Origin: Gemmatimonadota bacterium
Lineage (GTDB): Bacteria > Gemmatimonadota > Gemmatimonadetes > Palauibacterales > KS3-K002
Assembly (NCBI GenBank): GCA_020344375.1
Contig: CP070823.1
Location: 1,816,614-1,871,766 of the forward strand
Length of the DNA: 55,153 bases
Direction of reading: 5' to 3'
The notes under the pieces were generated by a model. That model was not told the origin of the DNA and did no database searches. It saw nothing but the letters and a program-made list of their open reading frames with translations. Shown piece after piece: positions 1-55,153 of the stretch; position 1 is the first letter of the stretch, and each line of letters starts with the position of its first letter. Made by a program: the position numbers and the translations under genes.

Positions 1-318
1 CCGGAAGAGCGCAGCAGTCTGACAGACTTCCCCCGAGATCGGCTAATGCAGGATTACCGGGATGCGATCGAAGGCGCTCAAGAGGGTGATGTCATCGACC
101 CGTTCCGGCTCGAGGTGCCAGGTCTCCCAGGTGTCGGCAAGTGGGTCGTCGCCAAGCTCATCGAAGTGAGCGCGGGAGGCGAGTGGACGCTGGACGACGT
201 AAGGGAACATTTTCGCCTGCAGATTCAGCAGGACAAGACAATTCAGAAGATCGTGGACGATCTACGTGAAGCAACCTTCATCGACGTACGACTAGAAAGC
301 GGCTCTGTTACTGGATAG
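1..318 (+). CDS. Peptidyl-prolyl isomerase (SurA/PpiC-type), C-terminal part only
   Basis: This is the 3' end of a gene whose reading frame is open from the first base of the window, so the start lies outside. The visible 105 residues match the end of a parvulin-type foldase: the pattern around EGDVIDPFRLEVPG, followed by WVVAKLIEVSAGG and a closing helix and strand ending in FIDVRL, is the tail of the PPIase domain and the C-terminal strand of SurA-like periplasmic chaperones. The protein would help outer-membrane proteins fold in the periplasm. It is followed with an 8-base overlap by pdxA, the same surA-pdxA order known from Enterobacteria. The N-terminal signal peptide and chaperone domain cannot be seen, so SurA versus PrsA/PpiD type is undecided. 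Confidence 0.8.
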   Translation, partial: PEERSSLTDFPRDRLMQDYRDAIEGAQEGDVIDPFRLEVPGLPGVGKWVVAKLIEVSAGGEWTLDDVREHFRLQIQQDKTIQKIVDDLREATFIDVRLESGSVTG

Positions 319-1306
319 CGGACTCCAGACAGACGGTGCGAGCGCACGGCGCCCGCGGATCGCGGTCACCCTGGGTGATCCCCGAGGTATCGGTCCCGAA
401 ATCGCCGTCCGTGCCCTGCGCGAGCCGACGCCCATCGACGCGGACATAACCCTCGTGGGCCCGGAAGGACTGCCTCTGACTGAGGGTTTCAAGCTCGTCT
501 CCGTGGGCTGCTGGCAGAGCGAAGGGGACGACGCGGCTGCGGGCCGCATCTCAGCCCGAGCCGTAGAGCAAGCCGTCTCACTCATCAATCTCGGCGCAGT
601 GGACGCGATCGTCACCGCGCCGATCTCCAAGTCCGCTCTGGCCGCGGCTGGATATTCTTGGCCCGGTCACACGGAGATGTTGCGCGATCTGGTGGGCGTG
701 CCGGACACCGCTCTCTGCCTCGCGACTGACCAGACAGCGCTCGGCGCTCCACTCCGGGTGGTCCTGGTCACGGGTCATCTGGCCCTGCGCCAGGTGGCAG
801 AGGCCTATACGGCCGTGCGGCTGGAACGGACCGCCCGTCTGGCCCACCAGGGCCTCAGGCGCTGGTGGGGACTGGAAGAGCCACGCCTCGCCGTTTGCGC
901 GCTCAACCCCCACGCATCGGATGATGGCCTGTTCGGCGACGAAGAGGAACGTGTCTGCGCGCCGACGATCGCGCGGCTGCAGGCTGAGGGGATCGACGTA
1001 CGCGGGCCCTACCCCGCTGACACCGTTTTCCTGCGCGCCATGCAGGGCGAAGCGGATGCCGTTCTCGCGCCCTACCACGACGTGGGCATGACCGCGATCA
1101 AGACCGCGGCCTTCGGTCGAGCAGTCAACGTCACACTGGGGCTGCCCTTTCCCCGCACTTCGCCCGATCACGGCACGGCTTTCGACATCGCCGGGAGCGG
1201 GCGTGCGGATCCGGCGTCGATGCGGGCCGCGCTGCAAGCCGCTTCGACCTTCGCGCGGCGCGCTTTGACGGCACAAAAGAACTCGAATAGATTGCGCAAC
1301 ACATGA
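311..1306 (+). CDS. pdxA: 4-hydroxythreonine-4-phosphate dehydrogenase
   Basis: PdxA oxidises 4-phosphohydroxy-L-threonine in the DXP-dependent pyridoxal phosphate pathway, in the cytoplasm. The family N-terminus appears as VTLGDPRGIGPE, and the three metal-binding histidines are in SWPGHTEML, PYHDVGMTAIK and TSPDHGTAFDIAG. About 331 residues, the usual length. The start is unusual: between the in-frame TAG at 293 and the GDP motif there is no ATG, GTG or TTG. The first ATG (455) would remove the conserved motif. CTG at 311 gives an 8-base overlap (CTGGATAG) with the upstream stop, the geometry used by other genes here; CTG at 305 is the alternative. Product identity is secure, the start codon is inferred. 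Confidence 0.92.
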   Translation: MDSGLQTDGASARRPRIAVTLGDPRGIGPEIAVRALREPTPIDADITLVGPEGLPLTEGFKLVSVGCWQSEGDDAAAGRISARAVEQAVSLINLGAVDAIVTAPISKSALAAAGYSWPGHTEMLRDLVGVPDTALCLATDQTALGAPLRVVLVTGHLALRQVAEAYTAVRLERTARLAHQGLRRWWGLEEPRLAVCALNPHASDDGLFGDEEERVCAPTIARLQAEGIDVRGPYPADTVFLRAMQGEADAVLAPYHDVGMTAIKTAAFGRAVNVTLGLPFPRTSPDHGTAFDIAGSGRADPASMRAALQAASTFARRALTAQKNSNRLRNT

Positions 1307-1352
1307 AGGCAGCCACCCCTGCCTCCCGCTCGACCCCCAGGGATCGGGTCCC

Positions 1353-2036
1353 GTGATAAAGCTCATCAACGTTTACAAGGAGTTCCCGCGCTCCGGGCTC
1401 GCCCTGAAGAACGTCTCTTTCCACCTGCGTAAGGGTGAGTTCGCCTTTCTCACAGGACCCTCCGGCGCGGGTAAGACCACCGTCCTGCAGGTGATTCACA
1501 TGGCCGAACGGCCAACCGACGGCGAGGTTCGAGTCTCAGGCTTCTCCTCAAGACGGATTCGGCGGCGCGACATCCCCAAACTGCGGCGTCGCGTGGGGAT
1601 GGTGTTTCAGAACTTCCGCCTGCTCCGCGACCGCACGACAGCCGAGAACCTGGCTTTCGCCCTCGAGGTCACCGGGGCCCGCCGCAGCGAGATCAAGGGG
1701 AAGGTGCAGCGGCTGCTGGCGCAGGTCGGCCTCGCCGCACGTGCGGGGGCCTACCCCGAAGAACTTTCCGGTGGTGAGCAGCAGCGCATTGCCATCGCGC
1801 GCGCCCTGATACACGACCCCGTCGTTCTGCTTGCTGACGAGCCAATGGGCAATCTCGACGAGCGAGCCGCACGCAGCGTCTTCGAGCTGATACGAGACAT
1901 CAATGCCTCGGGCACGGCGGTCCTGATGGCCACGCACGACCTCGATCTCGTGCGCCGCTATTCCCAGTATCGGGTGATCGAACTCACCGAGGGCGCGATC
2001 GTGTACGACTCGGGCAACTCGGATGGCGTACCATAG
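1353..2036 (+). CDS. ftsE: Cell division ATP-binding protein FtsE
   Basis: ATPase of the FtsEX complex, an ABC-type mechanotransmitter at the division site that activates peptidoglycan hydrolases through EnvC-like partners. The 227-residue protein has Walker A GPSGAGKT near residue 35, the Q-loop in VFQNFRLL, the signature SGGEQQRIAIARAL near 140 and Walker B VVLLADEPMGNLD, then the H-loop ATHDLDL. The start is a GTG. It overlaps ftsX by 14 bases, which argues for translational coupling. Close relatives are LolD/MacB-type ATPases, but the adjacent FtsX and EnvC genes make FtsE the clear call. Confidence 0.96.
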   Translation: MIKLINVYKEFPRSGLALKNVSFHLRKGEFAFLTGPSGAGKTTVLQVIHMAERPTDGEVRVSGFSSRRIRRRDIPKLRRRVGMVFQNFRLLRDRTTAENLAFALEVTGARRSEIKGKVQRLLAQVGLAARAGAYPEELSGGEQQRIAIARALIHDPVVLLADEPMGNLDERAARSVFELIRDINASGTAVLMATHDLDLVRRYSQYRVIELTEGAIVYDSGNSDGVP

Positions 2037-2886
2037 TGTTCGCGAGGCGATAGCCGCGCTCCGCCGCGCGCCTGGGCTCGCCATCCTCTCGGCGACCAGT
2101 ATCGGGCTCAGCCTTTTCGTGCTGGGGATCTTCGGTGTAGTGGCGTACAACCTCGAGGTGACTCTCCAGGCGGTCGAGAGGCGCGTCGAGGTCGTGGCCT
2201 ACCTGCGCGATGATATCTCGGCGGCTCAACTTGAGGTGCTACAGAACGACGTCAGCTCGTTCCCGGAAGTTGAGAACGTCAGTCACGTCTCGAAGTTCGA
2301 GGCGATGCGCAACGCCATACAACAGCTCGAGGAGTTCCACGACGTGTTCACGGACCTCGAGATGAATCCACTACCCGCCTCGCTCGAGGTACAGTTGAGA
2401 CCCGATTTCCGCGATCCGACGTCCGTCGCCCGCGTCGCCGAACTCATTGCGCTCTACCCCTTCGTGGAGGATGTGCGCTACGGCCGTGAGTGGGTCGACA
2501 AGATCTACCAGCTGCGTCGACTCGGCGGCGCCGTCGCCGCCATTCTCGGCATCGCCTTCGCCGTAGTCGCGATTCTGATCATCGGCACGACGGTCCGGAT
2601 GGCTGTGCTGGCGCGGCGCGAGGAGATCGCCATCATGCGCCTGGTCGGCGCCACTGACGGCTTCATCAGGCGCCCCTTCTTGCTCGAAGGCTTCATCACG
2701 GGCCTGGGTGGAGGCCTCCTCGCCCTGCTCCTGACCTATGCCGCCTTCCTGGCTGTGGACGGCTCGCTCATCGACCTGGAGTGGGTGCCGGCCAGTTGGG
2801 CGAGCGGAGGCACCCTGGCAGGTGGCCTTCTGGGGCTCGCCGCCAGCGGTGCCGCCCTCCGGCGCCACCTGACCACGTATGGGTAG
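2023..2886 (+). CDS. ftsX: Cell division protein FtsX
   Basis: Membrane partner of FtsE. The 287-residue protein has one transmembrane segment near residues 20-42 (GLAILSATSIGLSLFVLGIF), an extracytoplasmic domain of about 130 residues that begins with VEVVAYLRDDIS and would contact EnvC, and three further transmembrane segments from about residue 165 to the end, as in all FtsX proteins. Its ATG lies inside the end of ftsE (14-base overlap) and its stop overlaps the start of envC by 8 bases, so the three are expressed as a unit. Confidence 0.95.
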   Translation: MAYHSVREAIAALRRAPGLAILSATSIGLSLFVLGIFGVVAYNLEVTLQAVERRVEVVAYLRDDISAAQLEVLQNDVSSFPEVENVSHVSKFEAMRNAIQQLEEFHDVFTDLEMNPLPASLEVQLRPDFRDPTSVARVAELIALYPFVEDVRYGREWVDKIYQLRRLGGAVAAILGIAFAVVAILIIGTTVRMAVLARREEIAIMRLVGATDGFIRRPFLLEGFITGLGGGLLALLLTYAAFLAVDGSLIDLEWVPASWASGGTLAGGLLGLAASGAALRRHLTTYG

Positions 2887-4093
2887 GCTCGCGGTCTCCG
2901 CTCGTGGCGCCACGCCGCTCGCTCTCCTGGCGACGCTGTGCCTCGCCGCAGCGCTCGCGGCCCAGGATCCGATCGAGCCTCTCGAGGAACAGATACGCCT
3001 CAGCCGCCAGCGCCTGGCGCAGATTCGCGAGGAGCAGCGGCGCCTCCGCTCGGATATGGATGCCTTGTCCGCCCAGGTCCACGATGTGCGGGCCGAGCTG
3101 GAGAATCTCAACCTCCAGGCGAGGAACCAGGAAGCGCTGCTGCGCGAGATGGACCATCAGCTTGTCATCCGCGACCAACGGGCGGCCACGACGACGGCGG
3201 ACCTTTTGCGCACGCAGGATCAGTTGGTGGAAAAGAGAGTCCTGTTTGCCCGCCGGGCACGCGATCTCTACAAGCGCGGACCGCTTGGGAACGTGCAGAT
3301 CTTGTTGGCGGCGGAGAGTTTCTCGGATCTCATTAACCGCTGGCAGTACCTGTACCTCGTCGCGCTCCACGACCGGATGCTCGTCCGCCAGATTCAGGAG
3401 CTAAAGAACTTGCTGGAGTCGCAGCACGACAAGCTGCGCCAGGAGGTTGAAGGCCTGCGGGAGGTCCGCGACGAGAAGGTCCGCGAGATTCAGGATCTGT
3501 ATCACCTGGAGCGTGAACGCACACGACGCCTGAGAGCCGTTCGCGGTCTGCAGGTGACAACAGAGCGCCGATTGGAAGAGCTGGAACGAGACGAGCGCGA
3601 GCTCACCGGCCTGGTCGATCGACTGGAGCGGGAGCGTGAAGCGGCGGAAGCGCTCGCCGCCACGGGTCCCACCCGGGGGACGCTGACGCCGGCCGAGATG
3701 GGGCAACTGGACTGGCCCGTCGAGGGGCGAGTCATCTACGGCTATGGCCAGCAGCGCAACAGCGACGGCACCGTCATCCTCAGGAACGGTATCGGCATCG
3801 CGGCTGCGGAAGGGACACCGGTCAAGGCGGTGGCCGGCGGGACCGTCGTCTTCGCACAGCCCTACCTCGGCTACGGGCCCTCCGTCATCCTGAGCCACGG
3901 CGGCGGATACTACTCCGTGTACCTTTACCTCTCCGAGATCCTGGTCACTCAGGGTTCGCGCGCAGCCATGGGCCAGGTCATTGGGCGAGTCGGCGGAGCG
4001 GGTACACCGGAGGGCCCGCACCTCCAGTTCCAAATCCGTGGTAACCGTCGGGCGATCGACCCGCTACCCTGGCTGCGGAGGCGGCGTGGCTGA
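2879..4093 (+). CDS. envC: Murein hydrolase activator EnvC-like (degenerate LytM/M23)
   Basis: Periplasmic coiled-coil protein that links FtsEX to cell-wall amidases. Residues 1-28 form a signal peptide ending ALAAQ; residues about 30-265 are a long coiled coil rich in Glu, Arg, Leu and Gln; residues about 280-404 are a LytM/M23 domain. The catalytic residues are missing: the usual HxGxD is RNGIGIAA, the usual YxHLS is VYLYLS, and only the final PHLQFQIRG resembles the last motif. This matches EnvC, whose LytM domain binds and activates amidases rather than cutting peptidoglycan. It overlaps ftsX and holB by 8 bases each (ATGGGTAG and GTGGCTGA). No AmiA/B-type amidase is in the window. Confidence 0.92.
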   Translation: MGRLAVSARGATPLALLATLCLAAALAAQDPIEPLEEQIRLSRQRLAQIREEQRRLRSDMDALSAQVHDVRAELENLNLQARNQEALLREMDHQLVIRDQRAATTTADLLRTQDQLVEKRVLFARRARDLYKRGPLGNVQILLAAESFSDLINRWQYLYLVALHDRMLVRQIQELKNLLESQHDKLRQEVEGLREVRDEKVREIQDLYHLERERTRRLRAVRGLQVTTERRLEELERDERELTGLVDRLEREREAAEALAATGPTRGTLTPAEMGQLDWPVEGRVIYGYGQQRNSDGTVILRNGIGIAAAEGTPVKAVAGGTVVFAQPYLGYGPSVILSHGGGYYSVYLYLSEILVTQGSRAAMGQVIGRVGGAGTPEGPHLQFQIRGNRRAIDPLPWLRRRRG

Positions 4094-5246
4094 GCTCGGC
4101 TACCTCACCGTTATCGGCCATGAGGACGTCCGACTGCGCCTCTCGCGCGCCGCCGAGCTGGGTCGGCTACCCCAATCGCTCCTCCTCTACGGTCCCCGCG
4201 GAGTCGGAAAGCAGAGACTGGCGCTCTGGACAGCCGCCATGCTCAACTGCACGGGTGGCTCGCCCCGCCCGTGCGGCGGCTGCCGCGCCTGCCGGCTCGC
4301 GGCTCGTCTCGAGCACCCGGACATTCATTGGTTCTTCCCGCTTCCCCGCCCGAAGCGGGTATCCAGCCCTGATCAGCTCGAACAGAAGCTGGAAGACTAC
4401 CGGGCCGAGCTACTGGAGGAACGGCGAACGAACCGGCTGTACCATGAGGAGGAAGAGGGCGCTACCGGTATCTACGTCGCCGCGGTGCGGACCATGCGCC
4501 GACTCGCCTACAAGGCGCCGGCGATGGGGCCGGTCAAGGTGCTCCTCATCGGGCAGGCGGAGGCGCTGGTGCCGCAGCTGGGAAACCCGGAGGCCGCCAA
4601 CGCCCTGCTCAAGCTGCTGGAAGAGCCGCCCGCCGATACCACGCTCATCCTCACCAGCGATGTTCCCGGCGCTCTGCTCCCGACCATCCGCTCCCGCGTG
4701 CAGGCTGTGCGTGTGCATCCGCTGCCGACGCGACAGGTTGCCGAGTTCCTGACATCAGAGCTTGACGCAACGGCCGCCGACGCCCGTCGCTTGGCCAGCC
4801 TCAGCAGCGGCTCCATTGGCAGGGCCCTTCAACTCCTGGATGAAGCCCGCGACAACTTACAGGAGGGCGGCATCGCTCTGGTGCGCGCGCTCCTCGATGG
4901 CGGCCCGGCCGCGCGCCTTGCCGCAGCCCACGCCTATCGCTCCTTCGGAGCGCGCGGCGCCTTCGGCCGGGTCCTGAGCGAGACCCGCAGCCTGCTGCGC
5001 GACCTCCTCGCCGTCGCCGCTGGCGCGGACAGCGCTGCCGCGGACCCGGAGCTGGTCGCCTCGCTGGGTAGCACAGCCTCGAGCCCCGAGCAGATCATCA
5101 GCGCCCTCGCAGCCGTGGATGAAGCCCGGGAGCTCGCCGATCGTAACGTCAACCCGCAGCTCATAGTCGTGAACCTTCTGTGTCGGGCGAGCCTCGCACC
5201 CGGCACAGCGCCTATCGGCTCCAGCGCCCTGGAAGGACGCCGCTAG
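4086..5246 (+). CDS. holB: DNA polymerase III delta-prime subunit
   Basis: Clamp-loader subunit of the replicative polymerase. The 386-residue protein has an AAA+ fold with a P-loop-like GPRGVGKQ near residue 36, a zinc module C-x7-C-x2-C-x2-C (starting LNCTGG, ending CGGCRAC), the ALLKLLEEPP stretch, and the LTSDVPGALLPTIRSR sensor-1 region. GTG at 4086 is chosen because it gives VAELGYLTVIGHEDV, the usual short lead-in, and overlaps the envC stop by 8 bases. The last Lys of the P-loop is present but the following Thr is Gln, typical of delta-prime, which does not need to hydrolyse ATP. DnaX (tau/gamma) is less likely because there is no C-terminal extension. Confidence 0.88.
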   Translation: MAELGYLTVIGHEDVRLRLSRAAELGRLPQSLLLYGPRGVGKQRLALWTAAMLNCTGGSPRPCGGCRACRLAARLEHPDIHWFFPLPRPKRVSSPDQLEQKLEDYRAELLEERRTNRLYHEEEEGATGIYVAAVRTMRRLAYKAPAMGPVKVLLIGQAEALVPQLGNPEAANALLKLLEEPPADTTLILTSDVPGALLPTIRSRVQAVRVHPLPTRQVAEFLTSELDATAADARRLASLSSGSIGRALQLLDEARDNLQEGGIALVRALLDGGPAARLAAAHAYRSFGARGAFGRVLSETRSLLRDLLAVAAGADSAAADPELVASLGSTASSPEQIISALAAVDEARELADRNVNPQLIVVNLLCRASLAPGTAPIGSSALEGRR

Positions 5247-5248
5247 AA

Positions 5249-5743
5249 ATGGCGGAGAGAAAGCCGAAACTAAGCCATGTCGACGCGCACGGCAGGGTAC
5301 AGATGGTCGATGTAGGAGGGAAAGAGCCAACCCGGCGGACCGCCTGCGCCGAAGGTTGGATATGCATGCAACCTGCAACGCTGGCGGCGATTCGCCAGAA
5401 CGCCGTCGAGAAGGGCGACGTGCTCGCCGTCGCTCAGATCGCCGGTATCACCGCTGGTAAACGAGCCGCCGAGTGGATCCCACTTTGCCACCCTCTACAG
5501 ATCGACCTGATTGATGTATCTTTGACGCTGGAAGAAGACCTTCCAGGCGTGAGGATCGAGGCCCGGGCCGGGGTCACTGGCCGGACCGGTGCCGAAATGG
5601 AAGCGCTGGTGGCTGTCAGCGCTGCTTTGCTCACCGTCTACGACATGTGCAAGGCCCTCGACCGCACGATGGAGATCAGCGCCATCCGACTGGTCGAGAA
5701 GCGCGGCGGCCGGAGTGGAACCTGGCAACGGCACGCGACGTAG
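5249..5743 (+). CDS. moaC: Cyclic pyranopterin monophosphate synthase MoaC
   Basis: Second step of molybdenum cofactor biosynthesis, converting the MoaA product into cyclic pyranopterin monophosphate. The 164-residue protein has SHVDAHGRVQMVDV at the start, the conserved PLCHPLQ and the catalytic region TVYDMCKALDR with the Asp and Lys of the active site. ATG 5249 follows a GGAAGGA ribosome site and lies two bases after the holB stop. It is the last gene of the left-hand operon. No other moa/moe gene is in the window. Confidence 0.95.
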   Translation: MAERKPKLSHVDAHGRVQMVDVGGKEPTRRTACAEGWICMQPATLAAIRQNAVEKGDVLAVAQIAGITAGKRAAEWIPLCHPLQIDLIDVSLTLEEDLPGVRIEARAGVTGRTGAEMEALVAVSAALLTVYDMCKALDRTMEISAIRLVEKRGGRSGTWQRHAT

Positions 5744-6032
5744 ATAGGACGAGTCGCCGAAGCGAGGTGCGCAGCGCAATGGTGGTGGTGGAAGCGGACG
5801 TGGTGTGGGCCAAAGCTGTAGGATTTCCTACGATCTTCCAGTGCCCGCCTTTGGCCCGGCTGAAGGCAATGCTCGGGCAGTCGTTCCGGGACAGAGTTGA
5901 GCGTCGGAGGGAGACGCGAGCGCCCTTCAGCCGAGTGGAGTCCCACGCAGAAACCGGAACCGTAGCCAAGCCGTAAGGGTTCAGGGGCCTGAGGGCAGCG
6001 CAGCCGAGTGCTGCGCCGCGTGTGGAGGGGCG
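5744..6032 (+). other. 289-base intergenic region before the transglycosylase gene
   Basis: No convincing gene. It holds a short inverted repeat GTAGGATTTCCTAC near 5819 and a six-pair hairpin GCGCAG/CTGCGC near 5997-6015, with no T-tract after either. An open frame of 65 codons from ATG 5779 has no ribosome site and no recognisable similarity. The length and the hairpins would fit a structured 5' leader for the downstream cell-wall gene, but I could not match it to a known riboswitch consensus by eye. Confidence 0.3.
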
Positions 6033-6749
6033 ATGGCGGTGGAACGAATGGGCCAGGATAGGAGAGGTATGCGAAATCATACATCGACGTGGCAAAACGA
6101 GGCTGTCCCGGTGAGGTGGCCGCTCAACTACGCCAGGTTGGCGGCTGTGCCGTTACCCGTCTGGGCGCTCGTGCTGATCGCGACCGTGTTTGGTACAGCC
6201 GGCGTGCTGGACGTGGCGCCCGAGATGAGCAACCCGGCAGCGGTGCAATTGGGCTCCGAGCTTGCGGTCCTTACTGGCGAGGTGCGGGGGCTTCGGAGCG
6301 AGCTGGAACTCAGCGGTCTCGAGATGGAGCGCTTGGAGCAGATCCAGCGCTACTCGAGCGAGTTCGGGATTCCGGCCGACCGAGCCATGCAGGTCTATGA
6401 CATCGCCCTGGCAGAGGATGTGAATCCCGAGCTTGCGTTCAACCTCGTCAGGGTGGAGAGCGGTTTCCGTCGCACGGCGGTGAGTTCCGCGGGCGCGATC
6501 GGTTACACGCAGATCCGTCCGAGCACGGCGCGCTGGCTCGATGCAACGGTCGAGGCAAGAGACCTGTTCGATACGGAGATAAACCTGCACCTAGGGTTCC
6601 GCTATTTCCGCTATCTCCTCGACGAATACAACGGTGACACCCGTCTGGCGCTGCTCGCGTATAACCGCGGTCCCGGTCGTGTCGGTGATCTGCTGACGTT
6701 GGGCATCGATCCCGCGAACGGGTATGCGAAGGCGGTGCTGGGTGAGTAG
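6033..6749 (+). CDS. Membrane-anchored lytic transglycosylase (SLT domain)
   Basis: Cleaves the glycan strands of peptidoglycan with formation of 1,6-anhydroMurNAc. A hydrophobic segment near residues 40-60 (LPVWALVLIATVFGTAGVL) anchors the protein; a short coiled stretch follows, and residues about 115-235 form an SLT lysozyme-like domain. The catalytic Glu is in RVESGFRR, followed by GAIGYTQIRPSTA and LALLAYNRGPGRV, the standard motifs. 238 residues from ATG 6033; ATG 6069, just after GGAGAGG, is an equally good start. The gene ends at a strong bidirectional terminator shared with the convergent mltD-like gene. Confidence 0.88.
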   Translation: MAVERMGQDRRGMRNHTSTWQNEAVPVRWPLNYARLAAVPLPVWALVLIATVFGTAGVLDVAPEMSNPAAVQLGSELAVLTGEVRGLRSELELSGLEMERLEQIQRYSSEFGIPADRAMQVYDIALAEDVNPELAFNLVRVESGFRRTAVSSAGAIGYTQIRPSTARWLDATVEARDLFDTEINLHLGFRYFRYLLDEYNGDTRLALLAYNRGPGRVGDLLTLGIDPANGYAKAVLGE

Positions 6750-6772
6750 AGCGAAGAGAAGAACGCAGGCAA

Positions 6773-6805
6773 CCAAGGGGCCGGATCGCAGATCCGGCCC
6801 CTTGG
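6773..6805. terminator. Bidirectional terminator between convergent genes
   Basis: A perfect 15-base-pair inverted repeat (CCAAGGGGCCGGATC, three-base loop GCA, GATCCGGCCCCTTGG) fills the 66-base gap between two convergent transglycosylase genes. There is only a short T-rich stretch on either side, but the stem is very strong and its position is right for stopping transcription from both directions. Confidence 0.85.
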
Positions 6806-6815
6806 CTTTGCCCCA

Positions 6816-8258
6816 TCAGTTGTCCGGCCCCACGTAAATCCTGACTTCGTCTCCCGGATGAATCAGGCTGCTGGTCAGCCCATTCCATCGCATCAGATCC
6901 CGCGGAGTGACGTCGTAGCGCTGGGCGATTACCCAGAGACTGTCACCGTTCTGGACACGGTAGGTGATATAGGGCCCATCCGGCCGCTGCGGCAGGACTG
7001 TCCGGGCAGTCCTTGGGCTCAGTCGGGGCGCTGAAGTGAACCGAGGCAGCCTCCCCGCCCTGGGAATGATGAGGCGCTGGCCGACCTGTAGACGCCGCGG
7101 GTTGACGCCCCCGTTTGCCGCTCGAATCGCCGACACGCTCACGCCATAGGCCTGAGCGATCTCGCTCAGCGTATCCCCACGCCGCACCACGTGCTGCACC
7201 CAAGTGACCCGCTCGGACGGCGCAACGGTCGCGTAGTTGACCGCGAACAGGTGACTGCGGCCGGGTGGCACACGCAGCGAATGGCGCTGGCCCGGTGGGG
7301 TAACGCCGCGCAGAATCTGCGGATTCAGCTCCATCAGTTCGGCGACGGACACGCCGCAAGCATCTGCGATCACATCCAGACTCGTCGCATCGGGCACCTG
7401 GACGACATCGTAGGCCAAGGGCAGCTGCTGCTCGATCTCCACGAAGCCGAAATGTTCCGGCTGTTTCGCGATCAATGCCGCGGCGATGAGCTTCGGGACG
7501 TAGTTGCGCGTCTCCCTCCGCAGGTAGCGGCGCTGGGACAGCGTCCAGAAGTCGTCGCTGCCGGATCGGCTGATCGAGCGACGCACACGGGTCGCGCCGC
7601 CGTTGTACGCCGCCGCTGCCAGGTACCACGAGCCGAACTCCTCGTACAGGTCTCTCAGGTGGGCAGCAGCCGCCTTCGTGGCAAGAATCGGATCGCGTCG
7701 TTCATCGACCCAATAAGAGATCTGCAAGCCGTAGCGCCGCGCCGTGCTCGAAATGAACTGCCAAAGGCCAACTGCGCGTGCCCGGCTATAGGCCCGCGGG
7801 CTGAAGCCGCTTTCGATCAGTGAGATATAGACCAGATCCTCCGGCAGACCCGCGTCGCGAAACATCGCGCGCATCATCGATTCGTACCTGCCGGCGCGAG
7901 ACAGATAGATAGCGAAGTTCCCACGCCCGTCCGTCTGGAAATACTCGAGCCAGCGCTCGACCGATTCGTTGATCGTGATCGGGATATCCCAACTCGGACC
8001 CTCTGACTCGAGTTCCCGAGCATCCTGCTCGCCGAACATCTCGCGCACTTCCGCCTCGACTTCGGCGTCCGTCGCAGCCGTCACGCTCTCCACGACCTGA
8101 GCCAGGAGTGTGCCAACGCTATCCTCTACCGAGGTCAGGTCGGCTTCACCCTCCCAGCCGGCAGGCACCGGCTCAGCGGCAGGGCGTCTCGTCGCACACC
8201 CGACCGCCAGCGCCGTGGTCGCTGCGATCCCGATGGTCAGCCGGGTTGCCCGATTCAT
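6816..8258 (-). CDS. mltD: MltD-like lytic transglycosylase lipoprotein with LysM repeats
   Basis: Peptidoglycan hydrolase attached to the envelope by lipid. The 480-residue protein begins with a lipoprotein signal (lipobox LAVGC near residue 20). The SLT domain spans about residues 110-260, with the catalytic Glu in [12 protein letters not shown], then [14 protein letters not shown] and AAYNGG. Three LysM-type modules follow: a divergent one near 285-335, [19 protein letters not shown] near 358, and [18 protein letters not shown] near 431; they bind GlcNAc-containing glycan. Its ATG overlaps the aminotransferase stop by four bases (ATGA). Confidence 0.93.
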
Positions 8259-9382
8259 CCCCTGCCCTCCACCAGCTCGTCAAGCGCGCTCAGGAAGAGC
8301 ATGACGCTCTGCTCACGACACGTCTCTCCCATCAGCCCGATCCGCCAGACCTTCCCGGCCAAGGGACCCAGCCCACCTCCAATCTCGATCCCGTAACGCT
8401 CCAGCAGAGCCCGTCGAAACCTCTTGTCATCGACACCGGCCGGCACGCGGACCGACGTGAGTTGCGGCAGTCGGTACGGCTCTTCGACCAGCAACTCGAG
8501 TCCACGCTCCATCAGGCTCCTCTGCAGTAGACCGCCCCAGCGACGGTGCCGTTCATAACGCGCCTCCAGACCCTCCTCGAGAATCGCGCACAGCCCCTCG
8601 TGCAGCCCGTAGAGCGCGTTGATCGGCGCCGTATGGTGATACACCCGCTCGGACCCCCAGTAGGCGGAGATCATCGATAGGTCGAGGTACCAGCTCTGCA
8701 CCTTGCCGGATCGCGACCGCACCCGCTCCACGGCACGCTCCGAAAGGGTGATCGGTGCCAAGCCAGGTGGCACGCTGAGGCACTTCTGCGTGCCCGAGTA
8801 TGCAACGTCGATACCCCACGCATCGACGTTCACCGGAACACCTCCAAGACTCGTCACCGTGTCCACCAGGAACAACGTGCCCGTGCCCCGCAGGTACCCA
8901 GCAAGCTCATCGAGCGGCTGCTGCACCCCGGTTGAAGTCTCGGCGTGAACCACCGCCAGCAGCCGCGCTCTTGGATTCGCCTTGTGCGCGTTGATCAATC
9001 GGCGCACGTCCAGCGGCTCTCCCCAGGCCGCCTCCACTGCCACGACCCGGGCACCGGCTCGCTCGGCCACATCCTTCATCCGCTGGCCGAACACACCGTT
9101 GACCCCGATGATGGCGCAGTCGCCCGGCTCCAGCAGGTTCACAAACGCCGTCTCCATCCCTGCCGAGCCCGTACCTGAGATCGGCACGGTGAGTCGGTTC
9201 TCCGTACCGAAGATCTCCCGCAACTGCGCCGCCACCTCGTCCATGAGCTCCAGAAAGTCCGGATCCAGGTGCCCGACCGTGGGCCGCGCCATCGCCAGCA
9301 GCACACGTGCGCTGACCCCTGAGGGCCCGGGGCCCATCAGGATGCGTCGCGGTGGCTCAAAGGGCGAGTAATGCGCGCTCAT
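8255..9382 (-). CDS. Class V aminotransferase (alanine/serine-glyoxylate type)
   Basis: PLP-dependent fold-type I enzyme. The 375-residue protein starts with [17 protein letters not shown], the usual opening of the alanine-glyoxylate/serine-glyoxylate aminotransferase group. HAETSTGV and [10 protein letters not shown] are the cofactor-binding strands, and the PLP lysine is in [16 protein letters not shown]. This family uses glyoxylate or ureidoglycine as partner; the exact donor cannot be told from sequence. It is co-transcribed with the mltD-like gene (four-base overlap), which has no evident metabolic link. A terminator lies just upstream, so it probably has its own promoter, which I could not identify. 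Confidence 0.88.
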
Positions 9383-9407
9383 TGGCCTGAGTTCGCTCAG
9401 AGGGGAG

Positions 9408-9433
9408 AAAAACCGCGTCAGGGGGGCTGACGC
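9408..9433 (-). terminator. Rho-independent terminator after the LeuA-like gene
   Basis: On the minus strand, GCGTCAG, a five-base loop CCCCC and CTGACGC are followed by GG and five T. This is a textbook intrinsic terminator placed just after the stop codon at 9445 and before the aminotransferase gene. Confidence 0.9.
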
Positions 9434-9444
9434 TCAAACACTTA

Positions 9445-9882
9445 TTATTCGCCAGTCGCAAGGAAGTTCCCCAACACGCGGTTGGTGGCGTTCAGCACCG
9501 CCCGGGCCACTCCGTGCGGCAAGCTGCCGTCATCGGTGGGGGCGGTGCCGACGAGCCGGCGGTGACCACCCGTCTCAGGGTCGAGCACACTCAGCGCGAC
9601 TATCGCCACCAGATCGTCGAACGCCCTGACGGCCTTCACACCAACGAGCCGAAAGCTCACACGAGCGCCCAACAGCCTGTGGAGCGCATCAAGCGTCGCC
9701 TCCGCGCACACGCGCAGGTCAACGGCGCCGTGCCCCACGGCTGCAGCTTTGCCGCGGTACTCCACGGCCCTCCATTCGAGAGCGATCTCAGCCTGTGCAC
9801 GCGTATCGGCGGCGTGCGACAGCTGAGCCTCGACCAGCCTGACGCGCTCGCGCGGAAGGCTGTCTTGCCACGAGTTGTTCAT
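9445..9882 (-). CDS. Stand-alone LeuA regulatory-domain-like protein
   Basis: A 145-residue protein with no enzyme domain. Its last 110 residues follow the pattern of the C-terminal allosteric (dimer) domain of 2-isopropylmalate synthase and citramalate synthase: a first strand IALEWRAVEYRGKAAAVGHG, a helix starting with a VDLRVCAEATLDALHRLLG, a strand pair with VGVKAVRAFDDLVAIVALSV, and the closing helix ARAVLNATNRVLGNFL. In LeuA that domain binds leucine. ATG 9882 is chosen because GGAG lies five bases upstream; the longer ATG 9921 has no ribosome site. The gene has its own promoter and terminator. Domain similarity is my reading of the pattern; function is unknown. Confidence 0.7.
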   Translation of the reverse strand: MNNSWQDSLPRERVRLVEAQLSHAADTRAQAEIALEWRAVEYRGKAAAVGHGAVDLRVCAEATLDALHRLLGARVSFRLVGVKAVRAFDDLVAIVALSVLDPETGGHRRLVGTAPTDDGSLPHGVARAVLNATNRVLGNFLATGE

Positions 9883-9969
9883 TGCAGCTCCGGCAGGATT
9901 CGGCGGTGCGTCAGCTCGCATCGCCGCGGGGGGAAGCCTGCTAGGCCGCAGAAGTCAGCCAGCGTACAA

Positions 9970-9998
9970 AAGCTAGAGACGCGGCTGACCCCTGTCAA
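9970..9998 (-). promoter_or_regulatory. Sigma70-type promoter of the LeuA-like gene
   Basis: TTGACA (9993-9998) and TAGCTT (9970-9975) are separated by 17 bases on the minus strand. The -35 is perfect and the -10 keeps the three most important bases. It lies directly after guaB and about 90 bases before the start at 9882. Confidence 0.6.
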
Positions 9999-10015
9999 CG
10001 TCCCCGCTGCCACGC

Positions 10016-11482
10016 TCACGGGTTGTAGTTCGGCGCCTCGCGAGTGATGGTCACGTCATGCGGGTGCGACTCGCGCAGGCCGCCTACCGTGATGCGGACG
10101 AAGCGCGCCTTTCGGCGCAGTTCCTTCAAGCTGGCGGCGCCGCTATAGCCCATACCGCTCCGCAGCCCGCCCACGAGCTGGTAGATGACGTCGGCGACGG
10201 GTCCCTTGTAAGGCACGCGGCCTTCGATTCCCTCAGGCACGAGCTTCTGGCCGTCGAGTTCGCCCTCCTGGAAGTAGCGATCGGCCGAGCCTTCCTCCAT
10301 CGCGGATAGCGAGCCCATGCCACGGATCACCTTGAACCGGCGTCCCTCCAACAGGAATGACTCGCCGGGGCTCTCCTCGGTGCCGGCGAGCACTGATCCC
10401 ATCATCACGGTGTCCGAGCCGGCGGCGATTGCCTTGACGATATCGCCGGAGTGCCTGACACCGCCGTCGGCAATCACCGGGACTTCGCCACCGCAACCCT
10501 CCAGCGCCTCCATGATGGCCGTGAGCTGCGGCACGCCGACCCCTGTGACGACGCGCGTGGTACAGATGGAACCGGGTCCGACGCCCACCTTCACGGCATC
10601 TGCGCCCCGCTCCACCAGTGCCGCTGCCCCTTCCCGTGTGGCCACGTTGCCGGCGGCCACGTCCACATCGGGGAAGCTCTTCTTCACCTGGCTAACCACG
10701 TCGAGAACGCCCTGCGAGTGACCGTGCGCGCTGTCGACCATCAGCAAGTCCACACCCACGCGCACCAACTCGCCCGCCCGCTCCAGATCTGAGCTCCGCG
10801 TGCCGACGGCTGCACCCACTCTCAGGCGACCGTGCCGGTCCTTAGCCGCATTGGGAAACTGGCGGCGCTTGAAGATGTCCTTGACGGTGATCAGTCCCTT
10901 CAGGTAGCCCGCGTCGTCGACCACCGGCAGTTTCTCGATCTTGTGCTCGTGGAGTATTCTCTCCGCGGCATCCAGTGAGGTGCCGACCGGCACCGTGACG
11001 AGCCGCTCGCGCGTCATCACGTGCCCAAGCGGCCGATCCAGATCCGTCTCGAACTGCAAGTCCCGGTTCGTCACGATCCCCACCAGCCGCCCGTCCAGCT
11101 CGACGATCGGCACACCGCTGATCGAGAACTGTGCCATCAGCCTGTGAGCGTCGCGCAAGGACGCATCTGGGTTCAGCGTGATCGGATTAAGGATCATCCC
11201 GCTCTCCGAGCGCTTCACCCGGTCCACCTGGGCGACATGCTGCTCGATCGTCATGTTCTTGTGAATGATGCCGATCGCCCCCTGCCGTGCCATCGCGATG
11301 GCCATCTCGGCCTCAGTCACCGTATCCATCGCTGCCGAGACCAGCGGGATATTGAGCAGGAGGTTGCGCGTCAGCCTGGTGCTCACGTCAACATCTTGGG
11401 GGTGGACAGTCGAGTGCCGTGGGACCAGCAAGACATCATCGAACGTCAAGGCCAGCGGAATCTCAGTCTCTCGTCGTCCCAT
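10016..11482 (-). CDS. guaB: Inosine-5'-monophosphate dehydrogenase
   Basis: Converts IMP to XMP with NAD, the committed step of GMP synthesis. The 488-residue protein has the N-terminal [12 protein letters not shown], two CBS domains at about residues 95-210 (usually nucleotide-sensing), and the barrel with [15 protein letters not shown], whose Cys near residue 305 is the catalytic one, GMGSLSAM, and the C-terminal flap [12 protein letters not shown] 11482 is preceded by AGGTG; a GTG two codons earlier is possible. A promoter and a roughly 90-base leader with competing hairpins lie upstream. Confidence 0.97.
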
Positions 11483-11503
11483 AGTCACCTGCGCTTAGCA
11501 GCC

Positions 11504-11547
11504 AAAAAGCAAGCGCCCGAGTCGCACTGCTTCACGCGCGCTCGGGC
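11504..11547 (-). promoter_or_regulatory. guaB: Possible attenuator in the guaB leader
   Basis: On the minus strand GCCCGAG (11541-11547) can pair with CTCGGGC (11515-11521). A second hairpin uses part of the same bases: AAGCA/TGCTT (11528-11532 with 11507-11511) plus GCG-type pairs inside, and it runs straight into five T (11504-11508). The two are mutually exclusive, as in an antiterminator/terminator pair. The terminator stem is only eight pairs with a small bulge, so this is tentative. Confidence 0.35.
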
Positions 11548-11578
11548 AATGTCCACTCTCCACAACTCCCCATAGCGC

Positions 11579-11608
11579 AAGATAGACCGCAGCTCACGCG
11601 GGTGTCAA
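11579..11608 (-). promoter_or_regulatory. guaB: Sigma70-type promoter of guaB
   Basis: TTGACA (11603-11608) and TATCTT (11579-11584) are separated by 18 bases on the minus strand. The -35 touches the stop codon of the DUF1232 gene. Transcription would start near 11572, leaving a leader of about 90 bases before guaB. Confidence 0.65.
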
Positions 11609-11982
11609 CGGTCCTCTGCTCCCTCCCTCAGTCTGCGCCCCACCTGCACGGGTATCCGGCGGGCCAGATCCTCGATGCTGCCGCATAGCGATTCCAGCGC
11701 TTCCTCCGGGCCGTCCCAGTGAGCGCGAACCAGCGCAGGGCCCGCGTTCGTCAGCACCCGATCGATCGCCAAAGCAACGAAGAAGAGATCGTCAAGCTGG
11801 CCCAGCAGCGGCAGCAGATCCGCGATCAGGTCCAGGGGTGCAAGCGTATAGGCCACTGCCGCCACCAGAATCGCCTTGTCGGCACGGGAGACACGCGAGT
11901 CGCCCACCAGCCGCGCCAGCAGCAGCAGGAACCGTGGTATGCCCGCCAAGAGAGCGCGGATTCGACCTCGCGACCTTGCCAT
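11605..11982 (-). CDS. DUF1232 (YkvA-type) small membrane protein
   Basis: A 125-residue protein whose centre, SRADKAILVAAVAYTLAPLDLIADLLPLLGQLDDL, read in pieces (KAILVAAVAYTLAPLDLI, then DLLPLLGQLDD), is the hallmark of the DUF1232 family found in many bacteria, with one or two membrane-associated helices. Function is unknown. ATG 11982 is used because it lies one base after the preceding stop and gives a natural basic N-terminus MARSRGRIRALL. It is the last gene of a three-gene operon with a conserved-looking soluble protein and a lipoprotein. Confidence 0.75.
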   Translation of the reverse strand: MARSRGRIRALLAGIPRFLLLLARLVGDSRVSRADKAILVAAVAYTLAPLDLIADLLPLLGQLDDLFFVALAIDRVLTNAGPALVRAHWDGPEEALESLCGSIEDLARRIPVQVGRRLREGAEDR

Positions 11983-11983
11983 C

Positions 11984-12355
11984 TCAGTCGACGATGATCT
12001 TGGTGGACCGGTCCTCCGGTCCCTCATCTGTGTCAGGCTTACGAGGCTTACGCCGGACATCAGCCAGCTCCTGCGCTACATCCCGCGCCGTCTTGGCCGC
12101 AGTGCCGACGGCCCGATCAACGACGCTCAGCGCGCTCATGACACCCTTCAGTGCCCAAGGCGCCGCCCGCCTGGCCCGCAGTTTGTCCTGGATCCCTTCC
12201 GCGAAGCGCTGCATCTTGTCTGGTTCCGGCGGCTCTTCACCGTACCTCTCCTCCAGGAACTCGATATAGTCGAGCACCTGGTACAGCCGCTCGTCAGGCA
12301 ACGATTCCAGCTTGCGCCAGACACGCCGGCGCAGAAACGCATCCGCCATCTTCAT
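11984..12355 (-). CDS. Hypothetical protein, helical N-terminus (DUF2281-like start)
   Basis: A 123-residue soluble, charged protein. The first 35 residues (LESLPDERLYQVLDYIEFL) resemble the short helical segment found at the start of DUF2281-type proteins and some antitoxins; a second part, VMSALSVVDRAVGTAAKTARDVAQELADV, could be an amphipathic helix. The C-terminus is acidic. No toxin-like partner is adjacent. It overlaps the lipoprotein gene by four bases (ATGA) and ends one base before the DUF1232 gene. Function unknown. Confidence 0.6.
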   Translation of the reverse strand: MKMADAFLRRRVWRKLESLPDERLYQVLDYIEFLEERYGEEPPEPDKMQRFAEGIQDKLRARRAAPWALKGVMSALSVVDRAVGTAAKTARDVAQELADVRRKPRKPDTDEGPEDRSTKIIVD

Positions 12356-13044
12356 ATCTCCTCTCTCGGCTCGACCGACGCACCGCCGCCCACATTCACC
12401 TCGAACGGTACCGAGAGCTCGGCCGGACCCAAGCGTATCTCAACGTCCAGCAGCGTCCCACCTAACCACGCGACATGCACGACATCGCAATCCTCCGCGT
12501 ACGCGCAGTCCAACTCCCACGGCATCTCCAGTCGCTGGCCCTCTCCCGCATCAAACACCAACAGGCTCCGCCGCCCACCAGGGTGCGCCAGCCAGATGGC
12601 CAGATAGCGTCCCGCCGGCGCCCAGAGGACCGAGTCAGGCAATGCCGCCGACCAGCGGCCGATCACACTGACGGGTGGCTGCCGCGGTCCTACCACACCG
12701 ACGCAGGCTCCGGGGCCACCTGTCTCCCAAGCGGCCCACAGCGTGTCGGGTGAGAGGTGCAGGCGGCGGAAGCGGGACCGCCCGAGCTCGGGGATCGGCA
12801 CAACACAGTCCGCCAGCGTATCCTGCGCTGATCCCGCGCCGGGCAGCACGGCAAGCGCCTCCAACGACTCACCCTGCACTCTGTAGAGAACGCCGTCGCG
12901 AATCGCGTACGGGCCATCCCGCGCCAACTCGCCGCTCGGGTGCTCCTCCTTGGCAGCGGGCGACCGCCTATCCTCACCGCAGCCGCACAGACAGGCGGCA
13001 AGGACGGTCCCGGCCAGCAGTACGGTACGGAGTACAGGATTCAT
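12352..13044 (-). CDS. Hypothetical lipoprotein
   Basis: A 230-residue protein starting MNPVLRTVLLAGTVLAAC with a lipobox near residues 17-22 (LCGCGED), so probably lipid-anchored in the envelope. The rest has repeating short strands such as HLSPDTLWAAWET, LWAPAGRYLAIWLAHPGG and SLLVFDAGEG that look like blades of a WD40/TolB-like propeller, but the protein is too short for a full one. ATG 13044 is chosen to give a clean signal peptide; an in-frame start at 13071 adds nine residues. No function assigned. Confidence 0.65.
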   Translation of the reverse strand: MNPVLRTVLLAGTVLAACLCGCGEDRRSPAAKEEHPSGELARDGPYAIRDGVLYRVQGESLEALAVLPGAGSAQDTLADCVVPIPELGRSRFRRLHLSPDTLWAAWETGGPGACVGVVGPRQPPVSVIGRWSAALPDSVLWAPAGRYLAIWLAHPGGRRSLLVFDAGEGQRLEMPWELDCAYAEDCDVVHVAWLGGTLLDVEIRLGPAELSVPFEVNVGGGASVEPREEI

Positions 13045-13136
13045 GGGTCGACAACAAGGTTTCCTGCCCAAAGCGGGCGCCCACCAGCTGCGCCTTGCCC
13101 GCCCTATACTACCGAGCCGCAGTAGGTGCGCGCTAG

Positions 13137-13613
13137 GACGGGCACGAGCGCGGCGATTTCCGACCGCGACTCCCGACGGGCGGTGCTCGGCGGCTAGGCC
13201 GCGAGATCGCCCGCGCCCTCGCAGCCACAGGCTTCATGTGCAGCCAGCAGGCGGCACGTCTGATGATGGGGTGCGGTACTGGCGTGATCATCAACATCGC
13301 AGACGTGGCTGCATTCCAGCCCTGGCCGGCCCACGCTCATTACTGTATCTGGAAGGCTGGACTCGTGATGATGACCCGCGTGTTGGCTCGCGCGCTGGGT
13401 CTGGAGATCCGCGTGAACGCAGTTGCGGCCGGTCCCGTGTTGCCTCCCGAAGGCCTAACCGACGGCGAGCGTCAGGAGCTAGCCCAACTGACCGCGTTGA
13501 ACAGGTGGGGAACCCCAGAGGACGTGGCTCGCACGGTGCTGTTTCTCGTCGATTCCGACTACATCACGGGAGAGACGATCGTCGTCGACGGTGGCAAGAC
13601 GTTGAGGGCCTAG
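13137..13613 (+). pseudogene. Short-chain dehydrogenase remnant with internal deletion
   Basis: The frame is open from the TAG at 13134 to 13613. It first encodes TGGARRLGREIARALAATG (13176-13232), the nucleotide-binding start of an SDR, and then jumps directly to FMCSQQAARLM, which normally lies about 100 residues further on. The C-terminal half is well preserved: IINIADVAAFQPWP, the catalytic-type YCIWKAG (YxxxK), RVNAVAAGPVLPPEG, RWGTPEDVARTVLFLVDS and YITGETIVVDGGKTL. The Asp in NIAD instead of Ser resembles pteridine-reductase/FolM-type SDRs. No ATG, GTG or TTG precedes the N-terminal piece; the first ATG is 13236. Half of the Rossmann fold is gone, so the product is presumably inactive. 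Confidence 0.75.
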
Positions 13614-13996
13614 GGTGCGCTCCCCTCCATGACGACCAGCGCGCAGGCGAACCCCGCCTCGTGGCTCAGGCTCACCCAAACCCTGTCCACACCCACGCGC
13701 TGTGCCCGCGCTCGCGCCGAGCCAGCGAGCTTCAGAGCTGGAGATCCCGACTCGGCCCGCGTGATCTCCAAGTCCGTCCAACGCGTGCCGGGGATCTTGC
13801 CGGTGCCCAGTGCCTTGAGTGCGGCCTCCTTGGCGGCGAAGCGGGCCGCCAGACACTCCGACGGGTCAGCACGCTGATCACAGTCCGCCAGCTCAGCTGG
13901 GGTGAAGAGGCGCCGACGTGCACGCTCGCCGTGCCGCTCGACCAGCGAGCGAAGCCGCTCCACACGCACCAGATCGACACCGATGCCCACAATCAT
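13610..13996 (-). CDS. acpS: Holo-[acyl-carrier-protein] synthase
   Basis: Transfers the 4'-phosphopantetheine arm from CoA to acyl carrier protein. The 128-residue protein has MIVGIGVDLVRVERL at the N-terminus with the metal-binding Asp, and ARFAAKEAALKALGTG with the second acidic residue, then WVSLSHEAGFACALVV. Length and motifs are normal. It is convergent with, and overlaps by four bases, the SDR remnant. The upstream neighbour is the AI-2E-family permease with a gap of 25 bases. Confidence 0.95.
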   Translation of the reverse strand: MIVGIGVDLVRVERLRSLVERHGERARRRLFTPAELADCDQRADPSECLAARFAAKEAALKALGTGKIPGTRWTDLEITRAESGSPALKLAGSARARAQRVGVDRVWVSLSHEAGFACALVVMEGSAP

Positions 13997-14021
13997 GTTG
14001 AGAATGCCGGGATGTTGTACC

Positions 14022-15212
14022 TCACCCCTCCAGTAGTGAAGGGATGCTCACCTCGGAAGCTGACGGGTGAACGAGCACACCGTCCCCAGTCGGCAGGCTG
14101 ATGACGGCGGGTGCATCCTTCTCGATTCTATGGAAGCCTTTCCCCTCGAGAATTCGGTGCACGAAGATGCGCCGCACAAATACCATGACGCTCGCCAGCA
14201 CCGGAACGGCGACCAGGAGACCCACGAAGCCGAGCAGCTTCGCCACCACCAGCACGGAGATGATCGTGAGCACCGGCGGCAGTTCTACCTTCTTCTCGAA
14301 GACCATCGGGGCGACGACGTTAGCCTCGAAGATATGCACGATGACGCCGAGCAAGATCACCAAGAGCGCCTTCGTGAGCCCGCCAGCGGAGAGGACGAAC
14401 AACGCCGGGAGCAGCGTCGATACAATGGTGCCGAAGAAGGGCACAATCACAGCCAGGCCCGTGAACACACCGAACGCGAGCGAGTAGGGCACCTCGAGCA
14501 GGATGAGTCCGATCCACGTCAGCAAGCCGAGGACCAGCATTGATATGCCCAAGCCGACCAGCCAGGCCCGCAGAGTGTGTCCCAGATCGGCCAGAATGTC
14601 ACGGGCCAGCTCACGGTACGCGGGCGGCGTCAGCGCGATCACACCCTCACGGTACAGCGACGGCTTGAGCGCCATGTAGATCCCCATGATCAGAACCGAG
14701 ACGACGTGTATCAGAACGCCGATCCCGGAGAACACGTAGGGCACGACGTCGCCGAAGAACTCGCTGACCTGCTGGTAGACTCGGTCCACAAAGCCCGGAC
14801 CTTCTTGGCCACCCTCACTGATCGTCGGGCTGAGGATGCGACCGAGCAGGTTGTCCTCTTGGGCCAGCCGTTGGAGCTCGAGTTCCAGCGCGTTGATGTG
14901 CCGCGGCAGAGCGCTGATGAGCCCCTCGAACTGATTGATGACGGGCGGAACGATCAGCAGCCCGACAAGGCCGATCACGAGTATCGTACCGAGCAACGCG
15001 GTGATCAGCCCGAGCCCGCGTGCCAGACCCAGTCGGACGGACAGGAAATCCGTGACCGCGGCCAGGTAGATGGCGAAGAGCGCCGAGATGAACAGCAGGA
15101 AGAGGATCTCGGCGACGCTGTAGATGAACAGAAGGATGAGGACGACGAATACAGTCGTCGCCAGAACGCCGTAGGCCTGGCGCGAAGTGAAGATCCGCGG
15201 AGTGTCAGCCAG
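14022..15212 (-). CDS. AI-2E family transporter (PerM/UPF0118)
   Basis: Polytopic membrane protein of about 396 residues. Hydrophobic segments near residues 15-65 form a pair of helices, followed by a soluble stretch with GLISALPRHINALELELQRL, and five or six helices after residue 150, including GLAVIVPFFGTIVSTLLPAL and the family pattern HIFEANVVAPMVF. Members export diverse small molecules or ions; the substrate cannot be predicted. No ATG or GTG reaches the N-terminus. TTG 15275 would overlap pspA by 71 bases; CTG 15212, with GGAGGAGGAAG just upstream, gives the 8-base overlap CTGGCTGA seen at other junctions, so I favour it. Confidence 0.85.
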   Translation of the reverse strand: MADTPRIFTSRQAYGVLATTVFVVLILLFIYSVAEILFLLFISALFAIYLAAVTDFLSVRLGLARGLGLITALLGTILVIGLVGLLIVPPVINQFEGLISALPRHINALELELQRLAQEDNLLGRILSPTISEGGQEGPGFVDRVYQQVSEFFGDVVPYVFSGIGVLIHVVSVLIMGIYMALKPSLYREGVIALTPPAYRELARDILADLGHTLRAWLVGLGISMLVLGLLTWIGLILLEVPYSLAFGVFTGLAVIVPFFGTIVSTLLPALFVLSAGGLTKALLVILLGVIVHIFEANVVAPMVFEKKVELPPVLTIISVLVVAKLLGFVGLLVAVPVLASVMVFVRRIFVHRILEGKGFHRIEKDAPAVISLPTGDGVLVHPSASEVSIPSLLEG

Positions 15213-15975
15213 CTTCTTCCTCCTCCGCCCCCTCTTCCTCGATGATCTCCGCCTCGCGCACCTCGTCGGGGGCAACTTCCGACTCGGCGCCCGCCGCCGG
15301 CAATAAGCCCATTTCTTCCTTTAACGCAGTCAGTCTGCGCTCCACGTCAATGTCACCGCCCTCAAGACGTGCGAACTGCTGTTCCAATTCGTCACCACCG
15401 AGCTCCTCGTCCACCTCCGCAGCGGCCAGCGCCCGCATCTCCGCCTCTTCGATCCGCTCTGCCATACGCTCGAAAGCCTCGAACGAGCTGCGATCGGCGA
15501 GCCCGGCCATCGTCTCATGGATCCGCTTCTGAGCCTCGGCTCGCTTCTGTCGGGCAATTAGGAGATTCCGCTTGCGCTTCGCCTCTTCGATCTTGCTGCT
15601 CAGCTGCCGCAGCGTGTCCTTCAGCTTCTCGGTCTCGGAGGCGTGGCCTCGCCACTGGTCCTCGAGCGTCCCCGCGTGCCCGCCGTGCTCCTGGCTGCGC
15701 AGTAGAGCCTGACGAGCTAGATCCTCGCGACCCTCGCGGAGGGCCAGCTTCGCGCGCCGCTCCCAGTCGGCGCTCTGATCTCGCTCATCCTGAACCTGGC
15801 GCCGCAGCTTCCGCTCGTCAGCGATCGCTACCGCGACCTCTTGCTTCGCCTGCGCCAGTTGGGATCGCATGTCATCGATGATCTGGTTCAGCATCTTCTC
15901 GGGGTTCTCTGCCCGAGCGATAAGGTCGTTGAGATTCGACCGGATCATCGTCGATAGCCTGCTCCAGATACTCAT
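15205..15975 (-). CDS. pspA: Phage shock protein A / IM30 family protein
   Basis: Membrane-remodelling ESCRT-III-like protein that protects the inner membrane under stress. The 256-residue protein begins MSIWSRLSTMIRSNLNDLI, an amphipathic helix followed by the family motif ARAENPEKMLNQIIDDM, then an almost continuous coiled coil to about residue 215, and an acidic tail (EEEGAEEEE). ATG 15975 lies behind GAGAGAG. It sits in a minus-strand operon with a YbjN-like protein and small membrane proteins upstream and a permease downstream. There is no PspF or sigma54-type promoter in sight; the likely promoter is the sigma70-type one at 17681. Confidence 0.93.
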   Translation of the reverse strand: MSIWSRLSTMIRSNLNDLIARAENPEKMLNQIIDDMRSQLAQAKQEVAVAIADERKLRRQVQDERDQSADWERRAKLALREGREDLARQALLRSQEHGGHAGTLEDQWRGHASETEKLKDTLRQLSSKIEEAKRKRNLLIARQKRAEAQKRIHETMAGLADRSSFEAFERMAERIEEAEMRALAAAEVDEELGGDELEQQFARLEGGDIDVERRLTALKEEMGLLPAAGAESEVAPDEVREAEIIEEEGAEEEEAG

Positions 15976-15985
15976 GGCTCTCTCT

Positions 15986-16375
15986 CTATGGCGTCCGGTA
16001 ACGGGACAGTGTCTCGTAGTGCGACCGCAAGGCCAGCATGATGCTCTCCAGTGAGGCCTGGAACTCGCTGAAATCAAGATCCGCCAGCTGCAATGCGTCC
16101 GTCAGCACGATCTCGTTTTCGGCCAGGCCGTAGGCACCGTGCAGGAGGTCTGCCGCATTGAGTTCAAGAAGCTCACGGAAAAGCCCATTCCGCAACTCCT
16201 CGTCGTCAGGCGCATCCATTACGGTGACCCGCATCAGCAGCAGTGGAGGGTCATGGGTGACAAAAACCGGCGCGACCTCGTGGACGTCGCCCACCACCCA
16301 TAGCCCCTCCTCAAGCTCCTGGTACGGCAGCTCCAGCCTGAGCATGAAGTTCTCTACGTCTTCGCGCGTGACCAT
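15986..16375 (-). CDS. YbjN / CesT-type chaperone-fold protein
   Basis: A 129-residue acidic protein: MVTREDVENFMLRLELPYQEL, then alternating strands (GLWVVGDVHEVAPVFV, PPLLLMRVTVM), and helices with LFRELLELNAADLLHGAYGL and a final long helix. This order is typical of YbjN and type III secretion chaperone (CesT-like) folds, which bind partner proteins. The ATG 16375 is preceded by GGAGG at short spacing. Its place directly before pspA, ten bases apart, suggests that it works with PspA, perhaps as an adaptor; that is inference. Confidence 0.7.
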   Translation of the reverse strand: MVTREDVENFMLRLELPYQELEEGLWVVGDVHEVAPVFVTHDPPLLLMRVTVMDAPDDEELRNGLFRELLELNAADLLHGAYGLAENEIVLTDALQLADLDFSEFQASLESIMLALRSHYETLSRYRTP

Positions 16376-16384
16376 GGCCTCCGC

Positions 16385-16678
16385 CTATGTTCGATTGTCA
16401 ACGTCCTCGATCTCGCCAGGACCAAGACTGAGACGTCGCGGTTCCGACAGCAGCCGCGTCAGGAAAGACTGCTCCTCGACCACCCGGTCCAGACGGTCAC
16501 TGAGCTCCTCCACGTCCCGCCGCAGCGTCTCCAGCTCGGTGTGCGAGACCGACCCTTCCGGCGCCCGTGGCGGCACAAGGTTACGAACCGCCTCCCCCAA
16601 TGCCTTACCTACCGGCGAGTCGATCAGAATGATCTTGGCCAGGATAACGAGCACCAGCAGGTACAGTATCGGCATCAT
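16385..16678 (-). CDS. Small single-pass membrane protein with coiled coil (PspB-like topology)
   Basis: About 97 residues. An N-terminal transmembrane segment (PILYLLVLVILAKIILI) is followed by a linker with proline and then a coiled coil, HTELETLRRDVEELSDRLDRV. This is the layout of PspB, the small inner-membrane partner in enterobacterial Psp systems, but the sequence is not recognisably PspB. ATG 16678 and ATG 16675 are both possible starts and no strong ribosome site is seen. It precedes the YbjN-like gene by nine bases, so it belongs to the psp-like operon. Confidence 0.6.
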   Translation of the reverse strand: MMPILYLLVLVILAKIILIDSPVGKALGEAVRNLVPPRAPEGSVSHTELETLRRDVEELSDRLDRVVEEQSFLTRLLSEPRRLSLGPGEIEDVDNRT

Positions 16679-16794
16679 CAGCAACTACGGCGCCGTGGGG
16701 CCGGGGGTTTCTCCACTGAGGGAAACCGCCCGCACGGACGGGCGGCCCGCGCGACCTCCAGCAAATATCGGCTTGTTACGGCGGATTGGCCAGG

Positions 16795-17319
16795 TCAGGA
16801 GGAACGCTCCCGGCGCGTGCTGCGAAGCAACAGCGACAGCTGAGCGTGCAGGGCCCCACACTTGTCCCTTGCCTGACTCCACTGCTTTCGTCGCGCCAGC
16901 GCCCGCACCTCTTCAAGCCCCTCTGCCATGATCTCCAGCGAGCCCGTGCCCAGCACCAGCTCCGCGCCCGCAGTACCAGCCGCTGACTTCCTCAACTCCT
17001 CCAGCATACGCTCCGACTCCGCAAGCTGATGCTCCACTCGCGAACGAAGCTCATCCTTCGAAAGCACTGGCTTGACCGCTGGCGCAGCCGCCGGCTCCGC
17101 AGCGGCCTCTACCCCCGCAACCGCCCGCACCGTGGCCTTCTCTGCCACTTCCGCCGGCCCGGTCACCGTCTCCGCCCTGACGGCAGGCCCTGGCGCCGAC
17201 GGTTCAGCGGCAGCCAGCTCCCCGACGCGGGCAGGTCGGCGACGACGCAGCAGTACGAAGGCCACAATCACCCCGAGGACCGCGACGACGGCCACGATGA
17301 TCACGACTTCGCTCAACAT
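16795..17319 (-). CDS. Membrane-anchored Ala/Pro-rich protein with helical C-terminus
   Basis: A 174-residue protein. Residues 4-24 form a transmembrane helix (EVVIIVAVVAVLGVIVAFVL) followed by RRRR, so the rest faces the cytoplasm. Residues 30-85 are low-complexity, rich in Ala, Pro, Val and Glu. Residues about 88-170 are helical with KDELRSRVEHQLAESERML and a tail RKQWSQARDKCGALHAQLSL. An AGGAGG ribosome site directly precedes ATG 17319. The family is not one I recognise. It lies between a 66-residue membrane protein and the psp-like genes on one transcript. Confidence 0.6.
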   Translation of the reverse strand: MLSEVVIIVAVVAVLGVIVAFVLLRRRRPARVGELAAAEPSAPGPAVRAETVTGPAEVAEKATVRAVAGVEAAAEPAAAPAVKPVLSKDELRSRVEHQLAESERMLEELRKSAAGTAGAELVLGTGSLEIMAEGLEEVRALARRKQWSQARDKCGALHAQLSLLLRSTRRERSS

Positions 17320-17349
17320 CCCTCCTGAGAGATCATGCCGGTGGCGAGA

Positions 17350-17550
17350 CTAGACGGGGAGTCGATCGGTGAAGAACAGGATCAGATAGGCCACCCCCCA
17401 GGCAATGAGGAAGGTGTAGGCGCCGAGCAGCCAGGCTCTGGACCGTCTGCGCTTGCCGTCGACTCCGGCGGGCCCGGCCTCAACGGGTGCGAGTGCGGGG
17501 GTGTTGGCCTCTTCCAGCGCAATCTGGTCAGCTACCTTACGTTCGAGCAT
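17350..17550 (-). CDS. Small membrane protein
   Basis: A 66-residue protein with a charged N-terminal half (MLERKVADQIALEEA), an RRRSR stretch and one C-terminal transmembrane helix, WLLGAYTFLIAWGVAYLILF, ending FTDRLPV. It is the first gene after the promoter at 17681-17710. No known family is evident. The clean topology and position in the operon support it being real. Confidence 0.5.
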   Translation of the reverse strand: MLERKVADQIALEEANTPALAPVEAGPAGVDGKRRRSRAWLLGAYTFLIAWGVAYLILFFTDRLPV

Positions 17551-17680
17551 CTCACTGTTCTCACGCTGCCGTTAAGAAAGCCAACCACCACTCCTGAGCC
17601 CCTGCCCTAACCGGCAGTTCCCCATCCCTGGCTCTCTAGCCCAGCGATCCAGCCGAGACGTCTTTGTTGAAAGGGCCAGT

Positions 17681-17710
17681 AACCTATCGGTGGTTCGGGG
17701 ATGGTGTCAA
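17681..17710 (-). promoter_or_regulatory. Sigma70-type promoter of the psp-like operon
   Basis: TTGACA (17705-17710) and TAGGTT (17681-17686) on the minus strand are separated by 18 bases. It follows directly on the stop of the 103-residue membrane protein at 17715 and would leave a leader of about 120 bases before the 66-residue membrane protein. The -35 is perfect, the -10 keeps T1, A2 and T6. Confidence 0.5.
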
Positions 17711-17714
17711 GAGA

Positions 17715-18026
17715 TCAACGCCCGCCCGCAGCGGCGGTCTCCAGCTCCTCAACGCGGCTCGCCAGCTTCTGGATGAGGCCCTTGTACGCGATGATGGTGC
17801 GAGCCCACGCCAATCTCTCCCAGGCGGTTATCAGAACGTAGGCGACGGCAAAGAAGAGCAAGAATACCCAGGACTGGATGAGAGGCGACACGACCACGAG
17901 GGCCACCGCCAGCGCAAGCGCACTGACCACGACATAGCGCACCCGACGTCGAGTGATGGAGAGGTCCGAGCTACGCTCGAGCAGCAGCTTCTCCGTAGCG
18001 GTGAGCCCCAGAGGTCCTTCTGTCAT
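17715..18026 (-). CDS. Two-helix membrane protein of unknown function
   Basis: A 103-residue protein from ATG 18026, chosen because GGAGGTG lies seven bases upstream. The N-terminus (MTEGPLGLTATEKLLLERSS) is soluble, then RRRVRYVVVSALALAVALVVV and WVFLLFFAVAYVLITAWERL form two membrane helices, followed by a coiled C-terminal helix KGLIQKLASRVEELETAA. No family recognised. It lies between the kinase gene and the psp-like operon promoter, with 101 bases to the kinase stop. Confidence 0.6.
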   Translation of the reverse strand: MTEGPLGLTATEKLLLERSSDLSITRRRVRYVVVSALALAVALVVVSPLIQSWVFLLFFAVAYVLITAWERLAWARTIIAYKGLIQKLASRVEELETAAAGGR

Positions 18027-18127
18027 CTCTATCCACCTCCAGTTTCGTCCGATCAATCAGTCTACGAACACGGATCCAAGCAGGTGCTTTCGGTCTCCCA
18101 AGGCCCGTATCCCGCAGCGAGCGGAGG

Positions 18128-19708
18128 CTAGAGTTGGGGGATGTCCTTCGTGTCCTCGTCTGCTCCCTTCGTCACAGCCCGGCTCGCGCCGATGAGGACG
18201 TAGTCTGACAATCGATCCCGCAGCCCAGAGAGGATACGAAATCGTTTCTTGACCTTCCGCTGATAGAGCGCACGCAAGGCGGCGTAGCCACCGCCCCAGA
18301 CGGCCACCCCACCGAGGACAGCGACCACGGTGCCGCCTCCCAAGGAGAGCGCGGCGGCACCGACGACCACTGCGGCCAGGCCACCAACCATGACCGAGAG
18401 AATGCCCAGGAACTGCTCGTCATGGCCGGGGTGTTCCACGATGCGGATTCTCGTCTCTCCACCCCCCGGAATCACGTTAACCCGCAGTCGTTCCGTCCAG
18501 CCCTGGGAGCCGGGACTGGAGTCCCAGGAGAGTGATTCATCCAGAGTCTCGTTCAGCTGCCCGGATTGTCCTACCGTTTCGCGGATCTCCCGCAGCAGCC
18601 ACCCATAATCCTCCTTCGACACCTCTCCATCGACAGTCTGCTCGAGCTCGATCTTCCCGGTGACACCGAAGTAACCGCCGCGAACCATTCCACCAGCAGG
18701 CCGGTCCAGTGCCCTGGCTGCCTCTCTCACCCGTTCCGGCGGGATGCCGACCTCGGCGGCGATCTGCTGGATGCCGCCCAGGGAGAGCGCACCGTCCAAC
18801 GTTGGCCCGGCTTCTATCTCGGCCGCGCGTCTGACGATCTCCCGCGCCTCAGATTCGCTGTACCTGCGTGTGCCCTTGAACGCGTCAGCGAGGGCCGAGG
18901 CGAACTCGCCGGCAGTCAGGAACCTGTCCTCTGGGCGCAAGCGCATCGCCCGTACCAGCGTCTGCTCCACGAGCCCTGGAAGCAGGTCGAGTCTCTCACG
19001 GTGGTGCGGCGGTGCGTCAACAAAGCGCCCCAACTTGCCAGCCTGCTCGGTCACCCACATGCCTGGGTTCTCACCGATAGTCGCCTCGTAGAACACGCAG
19101 GCCAGACTGTAGATGTCTGTCCGCTCGTCCAGGTCGGCGCGCCCGGCGGCCTGTTCCGGGCTCATGTAGCCCAGCGTGCCCACCGGGAACCCCGTGCGTG
19201 TCAGATGCTCACCGCCGGCCGCGCTGATCGCCTTCGCGACGCCAAAGTCAGCCACTACGGCGTGCCCCTCGGAGAGCAGGATGTTCTCCGGCTTGATGTC
19301 ACGGTGCACGATGCCCCTTCGGTGAGCATAACCCAACGCGTCCGCCACCTCACCTGCGAACTCGAGGGCAGTCCCCGGCGATAGGCACCCCTCCCGCTCG
19401 AGCAGTGCCCGCAGCGAATCCTCCACGAACGGCATGACATAGTAGAGAAAACCTCCCGCCTGCCCCGAGTCGATGAGCGTGAGAATATGCGGGTGAGTGA
19501 GCTGGGCGGCGATGCCGATCTCCTGCAGGAACCGCTCCGCGACGACAGATGCGGCGAGTTCCGCGTGCAGCACTTTCACGGCGACCGGGCGCTCGTGCCT
19601 GACGTCCTCGGCCATATAGACGGTGGCCATGCCACCGCGCCCAAGCACGCGCTGCAGCTCGAACCGCTCCGGAAGGGCGGAACTGAGACTCTCCGGTATG
19701 TCGCTCAT
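18128..19708 (-). CDS. Ser/Thr protein kinase with membrane-spanning C-terminal region
   Basis: A 526-residue Hanks-type kinase. The kinase domain covers about residues 16-275: glycine loop [13 protein letters not shown] lysine in VAVKVL, catalytic loop [18 protein letters not shown], activation segment [15 protein letters not shown] and [11 protein letters not shown]. Residues about 285-335 form helices ([14 protein letters not shown], then [14 protein letters not shown]), and after a strand-rich stretch two hydrophobic segments near 445-485 span the membrane, leaving a basic tail. It has no PASTA or other extracellular sensor. ATG 19708 gives the natural lead [12 protein letters not shown] 19762 would add 18 residues. 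Targets are unknown; the neighbouring small membrane proteins are candidates by position only. Confidence 0.9.
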
Positions 19709-19858
19709 CCCCTTGGGTCGCTCGCGGTCCGAAAGGTATCTTCGACGCTCGTTGGCCAGCAAGCCAGCGATGCGGCACAGCCCTCACTTTGATGCGAGCG
19801 ACCGGGCGCTCTACCTAGGCTTCCACGCTCCTAGCGTGTCCCATCCCGTACAGCAGGT

Positions 19859-20038
19859 TCAAGCTTTCTTCTCTTCGATCAACCGGTTCGCGCGGAGCAG
19901 CAGCAGGATGGTGTCGATCAGCAAGGCAGCAGTTCCCATGTAGAAGAGGGTCTGTCCGGTGCCACTCCCGATATAGAAGAGGGCGACGATGTAAAAGCCG
20001 AGACCGACCAGGAAGAGGAAATAGCAGAAGTAGATCAT
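19859..20038 (-). CDS. 59-residue two-helix membrane protein
   Basis: A short gene that size cut-offs easily miss. It starts MIYFCYFLFLVGLGFYIVAL, continues with a turn containing GSGTGQ and a second hydrophobic stretch with YMGTAALLIDTILLLLRAN, and ends RLIEEKKA with a positive and negative tail. GGGAGAAGGA lies just before ATG 20038, a good ribosome site. A small hairpin, CACGCT/AGCGTG, follows at 19824-19838. No family recognised. The leader upstream contains the cloverleaf-like repeat at 20084-20154. Confidence 0.6.
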   Translation of the reverse strand: MIYFCYFLFLVGLGFYIVALFYIGSGTGQTLFYMGTAALLIDTILLLLRANRLIEEKKA

Positions 20039-20083
20039 GATCCTTCTCCCGTTGCTGGTTCCGCCTTGGCCCTGGGCCCCTGA

Positions 20084-20154
20084 AGCCGGTGCAGCCTAAG
20101 GCGAGCCTTCGAGTAAGGCAACCGACGGAGGAGTCGGGTCGGGTTTCACCGGCT
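20084..20154. other. Cloverleaf-like inverted-repeat element, possible structured RNA
   Basis: A perfect eight-pair outer stem (AGCCGGTG at 20084-20091, CACCGGCT at 20147-20154) encloses three hairpins: GCC/GGC with a three-base loop (20094-20102), GCCTT/AAGGC with a five-base loop (20105-20119) and CCGAC/GTCGG with a six-base loop (20122-20137). The overall outline recalls a tRNA but there is no T-loop sequence and the spacing is wrong. Either strand could carry it; on the minus strand it would be in the leader of the 59-residue membrane protein. A second repeat, GGGGAG/CTCCCC, follows at about 20159-20193. Confidence 0.35.
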
Positions 20155-20196
20155 GACGGGGAGGCCAGGGGGTGGGTTGGGCTCCCCCGCAGGCGC

Positions 20197-20724
20197 TCAC
20201 TCCTGCGCATCCCACGATTCCCTGATTCTCCGAGTCAGAGCCGGCTCGATCCCCATGAGGCGCTGGTAGAGCACCAACTGACCCCGGTGGTACATCTCCT
20301 GTGCGATCCCGTGATTCAGCCACGCTAACCTAGTCCCCTGCTCCCCGTCGAAGCGCGTGATCAGCTGAAGCATGGCGAGCTCGCCAGCGGCGCGGAACTT
20401 CTGCTCGGCTTCTCGGATCGACGATCGCAACAGGTCGAGCAGCTCCGCCTTCGTCCCGGCGTCTTTCACATGAGCGGCGTAGAGGTCGAGCAGCTCCGGC
20501 CATGGCGCGCGGTGGAAATCGGTATCGGGACGAGTCAGCTCGCCGGTCATCATTAGTGCGACTTCCAGGATGTGCTGAATCAGCTCCGTCACACTGCGCG
20601 TTTCAGGTGTCGGACGGAAATCGAACCGGTCGTCCGGGACATTCGCCACCTCATCGATGAGGCCCTGCCGGACATCTGACCACGCTTCGAGCGTCTCTTC
20701 CAGCAGTGAGTCGAATAGCGTCAT
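20197..20724 (-). CDS. DinB family protein
   Basis: A 175-residue four-helix-bundle protein of the DinB/YfiT superfamily, usually metal-dependent thiol-linked transferases or hydrolases. The histidine pattern is visible: one His in ELIQHILEV and two in LNHGIAQEMYHRGQL, the expected metal triad. GGAGGG lies six bases before ATG 20724. The gene stands alone: a terminator of the upstream gene lies at 20757-20784. Substrate unknown. Confidence 0.85.
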   Translation of the reverse strand: MTLFDSLLEETLEAWSDVRQGLIDEVANVPDDRFDFRPTPETRSVTELIQHILEVALMMTGELTRPDTDFHRAPWPELLDLYAAHVKDAGTKAELLDLLRSSIREAEQKFRAAGELAMLQLITRFDGEQGTRLAWLNHGIAQEMYHRGQLVLYQRLMGIEPALTRRIRESWDAQE

Positions 20725-20756
20725 CGCTCGCCCTCCCTAGCCTCGCTTCACCCAGC

Positions 20757-20784
20757 AAAACGCCCGTTGCCGTCGGCCCGGGCG
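20757..20784 (-). terminator. Probable terminator of the uvrA-phosphatidyltransferase operon
   Basis: On the minus strand CGCCCG (20779-20784) pairs with CGGGCG (20761-20766) across a 12-base loop and is followed by four T. It is placed after the stop of the CDP-alcohol phosphatidyltransferase gene at 20817. The stem is short, so the call is moderate. Confidence 0.5.
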
Positions 20785-20816
20785 CCTTCCGGCCGCCGCA
20801 CAGGTTGGTCACGGGC

Positions 20817-21536
20817 TCAGTCGTGGCTCGACCCCTGACCTGCTGACGACTCCGGAATCTTAACCACGTTGGGCGGCTCAAGTCGCGCCAGCTTGGACAA
20901 GTTGCCGACGATACGGCGACCGAGCAGCGTGATCATGCCCAGGACACCGAGCAGCCCCAGCAGATCGAGCGTGCCGATCGGCACGTTCCTCAGCTCGAGG
21001 ACCGGTTCGAATCCGAGTGCGAGCGCACTTCCTGCCAGGATCAGGATAACCCGCACCTCAGTCGGTCCGATCCAGTCGTACCCGAACTGGAACAAGCCCA
21101 GCACATAAGTCTCGAGGTACACGTTGATGGACATCAGGTAGAAGGCAATCAGCATTGCCAGCGCCACCGACAGCAGGAGGTAGGGCGAGAAGCCGAGCCC
21201 CACACAGACGAAGGCAGCTGCGAACATATCGGTGATGTGGTCGAGATAGTAGCCGTAGCGCGGTCGCTCGATGTGCCGTACCCGCGCCAGCGTACCGTCC
21301 AGACTGTCGCCGAACCAGTTCACCACCCAAAGGACGTTAGCCGCCCAGAGATAGCCGGTGCTCCGTCCGGAGAGCGCGTAGCAGATGCCGATGGCCAGGG
21401 CCGACACAACGCCCACGGCAGTGAGGTGGTCCGGTAGGACCCAACTCGGCAAGCCGGCAGCAAGCCGCGGCAGAACGTACGCTTCGAACGGGCGCAGCAG
21501 GTGCTTGGGTTCACGGCGATGCTCAGCTTCGGACAT
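20817..21536 (-). CDS. CDP-alcohol phosphatidyltransferase family protein
   Basis: Integral membrane enzyme that joins a CDP-linked alcohol (usually CDP-diacylglycerol) to a second alcohol in phospholipid synthesis. The 239-residue protein carries the family signature D-x2-DG-x2-AR-x8-G-x3-D-x3-D as DSLDGTLAR followed by [10 protein letters not shown], and about six hydrophobic segments. The acceptor alcohol (glycerol phosphate, inositol phosphate or other) cannot be told from this. Its ATG overlaps the end of uvrA by 14 bases. Confidence 0.88.
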
Positions 21537-24360
21537 GCTCGGCCCCCCGTCTCTTTCGCCTCCGCCGGTTCAGCAGAGGTCGCAAGAATTGCCCCGTGAA
21601 GCTCTCCGCTACTTCCGCCACCTCCTCCGGCGTCCCAGCCGCCACGACTTTCCCACCCCGGTCGCCGCCCTCCGGCCCCAGATCGATAATCCAGTCCGCT
21701 GTCTTGATGACGTCGAGCTGATGCTCGATCACCACCACGGTATTGCCGCGATCGACCAGCCGGTGGAGCACGTCCAGCAGCATGCGGATGTCCTCGAAGT
21801 GCAGGCCGGTCGTCGGCTCGTCCAGGATATAGAGGGTGCGCCCGGTCTGGACCTTTGACAACTCAGTCGCCAGCTTGACGCGCTGCGCTTCGCCGCCCGA
21901 AAGCATTGTCGAGCTCTGCCCCAGCGTCATGTAGCCCAAACCGACATCGTGAAGTGTCTGCAGTTTCCGTCTTATCGTCGGGATCGGGTCGAAGAACTCC
22001 AGAGCTTCTTCTACGGTCATGGCCAGCACATCGGCGATGTTCTTCCCTTTGTAGAACACCTCGAGTGTCTCGCGATTGTAGCGTCGCCCGCGGCAGACCT
22101 CGCACGGGACATACACATCGGGCAAGAAATGCATCTCGATCTTCACCAACCCGTCGCCCCGACAGGCCTCGCAGCGACCGCCCTTCACGTTGAAGCTGAA
22201 GCGTCCCGGCGTGTAACCACGGATCCGTGACTCAGGTAGCTGCGCGAAGAGCTCACGGATCGGAGTGAACACGCCTGTGTAGGTGGCCGGGTTGGAGCGC
22301 GGTGTTCGACCGATAGGCGACTGGTCAACATCGATTACCTTGTCCATGCACTCGAGACCTTCGAATCCCTCGTGCTCGCCGGGTATCAGGCGCGAGCGGT
22401 AGAGCCGCCGCGCCAGCTCCCGGTAGAGGATCTCCTCCACCAGGGTCGACTTCCCCGAGCCCGACACGCCCGTGACGCAGATGAAACGGCCGAGCGGGAA
22501 CTCCACATCGATGTTCTGCAGGTTGTACTGACGCGCACCCCGCACCCACACGCTCTCGAAAGGACTTGCGCGCCGCTCCTTCGGCACCTCGATCTTGCGC
22601 TCGCCCCGCAGGTAAGCACCAGTCAGGGAGGACGAGCACGCCAGCACGTCTTCCAGCGTGCCCTCAACCACAACGTCACCACCGGTGCGGCCAGCGCCTG
22701 GGCCCAGATCCACAACGTGATCGGCTCGGCGGATCGTGGCCTCGTCATGCTCCACCACGATGACCGTGTTGCCGAGATCGCGGAGGGACTCAAGCGTTTG
22801 CAGCAGCCGCTCGTTGTCTCGCTGGTGCAGGCCGATGGAGGGTTCGTCGAGGATATAGAGAACGCCGACCAGCTTGGAGCCGATTTGCGTCGCCAGTCGT
22901 ATGCGTTGCGCCTCGCCACCGGACAAGCTCCCCGCGCTGCGACCCAGCGTCAGGTAGCCAACGCCCACGTCCTCGAGAAACTGCAAGCGCTCGATTATCT
23001 GCCTGAGGATCGGCTCAGCCACGGGGTCTGCGATGTGCGCGCCGCGTCCGAACCCGGACCTTCCCAGGCCCGCGAAGAACTGCCGCGCCCGTTCAGCCGT
23101 CATATCGACAACATTGCCGATCGACTTCCCTTCGAAGGTCACCGCCAGCGCTTCGCGACGCAGTCGACTGCCGCTGCACTGGGCACAGATGGCATCCGAC
23201 ATGAACTCGGCAAGCCGCGTGCGCAGCCCCTCGCTCTCCGTCTCGTAGTAGCGACGCTCCAGCCGCTCGACCGCCCCCTCCCAATCAAGGTCATCCGAGC
23301 CGAGGAGGATCTCTTCCCTCATGGCCCCGGGCAGCTCGTTCCAGGGGGTATTCGGATGGACACCGTGCTTACGGGCCAGCGGCTCGATGGCGCGACGACG
23401 CAGAAACCCGATCGGCGAGCCCCACGGTATCAACACGCCCTCAAGCAGCGACAGGCGACCGTCCGCGAGCATCAGATCGGGGTTCGCGACCTTGCGCGTC
23501 CCCAACCCTCCACAGGCAGGACACGCTCCATAGGGCGAGTTGAATGAGAACTGTCGCGGCTCGAGCTCAGGCAGGTTGATGCTGCAATCTGGACAGGCAT
23601 AGCGCTCGCTGTACAGCTGGCTATCCGGCTCGCCTCCGTCGCTGTAGCGATCGACCTGAACCACTCCGTCAGCGGTCCGCAGAGCGACCTCGATGGAGTC
23701 GGTGAGCCGCGCCCGGTCGTCACGGCGGACGCTCAGGCGGTCAACGACGACGGCGATGTCGTGATCAACGCGCCGATTCAGTTTCGGTGGGTTGTCCAGA
23801 TCGTGGGTCTCACCGTCCACTCGGACGCGCACGAACCCATCTCTGCGCGCACGCTCGAACAGCTCACGGAACTCGCCCTTCCGTCCCCGCACCAGCGGTG
23901 CCAGTATCTCTATCCGGGTCCTCTCGGGCCACTTAAGGACCGCATCGGCGACCTGCTCCGGCGTTTGTCGCCGTACCGGCCTCGAGCAGGATGGGCAATG
24001 AGGTGTACCACAGCGTGCCCAAAGCAAGCGCAGGTAGTCGTAGATCTCGGTGATCGTGCCGACCGTGGAACGGGGATTCCGGCCTGCCGTCTTCTGCTCG
24101 ATGGAGATGGCGGGTGACAGGCCTTCGATCGAGTCCACATCGGGTTTTTCCATCAGCCCGAGAAACTGCCGGGCATACGCGGACAGCGACTCGACGTAGC
24201 GGCGTTGGCCTTCTGCATAGATCGTGTCGAAGGCAAGGCTCGACTTGCCCGACCCCGAGAGCCCGGTGATCACGGTCAGCCGGTTGCGGGGGATGTAAAC
24301 GTCGATGCCCTTGAGGTTGTGCTCGCGAGCGCCGCGAACGATCAGACACTCATCGCGCAT
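21523..24360 (-). CDS. uvrA: Excinuclease ABC subunit A
   Basis: Damage-recognition ATPase of nucleotide excision repair. The 945-residue protein has two ABC modules: first Walker [19 protein letters not shown] near residue 33 and signature [13 protein letters not shown] near 485, second Walker [16 protein letters not shown] near 640 and signature [13 protein letters not shown] near 825. Zinc-finger cysteine pairs are seen as [32 protein letters not shown] and [18 protein letters not shown]. Length is normal. It lies between a lipid kinase gene and a CDP-alcohol phosphatidyltransferase gene on the same strand. Confidence 0.98.
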
Positions 24361-24378
24361 AGCGCCAGTCCGAGCCTG

Positions 24379-25272
24379 TTAGCGGGCGGGTACCATCACG
24401 TTCAGTGCCCCTGGCCACACCTTCGCTACGAACGGGGTCAACCCGACCTGTTCACCATCCGCTTGCACTGGCAGAGGTGGATCCGCCTCGACAATGATCT
24501 CGCGCCCGCTGAAATAACGCAGCCTGGGGCTCCGCTCATAGCGGCGCGTCACGATGGAGCCCAGGGCTGAAAGGCAATCCCGGATTGTTTCTGCCGCCAG
24601 GAGGCAGCCGTCCAGTCTCCCATCATCCATCTGCGCGCTGGGAATGATGGGGACTGGGCGCCGTAGGCCCGGCGCGGTCAGGCCCGGCATGTTGGCGACC
24701 TCGACGCCGATCCCGCGAGCGAGCAAGTCCTCACCATCGATGCTGATCCGCAGCGTGGATGGCTTGGGCGAGAACGTGGCGAGGGTGGCAGCGTGCACGT
24801 AGGCCAGATAGCCAAGCCGCCGCTTCAGGTGCGGCTCCGGTCCGACCACCTTCGCATCGAAGCCCGCGCCGGCCATCGTGCAGAAGGGCCGCCCGTTGAT
24901 CAGCCCCACGTCGATCCTCCGCACGCGTCCGTTCAGCGCTACCTCGACTGAGCGGCGCAGTCCCTTCGGGACGCCGAGGTTACCCGCCAGCTGATTACCC
25001 GTGCCTACCGGCAACAACGCCAGGGCAGCCGGGCTCCCGGCGAGCGCGGAGATCGTTTCCAACACAGTGCCGTCGCCTCCCACCACCAGAACGCGCCGGA
25101 ACCTGCCTGCTATCGCCTGCTTGACGAGTTCAGCGCCGTGACCCGGCCTCTCCGTGTAGGCGTGCTCGTAAGCCACGCCGCGAGCTGCGAGCGCCGACTC
25201 GATGCGGCGACGCAGGCGTGCTGGACTGCGCATACCGGCCGCGGGATTCTGAACCACGAACAGCTCAGGCAC
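24379..25272 (-). CDS. Diacylglycerol kinase family lipid kinase
   Basis: A 297-residue protein of the DAGK catalytic/YegS family, which phosphorylates diacylglycerol or related lipids. Seen are FVVQNPAAG at the N-terminus, the nucleotide-binding VVGGDGTVLETI, LLPVGTGNQLAGNLGVP, and the metal-binding region with AGAGFDAKVV. The GTG at 25272 is chosen because GGAGGAGGA lies seven bases upstream and the protein then starts VPELFVVQNP; a longer frame to 25365 overlaps htpX. Its product (phosphatidate) would feed the phospholipid route served by the downstream CDP-alcohol phosphatidyltransferase. Confidence 0.88.
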   Translation of the reverse strand: MPELFVVQNPAAGMRSPARLRRRIESALAARGVAYEHAYTERPGHGAELVKQAIAGRFRRVLVVGGDGTVLETISALAGSPAALALLPVGTGNQLAGNLGVPKGLRRSVEVALNGRVRRIDVGLINGRPFCTMAGAGFDAKVVGPEPHLKRRLGYLAYVHAATLATFSPKPSTLRISIDGEDLLARGIGVEVANMPGLTAPGLRRPVPIIPSAQMDDGRLDGCLLAAETIRDCLSALGSIVTRRYERSPRLRYFSGREIIVEADPPLPVQADGEQVGLTPFVAKVWPGALNVMVPAR

Positions 25273-25330
25273 CTGGGATTCCTCCTCCCGAGCGGCCGGC
25301 GCCCCGGCCTTTCGAACTGCGGACTGTTCG

Positions 25331-26155
25331 CTAGAGCTCACGCGCCAGGTCCTCGAGTCGGGCAACTCTCTCTTCGGTCGGCGGATGCGTGCGGAAAAGC
25401 CCGGTCAGCGTGCCGCGGCGTAAGGGATTCACGATACAGATGTGAGCGGCCGATGGGCTCACCTCCATCGGTATGCGTCGCGCTGACTCCTCGAGCCTCA
25501 ACAGTGCCCGGGCCAGCCCGTGGGGGCTGCCTGCTATCCCCGCGCCGAAACGGTCGGCCCGGAACTCCATCTGTCGGCTGATCGCCATCTGCACCAAGAG
25601 CGCTGCCAGCGGCGCGAGAATCAACATGGCCAGCGCGGCCGCGGGACTGCGATCCCGATCGCCGAAGAAGAAGGTGAGCCGCGCCAGCATCATCACCGCG
25701 CCTGCCATCGTCGCCGCCAGCGTATTCGTGAGCATGTCTCTGTTCTTGATGTGCGCCAGCTCGTGGGCAGTCACCCCCTCAAGCTCCTCGGTTCCCAGAG
25801 CCCTGAGGATGCCTTCGGTGAAACAGACCACCGCGTGCTGTGGATTCCGCCCTGTAGCGAACGCGTTGGGCTGCGGGCTGGGCGCGATCGCCACCTTAGG
25901 CATCGGCAGCTCGGCGCGCTGCCGCAGCCGGTCCACCATCTCGTACAGCTGAGGGCTGTCCTGGGGCTCGATGGTCCGCGCCCGGTAGGCGCGCAGCACG
26001 GCTCTGTCGCTGAACCAGTACATGCCGAAGTTGAACAGGCCCACGAGCAAGAAAGCCGGCAACATCGCGTTTGGCCCTCCAGCCCAGTAGGCGATCGCAA
26101 GCACCAGAGCGGTCAGAGCCGCCATGAGCCCGAAGATCTTCACGTAATTGCTCAT
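25331..26155 (-). CDS. htpX: Zinc metalloprotease HtpX
   Basis: Inner-membrane M48 protease for damaged membrane proteins. The 274-residue protein has two N-terminal membrane helices (IFGLMAALTALVLAIAYWAG and MLPAFLLVGLFNFGMYWF), the zinc motif in AHELAHIKNRDML, two more hydrophobic segments, and the third ligand Glu in MEFRADRFGAGIAG. AGGAGT precedes ATG 26155. In many bacteria HtpX is induced by envelope stress; the 154-base region upstream contains an inverted repeat that might be an operator. Confidence 0.95.
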   Translation of the reverse strand: MSNYVKIFGLMAALTALVLAIAYWAGGPNAMLPAFLLVGLFNFGMYWFSDRAVLRAYRARTIEPQDSPQLYEMVDRLRQRAELPMPKVAIAPSPQPNAFATGRNPQHAVVCFTEGILRALGTEELEGVTAHELAHIKNRDMLTNTLAATMAGAVMMLARLTFFFGDRDRSPAAALAMLILAPLAALLVQMAISRQMEFRADRFGAGIAGSPHGLARALLRLEESARRIPMEVSPSAAHICIVNPLRRGTLTGLFRTHPPTEERVARLEDLAREL

Positions 26156-26222
26156 ACCACTCCTCTATGCTCGATCAACGGACCCGCGTCGCATCACGCG
26201 TATCTGTCTGTGAAGTTGTCAG

Positions 26223-26238
26223 GTGTAACAAAGTACAC
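26223..26238. repeat. Inverted repeat in the htpX upstream region
   Basis: GTGTA and TACAC flank a six-base centre (ACAAAG). The 16-base element lies in the 154-base gap between tamB and htpX, about 70 bases before the htpX start, where an operator could sit. There is no T-tract, so it is not a terminator. Only its symmetry supports it. Confidence 0.25.
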
Positions 26239-26309
26239 ATGAGCAGGGTGTTCGATCCAGCCCGGCGGTAGCAGCAGCAGAGGTGAGCGAGGCAGGCCCG
26301 GTCGGGACC

Positions 26310-29300
26310 TCAGTAGGCCCAGCCGTAGAATAGAAACACGCCGATCGACTGCTCCAGGTCGGTGCTCGAGCCCTCCTGCAGCAGCGTACCTTCGGGACCG
26401 AAACGCGGCTCCGTGACCCCACGCAGCGTCAGATTCTCACCCAGCTTCCATTCCAAGCGCACAGTCGGGCGCACCACACCGACCAATTGCTGGGCAACGC
26501 TCACAAAGATCGTGGGCGCCAGGTACCAGCCGACCTCGACCTGCGTGGCCGTGAGTGCCGGGGCCACCCCACCTGCGTACTCGTCTTCGACACCTGTCTG
26601 CGGCGCCCGGCTGACGTCGACGTAGGCGATGCCGGTCCCACCGACCAGCAGAGACTCGAGCGCGTAGCCGAAGAAAGCCTGCGGAACACCTGATGTCACG
26701 TCGGCCAACAAGCTGCCTTCCTCGCTTGCGCGGGTGAGCTCATAAGACGGCCTACCGAACAGGAGATAGGACAGCAGGTCCGACTCTGAGATCGGAGGCT
26801 GAGCGTCGCTCTCGAGGCTCAACGTCGGGTCATCCAGTGTCCCTCCGATCACCAGCCGTATGTCCAGCGGGCGCTTTTGCGTGCGCACCGTGTACAATGC
26901 GATCATATTCAGATTCGGATTCATCGCCGGCGTACCCACAAACTCGACGGCACCCTCGACGACTGCAAATCGCTTGTTGAACAGTCTGTAATCGCCGCGG
27001 ACGGCATGCAGCGTCCCATTGATCCGTAGCTCGCCCTGTGCCCGCTGCATGCGAACGGTCAAGTCACCGGCGATCTCGACATTCGCCTCCCCTGAGCGCA
27101 ACCAGGTGTCGCGTTCGACCCTGACCCCGACGTCGATCGTCAGGTGCTCCAGGAAAGGATTTCCGCTTCCGCGCCGCAGCTCGCCTTCGAGGGCTGGCGT
27201 CCTATCGAGCCGAGGGAGCTCCGCCTCAAACGGATCGATGATCTGGCTCTGCCTGCCGATCTCCTCGATAAAGAGCACACCGCTGACCACCGCAAGGTTG
27301 CCGGAGATCACGGGCTGCTCGTACGGGCCGTGCAACCTGACTCTGCCCGACAGCAGCAGGCGCGCATCGAGCTGGTCATAACTCGGCAAACCTTCGGCGA
27401 CGAGCTCGAGGCCGAACTCGGGATTCCCAGGATCCGTCAGACCGATCGTGCCGCTAAGGACCCCGCGCCCTCCCCCGGTGCTCCGGAACGCGACGTCGCG
27501 CAGCACCAGCACGTCGCCGTCGAACTGCGCCTGGCCTTCCAGCCCCTCATAGCTTATGCCCGTGCGTACGACCCGGAACGCGCCGCTTGCCAAGCTGACA
27601 GGACCTTCAAGGCTCGGGTGAGCCGGCGTTCCAGTGAGGTGAATCGAGGCTCGGGCGTGGCCCCGAAGCTCGCTGATCTGATCCGTGAAGACCGTGACGG
27701 TGGCCAGCGGTATGCTGTCTCCTTCCAACCTCACGTCGATCGGCCTTTCCGGTAGGCTCAGCCCGAACCGTGGCAGTTGCAAATCGAGTGGAAGCGTCCC
27801 GTGCACGCGGAATAGCTGCTTCAACTCCTGCCAAACGGAGGCATCCAGAGCCACCTCGCCCTCGTCGTAGTCGAGCGTACCGCTGAAGCTCGAGAAAGCG
27901 ACACCGAAGAGATGGCCGTTGCTGACGTCGAAACTGCCCTGCACGACCGGGCTGGCGACGCGGCCGGAGAGCTGTGCATTCAGCTCCAGCGTCCCCGCGA
28001 CCGCCAGGCTATCGGGCCACAGCGTGGCGGCGTTGGCAAGATCAAGCCCCGCAAGCCGCACACTGAGTGAGACCGGGCCTGCGACTCCGACCGAGCCCTC
28101 GATATCGACATGCTTGGCCCCACTCCTGAACTCGAAGCCTTCGACGGCCAGTGCACCCGACTCCTCGAGCCGGACGCGCGCTGGCTGAGTCAACTCCCAG
28201 GTCGCCGTCCCGATTCGCAACGTAAGTGTATCGAGGCCGATCACTCGTGACGCCGTTCCGAGGCTCACCCACGCCCGACCTGTGGCTGCCGCGGTCTCTT
28301 TGGCGACCTCGAATCCCACGGTGGTCACGGTGTCCGCGAGCCTACCATTCAACCGGACTTCCGCGAAATGCAGCTCGCCCAAGTCGGCACCGACACCATG
28401 AAGCTCACCCGCCGCTCGCAGGTGACCGTCGTACTCACCGACCTCGAACCACTCGACCCGAAGGCTGTCCGCAGCCCACTCAGCATAGGCCAGGCTTTCG
28501 CCCTCCACGCTTCCGTGCGCGGCGAAGCGCCCGGGTCCACGAATAATCCAGCCGTGAACCCGCGCCGAGCCCTCGATACGCGCTATTCCGGCTTCGCTGG
28601 CGGGCTCAGAGCCGCCACGCGTCACGAGGCCTGCGGCGGCAGCCAGTTGTGTCGGAAACAGCCAGGGACCTAGCCCGCCAAGGCTGTCGGCGTTGAGTTC
28701 GAACAGCAGGCTGTCCGCTTCCTCGGGAACCAGACTCAGCGCGCCCGAAGCGTGCAGTTCACCGAATTCCCCTCTCACCAGCGCGGTGTCGACCTGCAAG
28801 CGGCCGTCGGCGATCCGCAGCGCTGCGCTCGCGGAATCGAACCGCACACCGCCGACGAAAGAGGCGAAGAGATCAACCCGTCCTGCGGTCGTCAGCTCCC
28901 TGAGCCTCGCGCCTTGGCCCTCGAATTCGATTCGGAAATCGAGATCCGACTCAGGCAGGCCCTCTCGGAACTCGGCCAGCTGCACGCGCCAGCCGCGGAT
29001 CTCGCCTCGATATCGCGGGAGACCCGTCGCCAGTCCCACGTTTCCACGGATCCGAAGCGAATCCCCCAGCCCGCCGAGTCCTGCCTGGACGTCAAGATCA
29101 TCGAGCACGCCTGCTACGCGAACCTTGCCCCTGAAGTCCCCACGCAGCGGCAACTGCGGATAGTACTGGGAGAGGGTCGTGAGCGAGAGGGAGTCGACGT
29201 CCGCATCTACTTTCAGCGCCACAGGCGAGTCGGCACCCGCTCGTATGGTACTGCGTCCCCGCAACCGAGTCGGGACCAGGTCGCGATCGCGCTGCTCGAT

Positions 29301-30734
29301 CGCGAAGTCGACCACGAGCCCCTCCGCCAGCCTTCCATCGATGCGCGCGTTGCCCGTGACCTCCCCCCGCACGGTTAGACCCGGGACGAAGGCGCGAATC
29401 AGGTTGAACGAGACCGTGTCGAATTGGAGCTCCAGGCCTTGCCCGCCGAGCGCATCTCGGGTGGCATGCACGATACCCACCGCCCTGAGCCGTGACGGCA
29501 CATCCTCCCCTTCCGGCTGAACTCGCACATCCGCGTCAACCTGAAGCTCCGAAAGGGAACCGTCGAGCCCCACCCAACCGGCGAGACCTCCCTCGAAAGG
29601 CGGATCCCACCCTGTGAGCGAACCGATCAGCCTGGTGTTGAGCTGCCCTACCTCCAGCGCCACGCTGTCGAACTGTAGCCCATCCGGACGATCACGCAGC
29701 GTCATCGCGAAGCGGCCGGATAGTCTGGCGTCGGGCGACTGCCACTCGGCGTTCTGTGCCTCAAGTGCGATGCCGTCCTCGAGACTCCTGTAGCGGAAAT
29801 CGAGGCGCGCCACACCCGACGGCAGTCTCGGAATGAGCCAGGACAGGTCGTCGGTCGTTACCGGATTGCCCCGGACGGCCAGGTCATATTCCAGTTCACC
29901 GGCAAGCGTGACCCAACCCTGACCGAACACGCGCGACCCGGGAAGGTCACCTTCCCAGACGTCGAACGCCAGCGTGTCACCTCTGACCTCGACGTCGGCT
30001 CTGACCTGCTCTACTTCGAAGGGAGGACCTACAACCGTTGCCCGGCAGGCGAACTGCGAAACCTGAAACAGGCGCGGCAACCCTCGCGGAGCCGCCACAC
30101 GCGCGATCGGCAAGCTGGCGTGGAACCGTTCAACGCGGATGACGCGCTGCCAGCTTCCGTCCACGCGCTCGAGGTGCCAACGAGAGGAATCGGGGTCGCC
30201 CCCGCTCGCCGGATCCCAGGGAAAGCCGAGCGACACGTCACCCGCACGGATCGTCACTTCCCGGAGAACGACTCTAGGGCCGCCTCCACTCTCCCGCCCC
30301 TCGGCCTGCGGCGACGCCGCAGACGGCCGTCTCCCCTTGAAGATCTCCGAGACGTTCCAGCCGCCTTCCGATAGGACGCGCAACCGCACCACCGGGGCCA
30401 CCAACGTGACCTTCGGCAGCGTGACGTTGCCGATGAGGAAGTCCGACCAGCGATAGAAGACCGCCAGCGTATCCACCCGCGCGAACTCACGCCCGTCAGG
30501 CTCATAGATCCGAACACCGGCCAGTCGCACGGTGTGCAAAAGGTCGCCTTCAAGCACCGCATCGATCTCGACGCGACCGCGGATAGCACCGTTGAGTCTC
30601 TCGAGTGTGAACGACCTGACCCGCTCACGACCCCAGTCGGTCCGCGTGAGCAACATCCCCGCAGCCGTGCCCAACAGCAGTGCGGCTCCGAGCACCGCCA
30701 GGGGAATGCCTATCAGTCGCTCTTTCCAGGTCAC
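26310..30734 (-). CDS. tamB: Translocation/assembly module TamB (AsmA-like)
   Basis: A 1474-residue protein of the TamB/DUF490 family, which bridges inner and outer membrane and is thought to move phospholipids and help insert outer-membrane proteins. Residues 9-27 are an uncleaved signal anchor (IPLAVLGAALLLGTAAGML). The body is a long series of beta strands with repeated patterns such as LEGELRRGSGNPFLEHLTID and GDLTVRMQRAQGELRINGTL. The C-terminal hallmark is present: MNPNLNMIALYTVRT, LVIGGTLDDPTLSLESDAQ, SDLLSYLLFGRPSYEL, and a final strand ending FLFYGWAY. Its GTG start shares one base with the stop of the upstream barrel gene (TAGTG). Confidence 0.92.
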   Translation of the reverse strand: MTWKERLIGIPLAVLGAALLLGTAAGMLLTRTDWGRERVRSFTLERLNGAIRGRVEIDAVLEGDLLHTVRLAGVRIYEPDGREFARVDTLAVFYRWSDFLIGNVTLPKVTLVAPVVRLRVLSEGGWNVSEIFKGRRPSAASPQAEGRESGGGPRVVLREVTIRAGDVSLGFPWDPASGGDPDSSRWHLERVDGSWQRVIRVERFHASLPIARVAAPRGLPRLFQVSQFACRATVVGPPFEVEQVRADVEVRGDTLAFDVWEGDLPGSRVFGQGWVTLAGELEYDLAVRGNPVTTDDLSWLIPRLPSGVARLDFRYRSLEDGIALEAQNAEWQSPDARLSGRFAMTLRDRPDGLQFDSVALEVGQLNTRLIGSLTGWDPPFEGGLAGWVGLDGSLSELQVDADVRVQPEGEDVPSRLRAVGIVHATRDALGGQGLELQFDTVSFNLIRAFVPGLTVRGEVTGNARIDGRLAEGLVVDFAIEQRDRDLVPTRLRGRSTIRAGADSPVALKVDADVDSLSLTTLSQYYPQLPLRGDFRGKVRVAGVLDDLDVQAGLGGLGDSLRIRGNVGLATGLPRYRGEIRGWRVQLAEFREGLPESDLDFRIEFEGQGARLRELTTAGRVDLFASFVGGVRFDSASAALRIADGRLQVDTALVRGEFGELHASGALSLVPEEADSLLFELNADSLGGLGPWLFPTQLAAAAGLVTRGGSEPASEAGIARIEGSARVHGWIIRGPGRFAAHGSVEGESLAYAEWAADSLRVEWFEVGEYDGHLRAAGELHGVGADLGELHFAEVRLNGRLADTVTTVGFEVAKETAAATGRAWVSLGTASRVIGLDTLTLRIGTATWELTQPARVRLEESGALAVEGFEFRSGAKHVDIEGSVGVAGPVSLSVRLAGLDLANAATLWPDSLAVAGTLELNAQLSGRVASPVVQGSFDVSNGHLFGVAFSSFSGTLDYDEGEVALDASVWQELKQLFRVHGTLPLDLQLPRFGLSLPERPIDVRLEGDSIPLATVTVFTDQISELRGHARASIHLTGTPAHPSLEGPVSLASGAFRVVRTGISYEGLEGQAQFDGDVLVLRDVAFRSTGGGRGVLSGTIGLTDPGNPEFGLELVAEGLPSYDQLDARLLLSGRVRLHGPYEQPVISGNLAVVSGVLFIEEIGRQSQIIDPFEAELPRLDRTPALEGELRRGSGNPFLEHLTIDVGVRVERDTWLRSGEANVEIAGDLTVRMQRAQGELRINGTLHAVRGDYRLFNKRFAVVEGAVEFVGTPAMNPNLNMIALYTVRTQKRPLDIRLVIGGTLDDPTLSLESDAQPPISESDLLSYLLFGRPSYELTRASEEGSLLADVTSGVPQAFFGYALESLLVGGTGIAYVDVSRAPQTGVEDEYAGGVAPALTATQVEVGWYLAPTIFVSVAQQLVGVVRPTVRLEWKLGENLTLRGVTEPRFGPEGTLLQEGSSTDLEQSIGVFLFYGWAY

Positions 30735-32986
30735 TAGAACGCGTGTCCGATCGAGAAGTGAAGCTGCAGACGGTTCAGGAAGCCCCGCAGCCCCGAGCCT
30801 TCAAATGGGTCATAGTCGAGATATGCAGGTTTGTCATCCCCGTCTCCCAGCTGTACGATGATCAGCCTATCACCGTTGTCACCCTTCTTGCGCAGTTGAC
30901 TGACCACGGGCAACCGCTCGCTGCCACCCGTGTTATACCCCACATCCAGCCGCAAAGGCCCTACCGGGCTGCGGTAGCGGATACCGATGCCCGGCGACCA
31001 CGCCAGCTTCTCCGGCACATCCGCCTCGTCGTTCTCCGTCCAGACCTGGCCCAGGTCGAGGAACGCGACACCGCTCCAGCGCTCCGAACCCAACGGCACG
31101 CGCACCTCCAGATTGGCGACGACGGCGTTTTCGCCGCCAACGGGTCGCGGTACCACCTGCCCGGAACTCAGTCCCGCCCCAGCCAGGTCACAGACCCAGG
31201 TGTACTTCTCCGTGACGTCGGACGGCAGACACGTCGGCAGGTCCGTGGAGTCCGGTACGAGCAGTACCTTCGGGCCCAGCAAGTTCTGCCCGTAGCCCCG
31301 GACCGTGTAAGCCCCACCCGCATATTGGCGTTTCAACGGATGCGTCACGGGCTCAGTCCGCGCACCGAACCCCACACCCTCGATCCCGGTACCGATGGGC
31401 CGAACCAGGCCGCCGCGCAACCTGAGCGCCAGTACGGCACGGCCACCCAGGCGCCGGTACCAGCTGAACTCGCCCTGCGCCCTGTAATACGCCCACTCCG
31501 AACCGGTGAATCTCGAGGCATGTTCAGCCTCGAACGTTAGCCTGTAGCCGGTCGTTGGCTCGAGCACCGCGTCTGTCCTGCTGCGGGCAAAGTTCACGCC
31601 GACCCAGGAGAGCGAGCGAGGCTCCGACAGCGTCTCGATGTCGTCTGGTCGGCAGACCCCGAAGTTCGCGCAGAACAGGAAACCGGCACTGCCCTCCTCC
31701 AGGCTGTCGCGACCCACCCGATAAGTCCCGGCCAGGGCCGTCCCCCGCGAGATCTCGCGAGTCACACGCAGGTCGCCACCGTAGCTCACTCGCGCATAGA
31801 TCCCGGGCAAGCTCTGCCGCTCGGAGAAGACACCGAGATGCAGCCAGTTCTCTGTGCCGAGGAACCAGGGTTGCCGGAAGTCGGCTCGCAAGCGCCAGGT
31901 CACCTTGTTGAACGGCCCCCGCACCAGTTCGTCTTCAGTAAGCGGCACTCCCGCCTGACTGCAGGGGAACTGCCTGGCGAGCTGTGCCGTAACGATGTTT
32001 GACAGCTCACCGGTGAGCTCGAACCTGCGCGTGCCTCCGAAGAGATTGCGGTGCGTCCAACCTGCCTGAACCTGCAAGCACTCCGTCGTGGACAACCCGA
32101 ACCCGAACTGCATGCCCCGCATCTTCGCTTCGCTGACCTGGACATGCACAGCGATGGTGGAGTCAGGGCCTGGAGGTTCCCGGGTGATGTCCACGTAATC
32201 GAACAGGGCCATCGAATAGAGGTTCCGCTGGCTGCGTACGATCTCGTCCTCGCTGTACAGGTCACCTGGCCGAAATGTGAGGAGACGTTTCACGTCTTCC
32301 CGATTGAGTTCCGAGACACCCGTGACCTCGATGTCCCCGATTCGCGCTCGAGGACCCGGGACCGCTTCCAGGACGACATAGGCGCCCAGCGTGTCGGAAC
32401 TCGGGATCGAAGCTTCCACCAGCGCGGCTGCTTCTGGATATCCACGGTTACCGAGCTCGCGCTCGATCCTCTCCCGTGAGGCGGTCAGGTCCACTTCGCT
32501 GAATGGCTGCCCTTCCTTGAGCGGTAGCCGCGACAGGATCGCTCGCGCATCGGGAATATCCTCGAGACGGCTGACTTCCAGGCTACGCACGATCACCGGC
32601 GCACCCTCGTCCACCAAGAACGTCACATCGACGAAGTCACCCTCCCGTACCAGGCTGGTGTCGACCTGCGCCTGCCGATATCCGCGTCGGAAGTGGTAGA
32701 CGCGAATTCGCGCCACATCCGTCCTCAGCTCGCGCGAGTCGAACCGTTCGGTTCGCACAAAGGCACCAATCCTCAGCCAGCATAACGGGGCCAGGAAGAC
32801 GGACTTACACCCGCTCGCTCGAGTAGCGATGGCGCGCTTGATCTCGGTGTCGGAAAAGGCAGTATTCCCCTCGATCCGAACCTTGCGGACTATCGGGAGG
32901 GTGTCGCGGGCCGTGGTCTGACCCCACGCGGCGTTTGGAAGTGCCACAAGCCAAACGACGGCGAGGCAAACGGTAGCGCAAACCAT
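30734..32986 (-). CDS. BamA/TamA-family outer-membrane barrel protein
   Basis: A 750-residue outer-membrane protein. A signal peptide (ATVCLAVVWLVALPNAAWGQ) is followed by about three POTRA domains (first: VRKVRIEGNTAFSDTEIKRA; last: ARIGDIEVTGVSELNREDVK) and a 16-strand-type barrel with the conserved AYTVRGYGQNLLGP and a C-terminal strand ending LHFSIGHAF, where the terminal Phe is the usual assembly signal. With tamB directly downstream, TamA is more likely than BamA. Eight cysteines occur in four close pairs (SGCKSVFLAPLC, STTEC with QFPC, FCANFGVC, TCLPS with WVC), suggesting disulfides in loops. ATG 32986 is chosen for the signal peptide; GTG 33025 is possible. Confidence 0.9.
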   Translation of the reverse strand: MVCATVCLAVVWLVALPNAAWGQTTARDTLPIVRKVRIEGNTAFSDTEIKRAIATRASGCKSVFLAPLCWLRIGAFVRTERFDSRELRTDVARIRVYHFRRGYRQAQVDTSLVREGDFVDVTFLVDEGAPVIVRSLEVSRLEDIPDARAILSRLPLKEGQPFSEVDLTASRERIERELGNRGYPEAAALVEASIPSSDTLGAYVVLEAVPGPRARIGDIEVTGVSELNREDVKRLLTFRPGDLYSEDEIVRSQRNLYSMALFDYVDITREPPGPDSTIAVHVQVSEAKMRGMQFGFGLSTTECLQVQAGWTHRNLFGGTRRFELTGELSNIVTAQLARQFPCSQAGVPLTEDELVRGPFNKVTWRLRADFRQPWFLGTENWLHLGVFSERQSLPGIYARVSYGGDLRVTREISRGTALAGTYRVGRDSLEEGSAGFLFCANFGVCRPDDIETLSEPRSLSWVGVNFARSRTDAVLEPTTGYRLTFEAEHASRFTGSEWAYYRAQGEFSWYRRLGGRAVLALRLRGGLVRPIGTGIEGVGFGARTEPVTHPLKRQYAGGAYTVRGYGQNLLGPKVLLVPDSTDLPTCLPSDVTEKYTWVCDLAGAGLSSGQVVPRPVGGENAVVANLEVRVPLGSERWSGVAFLDLGQVWTENDEADVPEKLAWSPGIGIRYRSPVGPLRLDVGYNTGGSERLPVVSQLRKKGDNGDRLIIVQLGDGDDKPAYLDYDPFEGSGLRGFLNRLQLHFSIGHAF

Positions 32987-33101
32987 TCGGCCCCTGCGGC
33001 GGAAAGTCCCCCGACCCGACCTCACATTCGGAGTCTGATCCCACCGGACCCTCGAAGGACCGCTAGTCCCTCGGCAGCGTTCTTCGCAAGCGTCAGGCCG
33101 A

Positions 33102-33971
33102 TCAATCGTCCGCGCGACTGCGAATCGCTTCAGCGGTGTCATCCAGGTACTGTCTCGCATCGCGTGGGAAGCGGTGCTCGCTGATTGGCAAGAACCTCGA
33201 CATCTCGGCGATCCAGGCGTGGTGCACCACGTGGATCGTCGTTTCGTCCACGCTAACCAGATTGAACGTGTTTCTGTAACGCTCGCGTCCACGGCCACGG
33301 CTGGATGTCGTAGTACCGCACTGGACGATCACGATACCCCGACGCTGCAGCTCACCCGGGAAGAAGTCGAGGGAGCTACCGATGTACGACCGATGCATAT
33401 GGCCCGCCAGTATCAGATCGACGTTCAGCCGAGTGAACCGCTTGAGCGCGCGGCGCGCAAAAGGCATTACGTTGCCGCCCTCGAAGTCGGGGGGCGGAGC
33501 CAGATGGTGGTGAGTAACTACAATTCGCACGGTCCCATCGGCCGCATCCGTGAACGCGCGGCTGGCAAAGTCGAGCTGTGATCGGCGGATTCGGCCATTC
33601 GTGAGCGTGAGTCTCCGGCTAGAGTTTAGAGCGACGATCACGAGTCCGGCCACGTCCGTGACGGTGTTGACGTCCGCGGAGATGTGGCGCCGATAATGGC
33701 GGTAGGGGGCGAGAAAGCGCTCCCAGAACCGATAGAACGGCACATCATGATTGCCTGGGGTCACCGCGACCGGTGCCTGGAAGCGCTCCAGGTATCGTGC
33801 AGCCTGCCGAAACTGTTCGTCGCGCGCTCGCTGAGTCAGGTCCCCTGACACGACCACCACGTCGGGCTGAAGCTCCCGACTCTGTGTCAGAACTGCCTCA
33901 GCTACCTCCGGCAGGAAGGGCTTGCCGAAATGGAGATCAGAAAGGTGAAGGAGCGTCGGCACTGCACTCAC
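33102..33971 (-). CDS. Calcineurin-like metallophosphoesterase
   Basis: A protein of about 290 residues with the full set of dimetal phosphoesterase motifs: LLHLSDLHFGK, VVVSGDLTQ, VTPGNHDVPFY, VTHHHLAPPP and LAGHMHRSYIG. Such enzymes include CpdA-type cyclic nucleotide phosphodiesterases and UDP-sugar hydrolases such as LpxH; there is no membrane segment. It lies between lgt and the TamA-type gene. GTG 33971 lies ten bases after the lgt stop; GTG 34013 (overlapping lgt by 32 bases) and GTG 33962 are alternatives. The substrate is not predictable from the motifs alone. Confidence 0.85.
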   Translation of the reverse strand: MSAVPTLLHLSDLHFGKPFLPEVAEAVLTQSRELQPDVVVVSGDLTQRARDEQFRQAARYLERFQAPVAVTPGNHDVPFYRFWERFLAPYRHYRRHISADVNTVTDVAGLVIVALNSSRRLTLTNGRIRRSQLDFASRAFTDAADGTVRIVVTHHHLAPPPDFEGGNVMPFARRALKRFTRLNVDLILAGHMHRSYIGSSLDFFPGELQRRGIVIVQCGTTTSSRGRGRERYRNTFNLVSVDETTIHVVHHAWIAEMSRFLPISEHRFPRDARQYLDDTAEAIRSRADD

Positions 33972-33981
33972 ACCGTCCGGA

Positions 33982-34818
33982 CTAGCCGGCTGCAGGCGGC
34001 GTCTGTCCTTCACGCCGCTGCCGGCTCAACGCCCAGGCACAGTAGGCACCGCCGACTATGAGCACGAAGCTGATGACTTGCGCCAACGTGAGGGGGCCGA
34101 AGAACCGGTCGTCTTTCGCTCGAAAGACCTCGACAAACACCCGCTCCAGGCCACCCAACGCCAAATAGGCCATGAACAGCCAGCCCGCCTTGTACGGGTG
34201 TCGTCGCAACCGCCAGAGCAGCGCGAAAATCGCCAGCGAGATGGTGATCTCATACAGCTGCGTGGGGTGTACCCGCAACACCTCCCAGTCAGCCACCGAC
34301 TCGGGCACTTGCACGCCGAAATACGTGCGGAGGTTGCCTGCCGTCGAGGGCGGCGACCCTTTCGGAAACGCTATGCCGATCCAGCTGTCGGTGGGCCGGC
34401 CGTAATCATCGCCGACAAGGAAGCAGCCGACGCGCCCTACCGCGTAGGCGAGGGGCACGCCGAGGGCGGCCATGTCCGCCACCCGCGGGACAGGAAGCTT
34501 CTCGCGCCCTGCCATGACAATCACACCCAGGGACCCTCCGATGAAGCCGCCGTACCACACCAGACCAGCGCGTGAGAAAAGGGTCTCTAGCGGATACCGA
34601 ACGAGTAGCGGCCAGTTCAGGAACGCATAGTAAAGCTTGGCCCCGACGATGCCTCCGATGATCGCGCCCATGATGAGCGACCAGGCCGCATCCTTCCTAT
34701 AGCCCATGCGCTCGCACTCGAGGCTAGTCACCCAGCCCGCGCTGAGGAACGCCAGGCCTAGCATGAGGCCAAAGCTCGTAAACGTGATTCCCTTGAACTC
34801 GAACAGTATCGGATACAT
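33982..34818 (-). CDS. lgt: Phosphatidylglycerol-prolipoprotein diacylglyceryl transferase
   Basis: First enzyme of lipoprotein maturation, adding diacylglycerol to the lipobox Cys. The 278-residue protein has about seven membrane helices, the opening YPILFEFKGITFTSFGLML, the WYGGFIGG motif and the Lgt signature as GRVGCFLVGDDYGRPT, plus HPTQLYE. It serves lipoproteins such as the MltD-like protein in this window. The signature's GNF is GCF here, an acceptable variation. Confidence 0.94.
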   Translation of the reverse strand: MYPILFEFKGITFTSFGLMLGLAFLSAGWVTSLECERMGYRKDAAWSLIMGAIIGGIVGAKLYYAFLNWPLLVRYPLETLFSRAGLVWYGGFIGGSLGVIVMAGREKLPVPRVADMAALGVPLAYAVGRVGCFLVGDDYGRPTDSWIGIAFPKGSPPSTAGNLRTYFGVQVPESVADWEVLRVHPTQLYEITISLAIFALLWRLRRHPYKAGWLFMAYLALGGLERVFVEVFRAKDDRFFGPLTLAQVISFVLIVGGAYCAWALSRQRREGQTPPAAG

Positions 34819-34872
34819 CGCACTAGGTTAACTGAGTCAACCTTATAGCGCGGCCGATATCCTCAGCCGCAC

Positions 34873-35913
34873 TCAAACGACGCCCGGCATGGGAAGATCC
34901 GCCCTGGCGTTAAGAGCGAGCCCGCTTCGCTCCCCGCGCCCAAGACGAAAACTCGCTGCCCGAGCCACCATCGCCGCGTTGTCCGTCGCCAAGCGCGGCG
35001 ACGGCACGAACACCAGCCCTGTCCGTCCCACCCGGCCCTTGATCCTCTCCGCCAGCGCCTTGTTCCGCGCGACGCCGCCGCCGAGGACGACGCGCTGGCA
35101 GCCCGTTGATCGCACAGCGCGCATGGTCTTCTCGGCCAGCTGCTCCACCACAGCTCGCTGGAACGCTGCGCTCAGATGGGACACCTCACGATCCAACCCA
35201 CCCTCCTTCTCCAGCTCTCTCACTCGCATCAGCACTGCTGTCTTCAGTCCGCTGAACGACATATCGTAGTAGTCATCGCTCTCTTCGATCTGGCCCGTGC
35301 GGACCATCGGCACCGGGAACGGGTGACGCGCAGCGTCGCCCTCACGCGCCAGCCGCTCGATCGCTGGACCGCCAGGATAGCCGAGCCCCAACAGACGCGC
35401 CACCTTGTCAAACGCCTCGCCGGCGGCGTCATCCCGGGTCTGACCCAACAGCCGGTAGCGGCCCCAATCCCTCACGTGAAGAAGCAAGGTGTGGCCACCG
35501 GAGACCAGGAGGGCGACGAAAGGCGGCTGTGCACGCTCGTCCTCCAGGACCGAGGCGAATAGGTGCGCCTCCATGTGATGCACGCCAATGAAGGGCCGCC
35601 CCAAGGCATAGGCAACCGCCTTCACCCAGTTGACGCCCACAAGCAGCGATCCGATCAGGCCCGGCCCCGCCGTCACGGCGAAGGCATCGATGTCGTCGAG
35701 GCTCAATCCTGCCTGCTCGAGCGTTTGCCCCACGACTGTGTCGATCACGCGGAGCTGCGCCCGGGAGGCGACCTCCGGCACCACGCCGCCGAACTCGGCG
35801 TGCATGTCCTGCGTGGCGATCACGTGTCCCACGACATCGTGCGCGCCATTCAGGACTGCGGCCGACGTGTCGTCACACGACGTCTCGACGGCCAGGATGG
35901 TCAGATCGCTCAT
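34873..35913 (-). CDS. tsaD: tRNA N6-threonylcarbamoyladenosine transferase TsaD
   Basis: Catalytic subunit for the t6A37 modification of ANN-decoding tRNAs. The 346-residue ASKHA-fold protein shows ILAVETSCDDTSAAVL, VVPEVASRAQL, AVTAGPGLIGSLLVGV, the metal-binding GVHHMEAHLFAS, ALLVSGGHTLL and LGLGYPGGPAIERLA. Length is normal. Partners TsaB, TsaE and TsaC are not in the window. Thirty bases separate it from the CdaR-like gene upstream. Confidence 0.97.
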   Translation of the reverse strand: MSDLTILAVETSCDDTSAAVLNGAHDVVGHVIATQDMHAEFGGVVPEVASRAQLRVIDTVVGQTLEQAGLSLDDIDAFAVTAGPGLIGSLLVGVNWVKAVAYALGRPFIGVHHMEAHLFASVLEDERAQPPFVALLVSGGHTLLLHVRDWGRYRLLGQTRDDAAGEAFDKVARLLGLGYPGGPAIERLAREGDAARHPFPVPMVRTGQIEESDDYYDMSFSGLKTAVLMRVRELEKEGGLDREVSHLSAAFQRAVVEQLAEKTMRAVRSTGCQRVVLGGGVARNKALAERIKGRVGRTGLVFVPSPRLATDNAAMVARAASFRLGRGERSGLALNARADLPMPGVV

Positions 35914-35943
35914 GCCTGTCTCGCCGCTGGTGCACGCGTACGA

Positions 35944-36897
35944 CTAGCTTGTGCCCGCCGCTAGTAGCACGCGCGCCGAGTCTGGATCCACCGCGACCTC
36001 GACGAACGGTGCCGGTGCGGGGAGTCTAACGGGTAACAAGCTGCCGAAATCACCGGGCCCGCTGAGCTCCACCCGCGGCAAGAGCGCTTCCGCCCGCACC
36101 GCTTCCACCGCACTGCGCGGGCCGGACAGTCGCACATCGACGAGAGACGGCTCGACCCTTACGGCTCCCGCACCCGCACCACTCACGCTCACGGGAAGAC
36201 CGGGAAAGACGCGCTCCAACCTCGGTTCCACCGACAGCGTCACGCGCACGGTCGGCCATGACAGCTCCAGCAAACTGTCCGCGTTGGGGTTCTCAAGTGG
36301 GATCTCCACGCTAACGGACTCGCGCAGGCCCATGCGCTCGATCGGCAGAGTCATGACGGAATCGACGCGTGACACGCTAGGCTCGGGGCCCTCCACCGTC
36401 ACCGAGCCCGGCTCAGTGCGCAACGAGTCCGCGAAGACGTAACCATCCGCCAGGCTGACGCGCAACTGCGGAACCACTGGCACGACCTTTCTCGCCCGGG
36501 GCTGGAAATGCAGGCGGATCTGATCCGGACGCACGCTGACCGCACGCACGTCCACCAGCTCGCGCCCGCCCCGGCCCTTCACCATCTGCGGCGTCAGCGT
36601 GATATCCCAGAGGGGCGACTCGACGCTGTCAATCGGGACAAACACCTGAGGCCGAGATACAAGCAGCGTGGCCAGGTCGCCCGCCCGCCCTGTAAAGACC
36701 ACCGATACCGCGTCGATCGCCGGCTCTCGCTCCGTCAACACATACTGCCGATCCCTGTTGGCGATCAGGAGATCCGCCGAGATGGTCTGCTGTGCTACCG
36801 TATCGGCGCTCACAGCCACCCACAGGAAAACGGAGAGCAAGGTGCCCGTGAGCATGTACAGCCAGTTCCGCCTCAACGTCGTCCGGAAATCTGCCAT
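35944..36897 (-). CDS. CdaR/YbbR-domain membrane protein
   Basis: A 317-residue protein with one N-terminal membrane anchor (WLYMLTGTLLSVFLWVAVSA) and three YbbR-type beta repeats facing outward, recognisable from the recurring RVDSVMTLPIER and VRVEPSLVDVRLSGPRSAV patterns. CdaR proteins regulate the diadenylate cyclase CdaA, which is normally encoded just upstream. Here the upstream slot is taken by a broken thioredoxin-like gene and no cyclase is in the window. ATG 36897 follows AGGA at seven bases. Confidence 0.8.
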   Translation of the reverse strand: MADFRTTLRRNWLYMLTGTLLSVFLWVAVSADTVAQQTISADLLIANRDRQYVLTEREPAIDAVSVVFTGRAGDLATLLVSRPQVFVPIDSVESPLWDITLTPQMVKGRGGRELVDVRAVSVRPDQIRLHFQPRARKVVPVVPQLRVSLADGYVFADSLRTEPGSVTVEGPEPSVSRVDSVMTLPIERMGLRESVSVEIPLENPNADSLLELSWPTVRVTLSVEPRLERVFPGLPVSVSGAGAGAVRVEPSLVDVRLSGPRSAVEAVRAEALLPRVELSGPGDFGSLLPVRLPAPAPFVEVAVDPDSARVLLAAGTS

Positions 36898-36899
36898 CG

Positions 36900-37160
36900 C
36901 TACATCCTGAGCAGCTCTTCGATCAGAGCACGATTGCCGGGAGAGTCCCAGTCAGTCGCGCCGATCACACGTTTGATGATGCGCCCCTCGCGACTGAGCA
37001 CGAACGTCTCCGGCACCCGATCGCCGACCTCGACACCCCGGACATCGGTCGGCAGCAACCGGACCAAGGCGATGGCGCCCAGGACCGCGACACCCAGCGG
37101 GGTTCCTACAGCTCGTCTCCGCGACGGCTCGCCGTCACGATTCTGCATCTCGCTTCTCAT
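36900..37160 (-). pseudogene. TlpA/ResA-like thioredoxin remnant with internal deletion
   Basis: An 86-codon frame that joins the start and the end of a membrane-anchored thioredoxin. Residues 1-38 are a basic head and a membrane helix (GTPLGVAVLGAIALVRLLP); from residue 47 the text DRVPETFVLSREGRIIKRVI followed by GATDWDSPGNRALIEELL is the C-terminal end of a TlpA/ResA fold, with the cis-Pro in RVPETF. The whole centre, including the CxxC active site, is missing without a frameshift, and no other frame between the neighbours holds it. Start and stop still couple to the neighbours (ATGA overlap at 37157-37160), so the operon stays translatable. Confidence 0.7.
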
Positions 37161-38080
37161 CCTCCGCTCGACGTGTCCGCCGGCGCTGGCGTGGTGGCCG
37201 GGCCCTCCGAAGCGGTGTCCTGCTGGGCACGCAGCGTATCCGGGACGACAGGTGTCGTGTCCGGGCGCAGTTCTGGTGGCAACGGCTTGGGCGGGGCAAC
37301 GGCCACCGACACCGATACCCTCGTGGCCCTTGCTACCTCAACCCCCGCTCGCGGCGACTGCCTGAGGACCGTGCCCGGAGCTGCCAGCGAAGCCGAGTCT
37401 TCACTCACCTCCCCAAGGCGCAAACCGAGGCGATCCAGTGTGGCCTGTGCCTCGGCCAACGAGCGCGTCATCAAGTCCGGCACCCGTACCCTACGCGGCC
37501 CCGCGCTGACCAAAACGCTGACCTGGCCGGGTAGTCCCAGCGGCGTTCCTGGCGCCGGCTGAGTGCCCACCACCTCACCCACATCCGCATCCGCATCCAC
37601 CCAGATCAGCTCGCTCTCGTAGCCCGCCCGCTCCAGCGCGACCTCGGCCTGGAGATGGCTCAACCCCACCACATCGGGCACCGGGCGCATCTTGGACCCG
37701 AGGCTCACGGTGACCCGAACCGGGGAACCTGGCTCTGCCATCTGCCCGCCCAGTGGCTCCTGCGCCACAACAGTCCCTAGCGCTTCGGGGTGATGCAACC
37801 CGACCTCCTCGCAAACCAAGCCGGCACGTTCCACCCGGCTGCGCGCCTCCTCGGCCGAGCGCCCGACCAGCTCAGGCACCCGCTTCAGATCGGCGCCCGC
37901 GCTCTGCGACGGAAAGACAGCCAGCACCGTGATGAGGTAACCGATCAACAAGCCTGCAGCTGCAACGCCGACACTGGTCAGGGCGAGACGGCGCGGCTCC
38001 GTCGTCCACAACCGCCAGCTGCCGCGAGCCTCCGGCGGCTGAGACGGGTCAGTCGACCCGGCGTCGAAGTCTTGCGGCAT
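37157..38080 (-). CDS. PASTA-domain membrane protein
   Basis: A 307-residue protein with a short cytoplasmic head, one membrane helix (LALTSVGVAAAGLLIGYLIT) and three outer PASTA domains beginning VPELVGRSAEEARSRV, VPDVVGLSHLQAEVAL and VPDLMTRSLAEAQATL, followed by a Pro/Thr-rich tail. PASTA domains bind muropeptides or cell-wall glycans and usually occur on PknB-type kinases or penicillin-binding proteins, but no enzyme domain is attached. ATG 38080 is chosen (GGACGGGG upstream); ATG 38098 is possible. The gene overlaps the end of rsmB by 32 bases. Confidence 0.85.
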   Translation of the reverse strand: MPQDFDAGSTDPSQPPEARGSWRLWTTEPRRLALTSVGVAAAGLLIGYLITVLAVFPSQSAGADLKRVPELVGRSAEEARSRVERAGLVCEEVGLHHPEALGTVVAQEPLGGQMAEPGSPVRVTVSLGSKMRPVPDVVGLSHLQAEVALERAGYESELIWVDADADVGEVVGTQPAPGTPLGLPGQVSVLVSAGPRRVRVPDLMTRSLAEAQATLDRLGLRLGEVSEDSASLAAPGTVLRQSPRAGVEVARATRVSVSVAVAPPKPLPPELRPDTTPVVPDTLRAQQDTASEGPATTPAPADTSSGG

Positions 38081-39368
38081 ACGCCCCGTCCAATCCATGA
38101 CGATGCGGCAGAATCTGCAGAACCCCACCCTGCCCCAGAAGCTCGGCAGACACCGAACCTGCCGGGGGAGGATCCAGCTCGAAATCTGGCTCTCTGCTCA
38201 AGAACGCGCTCACCTGCTCCTCGTTCTCCTCCGGCTCCAAACTACACGTCGCGTAGACCAGCCAACCACCTGGCGCGATCAGCTGCGCCGCCGCGTCCAG
38301 CAGACGGCGCTGCACCTGGACGAGCATATCAAGATCACGTGGTCTGAGACGCCAGCGACCATCCGGGCGGCGTGCAAGCGTTCCTGTCCCGCTGCACGGC
38401 GCGTCGAGCAACACAGCCTGCGCCTTCATCAGCGGCGGTCGCATCGAATCGGCCAACACCACGTGGAGCCGCCAGAGCTTCAGGCGTGCCCGGTTCTCCA
38501 GCAGCCTTGCCACCCGGGCACGCACGCTGTCGAACGCCCAGACCTCGTGACCGCGGGCTGCCAGCAGTGCCGCCTTCCCGCCCGGCGCCGCACAAAGATC
38601 GACGACGGGGCTGCCCGGGTCCAGGGCCATGTAGTCTACGACCGCGCCCGCGCCAGGGTCCTGGACCACTGCCTCCGCTAACTCCAACACGCGCTGGAGC
38701 GCGCTGGCCTCGACGCGGAGGGACACCGGAACCCGCTCGATTGGCTCCGCCTGTATCCCAGCCGCCCGAAGCCGCTCCAGGGTCCGATCTCGTGAACCCG
38801 CCACGCTAACGTACACCGCCGGCCGCCTGTTGTTGTACTCGACCAGCCGTTCGACATCCGCGACCGGCCAGCGCGTCAGCCAACGCTCAAGCAACCAGCG
38901 CGGATGCGAGCCCCAAGTTGTCAGGTGAGCGATCGGATCCTGTTCGGGCTGCGGAAAGGTGACGGCCGATGTCGACTCTCGGTCCAGGCGACGTAGCACG
39001 GCGTTGGTTAGCGACGCGGCCCCTTTACCAGCAGCCTGCTTCGCAGCCTCCACCGCATCCGCGACTGCCGCGTAGGCGGGCACCCGATCCAACTCCAGCA
39101 ACTGGTACGCTCCCAGCCGCAGGATATCGAGCACATCCGCCTCCAGACGCCGGCTTCCACCCTCTACCAGGCACTCAATGATGTGGTCGAGCCGTCCGCG
39201 CAGCCGCAGCACGCCGTACGCCAACTCTTGGGCCAGCCGCCGGTCTGCCACGCCGAGAGAAGGCGCAACGCGCTCGAACGCGCGATCGGCGAACGAACCC
39301 CGCCTGACAGCACGCAGCACTTGCAGGGCGGCGATCCGCGCCGGGGCAATCTTCGCTTTGTCTGTCAG
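38049..39368 (-). CDS. rsmB: 16S rRNA (cytosine-967-C5)-methyltransferase
   Basis: A 439-residue RsmB/Sun protein: N-terminal NusB-like RNA-binding domain, then a Rossmann methyltransferase with SAM-binding VDLCAAPGGKAALLA, the catalytic-type DAPCSGTGTLARRPDGRW and the second Cys in LVYATCSLEPEENEEQV. The conserved first helix (ARIAALQVLRAV) lies upstream of the first GTG (39320). No ATG, GTG or TTG reaches it; CTG 39368, ten bases after the thiG stop and six bases after AAAGG, does. def, fmt and rsmB form a common bacterial cluster; here the thi genes lie between fmt and rsmB. Confidence 0.92.
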   Translation of the reverse strand: MTDKAKIAPARIAALQVLRAVRRGSFADRAFERVAPSLGVADRRLAQELAYGVLRLRGRLDHIIECLVEGGSRRLEADVLDILRLGAYQLLELDRVPAYAAVADAVEAAKQAAGKGAASLTNAVLRRLDRESTSAVTFPQPEQDPIAHLTTWGSHPRWLLERWLTRWPVADVERLVEYNNRRPAVYVSVAGSRDRTLERLRAAGIQAEPIERVPVSLRVEASALQRVLELAEAVVQDPGAGAVVDYMALDPGSPVVDLCAAPGGKAALLAARGHEVWAFDSVRARVARLLENRARLKLWRLHVVLADSMRPPLMKAQAVLLDAPCSGTGTLARRPDGRWRLRPRDLDMLVQVQRRLLDAAAQLIAPGGWLVYATCSLEPEENEEQVSAFLSREPDFELDPPPAGSVSAELLGQGGVLQILPHRHGLDGAYAARLRRRVD

Positions 39369-39378
39369 AACGCGCCTT

Positions 39379-40182
39379 TCAGTCCAGCATGCCCGCCGTC
39401 GGACTCGACGGCACCGCCTGCTCGCGCCGTGGCATGCGACCGGCGAGGTACGCCAGCCGACCGGCCTCAGTGGCGTGCTTCATGGCGAGCGCCATCCGCA
39501 CGGGATCATCGGCCTCAGCGATCGCCGTGTTCATCAGGATGCCATCGACACCCTGCTCCATCGTCACGCACGCATCTGACGCCGTGCCGACGCCTGCGTC
39601 GACGATGACGGGGACGCCCACCCGGCTCTTGATCAGGCGAACGTTGAATGGATTGAGCAAGCCCAGCCCGCTGCCGATGGGCGACGCCAACGGCATCACC
39701 GTCGCAACGCCAGCATCCTCAAGCTTCAACGCCGTCACGAGGTCCTCGTTGGTGTAGGCGAGAACCTTGAACCCCTCGGCCACCAAGGTCCGCGCCGCCT
39801 CCAGCAACCCCTCAACGTCGGGTAACAGAGTGTCCTGGTCGCCGATCACCTCCAGCTTGACCCAATCCGTGAAGCCCGCCTCGCGGCCGAGGCGCGCGTA
39901 ACGGATGGCATCTTCAGCCGTATAGCAACCAGCCGTGTTCGGCAGCAGTAGCCATTTCTCTTGATCGAGATGGTAGAGGATCCCCTCTTCCTTCGTCCGG
40001 TCCAGGTCGACGCGACGCACGGCGACCGTAACGATCTCGGTGCCGGACGCCGTGATCGCCTTCACCATCGTCTCGTTGTCCTTGTACTTGCCCGTGCCGA
40101 GGATGAGTCGCGACCGGAACCTACGCCCGGCAATCTCCAACGGCTCGTCTAACTGGTCGAGCTTCTTGGTGACCACAGCCAT
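39379..40182 (-). CDS. thiG: Thiazole synthase
   Basis: Forms the thiazole phosphate of thiamine from deoxyxylulose phosphate, dehydroglycine and the ThiS thiocarboxylate. The 267-residue barrel has [12 protein letters not shown], the Schiff-base lysine in [24 protein letters not shown], and [14 protein letters not shown] with [18 protein letters not shown] lies upstream of ATG 40182. It is the third of three thi genes (thiE, thiS, thiG) and lies 60 bases after thiS. Confidence 0.96.
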
Positions 40183-40242
40183 CTAAGCCTACCTCCCTCA
40201 CCAGACAAATCACCCGGCATGCAAGTGATCAGCAGCTTCCGC

Positions 40243-40467
40243 TCAGCCCCCGCCGACGAAGTGGACGAGCTCGATCATATCACCCGCTGTGACGGGAACC
40301 TCTCCGTACTCGTTTCGGCGAACGATCTCCTTGTTCCGCTCCACGACGACCAGGCGCTCGTGCAGGTTGAGGTGGGCCAGCAGATCCCGGATCGTCAGCC
40401 CTGCCGGAACTCCCCGCTGCTCACCGTTCAAAGTGATCGTAACCGGTTCCTGATTCGCCTCGTTCAT
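40243..40467 (-). CDS. thiS: Sulfur carrier protein ThiS
   Basis: A 74-residue ubiquitin-like sulfur carrier. TITLNGEQRGVPAGLTIRDL is the first hairpin and helix, VVVERNKEIVRR the central strand, and the chain ends in IELVHFVGGG; the final Gly-Gly carries the thiocarboxylate. ATG 40467 (GAGG just upstream) is chosen over longer frames because it starts four bases after thiE and gives normal length. ThiF, needed for adenylation, is not in the window. Confidence 0.93.
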   Translation of the reverse strand: MNEANQEPVTITLNGEQRGVPAGLTIRDLLAHLNLHERLVVVERNKEIVRRNEYGEVPVTAGDMIELVHFVGGG

Positions 40468-40471
40468 AACC

Positions 40472-41140
40472 TCAACGACCTGCGTTACGGCCGAGTACTT
40501 CTGCACGACCCGCGGCTTCTTCCAGCGCCGCAAGGTAGTCCTGCACGGCCGCGGCCACGTCGCGAGCGCGCCAGATCCCGCTCAGTACGGCCACGCCCCC
40601 GGCGCCCACCTCCAGCACCTCATTAACCCGTTGGGGTGTGATACCCCCGATCGCCACGATCGGTCGCCCCCCTCGCGCCGCCTCGCGCAGCGCCTCCAGG
40701 CCCAAAGGCGTGCGCTCCGGATGTGAGGCCGTAGCGTACACGTTACCGAGCAAGGCGAGATCCGCCCCATCCTCCAGCACGGCAACCGCCTTCCGAGCGC
40801 TGTGCACCGAGCAGCCGATCAGGCAGAATCGCCCCAGCAGCGCTCGAGCCTGAGCGACGAATAGACTGCGCGAGCCGAGCTGAACGCCGTCGGCGCGCGT
40901 GGTCAGCGCTACGTCGACGCGATCGTTGATCCAGAGGCTCGCTCCCGCCTCCCACGCCACCCGCCTGAGCTGCGAGGCCAGCACCCAGTACCGTCCCCCC
41001 TCGAGACCAGGCGCGCGCAGCTGTAAAGCGCACTCACGGCCGCCTGCCCTCACGGCGGTCGTCGCCATCTCCGCGAAATCGGCGCGGCCGACGACGTCCT
41101 CGTTCGTCACCAGGAAGAGTCGAGGCAAACGCCGGTTCAG
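40472..41140 (-). CDS. thiE: Thiamine-phosphate synthase
   Basis: Joins thiazole phosphate and hydroxymethylpyrimidine pyrophosphate. About 222 residues: RLFLVTNEDVV, ALQLRAPGLEGG, LWINDRVDVAL, GVQLGSRSL, IGCSVHSARKA, ALLGNVYATASHP and IVAIGGITPQRV are the expected barrel motifs. The usual GQ(K/R)xxG-type start is replaced by LFLVT. The CTG at 41140 produces a four-base CTGA overlap with the fmt stop and has AGAGG five bases upstream; ATG 41182 would overlap fmt by 46 bases. TenI-type (non-synthase) function cannot be fully excluded: in LQLR the family often has Lys after Arg. Confidence 0.87.
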   Translation of the reverse strand: MNRRLPRLFLVTNEDVVGRADFAEMATTAVRAGGRECALQLRAPGLEGGRYWVLASQLRRVAWEAGASLWINDRVDVALTTRADGVQLGSRSLFVAQARALLGRFCLIGCSVHSARKAVAVLEDGADLALLGNVYATASHPERTPLGLEALREAARGGRPIVAIGGITPQRVNEVLEVGAGGVAVLSGIWRARDVAAAVQDYLAALEEAAGRAEVLGRNAGR

Positions 41141-42069
41141 CTGAACCTCTGGCCGGGTGCCACACCGCGGCCGCGTATCCATTCCACTCCCTCCATCCGG
41201 CGCTTGCCCGCAGGCTGCACCTGGCCGATCCTCAGGGTGCCGGAACCGGTCGCGACCTCGAGCCCGCTGCGCGGATCCGCCGAGACGACGACGCCCGGCT
41301 CCGCCTCGGTGCTTGCCTCCGCCAGCTGCGGCGCGAATATCCGTACCCGCAGATCCCCGAGCTCCGACCAGGCGCCCGGCATCGGGTCGGCACCGCGAAT
41401 CCAGCGCTCAAGTTCCGCCGCTGGCCGCGTCCAATCGATCCGCACGTCCTCCGGCTTGAGCTTCGGCGCGTGCGTCGCGGCCGCCTCGTCCTGCGGCTCC
41501 TCCACGGCCCGCCCAGCTTCGAGCAGCGAGAGGGCGTCGAGGAGAGTCCGCCCGCCCAGATCCGCTAACTGGTCCGCGAGTGCTCCAGCTGTGATGTCTG
41601 GCGGTATCGGGCAGGCCGCCTTCAGTACCATCGGACCGGCGTCCAACTTCTCCACCATTCGCATGATGGTCACGCCGGTCTCGCAATAGGCCTCGATGAT
41701 CGCCCAGTTGACCGGCGCAGCGCCACGAAGCTTGGGCAACAGCGACGCGTGAACGTTGAATGAGCCGAGCGGCGGCAGATCGAGAACCTCGCGCCGAAGG
41801 ATGTGACCATAGGCAGCGACCACGGACATGTCCGGCTCCAGCGCACGCAGCGCCTCCATGAAGTCCGGGCCCTGCGGTTTCTCCGGCTGAAGGACCGGAA
41901 TGCCGGCTCGTTCCGCCGTCAGTTTCACGGGCGGGGGTTGAGTCACGCGACCGCGGCCGGCCGGCCGGTCCGGCTGCGTCACCACCCCGACGACATCACG
42001 GCCAGCTTCGAGAAGAGCGACGAGTACAGTGTCTGCGAACTGGGGAGTGCCCCAGAACACGATCCTCAC
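41137..42069 (-). CDS. fmt: Methionyl-tRNA formyltransferase
   Basis: Formylates initiator Met-tRNA. The 310-residue protein begins RIVFWGTPQFADTVLVAL, has the signature FNVHASLLPKLRGAAPVNWAI with the catalytic His, and a C-terminal OB-like domain with AGKRRMEGVEWIRG. The GTG start overlaps the def stop by four bases (GTGA). It works with def, its neighbour, in the formyl cycle of translation. Confidence 0.96.
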   Translation of the reverse strand: MRIVFWGTPQFADTVLVALLEAGRDVVGVVTQPDRPAGRGRVTQPPPVKLTAERAGIPVLQPEKPQGPDFMEALRALEPDMSVVAAYGHILRREVLDLPPLGSFNVHASLLPKLRGAAPVNWAIIEAYCETGVTIMRMVEKLDAGPMVLKAACPIPPDITAGALADQLADLGGRTLLDALSLLEAGRAVEEPQDEAAATHAPKLKPEDVRIDWTRPAAELERWIRGADPMPGAWSELGDLRVRIFAPQLAEASTEAEPGVVVSADPRSGLEVATGSGTLRIGQVQPAGKRRMEGVEWIRGRGVAPGQRFS

Positions 42070-42575
42070 CGACCCGCCGCCTCCCGCTGCAACTTCTTGA
42101 ACTTGCTGAGCAGCATCTTGCGCTTGATCGGGGACAAGCGATCAATGTACAGAGTCCCGTCGACGTGATCCATCTCGTGCTGGATGCAGCGGGCCAGCAA
42201 TCCAGACGCGTCGATGCGTATCGGCTTGCCGTCAAGATCCAGACCCTCCATAACGATCCGCGTAGGCCGCTCGACCACGCCGTACACGCCCGGCACACTC
42301 AGACACCCTTCGTCGCTGCGCTCCGAGCCGGAGCGCTCGACGATCACGGGATTGATCACCGCCCGTGGCTCCGCCTCCGGATCACGGATGTCCATGACGA
42401 ACAACCGCTTCGACACGCCGACCTGCGGAGCGGCCAGCCCGATCCCCTCCGCCGCGTACATCGTTTCGAACATGTCCTCCACCAGCCGGCGGATCTCACC
42501 GTCGATATGCTGCACTTGCTCCGCCCGCTGGCGCAGGACGGGGTCGCCGAGGGTTCGAATCTCCAGGGTGCTTAT
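42066..42575 (-). CDS. def: Peptide deformylase
   Basis: Removes the N-formyl group from new proteins. Motif I GIGLAAPQ, motif II EGCLSVPG and motif III QHEMDHVDG (metal His and catalytic Glu) are all present. The N-terminal strand and LR motif (STLEIRTLGDPVLR) lie upstream of the first GTG at 42515, and no ATG, GTG or TTG covers them. ATA 42575 would give MSTLEIRTLG and a four-base ATAA overlap with the yajC stop, with GGAGG seven bases upstream; CTG 42566 is the alternative. With ATA the protein has 169 residues, the normal length. Confidence 0.9.
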   Translation of the reverse strand: MSTLEIRTLGDPVLRQRAEQVQHIDGEIRRLVEDMFETMYAAEGIGLAAPQVGVSKRLFVMDIRDPEAEPRAVINPVIVERSGSERSDEGCLSVPGVYGVVERPTRIVMEGLDLDGKPIRIDASGLLARCIQHEMDHVDGTLYIDRLSPIKRKMLLSKFKKLQREAAGR

Positions 42576-42889
42576 GACTCCTCCTCCGCGGCAGCGGCAA
42601 ACTTGCGGGCAACCTTGTCCCGTTCGACGACCAGACGAGTATCCTCCGCCGTCTTGATGGTGAGGCGGTCGTCCTTCACATGGACGATGCGGCCGACGAT
42701 GCCGCCGACCGTCGCCACCTCGTCACCCCGCTTCAAGCTCTGCACCATCTCTTGATGACGCTTCTGCTGCTGCTTCTGCGGGCGGATGAGCAGGAAGTAG
42801 AAGATGGCGACGAAAGCCATGAGCATGATCAGCGTGCCCGTGAACCCCCCGCCGCCACCCTCAGCCGGTACGAAGGCCAGTGCCAGCAA
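42572..42889 (-). CDS. yajC: Preprotein translocase subunit YajC
   Basis: A 105-residue single-pass membrane protein that accompanies SecDF. The membrane helix (LIMLMAFVAIFYFLLIRPQ) is followed by the typical KQQQKRHQEMVQSLKRGDEV and VATVGGIVGRIVHV. The proposed TTG start at 42889 overlaps the end of tgt by 29 bases and has GAGGG eight bases upstream. tgt-yajC is a widely conserved pair. Confidence 0.93.
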   Translation of the reverse strand: MLALAFVPAEGGGGGFTGTLIMLMAFVAIFYFLLIRPQKQQQKRHQEMVQSLKRGDEVATVGGIVGRIVHVKDDRLTIKTAEDTRLVVERDKVARKFAAAAEEES

Positions 42890-44081
42890 TTCCGTTCCCT
42901 CTCTTCTGATTAGATCCGTATCGTCCCAACCACTCCTCCACCCAGACGTCGAAACGCCCCGCCAGGATGGCGGCCCGCGCCCGTCTCATCAAGTCCGTCA
43001 GGAAATAAAGGTTATGAATGGACAGAACACGCAAGCCCAGCAGCTCCCCAGCGACAAACAGATGACGGACGTAGGCCCGGCTGTAGCAGCTACAGGCCCA
43101 GCAACCGCAACCTGGCTCGATGGGCGACTCGTCGTCCCGCCAGGCGGCCAGCTTCACGTTCACCGGGCCAGCCGAGGTAAACGCGGTCCCATTCCTGCCG
43201 TTCCGCGTCGGCGCGACACAGTCGAACAGATCATAGCCCTGGCGGACGGCCTCCAAGAGATCACTCGGATAGCCCACACCCATCAGATAGCGCAGGCTGT
43301 CCTGCGGCAGGTCCGGCTCGAGCCCCGTCAGGATCTCGTAGGTCAGCTCCTTGGGTTCACCCACCGACAACCCGCCAATTCCGTATCCGACCCAACTACG
43401 CAGGGCGCGCGCCCCGCGCAACGACTCGAGCCGCAGATCCAGGTAGGTGCCCCCCTGGATTACCGGCAGCAGCACCTGGGATCCATCCGAGCCGCTCAGC
43501 TCGTCAAAGCGGCGCACACAGCGCTCGAGCCACCCCTGGGTCCGTGCCACCGCCCCTGCGGCAGTCTCGCGATCCGCCTGGCCCGGCGGACACTGATCAA
43601 AGGCCATCGTCACGTCGGCACCGAGCGCGTGCTCAATCTCTATGACCAGCTCCGGCGTGACAAAATGTCGGGACCCGTCGATGTGGCTCTGGAACCAGAC
43701 CCCCTCGTCCGTCACCCGATTGATGTTGGCGAGCGAGAAGACCTGGAATCCGCCGGAGTCCGTCAAGAGCGGCCTCTGCCAATCCATGAAGCGGTGCAGG
43801 CCGCCGAGCTTTCGGATCAACTCATGACCGGGACGAAGGTACAGGTGGTAGGCGTTCGCCAGCACGATCTCCGCGCCCAGCGCCGCGAGTTCCTCCGGCG
43901 AAACCGCCTTCACCGTGCCGTGTGTGCCGACCGGCATGAAGGCGGGCGTTCGCACAGCGCCGTGCGCGAGCTGCCACGTGCCCGATCGCGCCGCACCGTC
44001 CCGGGCCTCCAGCTCGAACCTACCGACCGGCTGATCGGCACTCCTCCCGCTCTGCGATCCTGCCTTCGCCCGCGCGCTCAT
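42861..44081 (-). CDS. tgt: tRNA-guanine transglycosylase
   Basis: Exchanges guanine-34 for preQ1 in Asp, Asn, His and Tyr tRNAs. The 406-residue protein shows TPAFMPVGTHGTVKAV, the acid/base Asp in LLTDSGGFQVFSL, GGLSVGEPKE, VAPTRNGRNGTAF and the zinc site GCGCWACSCYSRAYVRHL. ATG 44081 overlaps the queA stop by four bases (ATGA). It works after queA in the order of the operon and before it in the pathway. Confidence 0.96.
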   Translation of the reverse strand: MSARAKAGSQSGRSADQPVGRFELEARDGAARSGTWQLAHGAVRTPAFMPVGTHGTVKAVSPEELAALGAEIVLANAYHLYLRPGHELIRKLGGLHRFMDWQRPLLTDSGGFQVFSLANINRVTDEGVWFQSHIDGSRHFVTPELVIEIEHALGADVTMAFDQCPPGQADRETAAGAVARTQGWLERCVRRFDELSGSDGSQVLLPVIQGGTYLDLRLESLRGARALRSWVGYGIGGLSVGEPKELTYEILTGLEPDLPQDSLRYLMGVGYPSDLLEAVRQGYDLFDCVAPTRNGRNGTAFTSAGPVNVKLAAWRDDESPIEPGCGCWACSCYSRAYVRHLFVAGELLGLRVLSIHNLYFLTDLMRRARAAILAGRFDVWVEEWLGRYGSNQKRGNGIAGTGLRTG

Positions 44082-45178
44082 ATCACCGCCATGGCATCGC
44101 CGTAGGAATAGAATCGGTAGCCCTGCTGCTGCGCATGCCGGTAGGCGCACATAGTCAGCTCGTGTCCCGCGAAGGCCGCCACGAGCATCAGCAATGTCGA
44201 GCGCGGCAGGTGGAAGTTCGTGACCAGGCGGTCCACGGCCCGAAAACGGAATCCAGGACGAATGAACAGGTCCGTCGTCCCCTCGCCTGACTCGATGACA
44301 CCATTGTCAGCGGCGACGGTCTCCAGCACCCGCACCGTCGTAGTCCCAACCGCCCACACTGCGCCGCCACGCTCACGGGCACGGTTCACCGTCTCGGCTG
44401 CGGATGCCGCCACCCGGTACCACTCGGCATCCAGGCGGTGCTCGGCAGGATCGCTCACTTCGACCGGGCGGAATGTGCCCGGCCCGACGTGCAGCGTGAC
44501 CGTGGCGATATCGACGCCGTGCGCCCTGATCGCTGCCAGCAGGCTCTCGCTGAAGTGCAGACCCGCCGTCGGCGCTGCGACGCTGCCGCTCTCGCGGGCG
44601 TAGACGGTCTGATAGCGCGCCCGGTCGCTCTCGTCATCCTCACGGCGTATGTAGGGCGGCAACGGCACACGCCCGTAGCGAGCCAAGGCCTCCGCTGCTG
44701 GCAACCGTGTCATCAGGCGAACGATTCGCTCGCCTCCAGGCACGGAATCCTCGATGGCGACCTCAAGTTGCTCGCCGACCTTCACGACGCGGCCCGGTTT
44801 CAGCTTGCCCCCGGGCCGTACGAGCGCTCGCCAGCGCAGCTGGGCGGGGTCGATCGGCTCGATCAGCAGTACCTCGACGGCCGCGCCGGTCGGCTTCTCG
44901 CCCAGCAGGCGCGCGGGAAATACACGCGTGTCGTTGAGTACCAGAACGTCGCCTGGGGAGATTAGCGAAGTCAGAACTTGGCAGGCGCGGTCTTCAAATG
45001 TCGCATCAGCTCGCCGGACCAACAGCATGCGGCTCGCATCCCGTTCGGGGAGGGGACGCTGCGCGATCAGCCGTTGGTCGAGCGGATAGTCGAAGTCCTC
45101 GGTGCGCAGGCCGACACCCGGCTCGCGCTCGCCCGGCGGCGTCAGCTGGGCACCCTTCAGCGAGGCGCGTTCAGCCAT
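44078..45178 (-). CDS. queA: S-adenosylmethionine:tRNA ribosyltransferase-isomerase
   Basis: Converts preQ1-tRNA to epoxyqueuosine-tRNA using the ribosyl part of SAM. The 366-residue protein has [61 protein letters not shown] and [21 protein letters not shown] 45178 gives an 8-base overlap (ATGGCTGA) with the ruvB stop. Confidence 0.96.
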
Positions 45179-46208
45179 CCGCGAACAGCTGGCCCTGCTC
45201 ACCGCCGCTTCCCGGCGGCAACTCGTAGCCAAAACGCCGATACGCCTTCGGCGTTGCCATCCGCCCCCGCGCCGTTCTCTGCAGTAGCCCGTTCTGGATC
45301 AGGTAAGGCTCGTAGACCTCCTCCAGTGTGTCCGGCTCCTCGCCCAGTGCCACGGCGAGGCTCGATAGGCCTACCGGGCCTCCGTTGAAGTCCTCTATGA
45401 TCAGGCGGAGCATCCGCGCATCCATCTGCTCCAGCCCATACTCGTCCACGTTCAGCATCTGGAGCGCCGCCTCAGCCAGTGAGCGCGTGATCCGGCCATC
45501 TCCTTTGACCTCGGCATAATCACGAACTCGACGTAGTAGCCGGTTGGCAATCCGCGGCGTGCCCCGGGAGCGTCGTGCGATTTCCTCTGCACCTACCTCA
45601 TCGATCGGCACGCCGAGTATCCCCGCCGAACGAATCACAATCTGCTCGAGATCGCTGGTGGGGTAGTACCCCAGGCGCTCGACCACCCCGAAGCGTGCAC
45701 GCATCGGCGGCGTGAGCAGCCCGAAGCGCGTCGTGGCCCCGATGAGCGTGAACCGCTCGAGCCTCATCGTGATGGTCTGAGCCCTGGGCCCCTCGCCGAG
45801 ACGGATCTCGATGCGATAATCCTCCATGGCCGGGTAAAGGAATTCCTCGATCACGGGACGCAGCCGGTGGATCTCGTCGATGAAGAGGACGTCGCCCTCC
45901 TTGAGGTTCGTCAGCGAAGACACAAGATCTCCCGGCTTCTCCAGCGCCGGGCCCGAGGTGGTCTTGATGTCCACGCCCAGCTCGTTGGCGATCAGCAGCG
46001 CCAAGGTGGTCTTGCCCAGCCCCGGCGGTCCATAGAACAGCGTGTGGTCCAGGGGCTCCTTTCGCTTGAGGGCCGCTTCGACATAGATGGAGAGGCTTTC
46101 CTTCACCCTCTCCTGCCCCACGAACTCCGCCATGCGATTTGGCCGCAGGGCAGCCTCGCTCAACCGCTCCCCTTGGAGCGGCTTCGGCGTCGTGATCTCC
46201 GTAGTCAT
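45171..46208 (-). CDS. ruvB: Holliday junction branch migration helicase RuvB
   Basis: AAA+ motor of the RuvABC resolvasome. The 345-residue protein has [12 protein letters not shown], Walker [17 protein letters not shown], Walker [30 protein letters not shown] and the C-terminal winged helix with [15 protein letters not shown] and YRRFGYELP. It overlaps the ruvA stop by four bases (ATGA). Order ruvC-ruvA-ruvB is the classic one. Confidence 0.98.
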
Positions 46209-46795
46209 GACAATACCGCCAGTGCCTCCCTCACCACGCTCTCCAAACCCAGCTCGGCACCATCACGATTCCTGAGCACGTTGCGCACCGCGCCCTCGGC
46301 CTCACCGCGCGAGTAGCCCAACGCCACCAGCGCCGCCACAGCGGACTCCACCAAGGCGCTCTCCGGCTCCACTGCGGCCGCCACCGCCATGTCCTCCAGC
46401 TTGTCAGCAAGCTCGATCGCGATCCGCTCCGCCTTCTTCCTACCCACGCCGCTCACCATCTGCAGGCGCCCGAGATCCCTGCCCCGAATCGCCTCAACCA
46501 GCTGGCCAGCGCTCATCGCGCTCAGCAGCGTGAGCGCCAGGCGCGGCCCGATCCCGGCCGCCGATCTGAGCCTGAGGAAGAGCTGCCGCTCCAGTTCGCC
46601 CTGGAAGCCGAACAGCTCCAGGCCATCCTCACGAGCCACCAGGGCCGCGAAGAGCTCCACGTCCTCACCGACCGCCGGCAGTGCCTCGAAGACCGACAGC
46701 GGGATCTGAAGTTCGTAGGTAACACCGCCACGAGTGGCGATCTCCGCCCGGTCGATCTCTTTATGAACGAGAACACCGCGTACCCGACTAATCAA
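46205..46795 (-). CDS. ruvA: Holliday junction DNA-binding protein RuvA
   Basis: Tetrameric junction-binding partner of RuvB. The 196-residue protein has the OB domain start [12 protein letters not shown], the helix-hairpin-helix pairs in [14 protein letters not shown] and [20 protein letters not shown], and a C-terminal RuvB-binding domain with [22 protein letters not shown] 46795 is chosen because it starts at the usual place (MIS for MIG) and gives an 8-base overlap TTGATTAG with the ruvC stop; longer frames are not needed. Confidence 0.94.
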
Positions 46796-47312
46796 CGCGC
46801 TTCCTTCCCACGCCTCCGCGCTGTGGCCGCTCCCGGCCCAGCCGCGTGCTGAACAGATGGCAGAGCGCCAGAGCGACGCCATCCGCCGCATCCGGTGGGC
46901 TCGGCGGTTCCTTCAGCGACAGGTGCCGCTGCACCATGAAGGCGACCTGCTCCTTCCCCGCCTTCCCTGTGCCCACGACCGTGTTCTTCACCTCAGCGGG
47001 CGGATATTCGGCCACCGGCACACCACGCAACGCCGCGGCGAGCAGCACCGCACCGCGGGCATGCCCCAACACGACGGTCGTCCGCACGTTTCGGCCATAG
47101 AAAACGCCCTCGACGCACAAGACGTCGGGGCGCGTACGCTCAATCACGCCGCCTACACCTTCGAAGATCGCGAGCAGACGCTCTGGCAGCGGCCGTCTAA
47201 CTGGCGGGCGAATCGCGCCGCACTCGATCAGGGCCGGCTGGGAATCGCCCTCTTCCGCCACTACGCCGTACCCCGTGACCTGCGTGCCTGGATCTACGCC
47301 CAAAACGATCAT
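46788..47312 (-). CDS. ruvC: Crossover junction endodeoxyribonuclease RuvC
   Basis: Holliday junction resolvase. The 174-residue RNase H-fold protein shows VLGVDPGTQVTGYGVV (first Asp), VLCVEGVFYGRNVRTTVVLG (Glu), YPPAEVKNTVVGTGKAGKEQ and DAADGVALALCHLF (last acidic pair). GAGG lies seven bases before ATG 47312. It starts the ruv part of the long operon, 111 bases after yebC. Confidence 0.97.
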   Translation of the reverse strand: MIVLGVDPGTQVTGYGVVAEEGDSQPALIECGAIRPPVRRPLPERLLAIFEGVGGVIERTRPDVLCVEGVFYGRNVRTTVVLGHARGAVLLAAALRGVPVAEYPPAEVKNTVVGTGKAGKEQVAFMVQRHLSLKEPPSPPDAADGVALALCHLFSTRLGRERPQRGGVGRKRVD

Positions 47313-47423
47313 CGACCGGTCGGCCTCGTCCGGCTGCGGGCACGCCTCAGGTCGCGGCCAACCGCTCCGGACCGGCGAACAGGCCGGTGCACCGAGGCCC
47401 CCACCCGCAATCCCCTCCAACCG

Positions 47424-48182
47424 CTACTGGCCAGCTCCGGCCAGCTCTGCAAGCAAGGCTTCGTCGATATCCAGGTTGGAATAGACGCTTTGAACGTCGT
47501 CGTGATCCTCTAACGCCTCCAACAGGGCAAGCAACCTCTCCGCGTCCCGGCCCTCGACCCGCACCGTGGTCTTGGGCACCATGGCCAACCGGGCCTCCAT
47601 GATCTCGACTCCCCGGCTATGCAGCGCCTCCTGGACCGCGTGGAAGCTGGAGGGGTCCGTCGTTACCACGTAGGCGTCGCCCTCCTGCGCCAGGTCGTCG
47701 GCACCCGCCTCCAGCGCCGCCTCAAGCGCCGCCTCCTCATCGTAGCGGCTCGCATCGATGAGCAGCTGCCCCTTACGCTCGAAATTCCAGGCCACCGACC
47801 CGTCTCGGCCCAAGTTGCCACCGTATCGCTCCAGGGTCCGCCGCACCTCCGACACGGTCCGGTTCGTGTTGTCGGTCACCGCCTGGACAAAGATAGCCAC
47901 TCCGCCTGGCCCATACCCCTCATACGTCACGTCCTCGAACGTCTGGCCTGGCAGTTCGCCGGTCCCTCGGAGAATCGCCTTCTCGATATTCTCCTTCGGC
48001 ATGTTGGCCGCTTTGGCGTTTTCAATCGCCGTGCGCAGCCAGGGATTCCCAGCAGGATCACCGCCGCCTTCTCGGGCGGCCACCGTGATCTCGCGGATCA
48101 ACTTGCCGAACAGCTTACCGCGTTTGCTGTCCTCGGCCGCCTTCCTGCGCTTGATCTGCGACCACTTGCTGTGGCCGGCCAT
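47424..48182 (-). CDS. yebC: YebC/PmpR family regulator
   Basis: A 252-residue protein of the widespread YebC/TACO1 family, a DNA- or ribosome-associated regulator; recent family members assist translation of proline stretches. Seen are MAGHSKWSQIKRRKAAEDSK, MPKENIEKAILRGTGE, YEGYGPGGVAIFVQAVTDN and GSVAWNFERKG. It commonly sits just before ruvC, as here. GGAGG lies nine bases before ATG 48182 and a promoter is at 48250. Confidence 0.96.
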   Translation of the reverse strand: MAGHSKWSQIKRRKAAEDSKRGKLFGKLIREITVAAREGGGDPAGNPWLRTAIENAKAANMPKENIEKAILRGTGELPGQTFEDVTYEGYGPGGVAIFVQAVTDNTNRTVSEVRRTLERYGGNLGRDGSVAWNFERKGQLLIDASRYDEEAALEAALEAGADDLAQEGDAYVVTTDPSSFHAVQEALHSRGVEIMEARLAMVPKTTVRVEGRDAERLLALLEALEDHDDVQSVYSNLDIDEALLAELAGAGQ

Positions 48183-48249
48183 GGACGGATGCCTCCCAAG
48201 CTACCTGCGTTGAAAGATCTCGCGGGGTACAGGAACCTCCAAGACTGAA

Positions 48250-48278
48250 AATATAGGAATGCGCCCGGACCCGATCAA
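48250..48278 (-). promoter_or_regulatory. Sigma70-type promoter of the yebC-ruv operon
   Basis: TTGATC (48273-48278) and TATATT (48250-48255) are separated by 17 bases on the minus strand, in the 106-base gap after the EF-G-like gene. Transcription would start near 48243, about 60 bases before yebC, and could read a long series of co-directional genes. Confidence 0.65.
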
Positions 48279-48288
48279 ACCGCTCGCA

Positions 48289-50385
48289 CTATTTTCGCGC
48301 CTCTTCCTTCTCCCGCTCGGCCTCCTCGATGATCTTCTCGGTGATCTGCGCCGGCACCTGCTCGTAGCCCACGAAAGTCATCCTGTGGCTACCGCGACCC
48401 TGCGTGATCGACCGCAGCGTCGAGGAGTACTTGTGAAGCTCTGCCAGCGGCACCTGTGCCCGCACAACCTGCTTTCTGCCCCGGGGTTCCATCCCGAGAA
48501 TGCGTCCCCTTCGCTGGTTCAAATCGCCGATCACGTCACCCATGTACTCCTCCGGCACAGTGACCTCGACCTCATAGATCGGCTCCAGCAAGATGGGGCC
48601 GGCGTCCTGGGCCACGTTCTTGAAGGCCAGCGAGCCCGCGACCTTGAAGGCGATGTCCGACGAGTCCACTGAGTGGTGCGACCCGTCGTAGACCTCGGCC
48701 TTGAAGTCGACGACTGGATAACCGGCGAGCACACCCTTATGAGCTGCCTCACGCACGCCCTTGTCCACCGAGGGAACGAACTTGTAAGGGATCACACCGC
48801 CGACCACGCTGTCCAGGAACTCGTAGCCACTCCCAGAAGGCAGCGGATGCAACCGGATCCAGCAGTCGCCGTACTGACCGCGACCACCCGTCTGCTTCTT
48901 GTACTTCCCCTGCCCCTCAGCGGTCTTGGTGATCGTCTCGCGGTAGGGGATGCGCGGCGGCTCGGTCCCGACTTCGACACCGTAGCGCCGCTTCAAGCGC
49001 TCGATCGCCACCTCCAAGTGCATCTCACCGAGCCCCCGGGCGATCATCTGGCCCAGCTCCGGGTCGAACTCTGCCGAGAAGGTTGGATCTTCCTCGTGAA
49101 GCTTGTGCAGGCCAGTCGCAACCTTGTCCTCGTCGCCCCGCTGTGCCGGTCGCACCGCGACCGCGATATCGGCCTCGGGGAACTTGACACCTGCCAGGAC
49201 CAGCGGCTGACTCTCCGAGGACAGCGTGTCTCCCGTGTGCGTATCCCGTAGCTTCGCCACGATCCCGATGTCACCAGCCCTCAGCTCGTTGACCTCCTCC
49301 CGCTCCCGACCCTGCGGGACCGCGAAGTGACCGAGCTTCTCCGAGCCGCCCCTCGTCGCGTTCAAGACAGACTCGCCAGCAGCGATCTTGCCAGAGAAGA
49401 TCCGGAAGTAAGAGAGCTCACCGACGTGTGGCTCCGACGTCGTCTTGAAGACGAGCGCCGCGAGCGGGCCGTCGTCCCCGGCTTCTAACTCCACCTCCTG
49501 CTCGCCTGACAGCGCTGTCTCCGCCACCGCATCCGCCGGGCTCGGCATGATCTCCACCAGCCGCTCCAACAGACTGCGCACGCCCCAGCCTTTCTCCGGG
49601 CAGGCGCAGAGCACGGGGAACAGCTGGCCGGCTTTCATCGCCGCCTTCATCGCCTCGGCCGCCTTCGCTCGCTCGATCGCTCCTTCCTCAAGGAACTGTT
49701 CCAGCAGCGAATCGTCAGTCACCGCGATCGCCTCGATCAGCTCCTGATAGGCCTGTTCATAGACCTCCTGCATATCCCCGGGGATCTCCTCCTCCTTGTG
49801 CTCTCCCTTCTGCGACCTGGGGTCGAAGATGCGTGCCACACCGGACAACAAATCGATCGTTCCCTTATAGCCGTCCCCGGAGCCGATCGGGATCTCCAAC
49901 GGCACCGCGTCCTTCGAGAGACTCTCCCGGATCTCGCCTAGCACCGAGTTGAAGTCCGCGTTCTCCTTGTCCAGCATCGAGATCACGAAGATCCTGGGAA
50001 TACCTCGCTCCTCGCAGTACTCCCAGACGTTCTCGGTGCCCACCAGCACCCCGCTGGTCGCGTCCACCAGAATGGCCGCCCCGTCCCCCACCCGGACCCC
50101 TGCCTTCGCCTCGCCGGCAAAGTCCAGGTAACCCGGGGTGTCGATCAGGTTCAGCTTGGTGTCCGACCAGACCGCGTGCGCCACGGCGGTGCTGATCGAG
50201 ATTCCGTGTGACTTCTCCTCAGGCGTGAAATCGGTGATCGCGGTCCCTTCGCTGATCGAGCCCTTGCGGGTCGTTGCCCCCGCCGAGAAACAGATCGCGT
50301 CAACCAAGCTGGTCTTCCCAGTGCCGCCGTGGCCAAGGAAGACGACGTTGCGGATCGTATCCGTAGTAAAGGTCTTCGCTGCCAA
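48289..50385 (-). CDS. Elongation factor G-like GTPase (EF-G2 type)
   Basis: A 698-residue protein with the five-domain layout of EF-G. Its GTPase motifs differ from canonical EF-G: G1 is GHGGTGKTSL rather than AHIDAGKTT, G3 is DTPGYLDF, and the NKxD motif is VISMLDKENADF. This belongs to the paralogue group (EF-G2/EF-G-like) found beside a normal fusA in many bacteria; its role in translation is not settled. Domain IV carries GGRGQYGDCWIRLHPL and GVIPYKFVPSVDKG, domain V PIYEVEVTVPEEYMG. The TTG start has a strong GGGAGG six bases upstream. No rpsL, rpsG or tuf neighbours, consistent with a paralogue. Confidence 0.9.
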   Translation of the reverse strand: MAAKTFTTDTIRNVVFLGHGGTGKTSLVDAICFSAGATTRKGSISEGTAITDFTPEEKSHGISISTAVAHAVWSDTKLNLIDTPGYLDFAGEAKAGVRVGDGAAILVDATSGVLVGTENVWEYCEERGIPRIFVISMLDKENADFNSVLGEIRESLSKDAVPLEIPIGSGDGYKGTIDLLSGVARIFDPRSQKGEHKEEEIPGDMQEVYEQAYQELIEAIAVTDDSLLEQFLEEGAIERAKAAEAMKAAMKAGQLFPVLCACPEKGWGVRSLLERLVEIMPSPADAVAETALSGEQEVELEAGDDGPLAALVFKTTSEPHVGELSYFRIFSGKIAAGESVLNATRGGSEKLGHFAVPQGREREEVNELRAGDIGIVAKLRDTHTGDTLSSESQPLVLAGVKFPEADIAVAVRPAQRGDEDKVATGLHKLHEEDPTFSAEFDPELGQMIARGLGEMHLEVAIERLKRRYGVEVGTEPPRIPYRETITKTAEGQGKYKKQTGGRGQYGDCWIRLHPLPSGSGYEFLDSVVGGVIPYKFVPSVDKGVREAAHKGVLAGYPVVDFKAEVYDGSHHSVDSSDIAFKVAGSLAFKNVAQDAGPILLEPIYEVEVTVPEEYMGDVIGDLNQRRGRILGMEPRGRKQVVRAQVPLAELHKYSSTLRSITQGRGSHRMTFVGYEQVPAQITEKIIEEAEREKEEARK

Positions 50386-50428
50386 GAGCTACCTCCCCTG
50401 AAAGTGCCGGGTTGTCGGTTGGACCGCT

Positions 50429-50457
50429 ATCGTATTTTGCGCCTTGAAGTGAGTCAA
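50429..50457 (-). promoter_or_regulatory. Sigma70-type promoter of the EF-G-like gene
   Basis: TTGACT (50452-50457) and TACGAT (50429-50434) with a 17-base spacer on the minus strand, about 45 bases before the TTG start. The rest of the 189-base gap up to the rhomboid gene shows no gene and no clear T-tract terminator. Confidence 0.65.
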
Positions 50458-50574
50458 GGACGCCCCGGCCCTCCGGCGGACATGAGACAAGCTCGGCGAG
50501 GGGGCTCTCGAATCGGAGTGAGCCGTTTCGGCCAACCGGGGGGCGGTCAACCGCGCGGCGCGACCGGTCCCGAC

Positions 50575-51450
50575 TCAGTGTCTCACCTGGTGCTGCGCCT
50601 GGCGCCGGCGCGAGACTTCATCCAGGAACCTGCGTTCCTCAGCGGTGAGCGAGTCCAGCCCATGCGCGGCGATCTTGTCCAGAAGTTGATCCACCACCTC
50701 AAGAATACGGGCCTCTTCATCCGCCTGCCGCGTGGGCTCCGAGGGCTGGCCACCGCCGGCCCCATCCCTGCCGGGCACCACCCTGAGCTTCCGTCTGCGC
50801 AGCCGTTTCTTCAGGCCTTCCCAGCGCGCGCTCACCTCCCAACCCTTCTTGAGGTAGACGTAGCCCACGACCAGACCCCCCAGGTGGGCAAAATGCGCGA
50901 TCCCATCCTGAGCGCCGAGGAAGGCAGAGAAGAATGAGGCGGCGCCGAGGAACAACACCAGGTACTTCGCCTTGATGGGGAAGATCGCGTAGATCCAGAT
51001 GAGGCTGTCCGGCCAGTTGAGCGCGTAGGCCAGCATAATGCCGAACACCGCGCCCGAGGCTCCGATGATCGTGCCACCGCCGAACACCAGTGTGAACAGC
51101 GCGCCGCCGATCCCGCAGATCACGTAGTACTTGATGAACTCCTTCCCACCCCAGCGCTCTTCCAGCGGAGGGCCGAAGAAGAAGAACATCAGCATGTTGA
51201 AGAAGACGTGGAAGAAGCCGGCGTGGACAAACGTATAGCTGATGATCGTCCACGGCTCCTTCAGTACCTCCGAGACGTTGAACCCCAGGTACTCCACGGC
51301 AGCCGCGAGCGGGATTGCCCGAGTCCAGTTGATGAGGATGAACATCACCGCGTTAGCGGCGATGATGCGCTTCACCCAGGGCGTCATGCGGTAGCCGAAA
51401 GGCCCGAACCCGCCTCGATACATCGGCCCGGTCAACCGTCCACGCTGCAC
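50575..51450 (-). CDS. Rhomboid family intramembrane serine protease
   Basis: A protein of about 291 residues with six membrane helices. The rhomboid hallmarks are HAGFFHVFFNMLMFFFFG, the nucleophile in GASGAVFGIML and the His in AHFAHLGGLVVGYVY. After the membrane domain follows a basic stretch (KKRLRRRKLR) and a C-terminal helical domain EARILEVVDQLLDKIAAHGL ending QVRH, common in this subgroup. GTG 51450 follows AAGGA; TTG 51456 and ATG 51423 are alternatives. It is the last gene of the mutS-tonB-ddl operon. Confidence 0.92.
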   Translation of the reverse strand: MQRGRLTGPMYRGGFGPFGYRMTPWVKRIIAANAVMFILINWTRAIPLAAAVEYLGFNVSEVLKEPWTIISYTFVHAGFFHVFFNMLMFFFFGPPLEERWGGKEFIKYYVICGIGGALFTLVFGGGTIIGASGAVFGIMLAYALNWPDSLIWIYAIFPIKAKYLVLFLGAASFFSAFLGAQDGIAHFAHLGGLVVGYVYLKKGWEVSARWEGLKKRLRRRKLRVVPGRDGAGGGQPSEPTRQADEEARILEVVDQLLDKIAAHGLDSLTAEERRFLDEVSRRRQAQHQVRH

Positions 51451-51480
51451 GTGCAACCGTCCTTGCTCACCTTACCTAAC

Positions 51481-52524
51481 CTAACCCGGCCCGCCGGGAC
51501 GAGTTCCAGTTGGCCTTTCCCGGACAAGCGCCAGGCGCACGATCCGCTCGCAGAGCTCTTCGAAAGATATGCCCGCTGCGGCCGCCGCCTTGGGCAGGAG
51601 GCTGGTAGCTGTCATGCCTGGCAGGGAGTTCACCTCAAAGCACCAAGGCCGGCTCTCGTGGTCCAGTCGCATATCGACACGACTGTACGCATACAGCCTG
51701 AGCACCCGGTGCGCCTTCAGGGCCAACGATTGCACCTCCTCGGTGCACTCGGGGCTGAGCGGGGCCGGTACCTCGTACTCGGACATCCCCCGAGTGTACT
51801 TGCACTCGTAGTCGTAGATCTCGTGGCGCGGCCGGATCTCCACCACCGGTAGTGCTTCATCCCCAAGCACCCCCACCGCCAGCTCGCGCCCGGGGATGAA
51901 CCTCTCGACGATCGGTACGCCGTCGAACGCCGCGGCTTGCTCTATCGCGCCTTGCAGCTCCTCCGCTGACCGCACGACGCTCACCCCCACAGTGGAGCCC
52001 TCATGCGACGGTTTCACAACGACCGGAAAGCCCCCCAGGGCGCTCTCCACAGCGGTGGACCCCACGGGGGCGACCAGCCACGGCGGTGTCCGGATGCCCG
52101 CGCTGACGAACAGTTCCTTCGCCACAAGCTTGTCCATCGCCAGCGCGCTTCCCAGCGGGCCACTGCCGGTGTACGGCATACCGATGAGCTCAAGAAGCGC
52201 CTGCAAGCGGCCGTCCTCGCCCGCCCCACCGTGCAGCGCGATGAAAACGGCCTCGGTGCCCTGGAGATCCGGCGATTGCTCCAGGGACCGCGTGAGCTGG
52301 CCGCCTGCGAGCTGCACAAGCTCCCCTCGTTCTGGTGGCATCCGCTCGATCGCCGAGGCAAGCTCGCCCGACGCCTGCGGCCCGCCGATCAGGCGGCCAT
52401 CAGCGGCATCGATGCCCACCGCCTCGTGACCCCCCTGCCTCAGTGCCCGGGCGATCTCTCGGCCCGTCGCCAACGAGACGTCTCGTTCAGCGCTCGTCCC
52501 ACCCATCAGAACCGCGATCTTCAC
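51481..52524 (-). CDS. ddl: D-alanine--D-alanine ligase
   Basis: Makes the D-Ala-D-Ala end of peptidoglycan precursors. The 347-residue ATP-grasp enzyme has KIAVLMGGTSAERDVSLATG, the HGGAGEDGRLQ loop, GSGPLGSALAMDKLVAK, VVKPSHEGSTVGVSVV, RELAVGVLGD and the metal-binding end CFEVNSLPGMTATSLLPKAA. Length is normal. In the operon it lies between a TonB-domain protein and the rhomboid protease. Confidence 0.96.
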   Translation of the reverse strand: MKIAVLMGGTSAERDVSLATGREIARALRQGGHEAVGIDAADGRLIGGPQASGELASAIERMPPERGELVQLAGGQLTRSLEQSPDLQGTEAVFIALHGGAGEDGRLQALLELIGMPYTGSGPLGSALAMDKLVAKELFVSAGIRTPPWLVAPVGSTAVESALGGFPVVVKPSHEGSTVGVSVVRSAEELQGAIEQAAAFDGVPIVERFIPGRELAVGVLGDEALPVVEIRPRHEIYDYECKYTRGMSEYEVPAPLSPECTEEVQSLALKAHRVLRLYAYSRVDMRLDHESRPWCFEVNSLPGMTATSLLPKAAAAAGISFEELCERIVRLALVRERPTGTRPGGPG

Positions 52525-52554
52525 TGCGCTATCCCAGCCCCGACTTCCCGTTCG

Positions 52555-52971
52555 TCATCGCTCTCGGTCCTCCCCGGCGGTCGCCGCCGCGTGCCGCTGG
52601 AAGCGAACGGGCAGGACCGCCCAAACCGCCACGGCCTCCTCGCCCTGCAACGCCGGGTAGTACGTCAGCCGTGTCACCCCACGCAACGCGATCGAATCGA
52701 GCTCGGCGTGGCCGCATGATCGCTCGAGCTCGACCGAATCCACCGTGCCCGCTTCCGTGATATGGATCCTGAGCAGGACCTCACCCTCGACAGCGTTGCG
52801 CCACAGGCGCACCGGATACCGGAAGGGCAGCTGCGCGCTACGCAGGGCCGGCAGTCGCTGGCTGCTGCGGAAGCGCTTCAGCAACGCGTCCAGGCCCAGG
52901 CGTTCACCCGCGGCCGCGTAGGCAACGGCCGCCGTCGCCAGCACGAGCCCAAGCATCACCAGCCGCTTCAC
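52555..52971 (-). CDS. TonB C-terminal-domain protein
   Basis: A 138-residue exported protein: a signal peptide or anchor (MKRLVMLGLVLATAAVAYAA), a short linker, and a TonB-type C-terminal domain with LPFRYPVRLWRNAVEGEVLL, HITEAGTVDSVELERSCGH and LRGVTRLTYYPALQ. It lacks the Pro-rich spacer of classical TonB, so it may be a periplasmic domain used in protein contacts rather than an energiser. ATG 52971 overlaps the mutS stop by four bases. Confidence 0.8.
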   Translation of the reverse strand: MKRLVMLGLVLATAAVAYAAAGERLGLDALLKRFRSSQRLPALRSAQLPFRYPVRLWRNAVEGEVLLRIHITEAGTVDSVELERSCGHAELDSIALRGVTRLTYYPALQGEEAVAVWAVLPVRFQRHAAATAGEDRER

Positions 52972-55153
52972 GCGTCCTCCACCTGCCGCTTGAGCTCAGC
53001 CAGCAGCGCCAGCGCCTCCAGCGGCGTCATGGCCTCAGGGACCAGCAATCGCAAACGCTCCAGCACCGGGTTCTCGGGCGGCTGGAAGAGCGAAAGCTGC
53101 ACGCGCTCCGCCGAGTCCGGTAGCCGGCCGCGACGCCCGAGCCCTGGCCGCGAGCCCGCATCCACGCCCTCCAGGTCACGTAGGATTTGCCGGGCCCGCT
53201 CGATGACCTCCCGCGGCAGCCCGGCAAGGCGTGCGACCTGTACGCCATAGGACCGATCCGCCCCACCCCGCTCGAGGCGACGCAGGAACACGATATCGTC
53301 CCCGACCTCCTTGACCGCCACGTTGTAGGCCGCAGCCGCCGGCAGCAGATCGGCGAGCTGCGTCAACTCGTGATAGTGCGTGGCGAAGATGGTCTTGGCA
53401 CCGACGCGCTCATGAATGTGCTCGCTGACGGCCCAGGCGATCGAGACTCCATCGTACGTGGACGTCCCCCGCCCAATCTCATCCAGCAGCACCAGGCTGC
53501 GATCCGTTGCACCGTTTAGAATCGCGGCGGTCTCGATCATCTCGACCATGAACGTGCTCTGGCCCTGTGCAAGGCTATCGGAGGCGCCGACCCGCGTGAA
53601 GATCCGGTCCGCCACGCCGATCTCTGCCGCGTCCGCGGGCACGAACGAGCCCATCTGCGCCAGGAGCGTGATCAGGCCTACCTGGCGAAGGACGGTCGAT
53701 TTGCCCGCCATATTTGGGCCCGTCAGGATGATCACACGCTCGTCGCGATCGATCCGTATGTCGTTGGGGACGAACTGCTCGCGCGGCATCATGCATTCGA
53801 CTACAGGATGCCGCCCGCCGTAGATCTGGATCCGGTCATCGTAGTCGACGCGCGGCCGCACGTAGTCGTTCCGTTCCGCCACCTGTGCCAGAGCCGAGAA
53901 GACGTCGACGAGCGCGATGCGCGTCGCCAGATCCTGCACCCGCTTGACCTGGCCGGCCGCAGCCTCCCGCACCTCTCGGAACAGCGAACCCTCCAGATCA
54001 GCGATCCGCTCCTCAGCACTCAGCACCTTCGACTCCCATTCCTTCAGCTCGGGCGTGAGGAAGCGCTCGGCGTTGGTGAGCGTCTGTCGCCGCTCGTAGT
54101 CCTCGGGAACCTTGCTCAGGTTGGGCTTCGTCACCTCGATGTAGTAGCCGAAGACCCGGTTGTACCCAACCTTGAGCGAGCCGATGCCGGTCCGCACCCG
54201 CTCCCGGCCCTGGAGCTCCGCGATCCAACCGACAGCGCCATCCCGAATCGCACGTAACTCATCCAGCTCCGGCGAGTAACCGGCCCGCACGACCCCGCCC
54301 TCGGCCAGCGACGCTGGCGCCTCCGGATCGATGGCGCGCTCGATCAGATCAGCTAGGTCTTCGACGGGATCGTAGCCTTCAAGGACCGCCCTCAGCTCGC
54401 CACTCCCCGGATCGCCCAGCGCCTCCTTGACCACCGGGGTCTCACGCAGAGACCGGGCTAGCGCCAGCAGATCTCGCGGGGCCGAACGGCCGGCCCCCGC
54501 CTTGCCTGCTAGCCGCTCCAGGTCGCGCACCGCGCGCAAGCCCTCCCGCACCCGCTTACGCCGCGTTCGATCCTCGACCAGCTCGCCCACAGCGTCGAGC
54601 CTGTCGCGAATCGCCTCGTGATCCGCGAGCGGGCGTAACAGCCAAGCGCGAAGCAGCCGCGCGCCCATCGGGGTGACAGTCTCATCGATCACGTCTATCA
54701 GGGCGCGCCCACCCAGGTCGGCGCGCAGCGGCCTCACGACCTCGAGGTTCCGCCGCGTCATCTCATCCAGATGAAGCACTGATGCGCCGCGCTCGACGCG
54801 CGGCGGACGCAGATGACTCCCGCCGCCCGGCTGCACCTCCAACAGGTAGGCGAGCAGCGCCCCCGTGGCTCGAACCGCGAGCTCGTCGCCCGCCTCCGTG
54901 AGCCCGAGGCTGGCCAGGCTCTTGATCCGGAAGTGGCGACAGATCTGCTCGGCCGCGATGTCGGCGTCGAAGCACCAGTCCTCTCGGTAGGCCCGCGGCC
55001 GTTCTCCCTGGCCCAGCGCCCCGTCCAAGGAAGCCGACTCCCACGACCGCGGCAGCAGCAGCTCGCGCGCATCGATCCGTTCGAGTTCAGACTCCAACTC
55101 GCAACGCGGCACGACCGCGCAGAAGAACTCGCCTGTGGAGATATCCGCCCAGG
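52968..55153 (-). CDS. mutS: DNA mismatch repair protein MutS, 5' end outside the window
   Basis: Mismatch recognition ATPase. About 728 residues are visible; the frame is open to the window edge, where ADISTGEFFCAVV-like sequence (DISTGEFFCAVVPRCE) marks the end of domain I, so only the first part is missing. Domains II to V follow, with the clamp near YRVNRVFGYYIEVTKPNLSK-type sequence, Walker A TGPNMAGKSTVLRQVGLI, the DEIGRGTSTYDGVSIAWA loop and the switch THYHELTQLA. The C-terminal dimerisation helices end ALLAELKRQVEDA. mutL is not in view. Confidence 0.97.
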   Translation of the reverse strand, partial: WADISTGEFFCAVVPRCELESELERIDARELLLPRSWESASLDGALGQGERPRAYREDWCFDADIAAEQICRHFRIKSLASLGLTEAGDELAVRATGALLAYLLEVQPGGGSHLRPPRVERGASVLHLDEMTRRNLEVVRPLRADLGGRALIDVIDETVTPMGARLLRAWLLRPLADHEAIRDRLDAVGELVEDRTRRKRVREGLRAVRDLERLAGKAGAGRSAPRDLLALARSLRETPVVKEALGDPGSGELRAVLEGYDPVEDLADLIERAIDPEAPASLAEGGVVRAGYSPELDELRAIRDGAVGWIAELQGRERVRTGIGSLKVGYNRVFGYYIEVTKPNLSKVPEDYERRQTLTNAERFLTPELKEWESKVLSAEERIADLEGSLFREVREAAAGQVKRVQDLATRIALVDVFSALAQVAERNDYVRPRVDYDDRIQIYGGRHPVVECMMPREQFVPNDIRIDRDERVIILTGPNMAGKSTVLRQVGLITLLAQMGSFVPADAAEIGVADRIFTRVGASDSLAQGQSTFMVEMIETAAILNGATDRSLVLLDEIGRGTSTYDGVSIAWAVSEHIHERVGAKTIFATHYHELTQLADLLPAAAAYNVAVKEVGDDIVFLRRLERGGADRSYGVQVARLAGLPREVIERARQILRDLEGVDAGSRPGLGRRGRLPDSAERVQLSLFQPPENPVLERLRLLVPEAMTPLEALALLAELKRQVEDA

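What the first reader, a model, noticed from the sequence alone, without database searches (positions are those of the whole stretch)
14022..20038. PspA-centred cluster of uncharacterised membrane proteins with a Ser/Thr kinase
Going with transcription: 59-residue two-helix protein, kinase with membrane tail, 103-residue two-helix protein, 66-residue single-pass protein, 174-residue anchored Ala/Pro-rich protein, PspB-like coiled-coil protein, YbjN/CesT-like protein, PspA, AI-2E permease. There is no PspF, PspC or sigma54 promoter. This may be a Psp-type membrane-stress system with a different sensor set, possibly with kinase input.
Basis: inference. Interest (0 to 1): 0.58.

Follow-up and report, generated by a model that had tools for sequence, protein, structure and literature searches.

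The report
Sigma-factor-driven membrane-repair operon in Gemmatimonadota
This stretch of a Gemmatimonadota genome holds a small operon for a membrane-repair protein (PspA), its likely chaperone and a membrane-anchored coiled-coil partner, apparently switched on by a stress-type sigma-factor promoter; the neighbouring kinase is probably just a recent neighbour.

Summary
The genes are there as described, but the nine-gene cluster is not one system. Its core is a TM-coiled-coil protein, a CesT/YbjN-fold protein and PspA, followed by an AI-2E permease in some lineages. In relatives, YbjN lies directly before PspA in 79 of 79 named loci with room to see it. The kinase is present at this locus only in this genus, comes from a multi-copy family, and is absent from 58 of 58 named loci with at least 5 kb upstream, so "kinase input" is not supported. 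The two-helix, 66-aa and Ala/Pro-rich genes are specific to one family.

GAAAC-N17-CGTA, the Bacillus SigW consensus, lies just before the core in this genome and in 49 of 86 non-redundant upstream regions; no other spacer exceeds 3. The same site precedes the anti-sigma gene next to a SigW-like ECF sigma gene in 18 of 22 loci. TM-coiled-coil genes also form tandem arrays of 3 to 6.

Best reading: an ECF-controlled Psp response built on the published CesT/Tir-PspA dyad, without PspB, PspC or a sigma-54 site. New variant of a known kind; regulation is inferred from sequence, not measured.

The parts
16686..16711 (-). ECF (SigW-type) promoter GAAAC-N17-CGTA in front of the core operon; the -10 element ends 7 nt before the ATG, which suggests a leaderless mRNA in this family
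   Evidence: exact match in own genome (G000:C1:1833299-1833324); conserved in family alignment; 49 of 86 non-redundant upstream regions of relatives
16385..16678 (-). TM-coiled-coil protein (cc99), single N-terminal TM then coiled coil ending EEQSFLTRLL; PspB-like architecture
   Evidence: no Pfam family
15986..16375 (-). CesT/Tir-YbjN-fold protein, proposed PspA chaperone/assembly factor
   Evidence: PF22550 1.5e-21; AlphaFold pLDDT 92.8; Foldseek hits to T110839, BacA (8q8o), SycT, YbjN
15205..15975 (-). PspA (ESCRT-III superfamily membrane-remodelling protein), the only PF04012 match in this genome
14022..15275 (-). AI-2E family transporter; frame overlaps the end of pspA, start codon not resolved; follows pspA in some lineages only
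   Evidence: PF01594 8.4e-54; 11 of 62 named loci with at least 1.5 kb downstream
16795..17319 (-). 174-aa protein: N-terminal TM, disordered Ala/Pro linker, C-terminal helical bundle; family-specific neighbour of the core
   Evidence: no fold match at E 0.001
17350..17550 (-). 66-aa single-pass protein with conserved C-terminal TM; family-specific neighbour
17715..18026 (-). 103-aa two-TM protein with C-terminal coiled coil; family-specific neighbour
18128..19708 (-). Ser/Thr kinase with membrane tail; genus-specific insertion, judged not part of the system
19859..20038 (-). 59-aa two-TM protein; judged not part of the core
   Evidence: relative in G007 beside DinB without a kinase (L034, 55%)

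Best explanation
The core cc99-ybjN-pspA (plus the AI-2E permease here) is a Psp-type membrane-repair operon under an ECF sigma factor. Proposed steps: (1) envelope damage inactivates a membrane anti-sigma factor; (2) the SigW-like ECF sigma encoded elsewhere (G000:C1, about 2.607 Mb) is freed and transcribes its own anti-sigma gene, this operon and other envelope genes from GAAAC-N17-CGTA promoters; (3) PspA is made and polymerises on damaged inner membrane; (4) the CesT/YbjN-fold protein binds PspA and keeps it soluble or controls its assembly; (5) the TM-coiled-coil protein anchors or recruits PspA at the membrane, as PspB and PspC do in E. coli. Shown by sequence: gene order, promoter, the same promoter at the sigma/anti-sigma junction, and the (predicted) fold of the YbjN protein. 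Inferred: all physical interactions, the signal, the sigma-promoter pairing and the roles in steps 3-5. The kinase and the three small upstream genes are lineage-specific neighbours, not required parts.
For: Core order: YbjN immediately before PspA in 79 of 79 named loci with at least 450 nt upstream and in 37 of 40 handle loci. Promoter: exact GAAAC-N17-CGTA in 49 of 86 non-redundant 200-nt upstream regions; spacers 5-16 and 19-25 give 0, spacer 18 gives 3, spacer 26 gives 2; 200 dinucleotide shuffles give mean 0.05, maximum 1. Without the six same-family loci in which I first saw it: 44 of 80 (read). Controls: upstream of uvrA 0 of 49, downstream of PspA 0 of 76, random 200-mers 12 of 3400. 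Genome-wide in G000: 50 sites against 6 for the reversed pattern. Sigma link: the same exact site within 300 nt after the sigma stop in 18 of 22 loci, plus one with N16; sigma relative in 20 of 21 genomes; its best NCBIfam models are SigW (3e-48, 3.9e-45). The SigW consensus TGAAAC-N16,17-CGTA is quoted in PMC2375139; pspA is in the SigW regulon of B. subtilis (PMC3498285) and the sigma-E regulon of S. coelicolor (PMC6767563). Other genes behind the G000 sites are largely envelope genes: Toastrack DUF4097, MacB/FtsX, OEP, HlyD, SLT, M50B, Rce1-like, YGGT, Transgly_assoc, also a BlaI-type repressor and GrpE.
Against: 37 of 86 upstream regions lack the exact site; of these, 24 have one at no more than 1 mismatch with spacer 16-18, a looser test. 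The sigma matches SigW models only below their curated cut-offs and the anti-sigma zf-HC2 match is below cut-off. Three of 22 sigma loci have no site. G000 has 19 Sigma70_r2 matches and another ECF factor could read the same motif. Enrichment is weaker in distant families: G046 17 against 7, G048 22 against 6. No expression or interaction data exist. The loci were chosen by PspA similarity, so 79 of 79 describes near relatives only. In G045 and G054 no YbjN was detected.
Confidence: 0.72

Rival explanations
1. Kinase-centred system: the Ser/Thr kinase phosphorylates PspA or the small membrane proteins and is the stress sensor.
For: The kinase looks intact, has a membrane tail and lies on the same strand 101 nt from the two-helix gene; a fragment is in the same place in the one same-genus genome (L032).
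Against: Absent at the locus in 5 of 5 same-family genomes of other genera with the locus and in 58 of 58 named loci with at least 5 kb upstream; multi-copy family (G005 9, G002 5, G007 5, G001 4, G000 2, G004 2 matches); the closest relatives in G001 (C4) and G005 are not at pspA; 13 Pkinase matches in the genome.
Confidence: 0.05
2. The CesT/YbjN protein is a transcription or stress regulator (as proposed for YbjN and AmyR) that titrates a regulator of the operon, rather than a PspA chaperone.
For: Fold hits include YbjN and AmyR; PMC10948618 discusses BacA as a possible regulator.
Against: No recognisable DNA-binding domain in the predicted fold; strict adjacency to pspA; an ECF promoter already explains control; equally good fold hits to secretion chaperones.
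Confidence: 0.2
3. The gene order is only an inherited synteny block (uvrA-ybjN-pspA) without functional link.
For: uvrA precedes the core in 47 of 58 named loci with at least 5 kb upstream, and uvrA has no evident link to PspA.
Against: Insertions between uvrA and the core are tolerated (this window, L097, L119, L146) while YbjN-PspA is not split in 79 of 79; the core has its own promoter. CesT/Tir-PspA dyads are reported in other phyla (PMC11237479).
Confidence: 0.08

Closest known systems
CesT/Tir-PspA dyad (Ravi et al. 2024, PMC11237479; abstract, outline and passages seen)
   Same: A CesT/Tir-fold gene directly before pspA
   Different: No band-7/flotillin, AAA+, spermidine-synthase or ATP-grasp partner among the ten genes scanned here; instead TM-coiled-coil genes, an ECF promoter and sometimes an AI-2E permease. 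The words Gemmatimonad and YbjN do not occur in its main text
bac cluster of Pseudomonas (BacA/BacB, PMC10948618; passages seen) and E. coli yjfI-yjfJ
   Same: CesT-fold protein plus PspA homologue; BacA structure 8q8o is the second-best structural match
   Different: BacA is DUF2170, the window protein is PF22550; different partners
B. subtilis SigW control of pspA-ydjGHI (PMC3498285; passages seen)
   Same: pspA operon in an ECF envelope-stress regulon; same promoter consensus (PMC2375139, passage seen)
   Different: Different partners; the sigma here is SigW-like but below the family cut-off
S. coelicolor sigma-E control of pspA sco2168 (PMC6767563; passages seen)
   Same: ECF promoter before pspA
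   Different: Other -35/-10 letters, other partners
E. coli pspF-pspABC
   Same: PspA; TM-coiled-coil architecture resembles PspB
   Different: No PspB or PspC by profile, no sigma-54 site, reversed order

Membership tests
PspA/IM30 family | PF04012 match above cut-off | tested here: met
   167.8 bits, cut-off 33.9; below the curated cut-off of the E. coli-type equivalog TIGR02977
Classical Psp (pspABC/pspF) | PspB (PF06667) | tested here: not met
   0 of 40 genomes; 3 of 24 TM-coiled-coil members match weakly, best E 0.11
Classical Psp (pspABC/pspF) | PspC (PF04024) | tested here: not met
   0 of 9 genomes
Classical Psp (pspABC/pspF) | sigma-54 promoter | tested here: not met
   no site in 14022-20038
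Classical Psp (pspABC/pspF) | PspF enhancer-binding protein | not tested
   none beside the operon; genome not searched for it
PspB family | homology of the TM-coiled-coil protein to PspB | tested here: inconclusive
   hhalign probability 1.2% (A2) and 24.9% (A7) against E. coli PspB
CesT/Tir-PspA dyad | CesT/Tir-fold gene adjacent to pspA | tested here: met
CesT/Tir-PspA dyad | physical interaction | not testable with these tools
   no complex prediction available
SigW-type ECF regulon | promoter TGAAAC-N16,17-CGTA | tested here: met
   GAAAC-N17-CGTA, first T not fixed; consensus in PMC2375139
SigW-type ECF regulon | sigma is SigW by curated model | tested here: inconclusive
   best models are SigW but scores 164.2 and 154.2 are under cut-offs 209 and 243.1
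SigW-type ECF regulon | sigma gene followed by a membrane anti-sigma gene | tested here: inconclusive
   G000: NF052375 6.7e-9 and zf-HC2 0.015, both under cut-off, with hydrophobic segments by eye; similar ORFs in most of 22 loci

The most novel reading that the evidence does not exclude
Gemmatimonadota use a previously undescribed, tandemly amplified family of TM-coiled-coil proteins (end motif like E-R/E-x-x-F-x-x-R-L-L) as a multi-subunit membrane platform for PspA, functionally replacing PspB/PspC, co-expressed by a phylum-wide SigW-like ECF factor with the CesT/YbjN chaperone. In G045 six such genes stand directly before pspA, in G057 five and in G051 three before YbjN-PspA; G000 has a further ECF-driven array of three elsewhere.
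Probability: 0.4. Interest if true: 0.65.

Novelty: new variant of a known kind. Interest (0 to 1): 0.5.

Why it matters
It gives a testable regulatory circuit for envelope stress in a phylum for which I found no paper on PspA in the held library, extends ECF control of pspA beyond Bacillus and Streptomyces, links the CesT/Tir-PspA dyad to a defined promoter, and points to a coiled-coil protein family as a candidate replacement for PspB and PspC. It also shows that the striking kinase is probably a bystander.

Tried and rejected
Kinase as sensor: rejected by its distribution. Sigma-54 control: no site. Sigma-70 and terminator scan: nothing above chance. A terminator-like hairpin that I suspected between the 174-aa gene and cc99 is not listed by that scan, so I make no terminator claim. 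PspB homology of cc99: not significant; PDB profile hits are generic coiled coils. Fold of the 174-aa protein: no match at E 0.001. Co-occurrence of TM-coiled-coil genes with PspA: any match in 42 of 42 relatives with a strong PspA and in 7 of 17 without (values typed); partly circular because the profile was built from pspA-locus genes, and weak matches may be other TM-coiled-coil proteins such as FtsB/DivIC, so I give it little weight. Not tried: covariation between YbjN and PspA (too few sequences), PspF genome search.

Literature: no paper in the held library has Gemmatimonadota with PspA or PspA, coiled-coil, transmembrane, tandem and Gemmatimonadetes together; related searches were made, of which I saw listings. 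Most subscription papers and all preprints are not held.
Full report
OBSERVATION. The window is part of a single-contig genome of 3.04 Mb; its nearest named relatives are mostly Gemmatimonadota metagenome genomes. PspA is the only PF04012 match in the genome. PspC is absent in 9 of 9 genomes and PspB in 40 of 40.

CONSERVATION. I searched 60 genomes for PspA (own plus 59 relatives): 47 match at E 0.001, 43 of them (own included) with a close relative. Forty regions from these genomes were compared with 17 window genes by tblastn; one of the 40 (L051) surrounds a distant second PspA. The TM-coiled-coil gene (cc99), YbjN and PspA form the recurring unit: YbjN in 37 of 40. In the same family as the window (six relatives with the locus: G001-G005, G007) the 174-aa and 66-aa genes are found in 6 of 6 and the two-helix gene in 5 of 6, between the upstream genes and cc99. 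None of these three is found at the locus outside that family. The kinase is found only as a fragment at a contig edge in the same-genus genome, and not in the other five. The 59-aa gene has a relative in G007 without a kinase.

A second set of 80 named loci (best 80 of 487 confirmed, so near relatives only, overlapping in part with the genomes above) gives, among those with enough sequence: YbjN 79 of 79, cc99 30 of 79 with the narrow profile, 174-aa gene 5 of 77, 66-aa gene 5 of 76, two-helix gene 4 of 74, uvrA 47 of 58, AI-2E 11 of 62, kinase 0 of 58. So the older block is uvrA-(cc99)-ybjN-pspA, and in this family several genes stand between uvrA and cc99; the kinase is probably the latest of them (inference).

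KINASE. Its C-terminal part has 2 matches in the own genome, 4 in G001, 5 in G002, 2 in G004, 9 in G005, 5 in G007 and none in G003 and G006; the full genome has 13 Pkinase matches. A kinase of this family beside pspA in one genus is unremarkable.

PROMOTER. Aligning the 174-aa-to-cc99 gap of seven family members showed a conserved GAAAC...CGTAG pair next to the start codon (G001 has GAATC). Tested on upstream regions from 117 of 120 loci, reduced to 86 non-redundant: exact GAAAC-N17-CGTA in 49; spacers 5-16 and 19-25 give none, 18 gives 3, 26 gives 2; 200 dinucleotide shuffles give mean 0.05 and maximum 1. Leaving out the six family loci that suggested the motif: 44 of 80. Controls from the same 80 named loci: 0 of 49 upstream of uvrA, 0 of 76 downstream of PspA, 12 of 3400 random 200-mers. 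Of the other 37 regions, 24 have a site with at most one mismatch and spacer 16-18, often GAATC. For four of the loci without an exact site the operon head is a TM-coiled-coil gene further upstream, and there L046 and L042 have the exact N17 site and L049 an exact N16 site; L045 has none. The SigW consensus of B. subtilis is TGAAAC-N16,17-CGTA (PMC2375139, passage).

SIGMA FACTOR AND REGULON. G000 has 50 exact sites against 6 for the reversed pattern; G005 45 against 10, G046 17 against 7, G048 22 against 6. I examined 49 of the 50 through loci (the fiftieth is the window's own) and scanned 29 downstream proteins with Pfam, chosen by plausible start and reading frame: MacB/FtsX permeases, OEP, HlyD, SLT transglycosylase, Toastrack DUF4097, M50B and Rce1-like proteases, YGGT, Transgly_assoc, a BlaI-type repressor, GrpE, an anti-sigma, and others without family or without envelope link (peptidase M20, DUF5916). 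Several sites lie inside coding regions and may be chance. One site lies at the stop codon of an ECF sigma gene, directly before its anti-sigma gene. Relatives of that sigma are in 20 of 21 genomes searched; within 300 nt after the sigma stop the exact site is present in 18 of 22 loci, an N16 site in one more, and none in L215, L220 and L222 (a narrower first look gave 16 of 22). The sigma's best NCBIfam models are SigW, below cut-off. None of the other 18 Sigma70_r2 places has a site at its 3' end, judged by eye from the two coordinate lists; one has a divergent site about 200 nt away. I therefore infer that this sigma reads the site. ECF control of pspA is known for SigW in B. subtilis (PMC3498285) and sigma-E in S. 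coelicolor (PMC6767563); for M. tuberculosis sigma-E I rely on memory.

PROTEINS. The YbjN protein is predicted with pLDDT 92.8 in the CesT/YbjN fold; the best PDB matches are T110839, BacA (8q8o), T3SS chaperones and E. coli YbjN. BacA neighbours the PspA homologue BacB (PMC10948618). Ravi et al. (PMC11237479) describe CesT/Tir-PspA dyads and propose a chaperone role. cc99 has one TM and a coiled coil. With a broader profile (alignment A7, and a like one) the family forms tandem arrays: six genes before pspA in L045, three before YbjN-PspA in L046, five in L049, and three behind an ECF site elsewhere in G000 (L192); G005 has a site about 90 nt before two matches. The profile matches 50 of 60 genomes. 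Homology to PspB is not shown. The 174-aa protein is an N-terminal TM, a disordered linker (pLDDT under 50 at 28-76) and a helical bundle without PDB match.

MECHANISM AND VERDICT. Shown: operon structure, promoter, sigma/anti-sigma junction site, fold prediction. Inferred: stress signal, sigma-promoter pairing, chaperone and anchor roles. The finding is real in part; the kinase link is not supported; the regulation is the stronger result. New variant of a known kind.

Noticed in passing
window 5950-5975 (+): A second exact GAAAC-N17-CGTA site, 57 nt before an SLT lytic transglycosylase gene (about 6033-6749 +), a likely member of the same regulon.
   Followed up: partly
window 16685-16794 (-): A second conserved block, CCRATATT-like, about 20-30 nt after the stop of the 174-aa gene in the seven family members aligned; possible regulator site.
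   Followed up: no
L045 8700-10461, L046 10917-11800, L049 11066-12627, L192 1590-2624: Tandem arrays of small TM-coiled-coil genes before pspA or behind an ECF site.
   Followed up: partly
window 21523-24360 (uvrA) and relatives: uvrA upstream of ybjN-pspA in 47 of 58 named loci with enough sequence; reason unknown.
   Followed up: no
G005:C1:483224-483829 (L051): A second, distant PspA-like gene (28% identity) in a same-family genome; similar distant matches in several other relatives.
   Followed up: no
L165 235-1437 and L166 234-1448: Two identical ECF sites before two similar secreted proteins in the same genome; L165 is Toastrack DUF4097 (only L165 scanned).
   Followed up: partly
L198, ORF after the anti-sigma gene (-): The ORF after the anti-sigma gene has a bactofilin-like C-terminal part by eye.
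   Followed up: no
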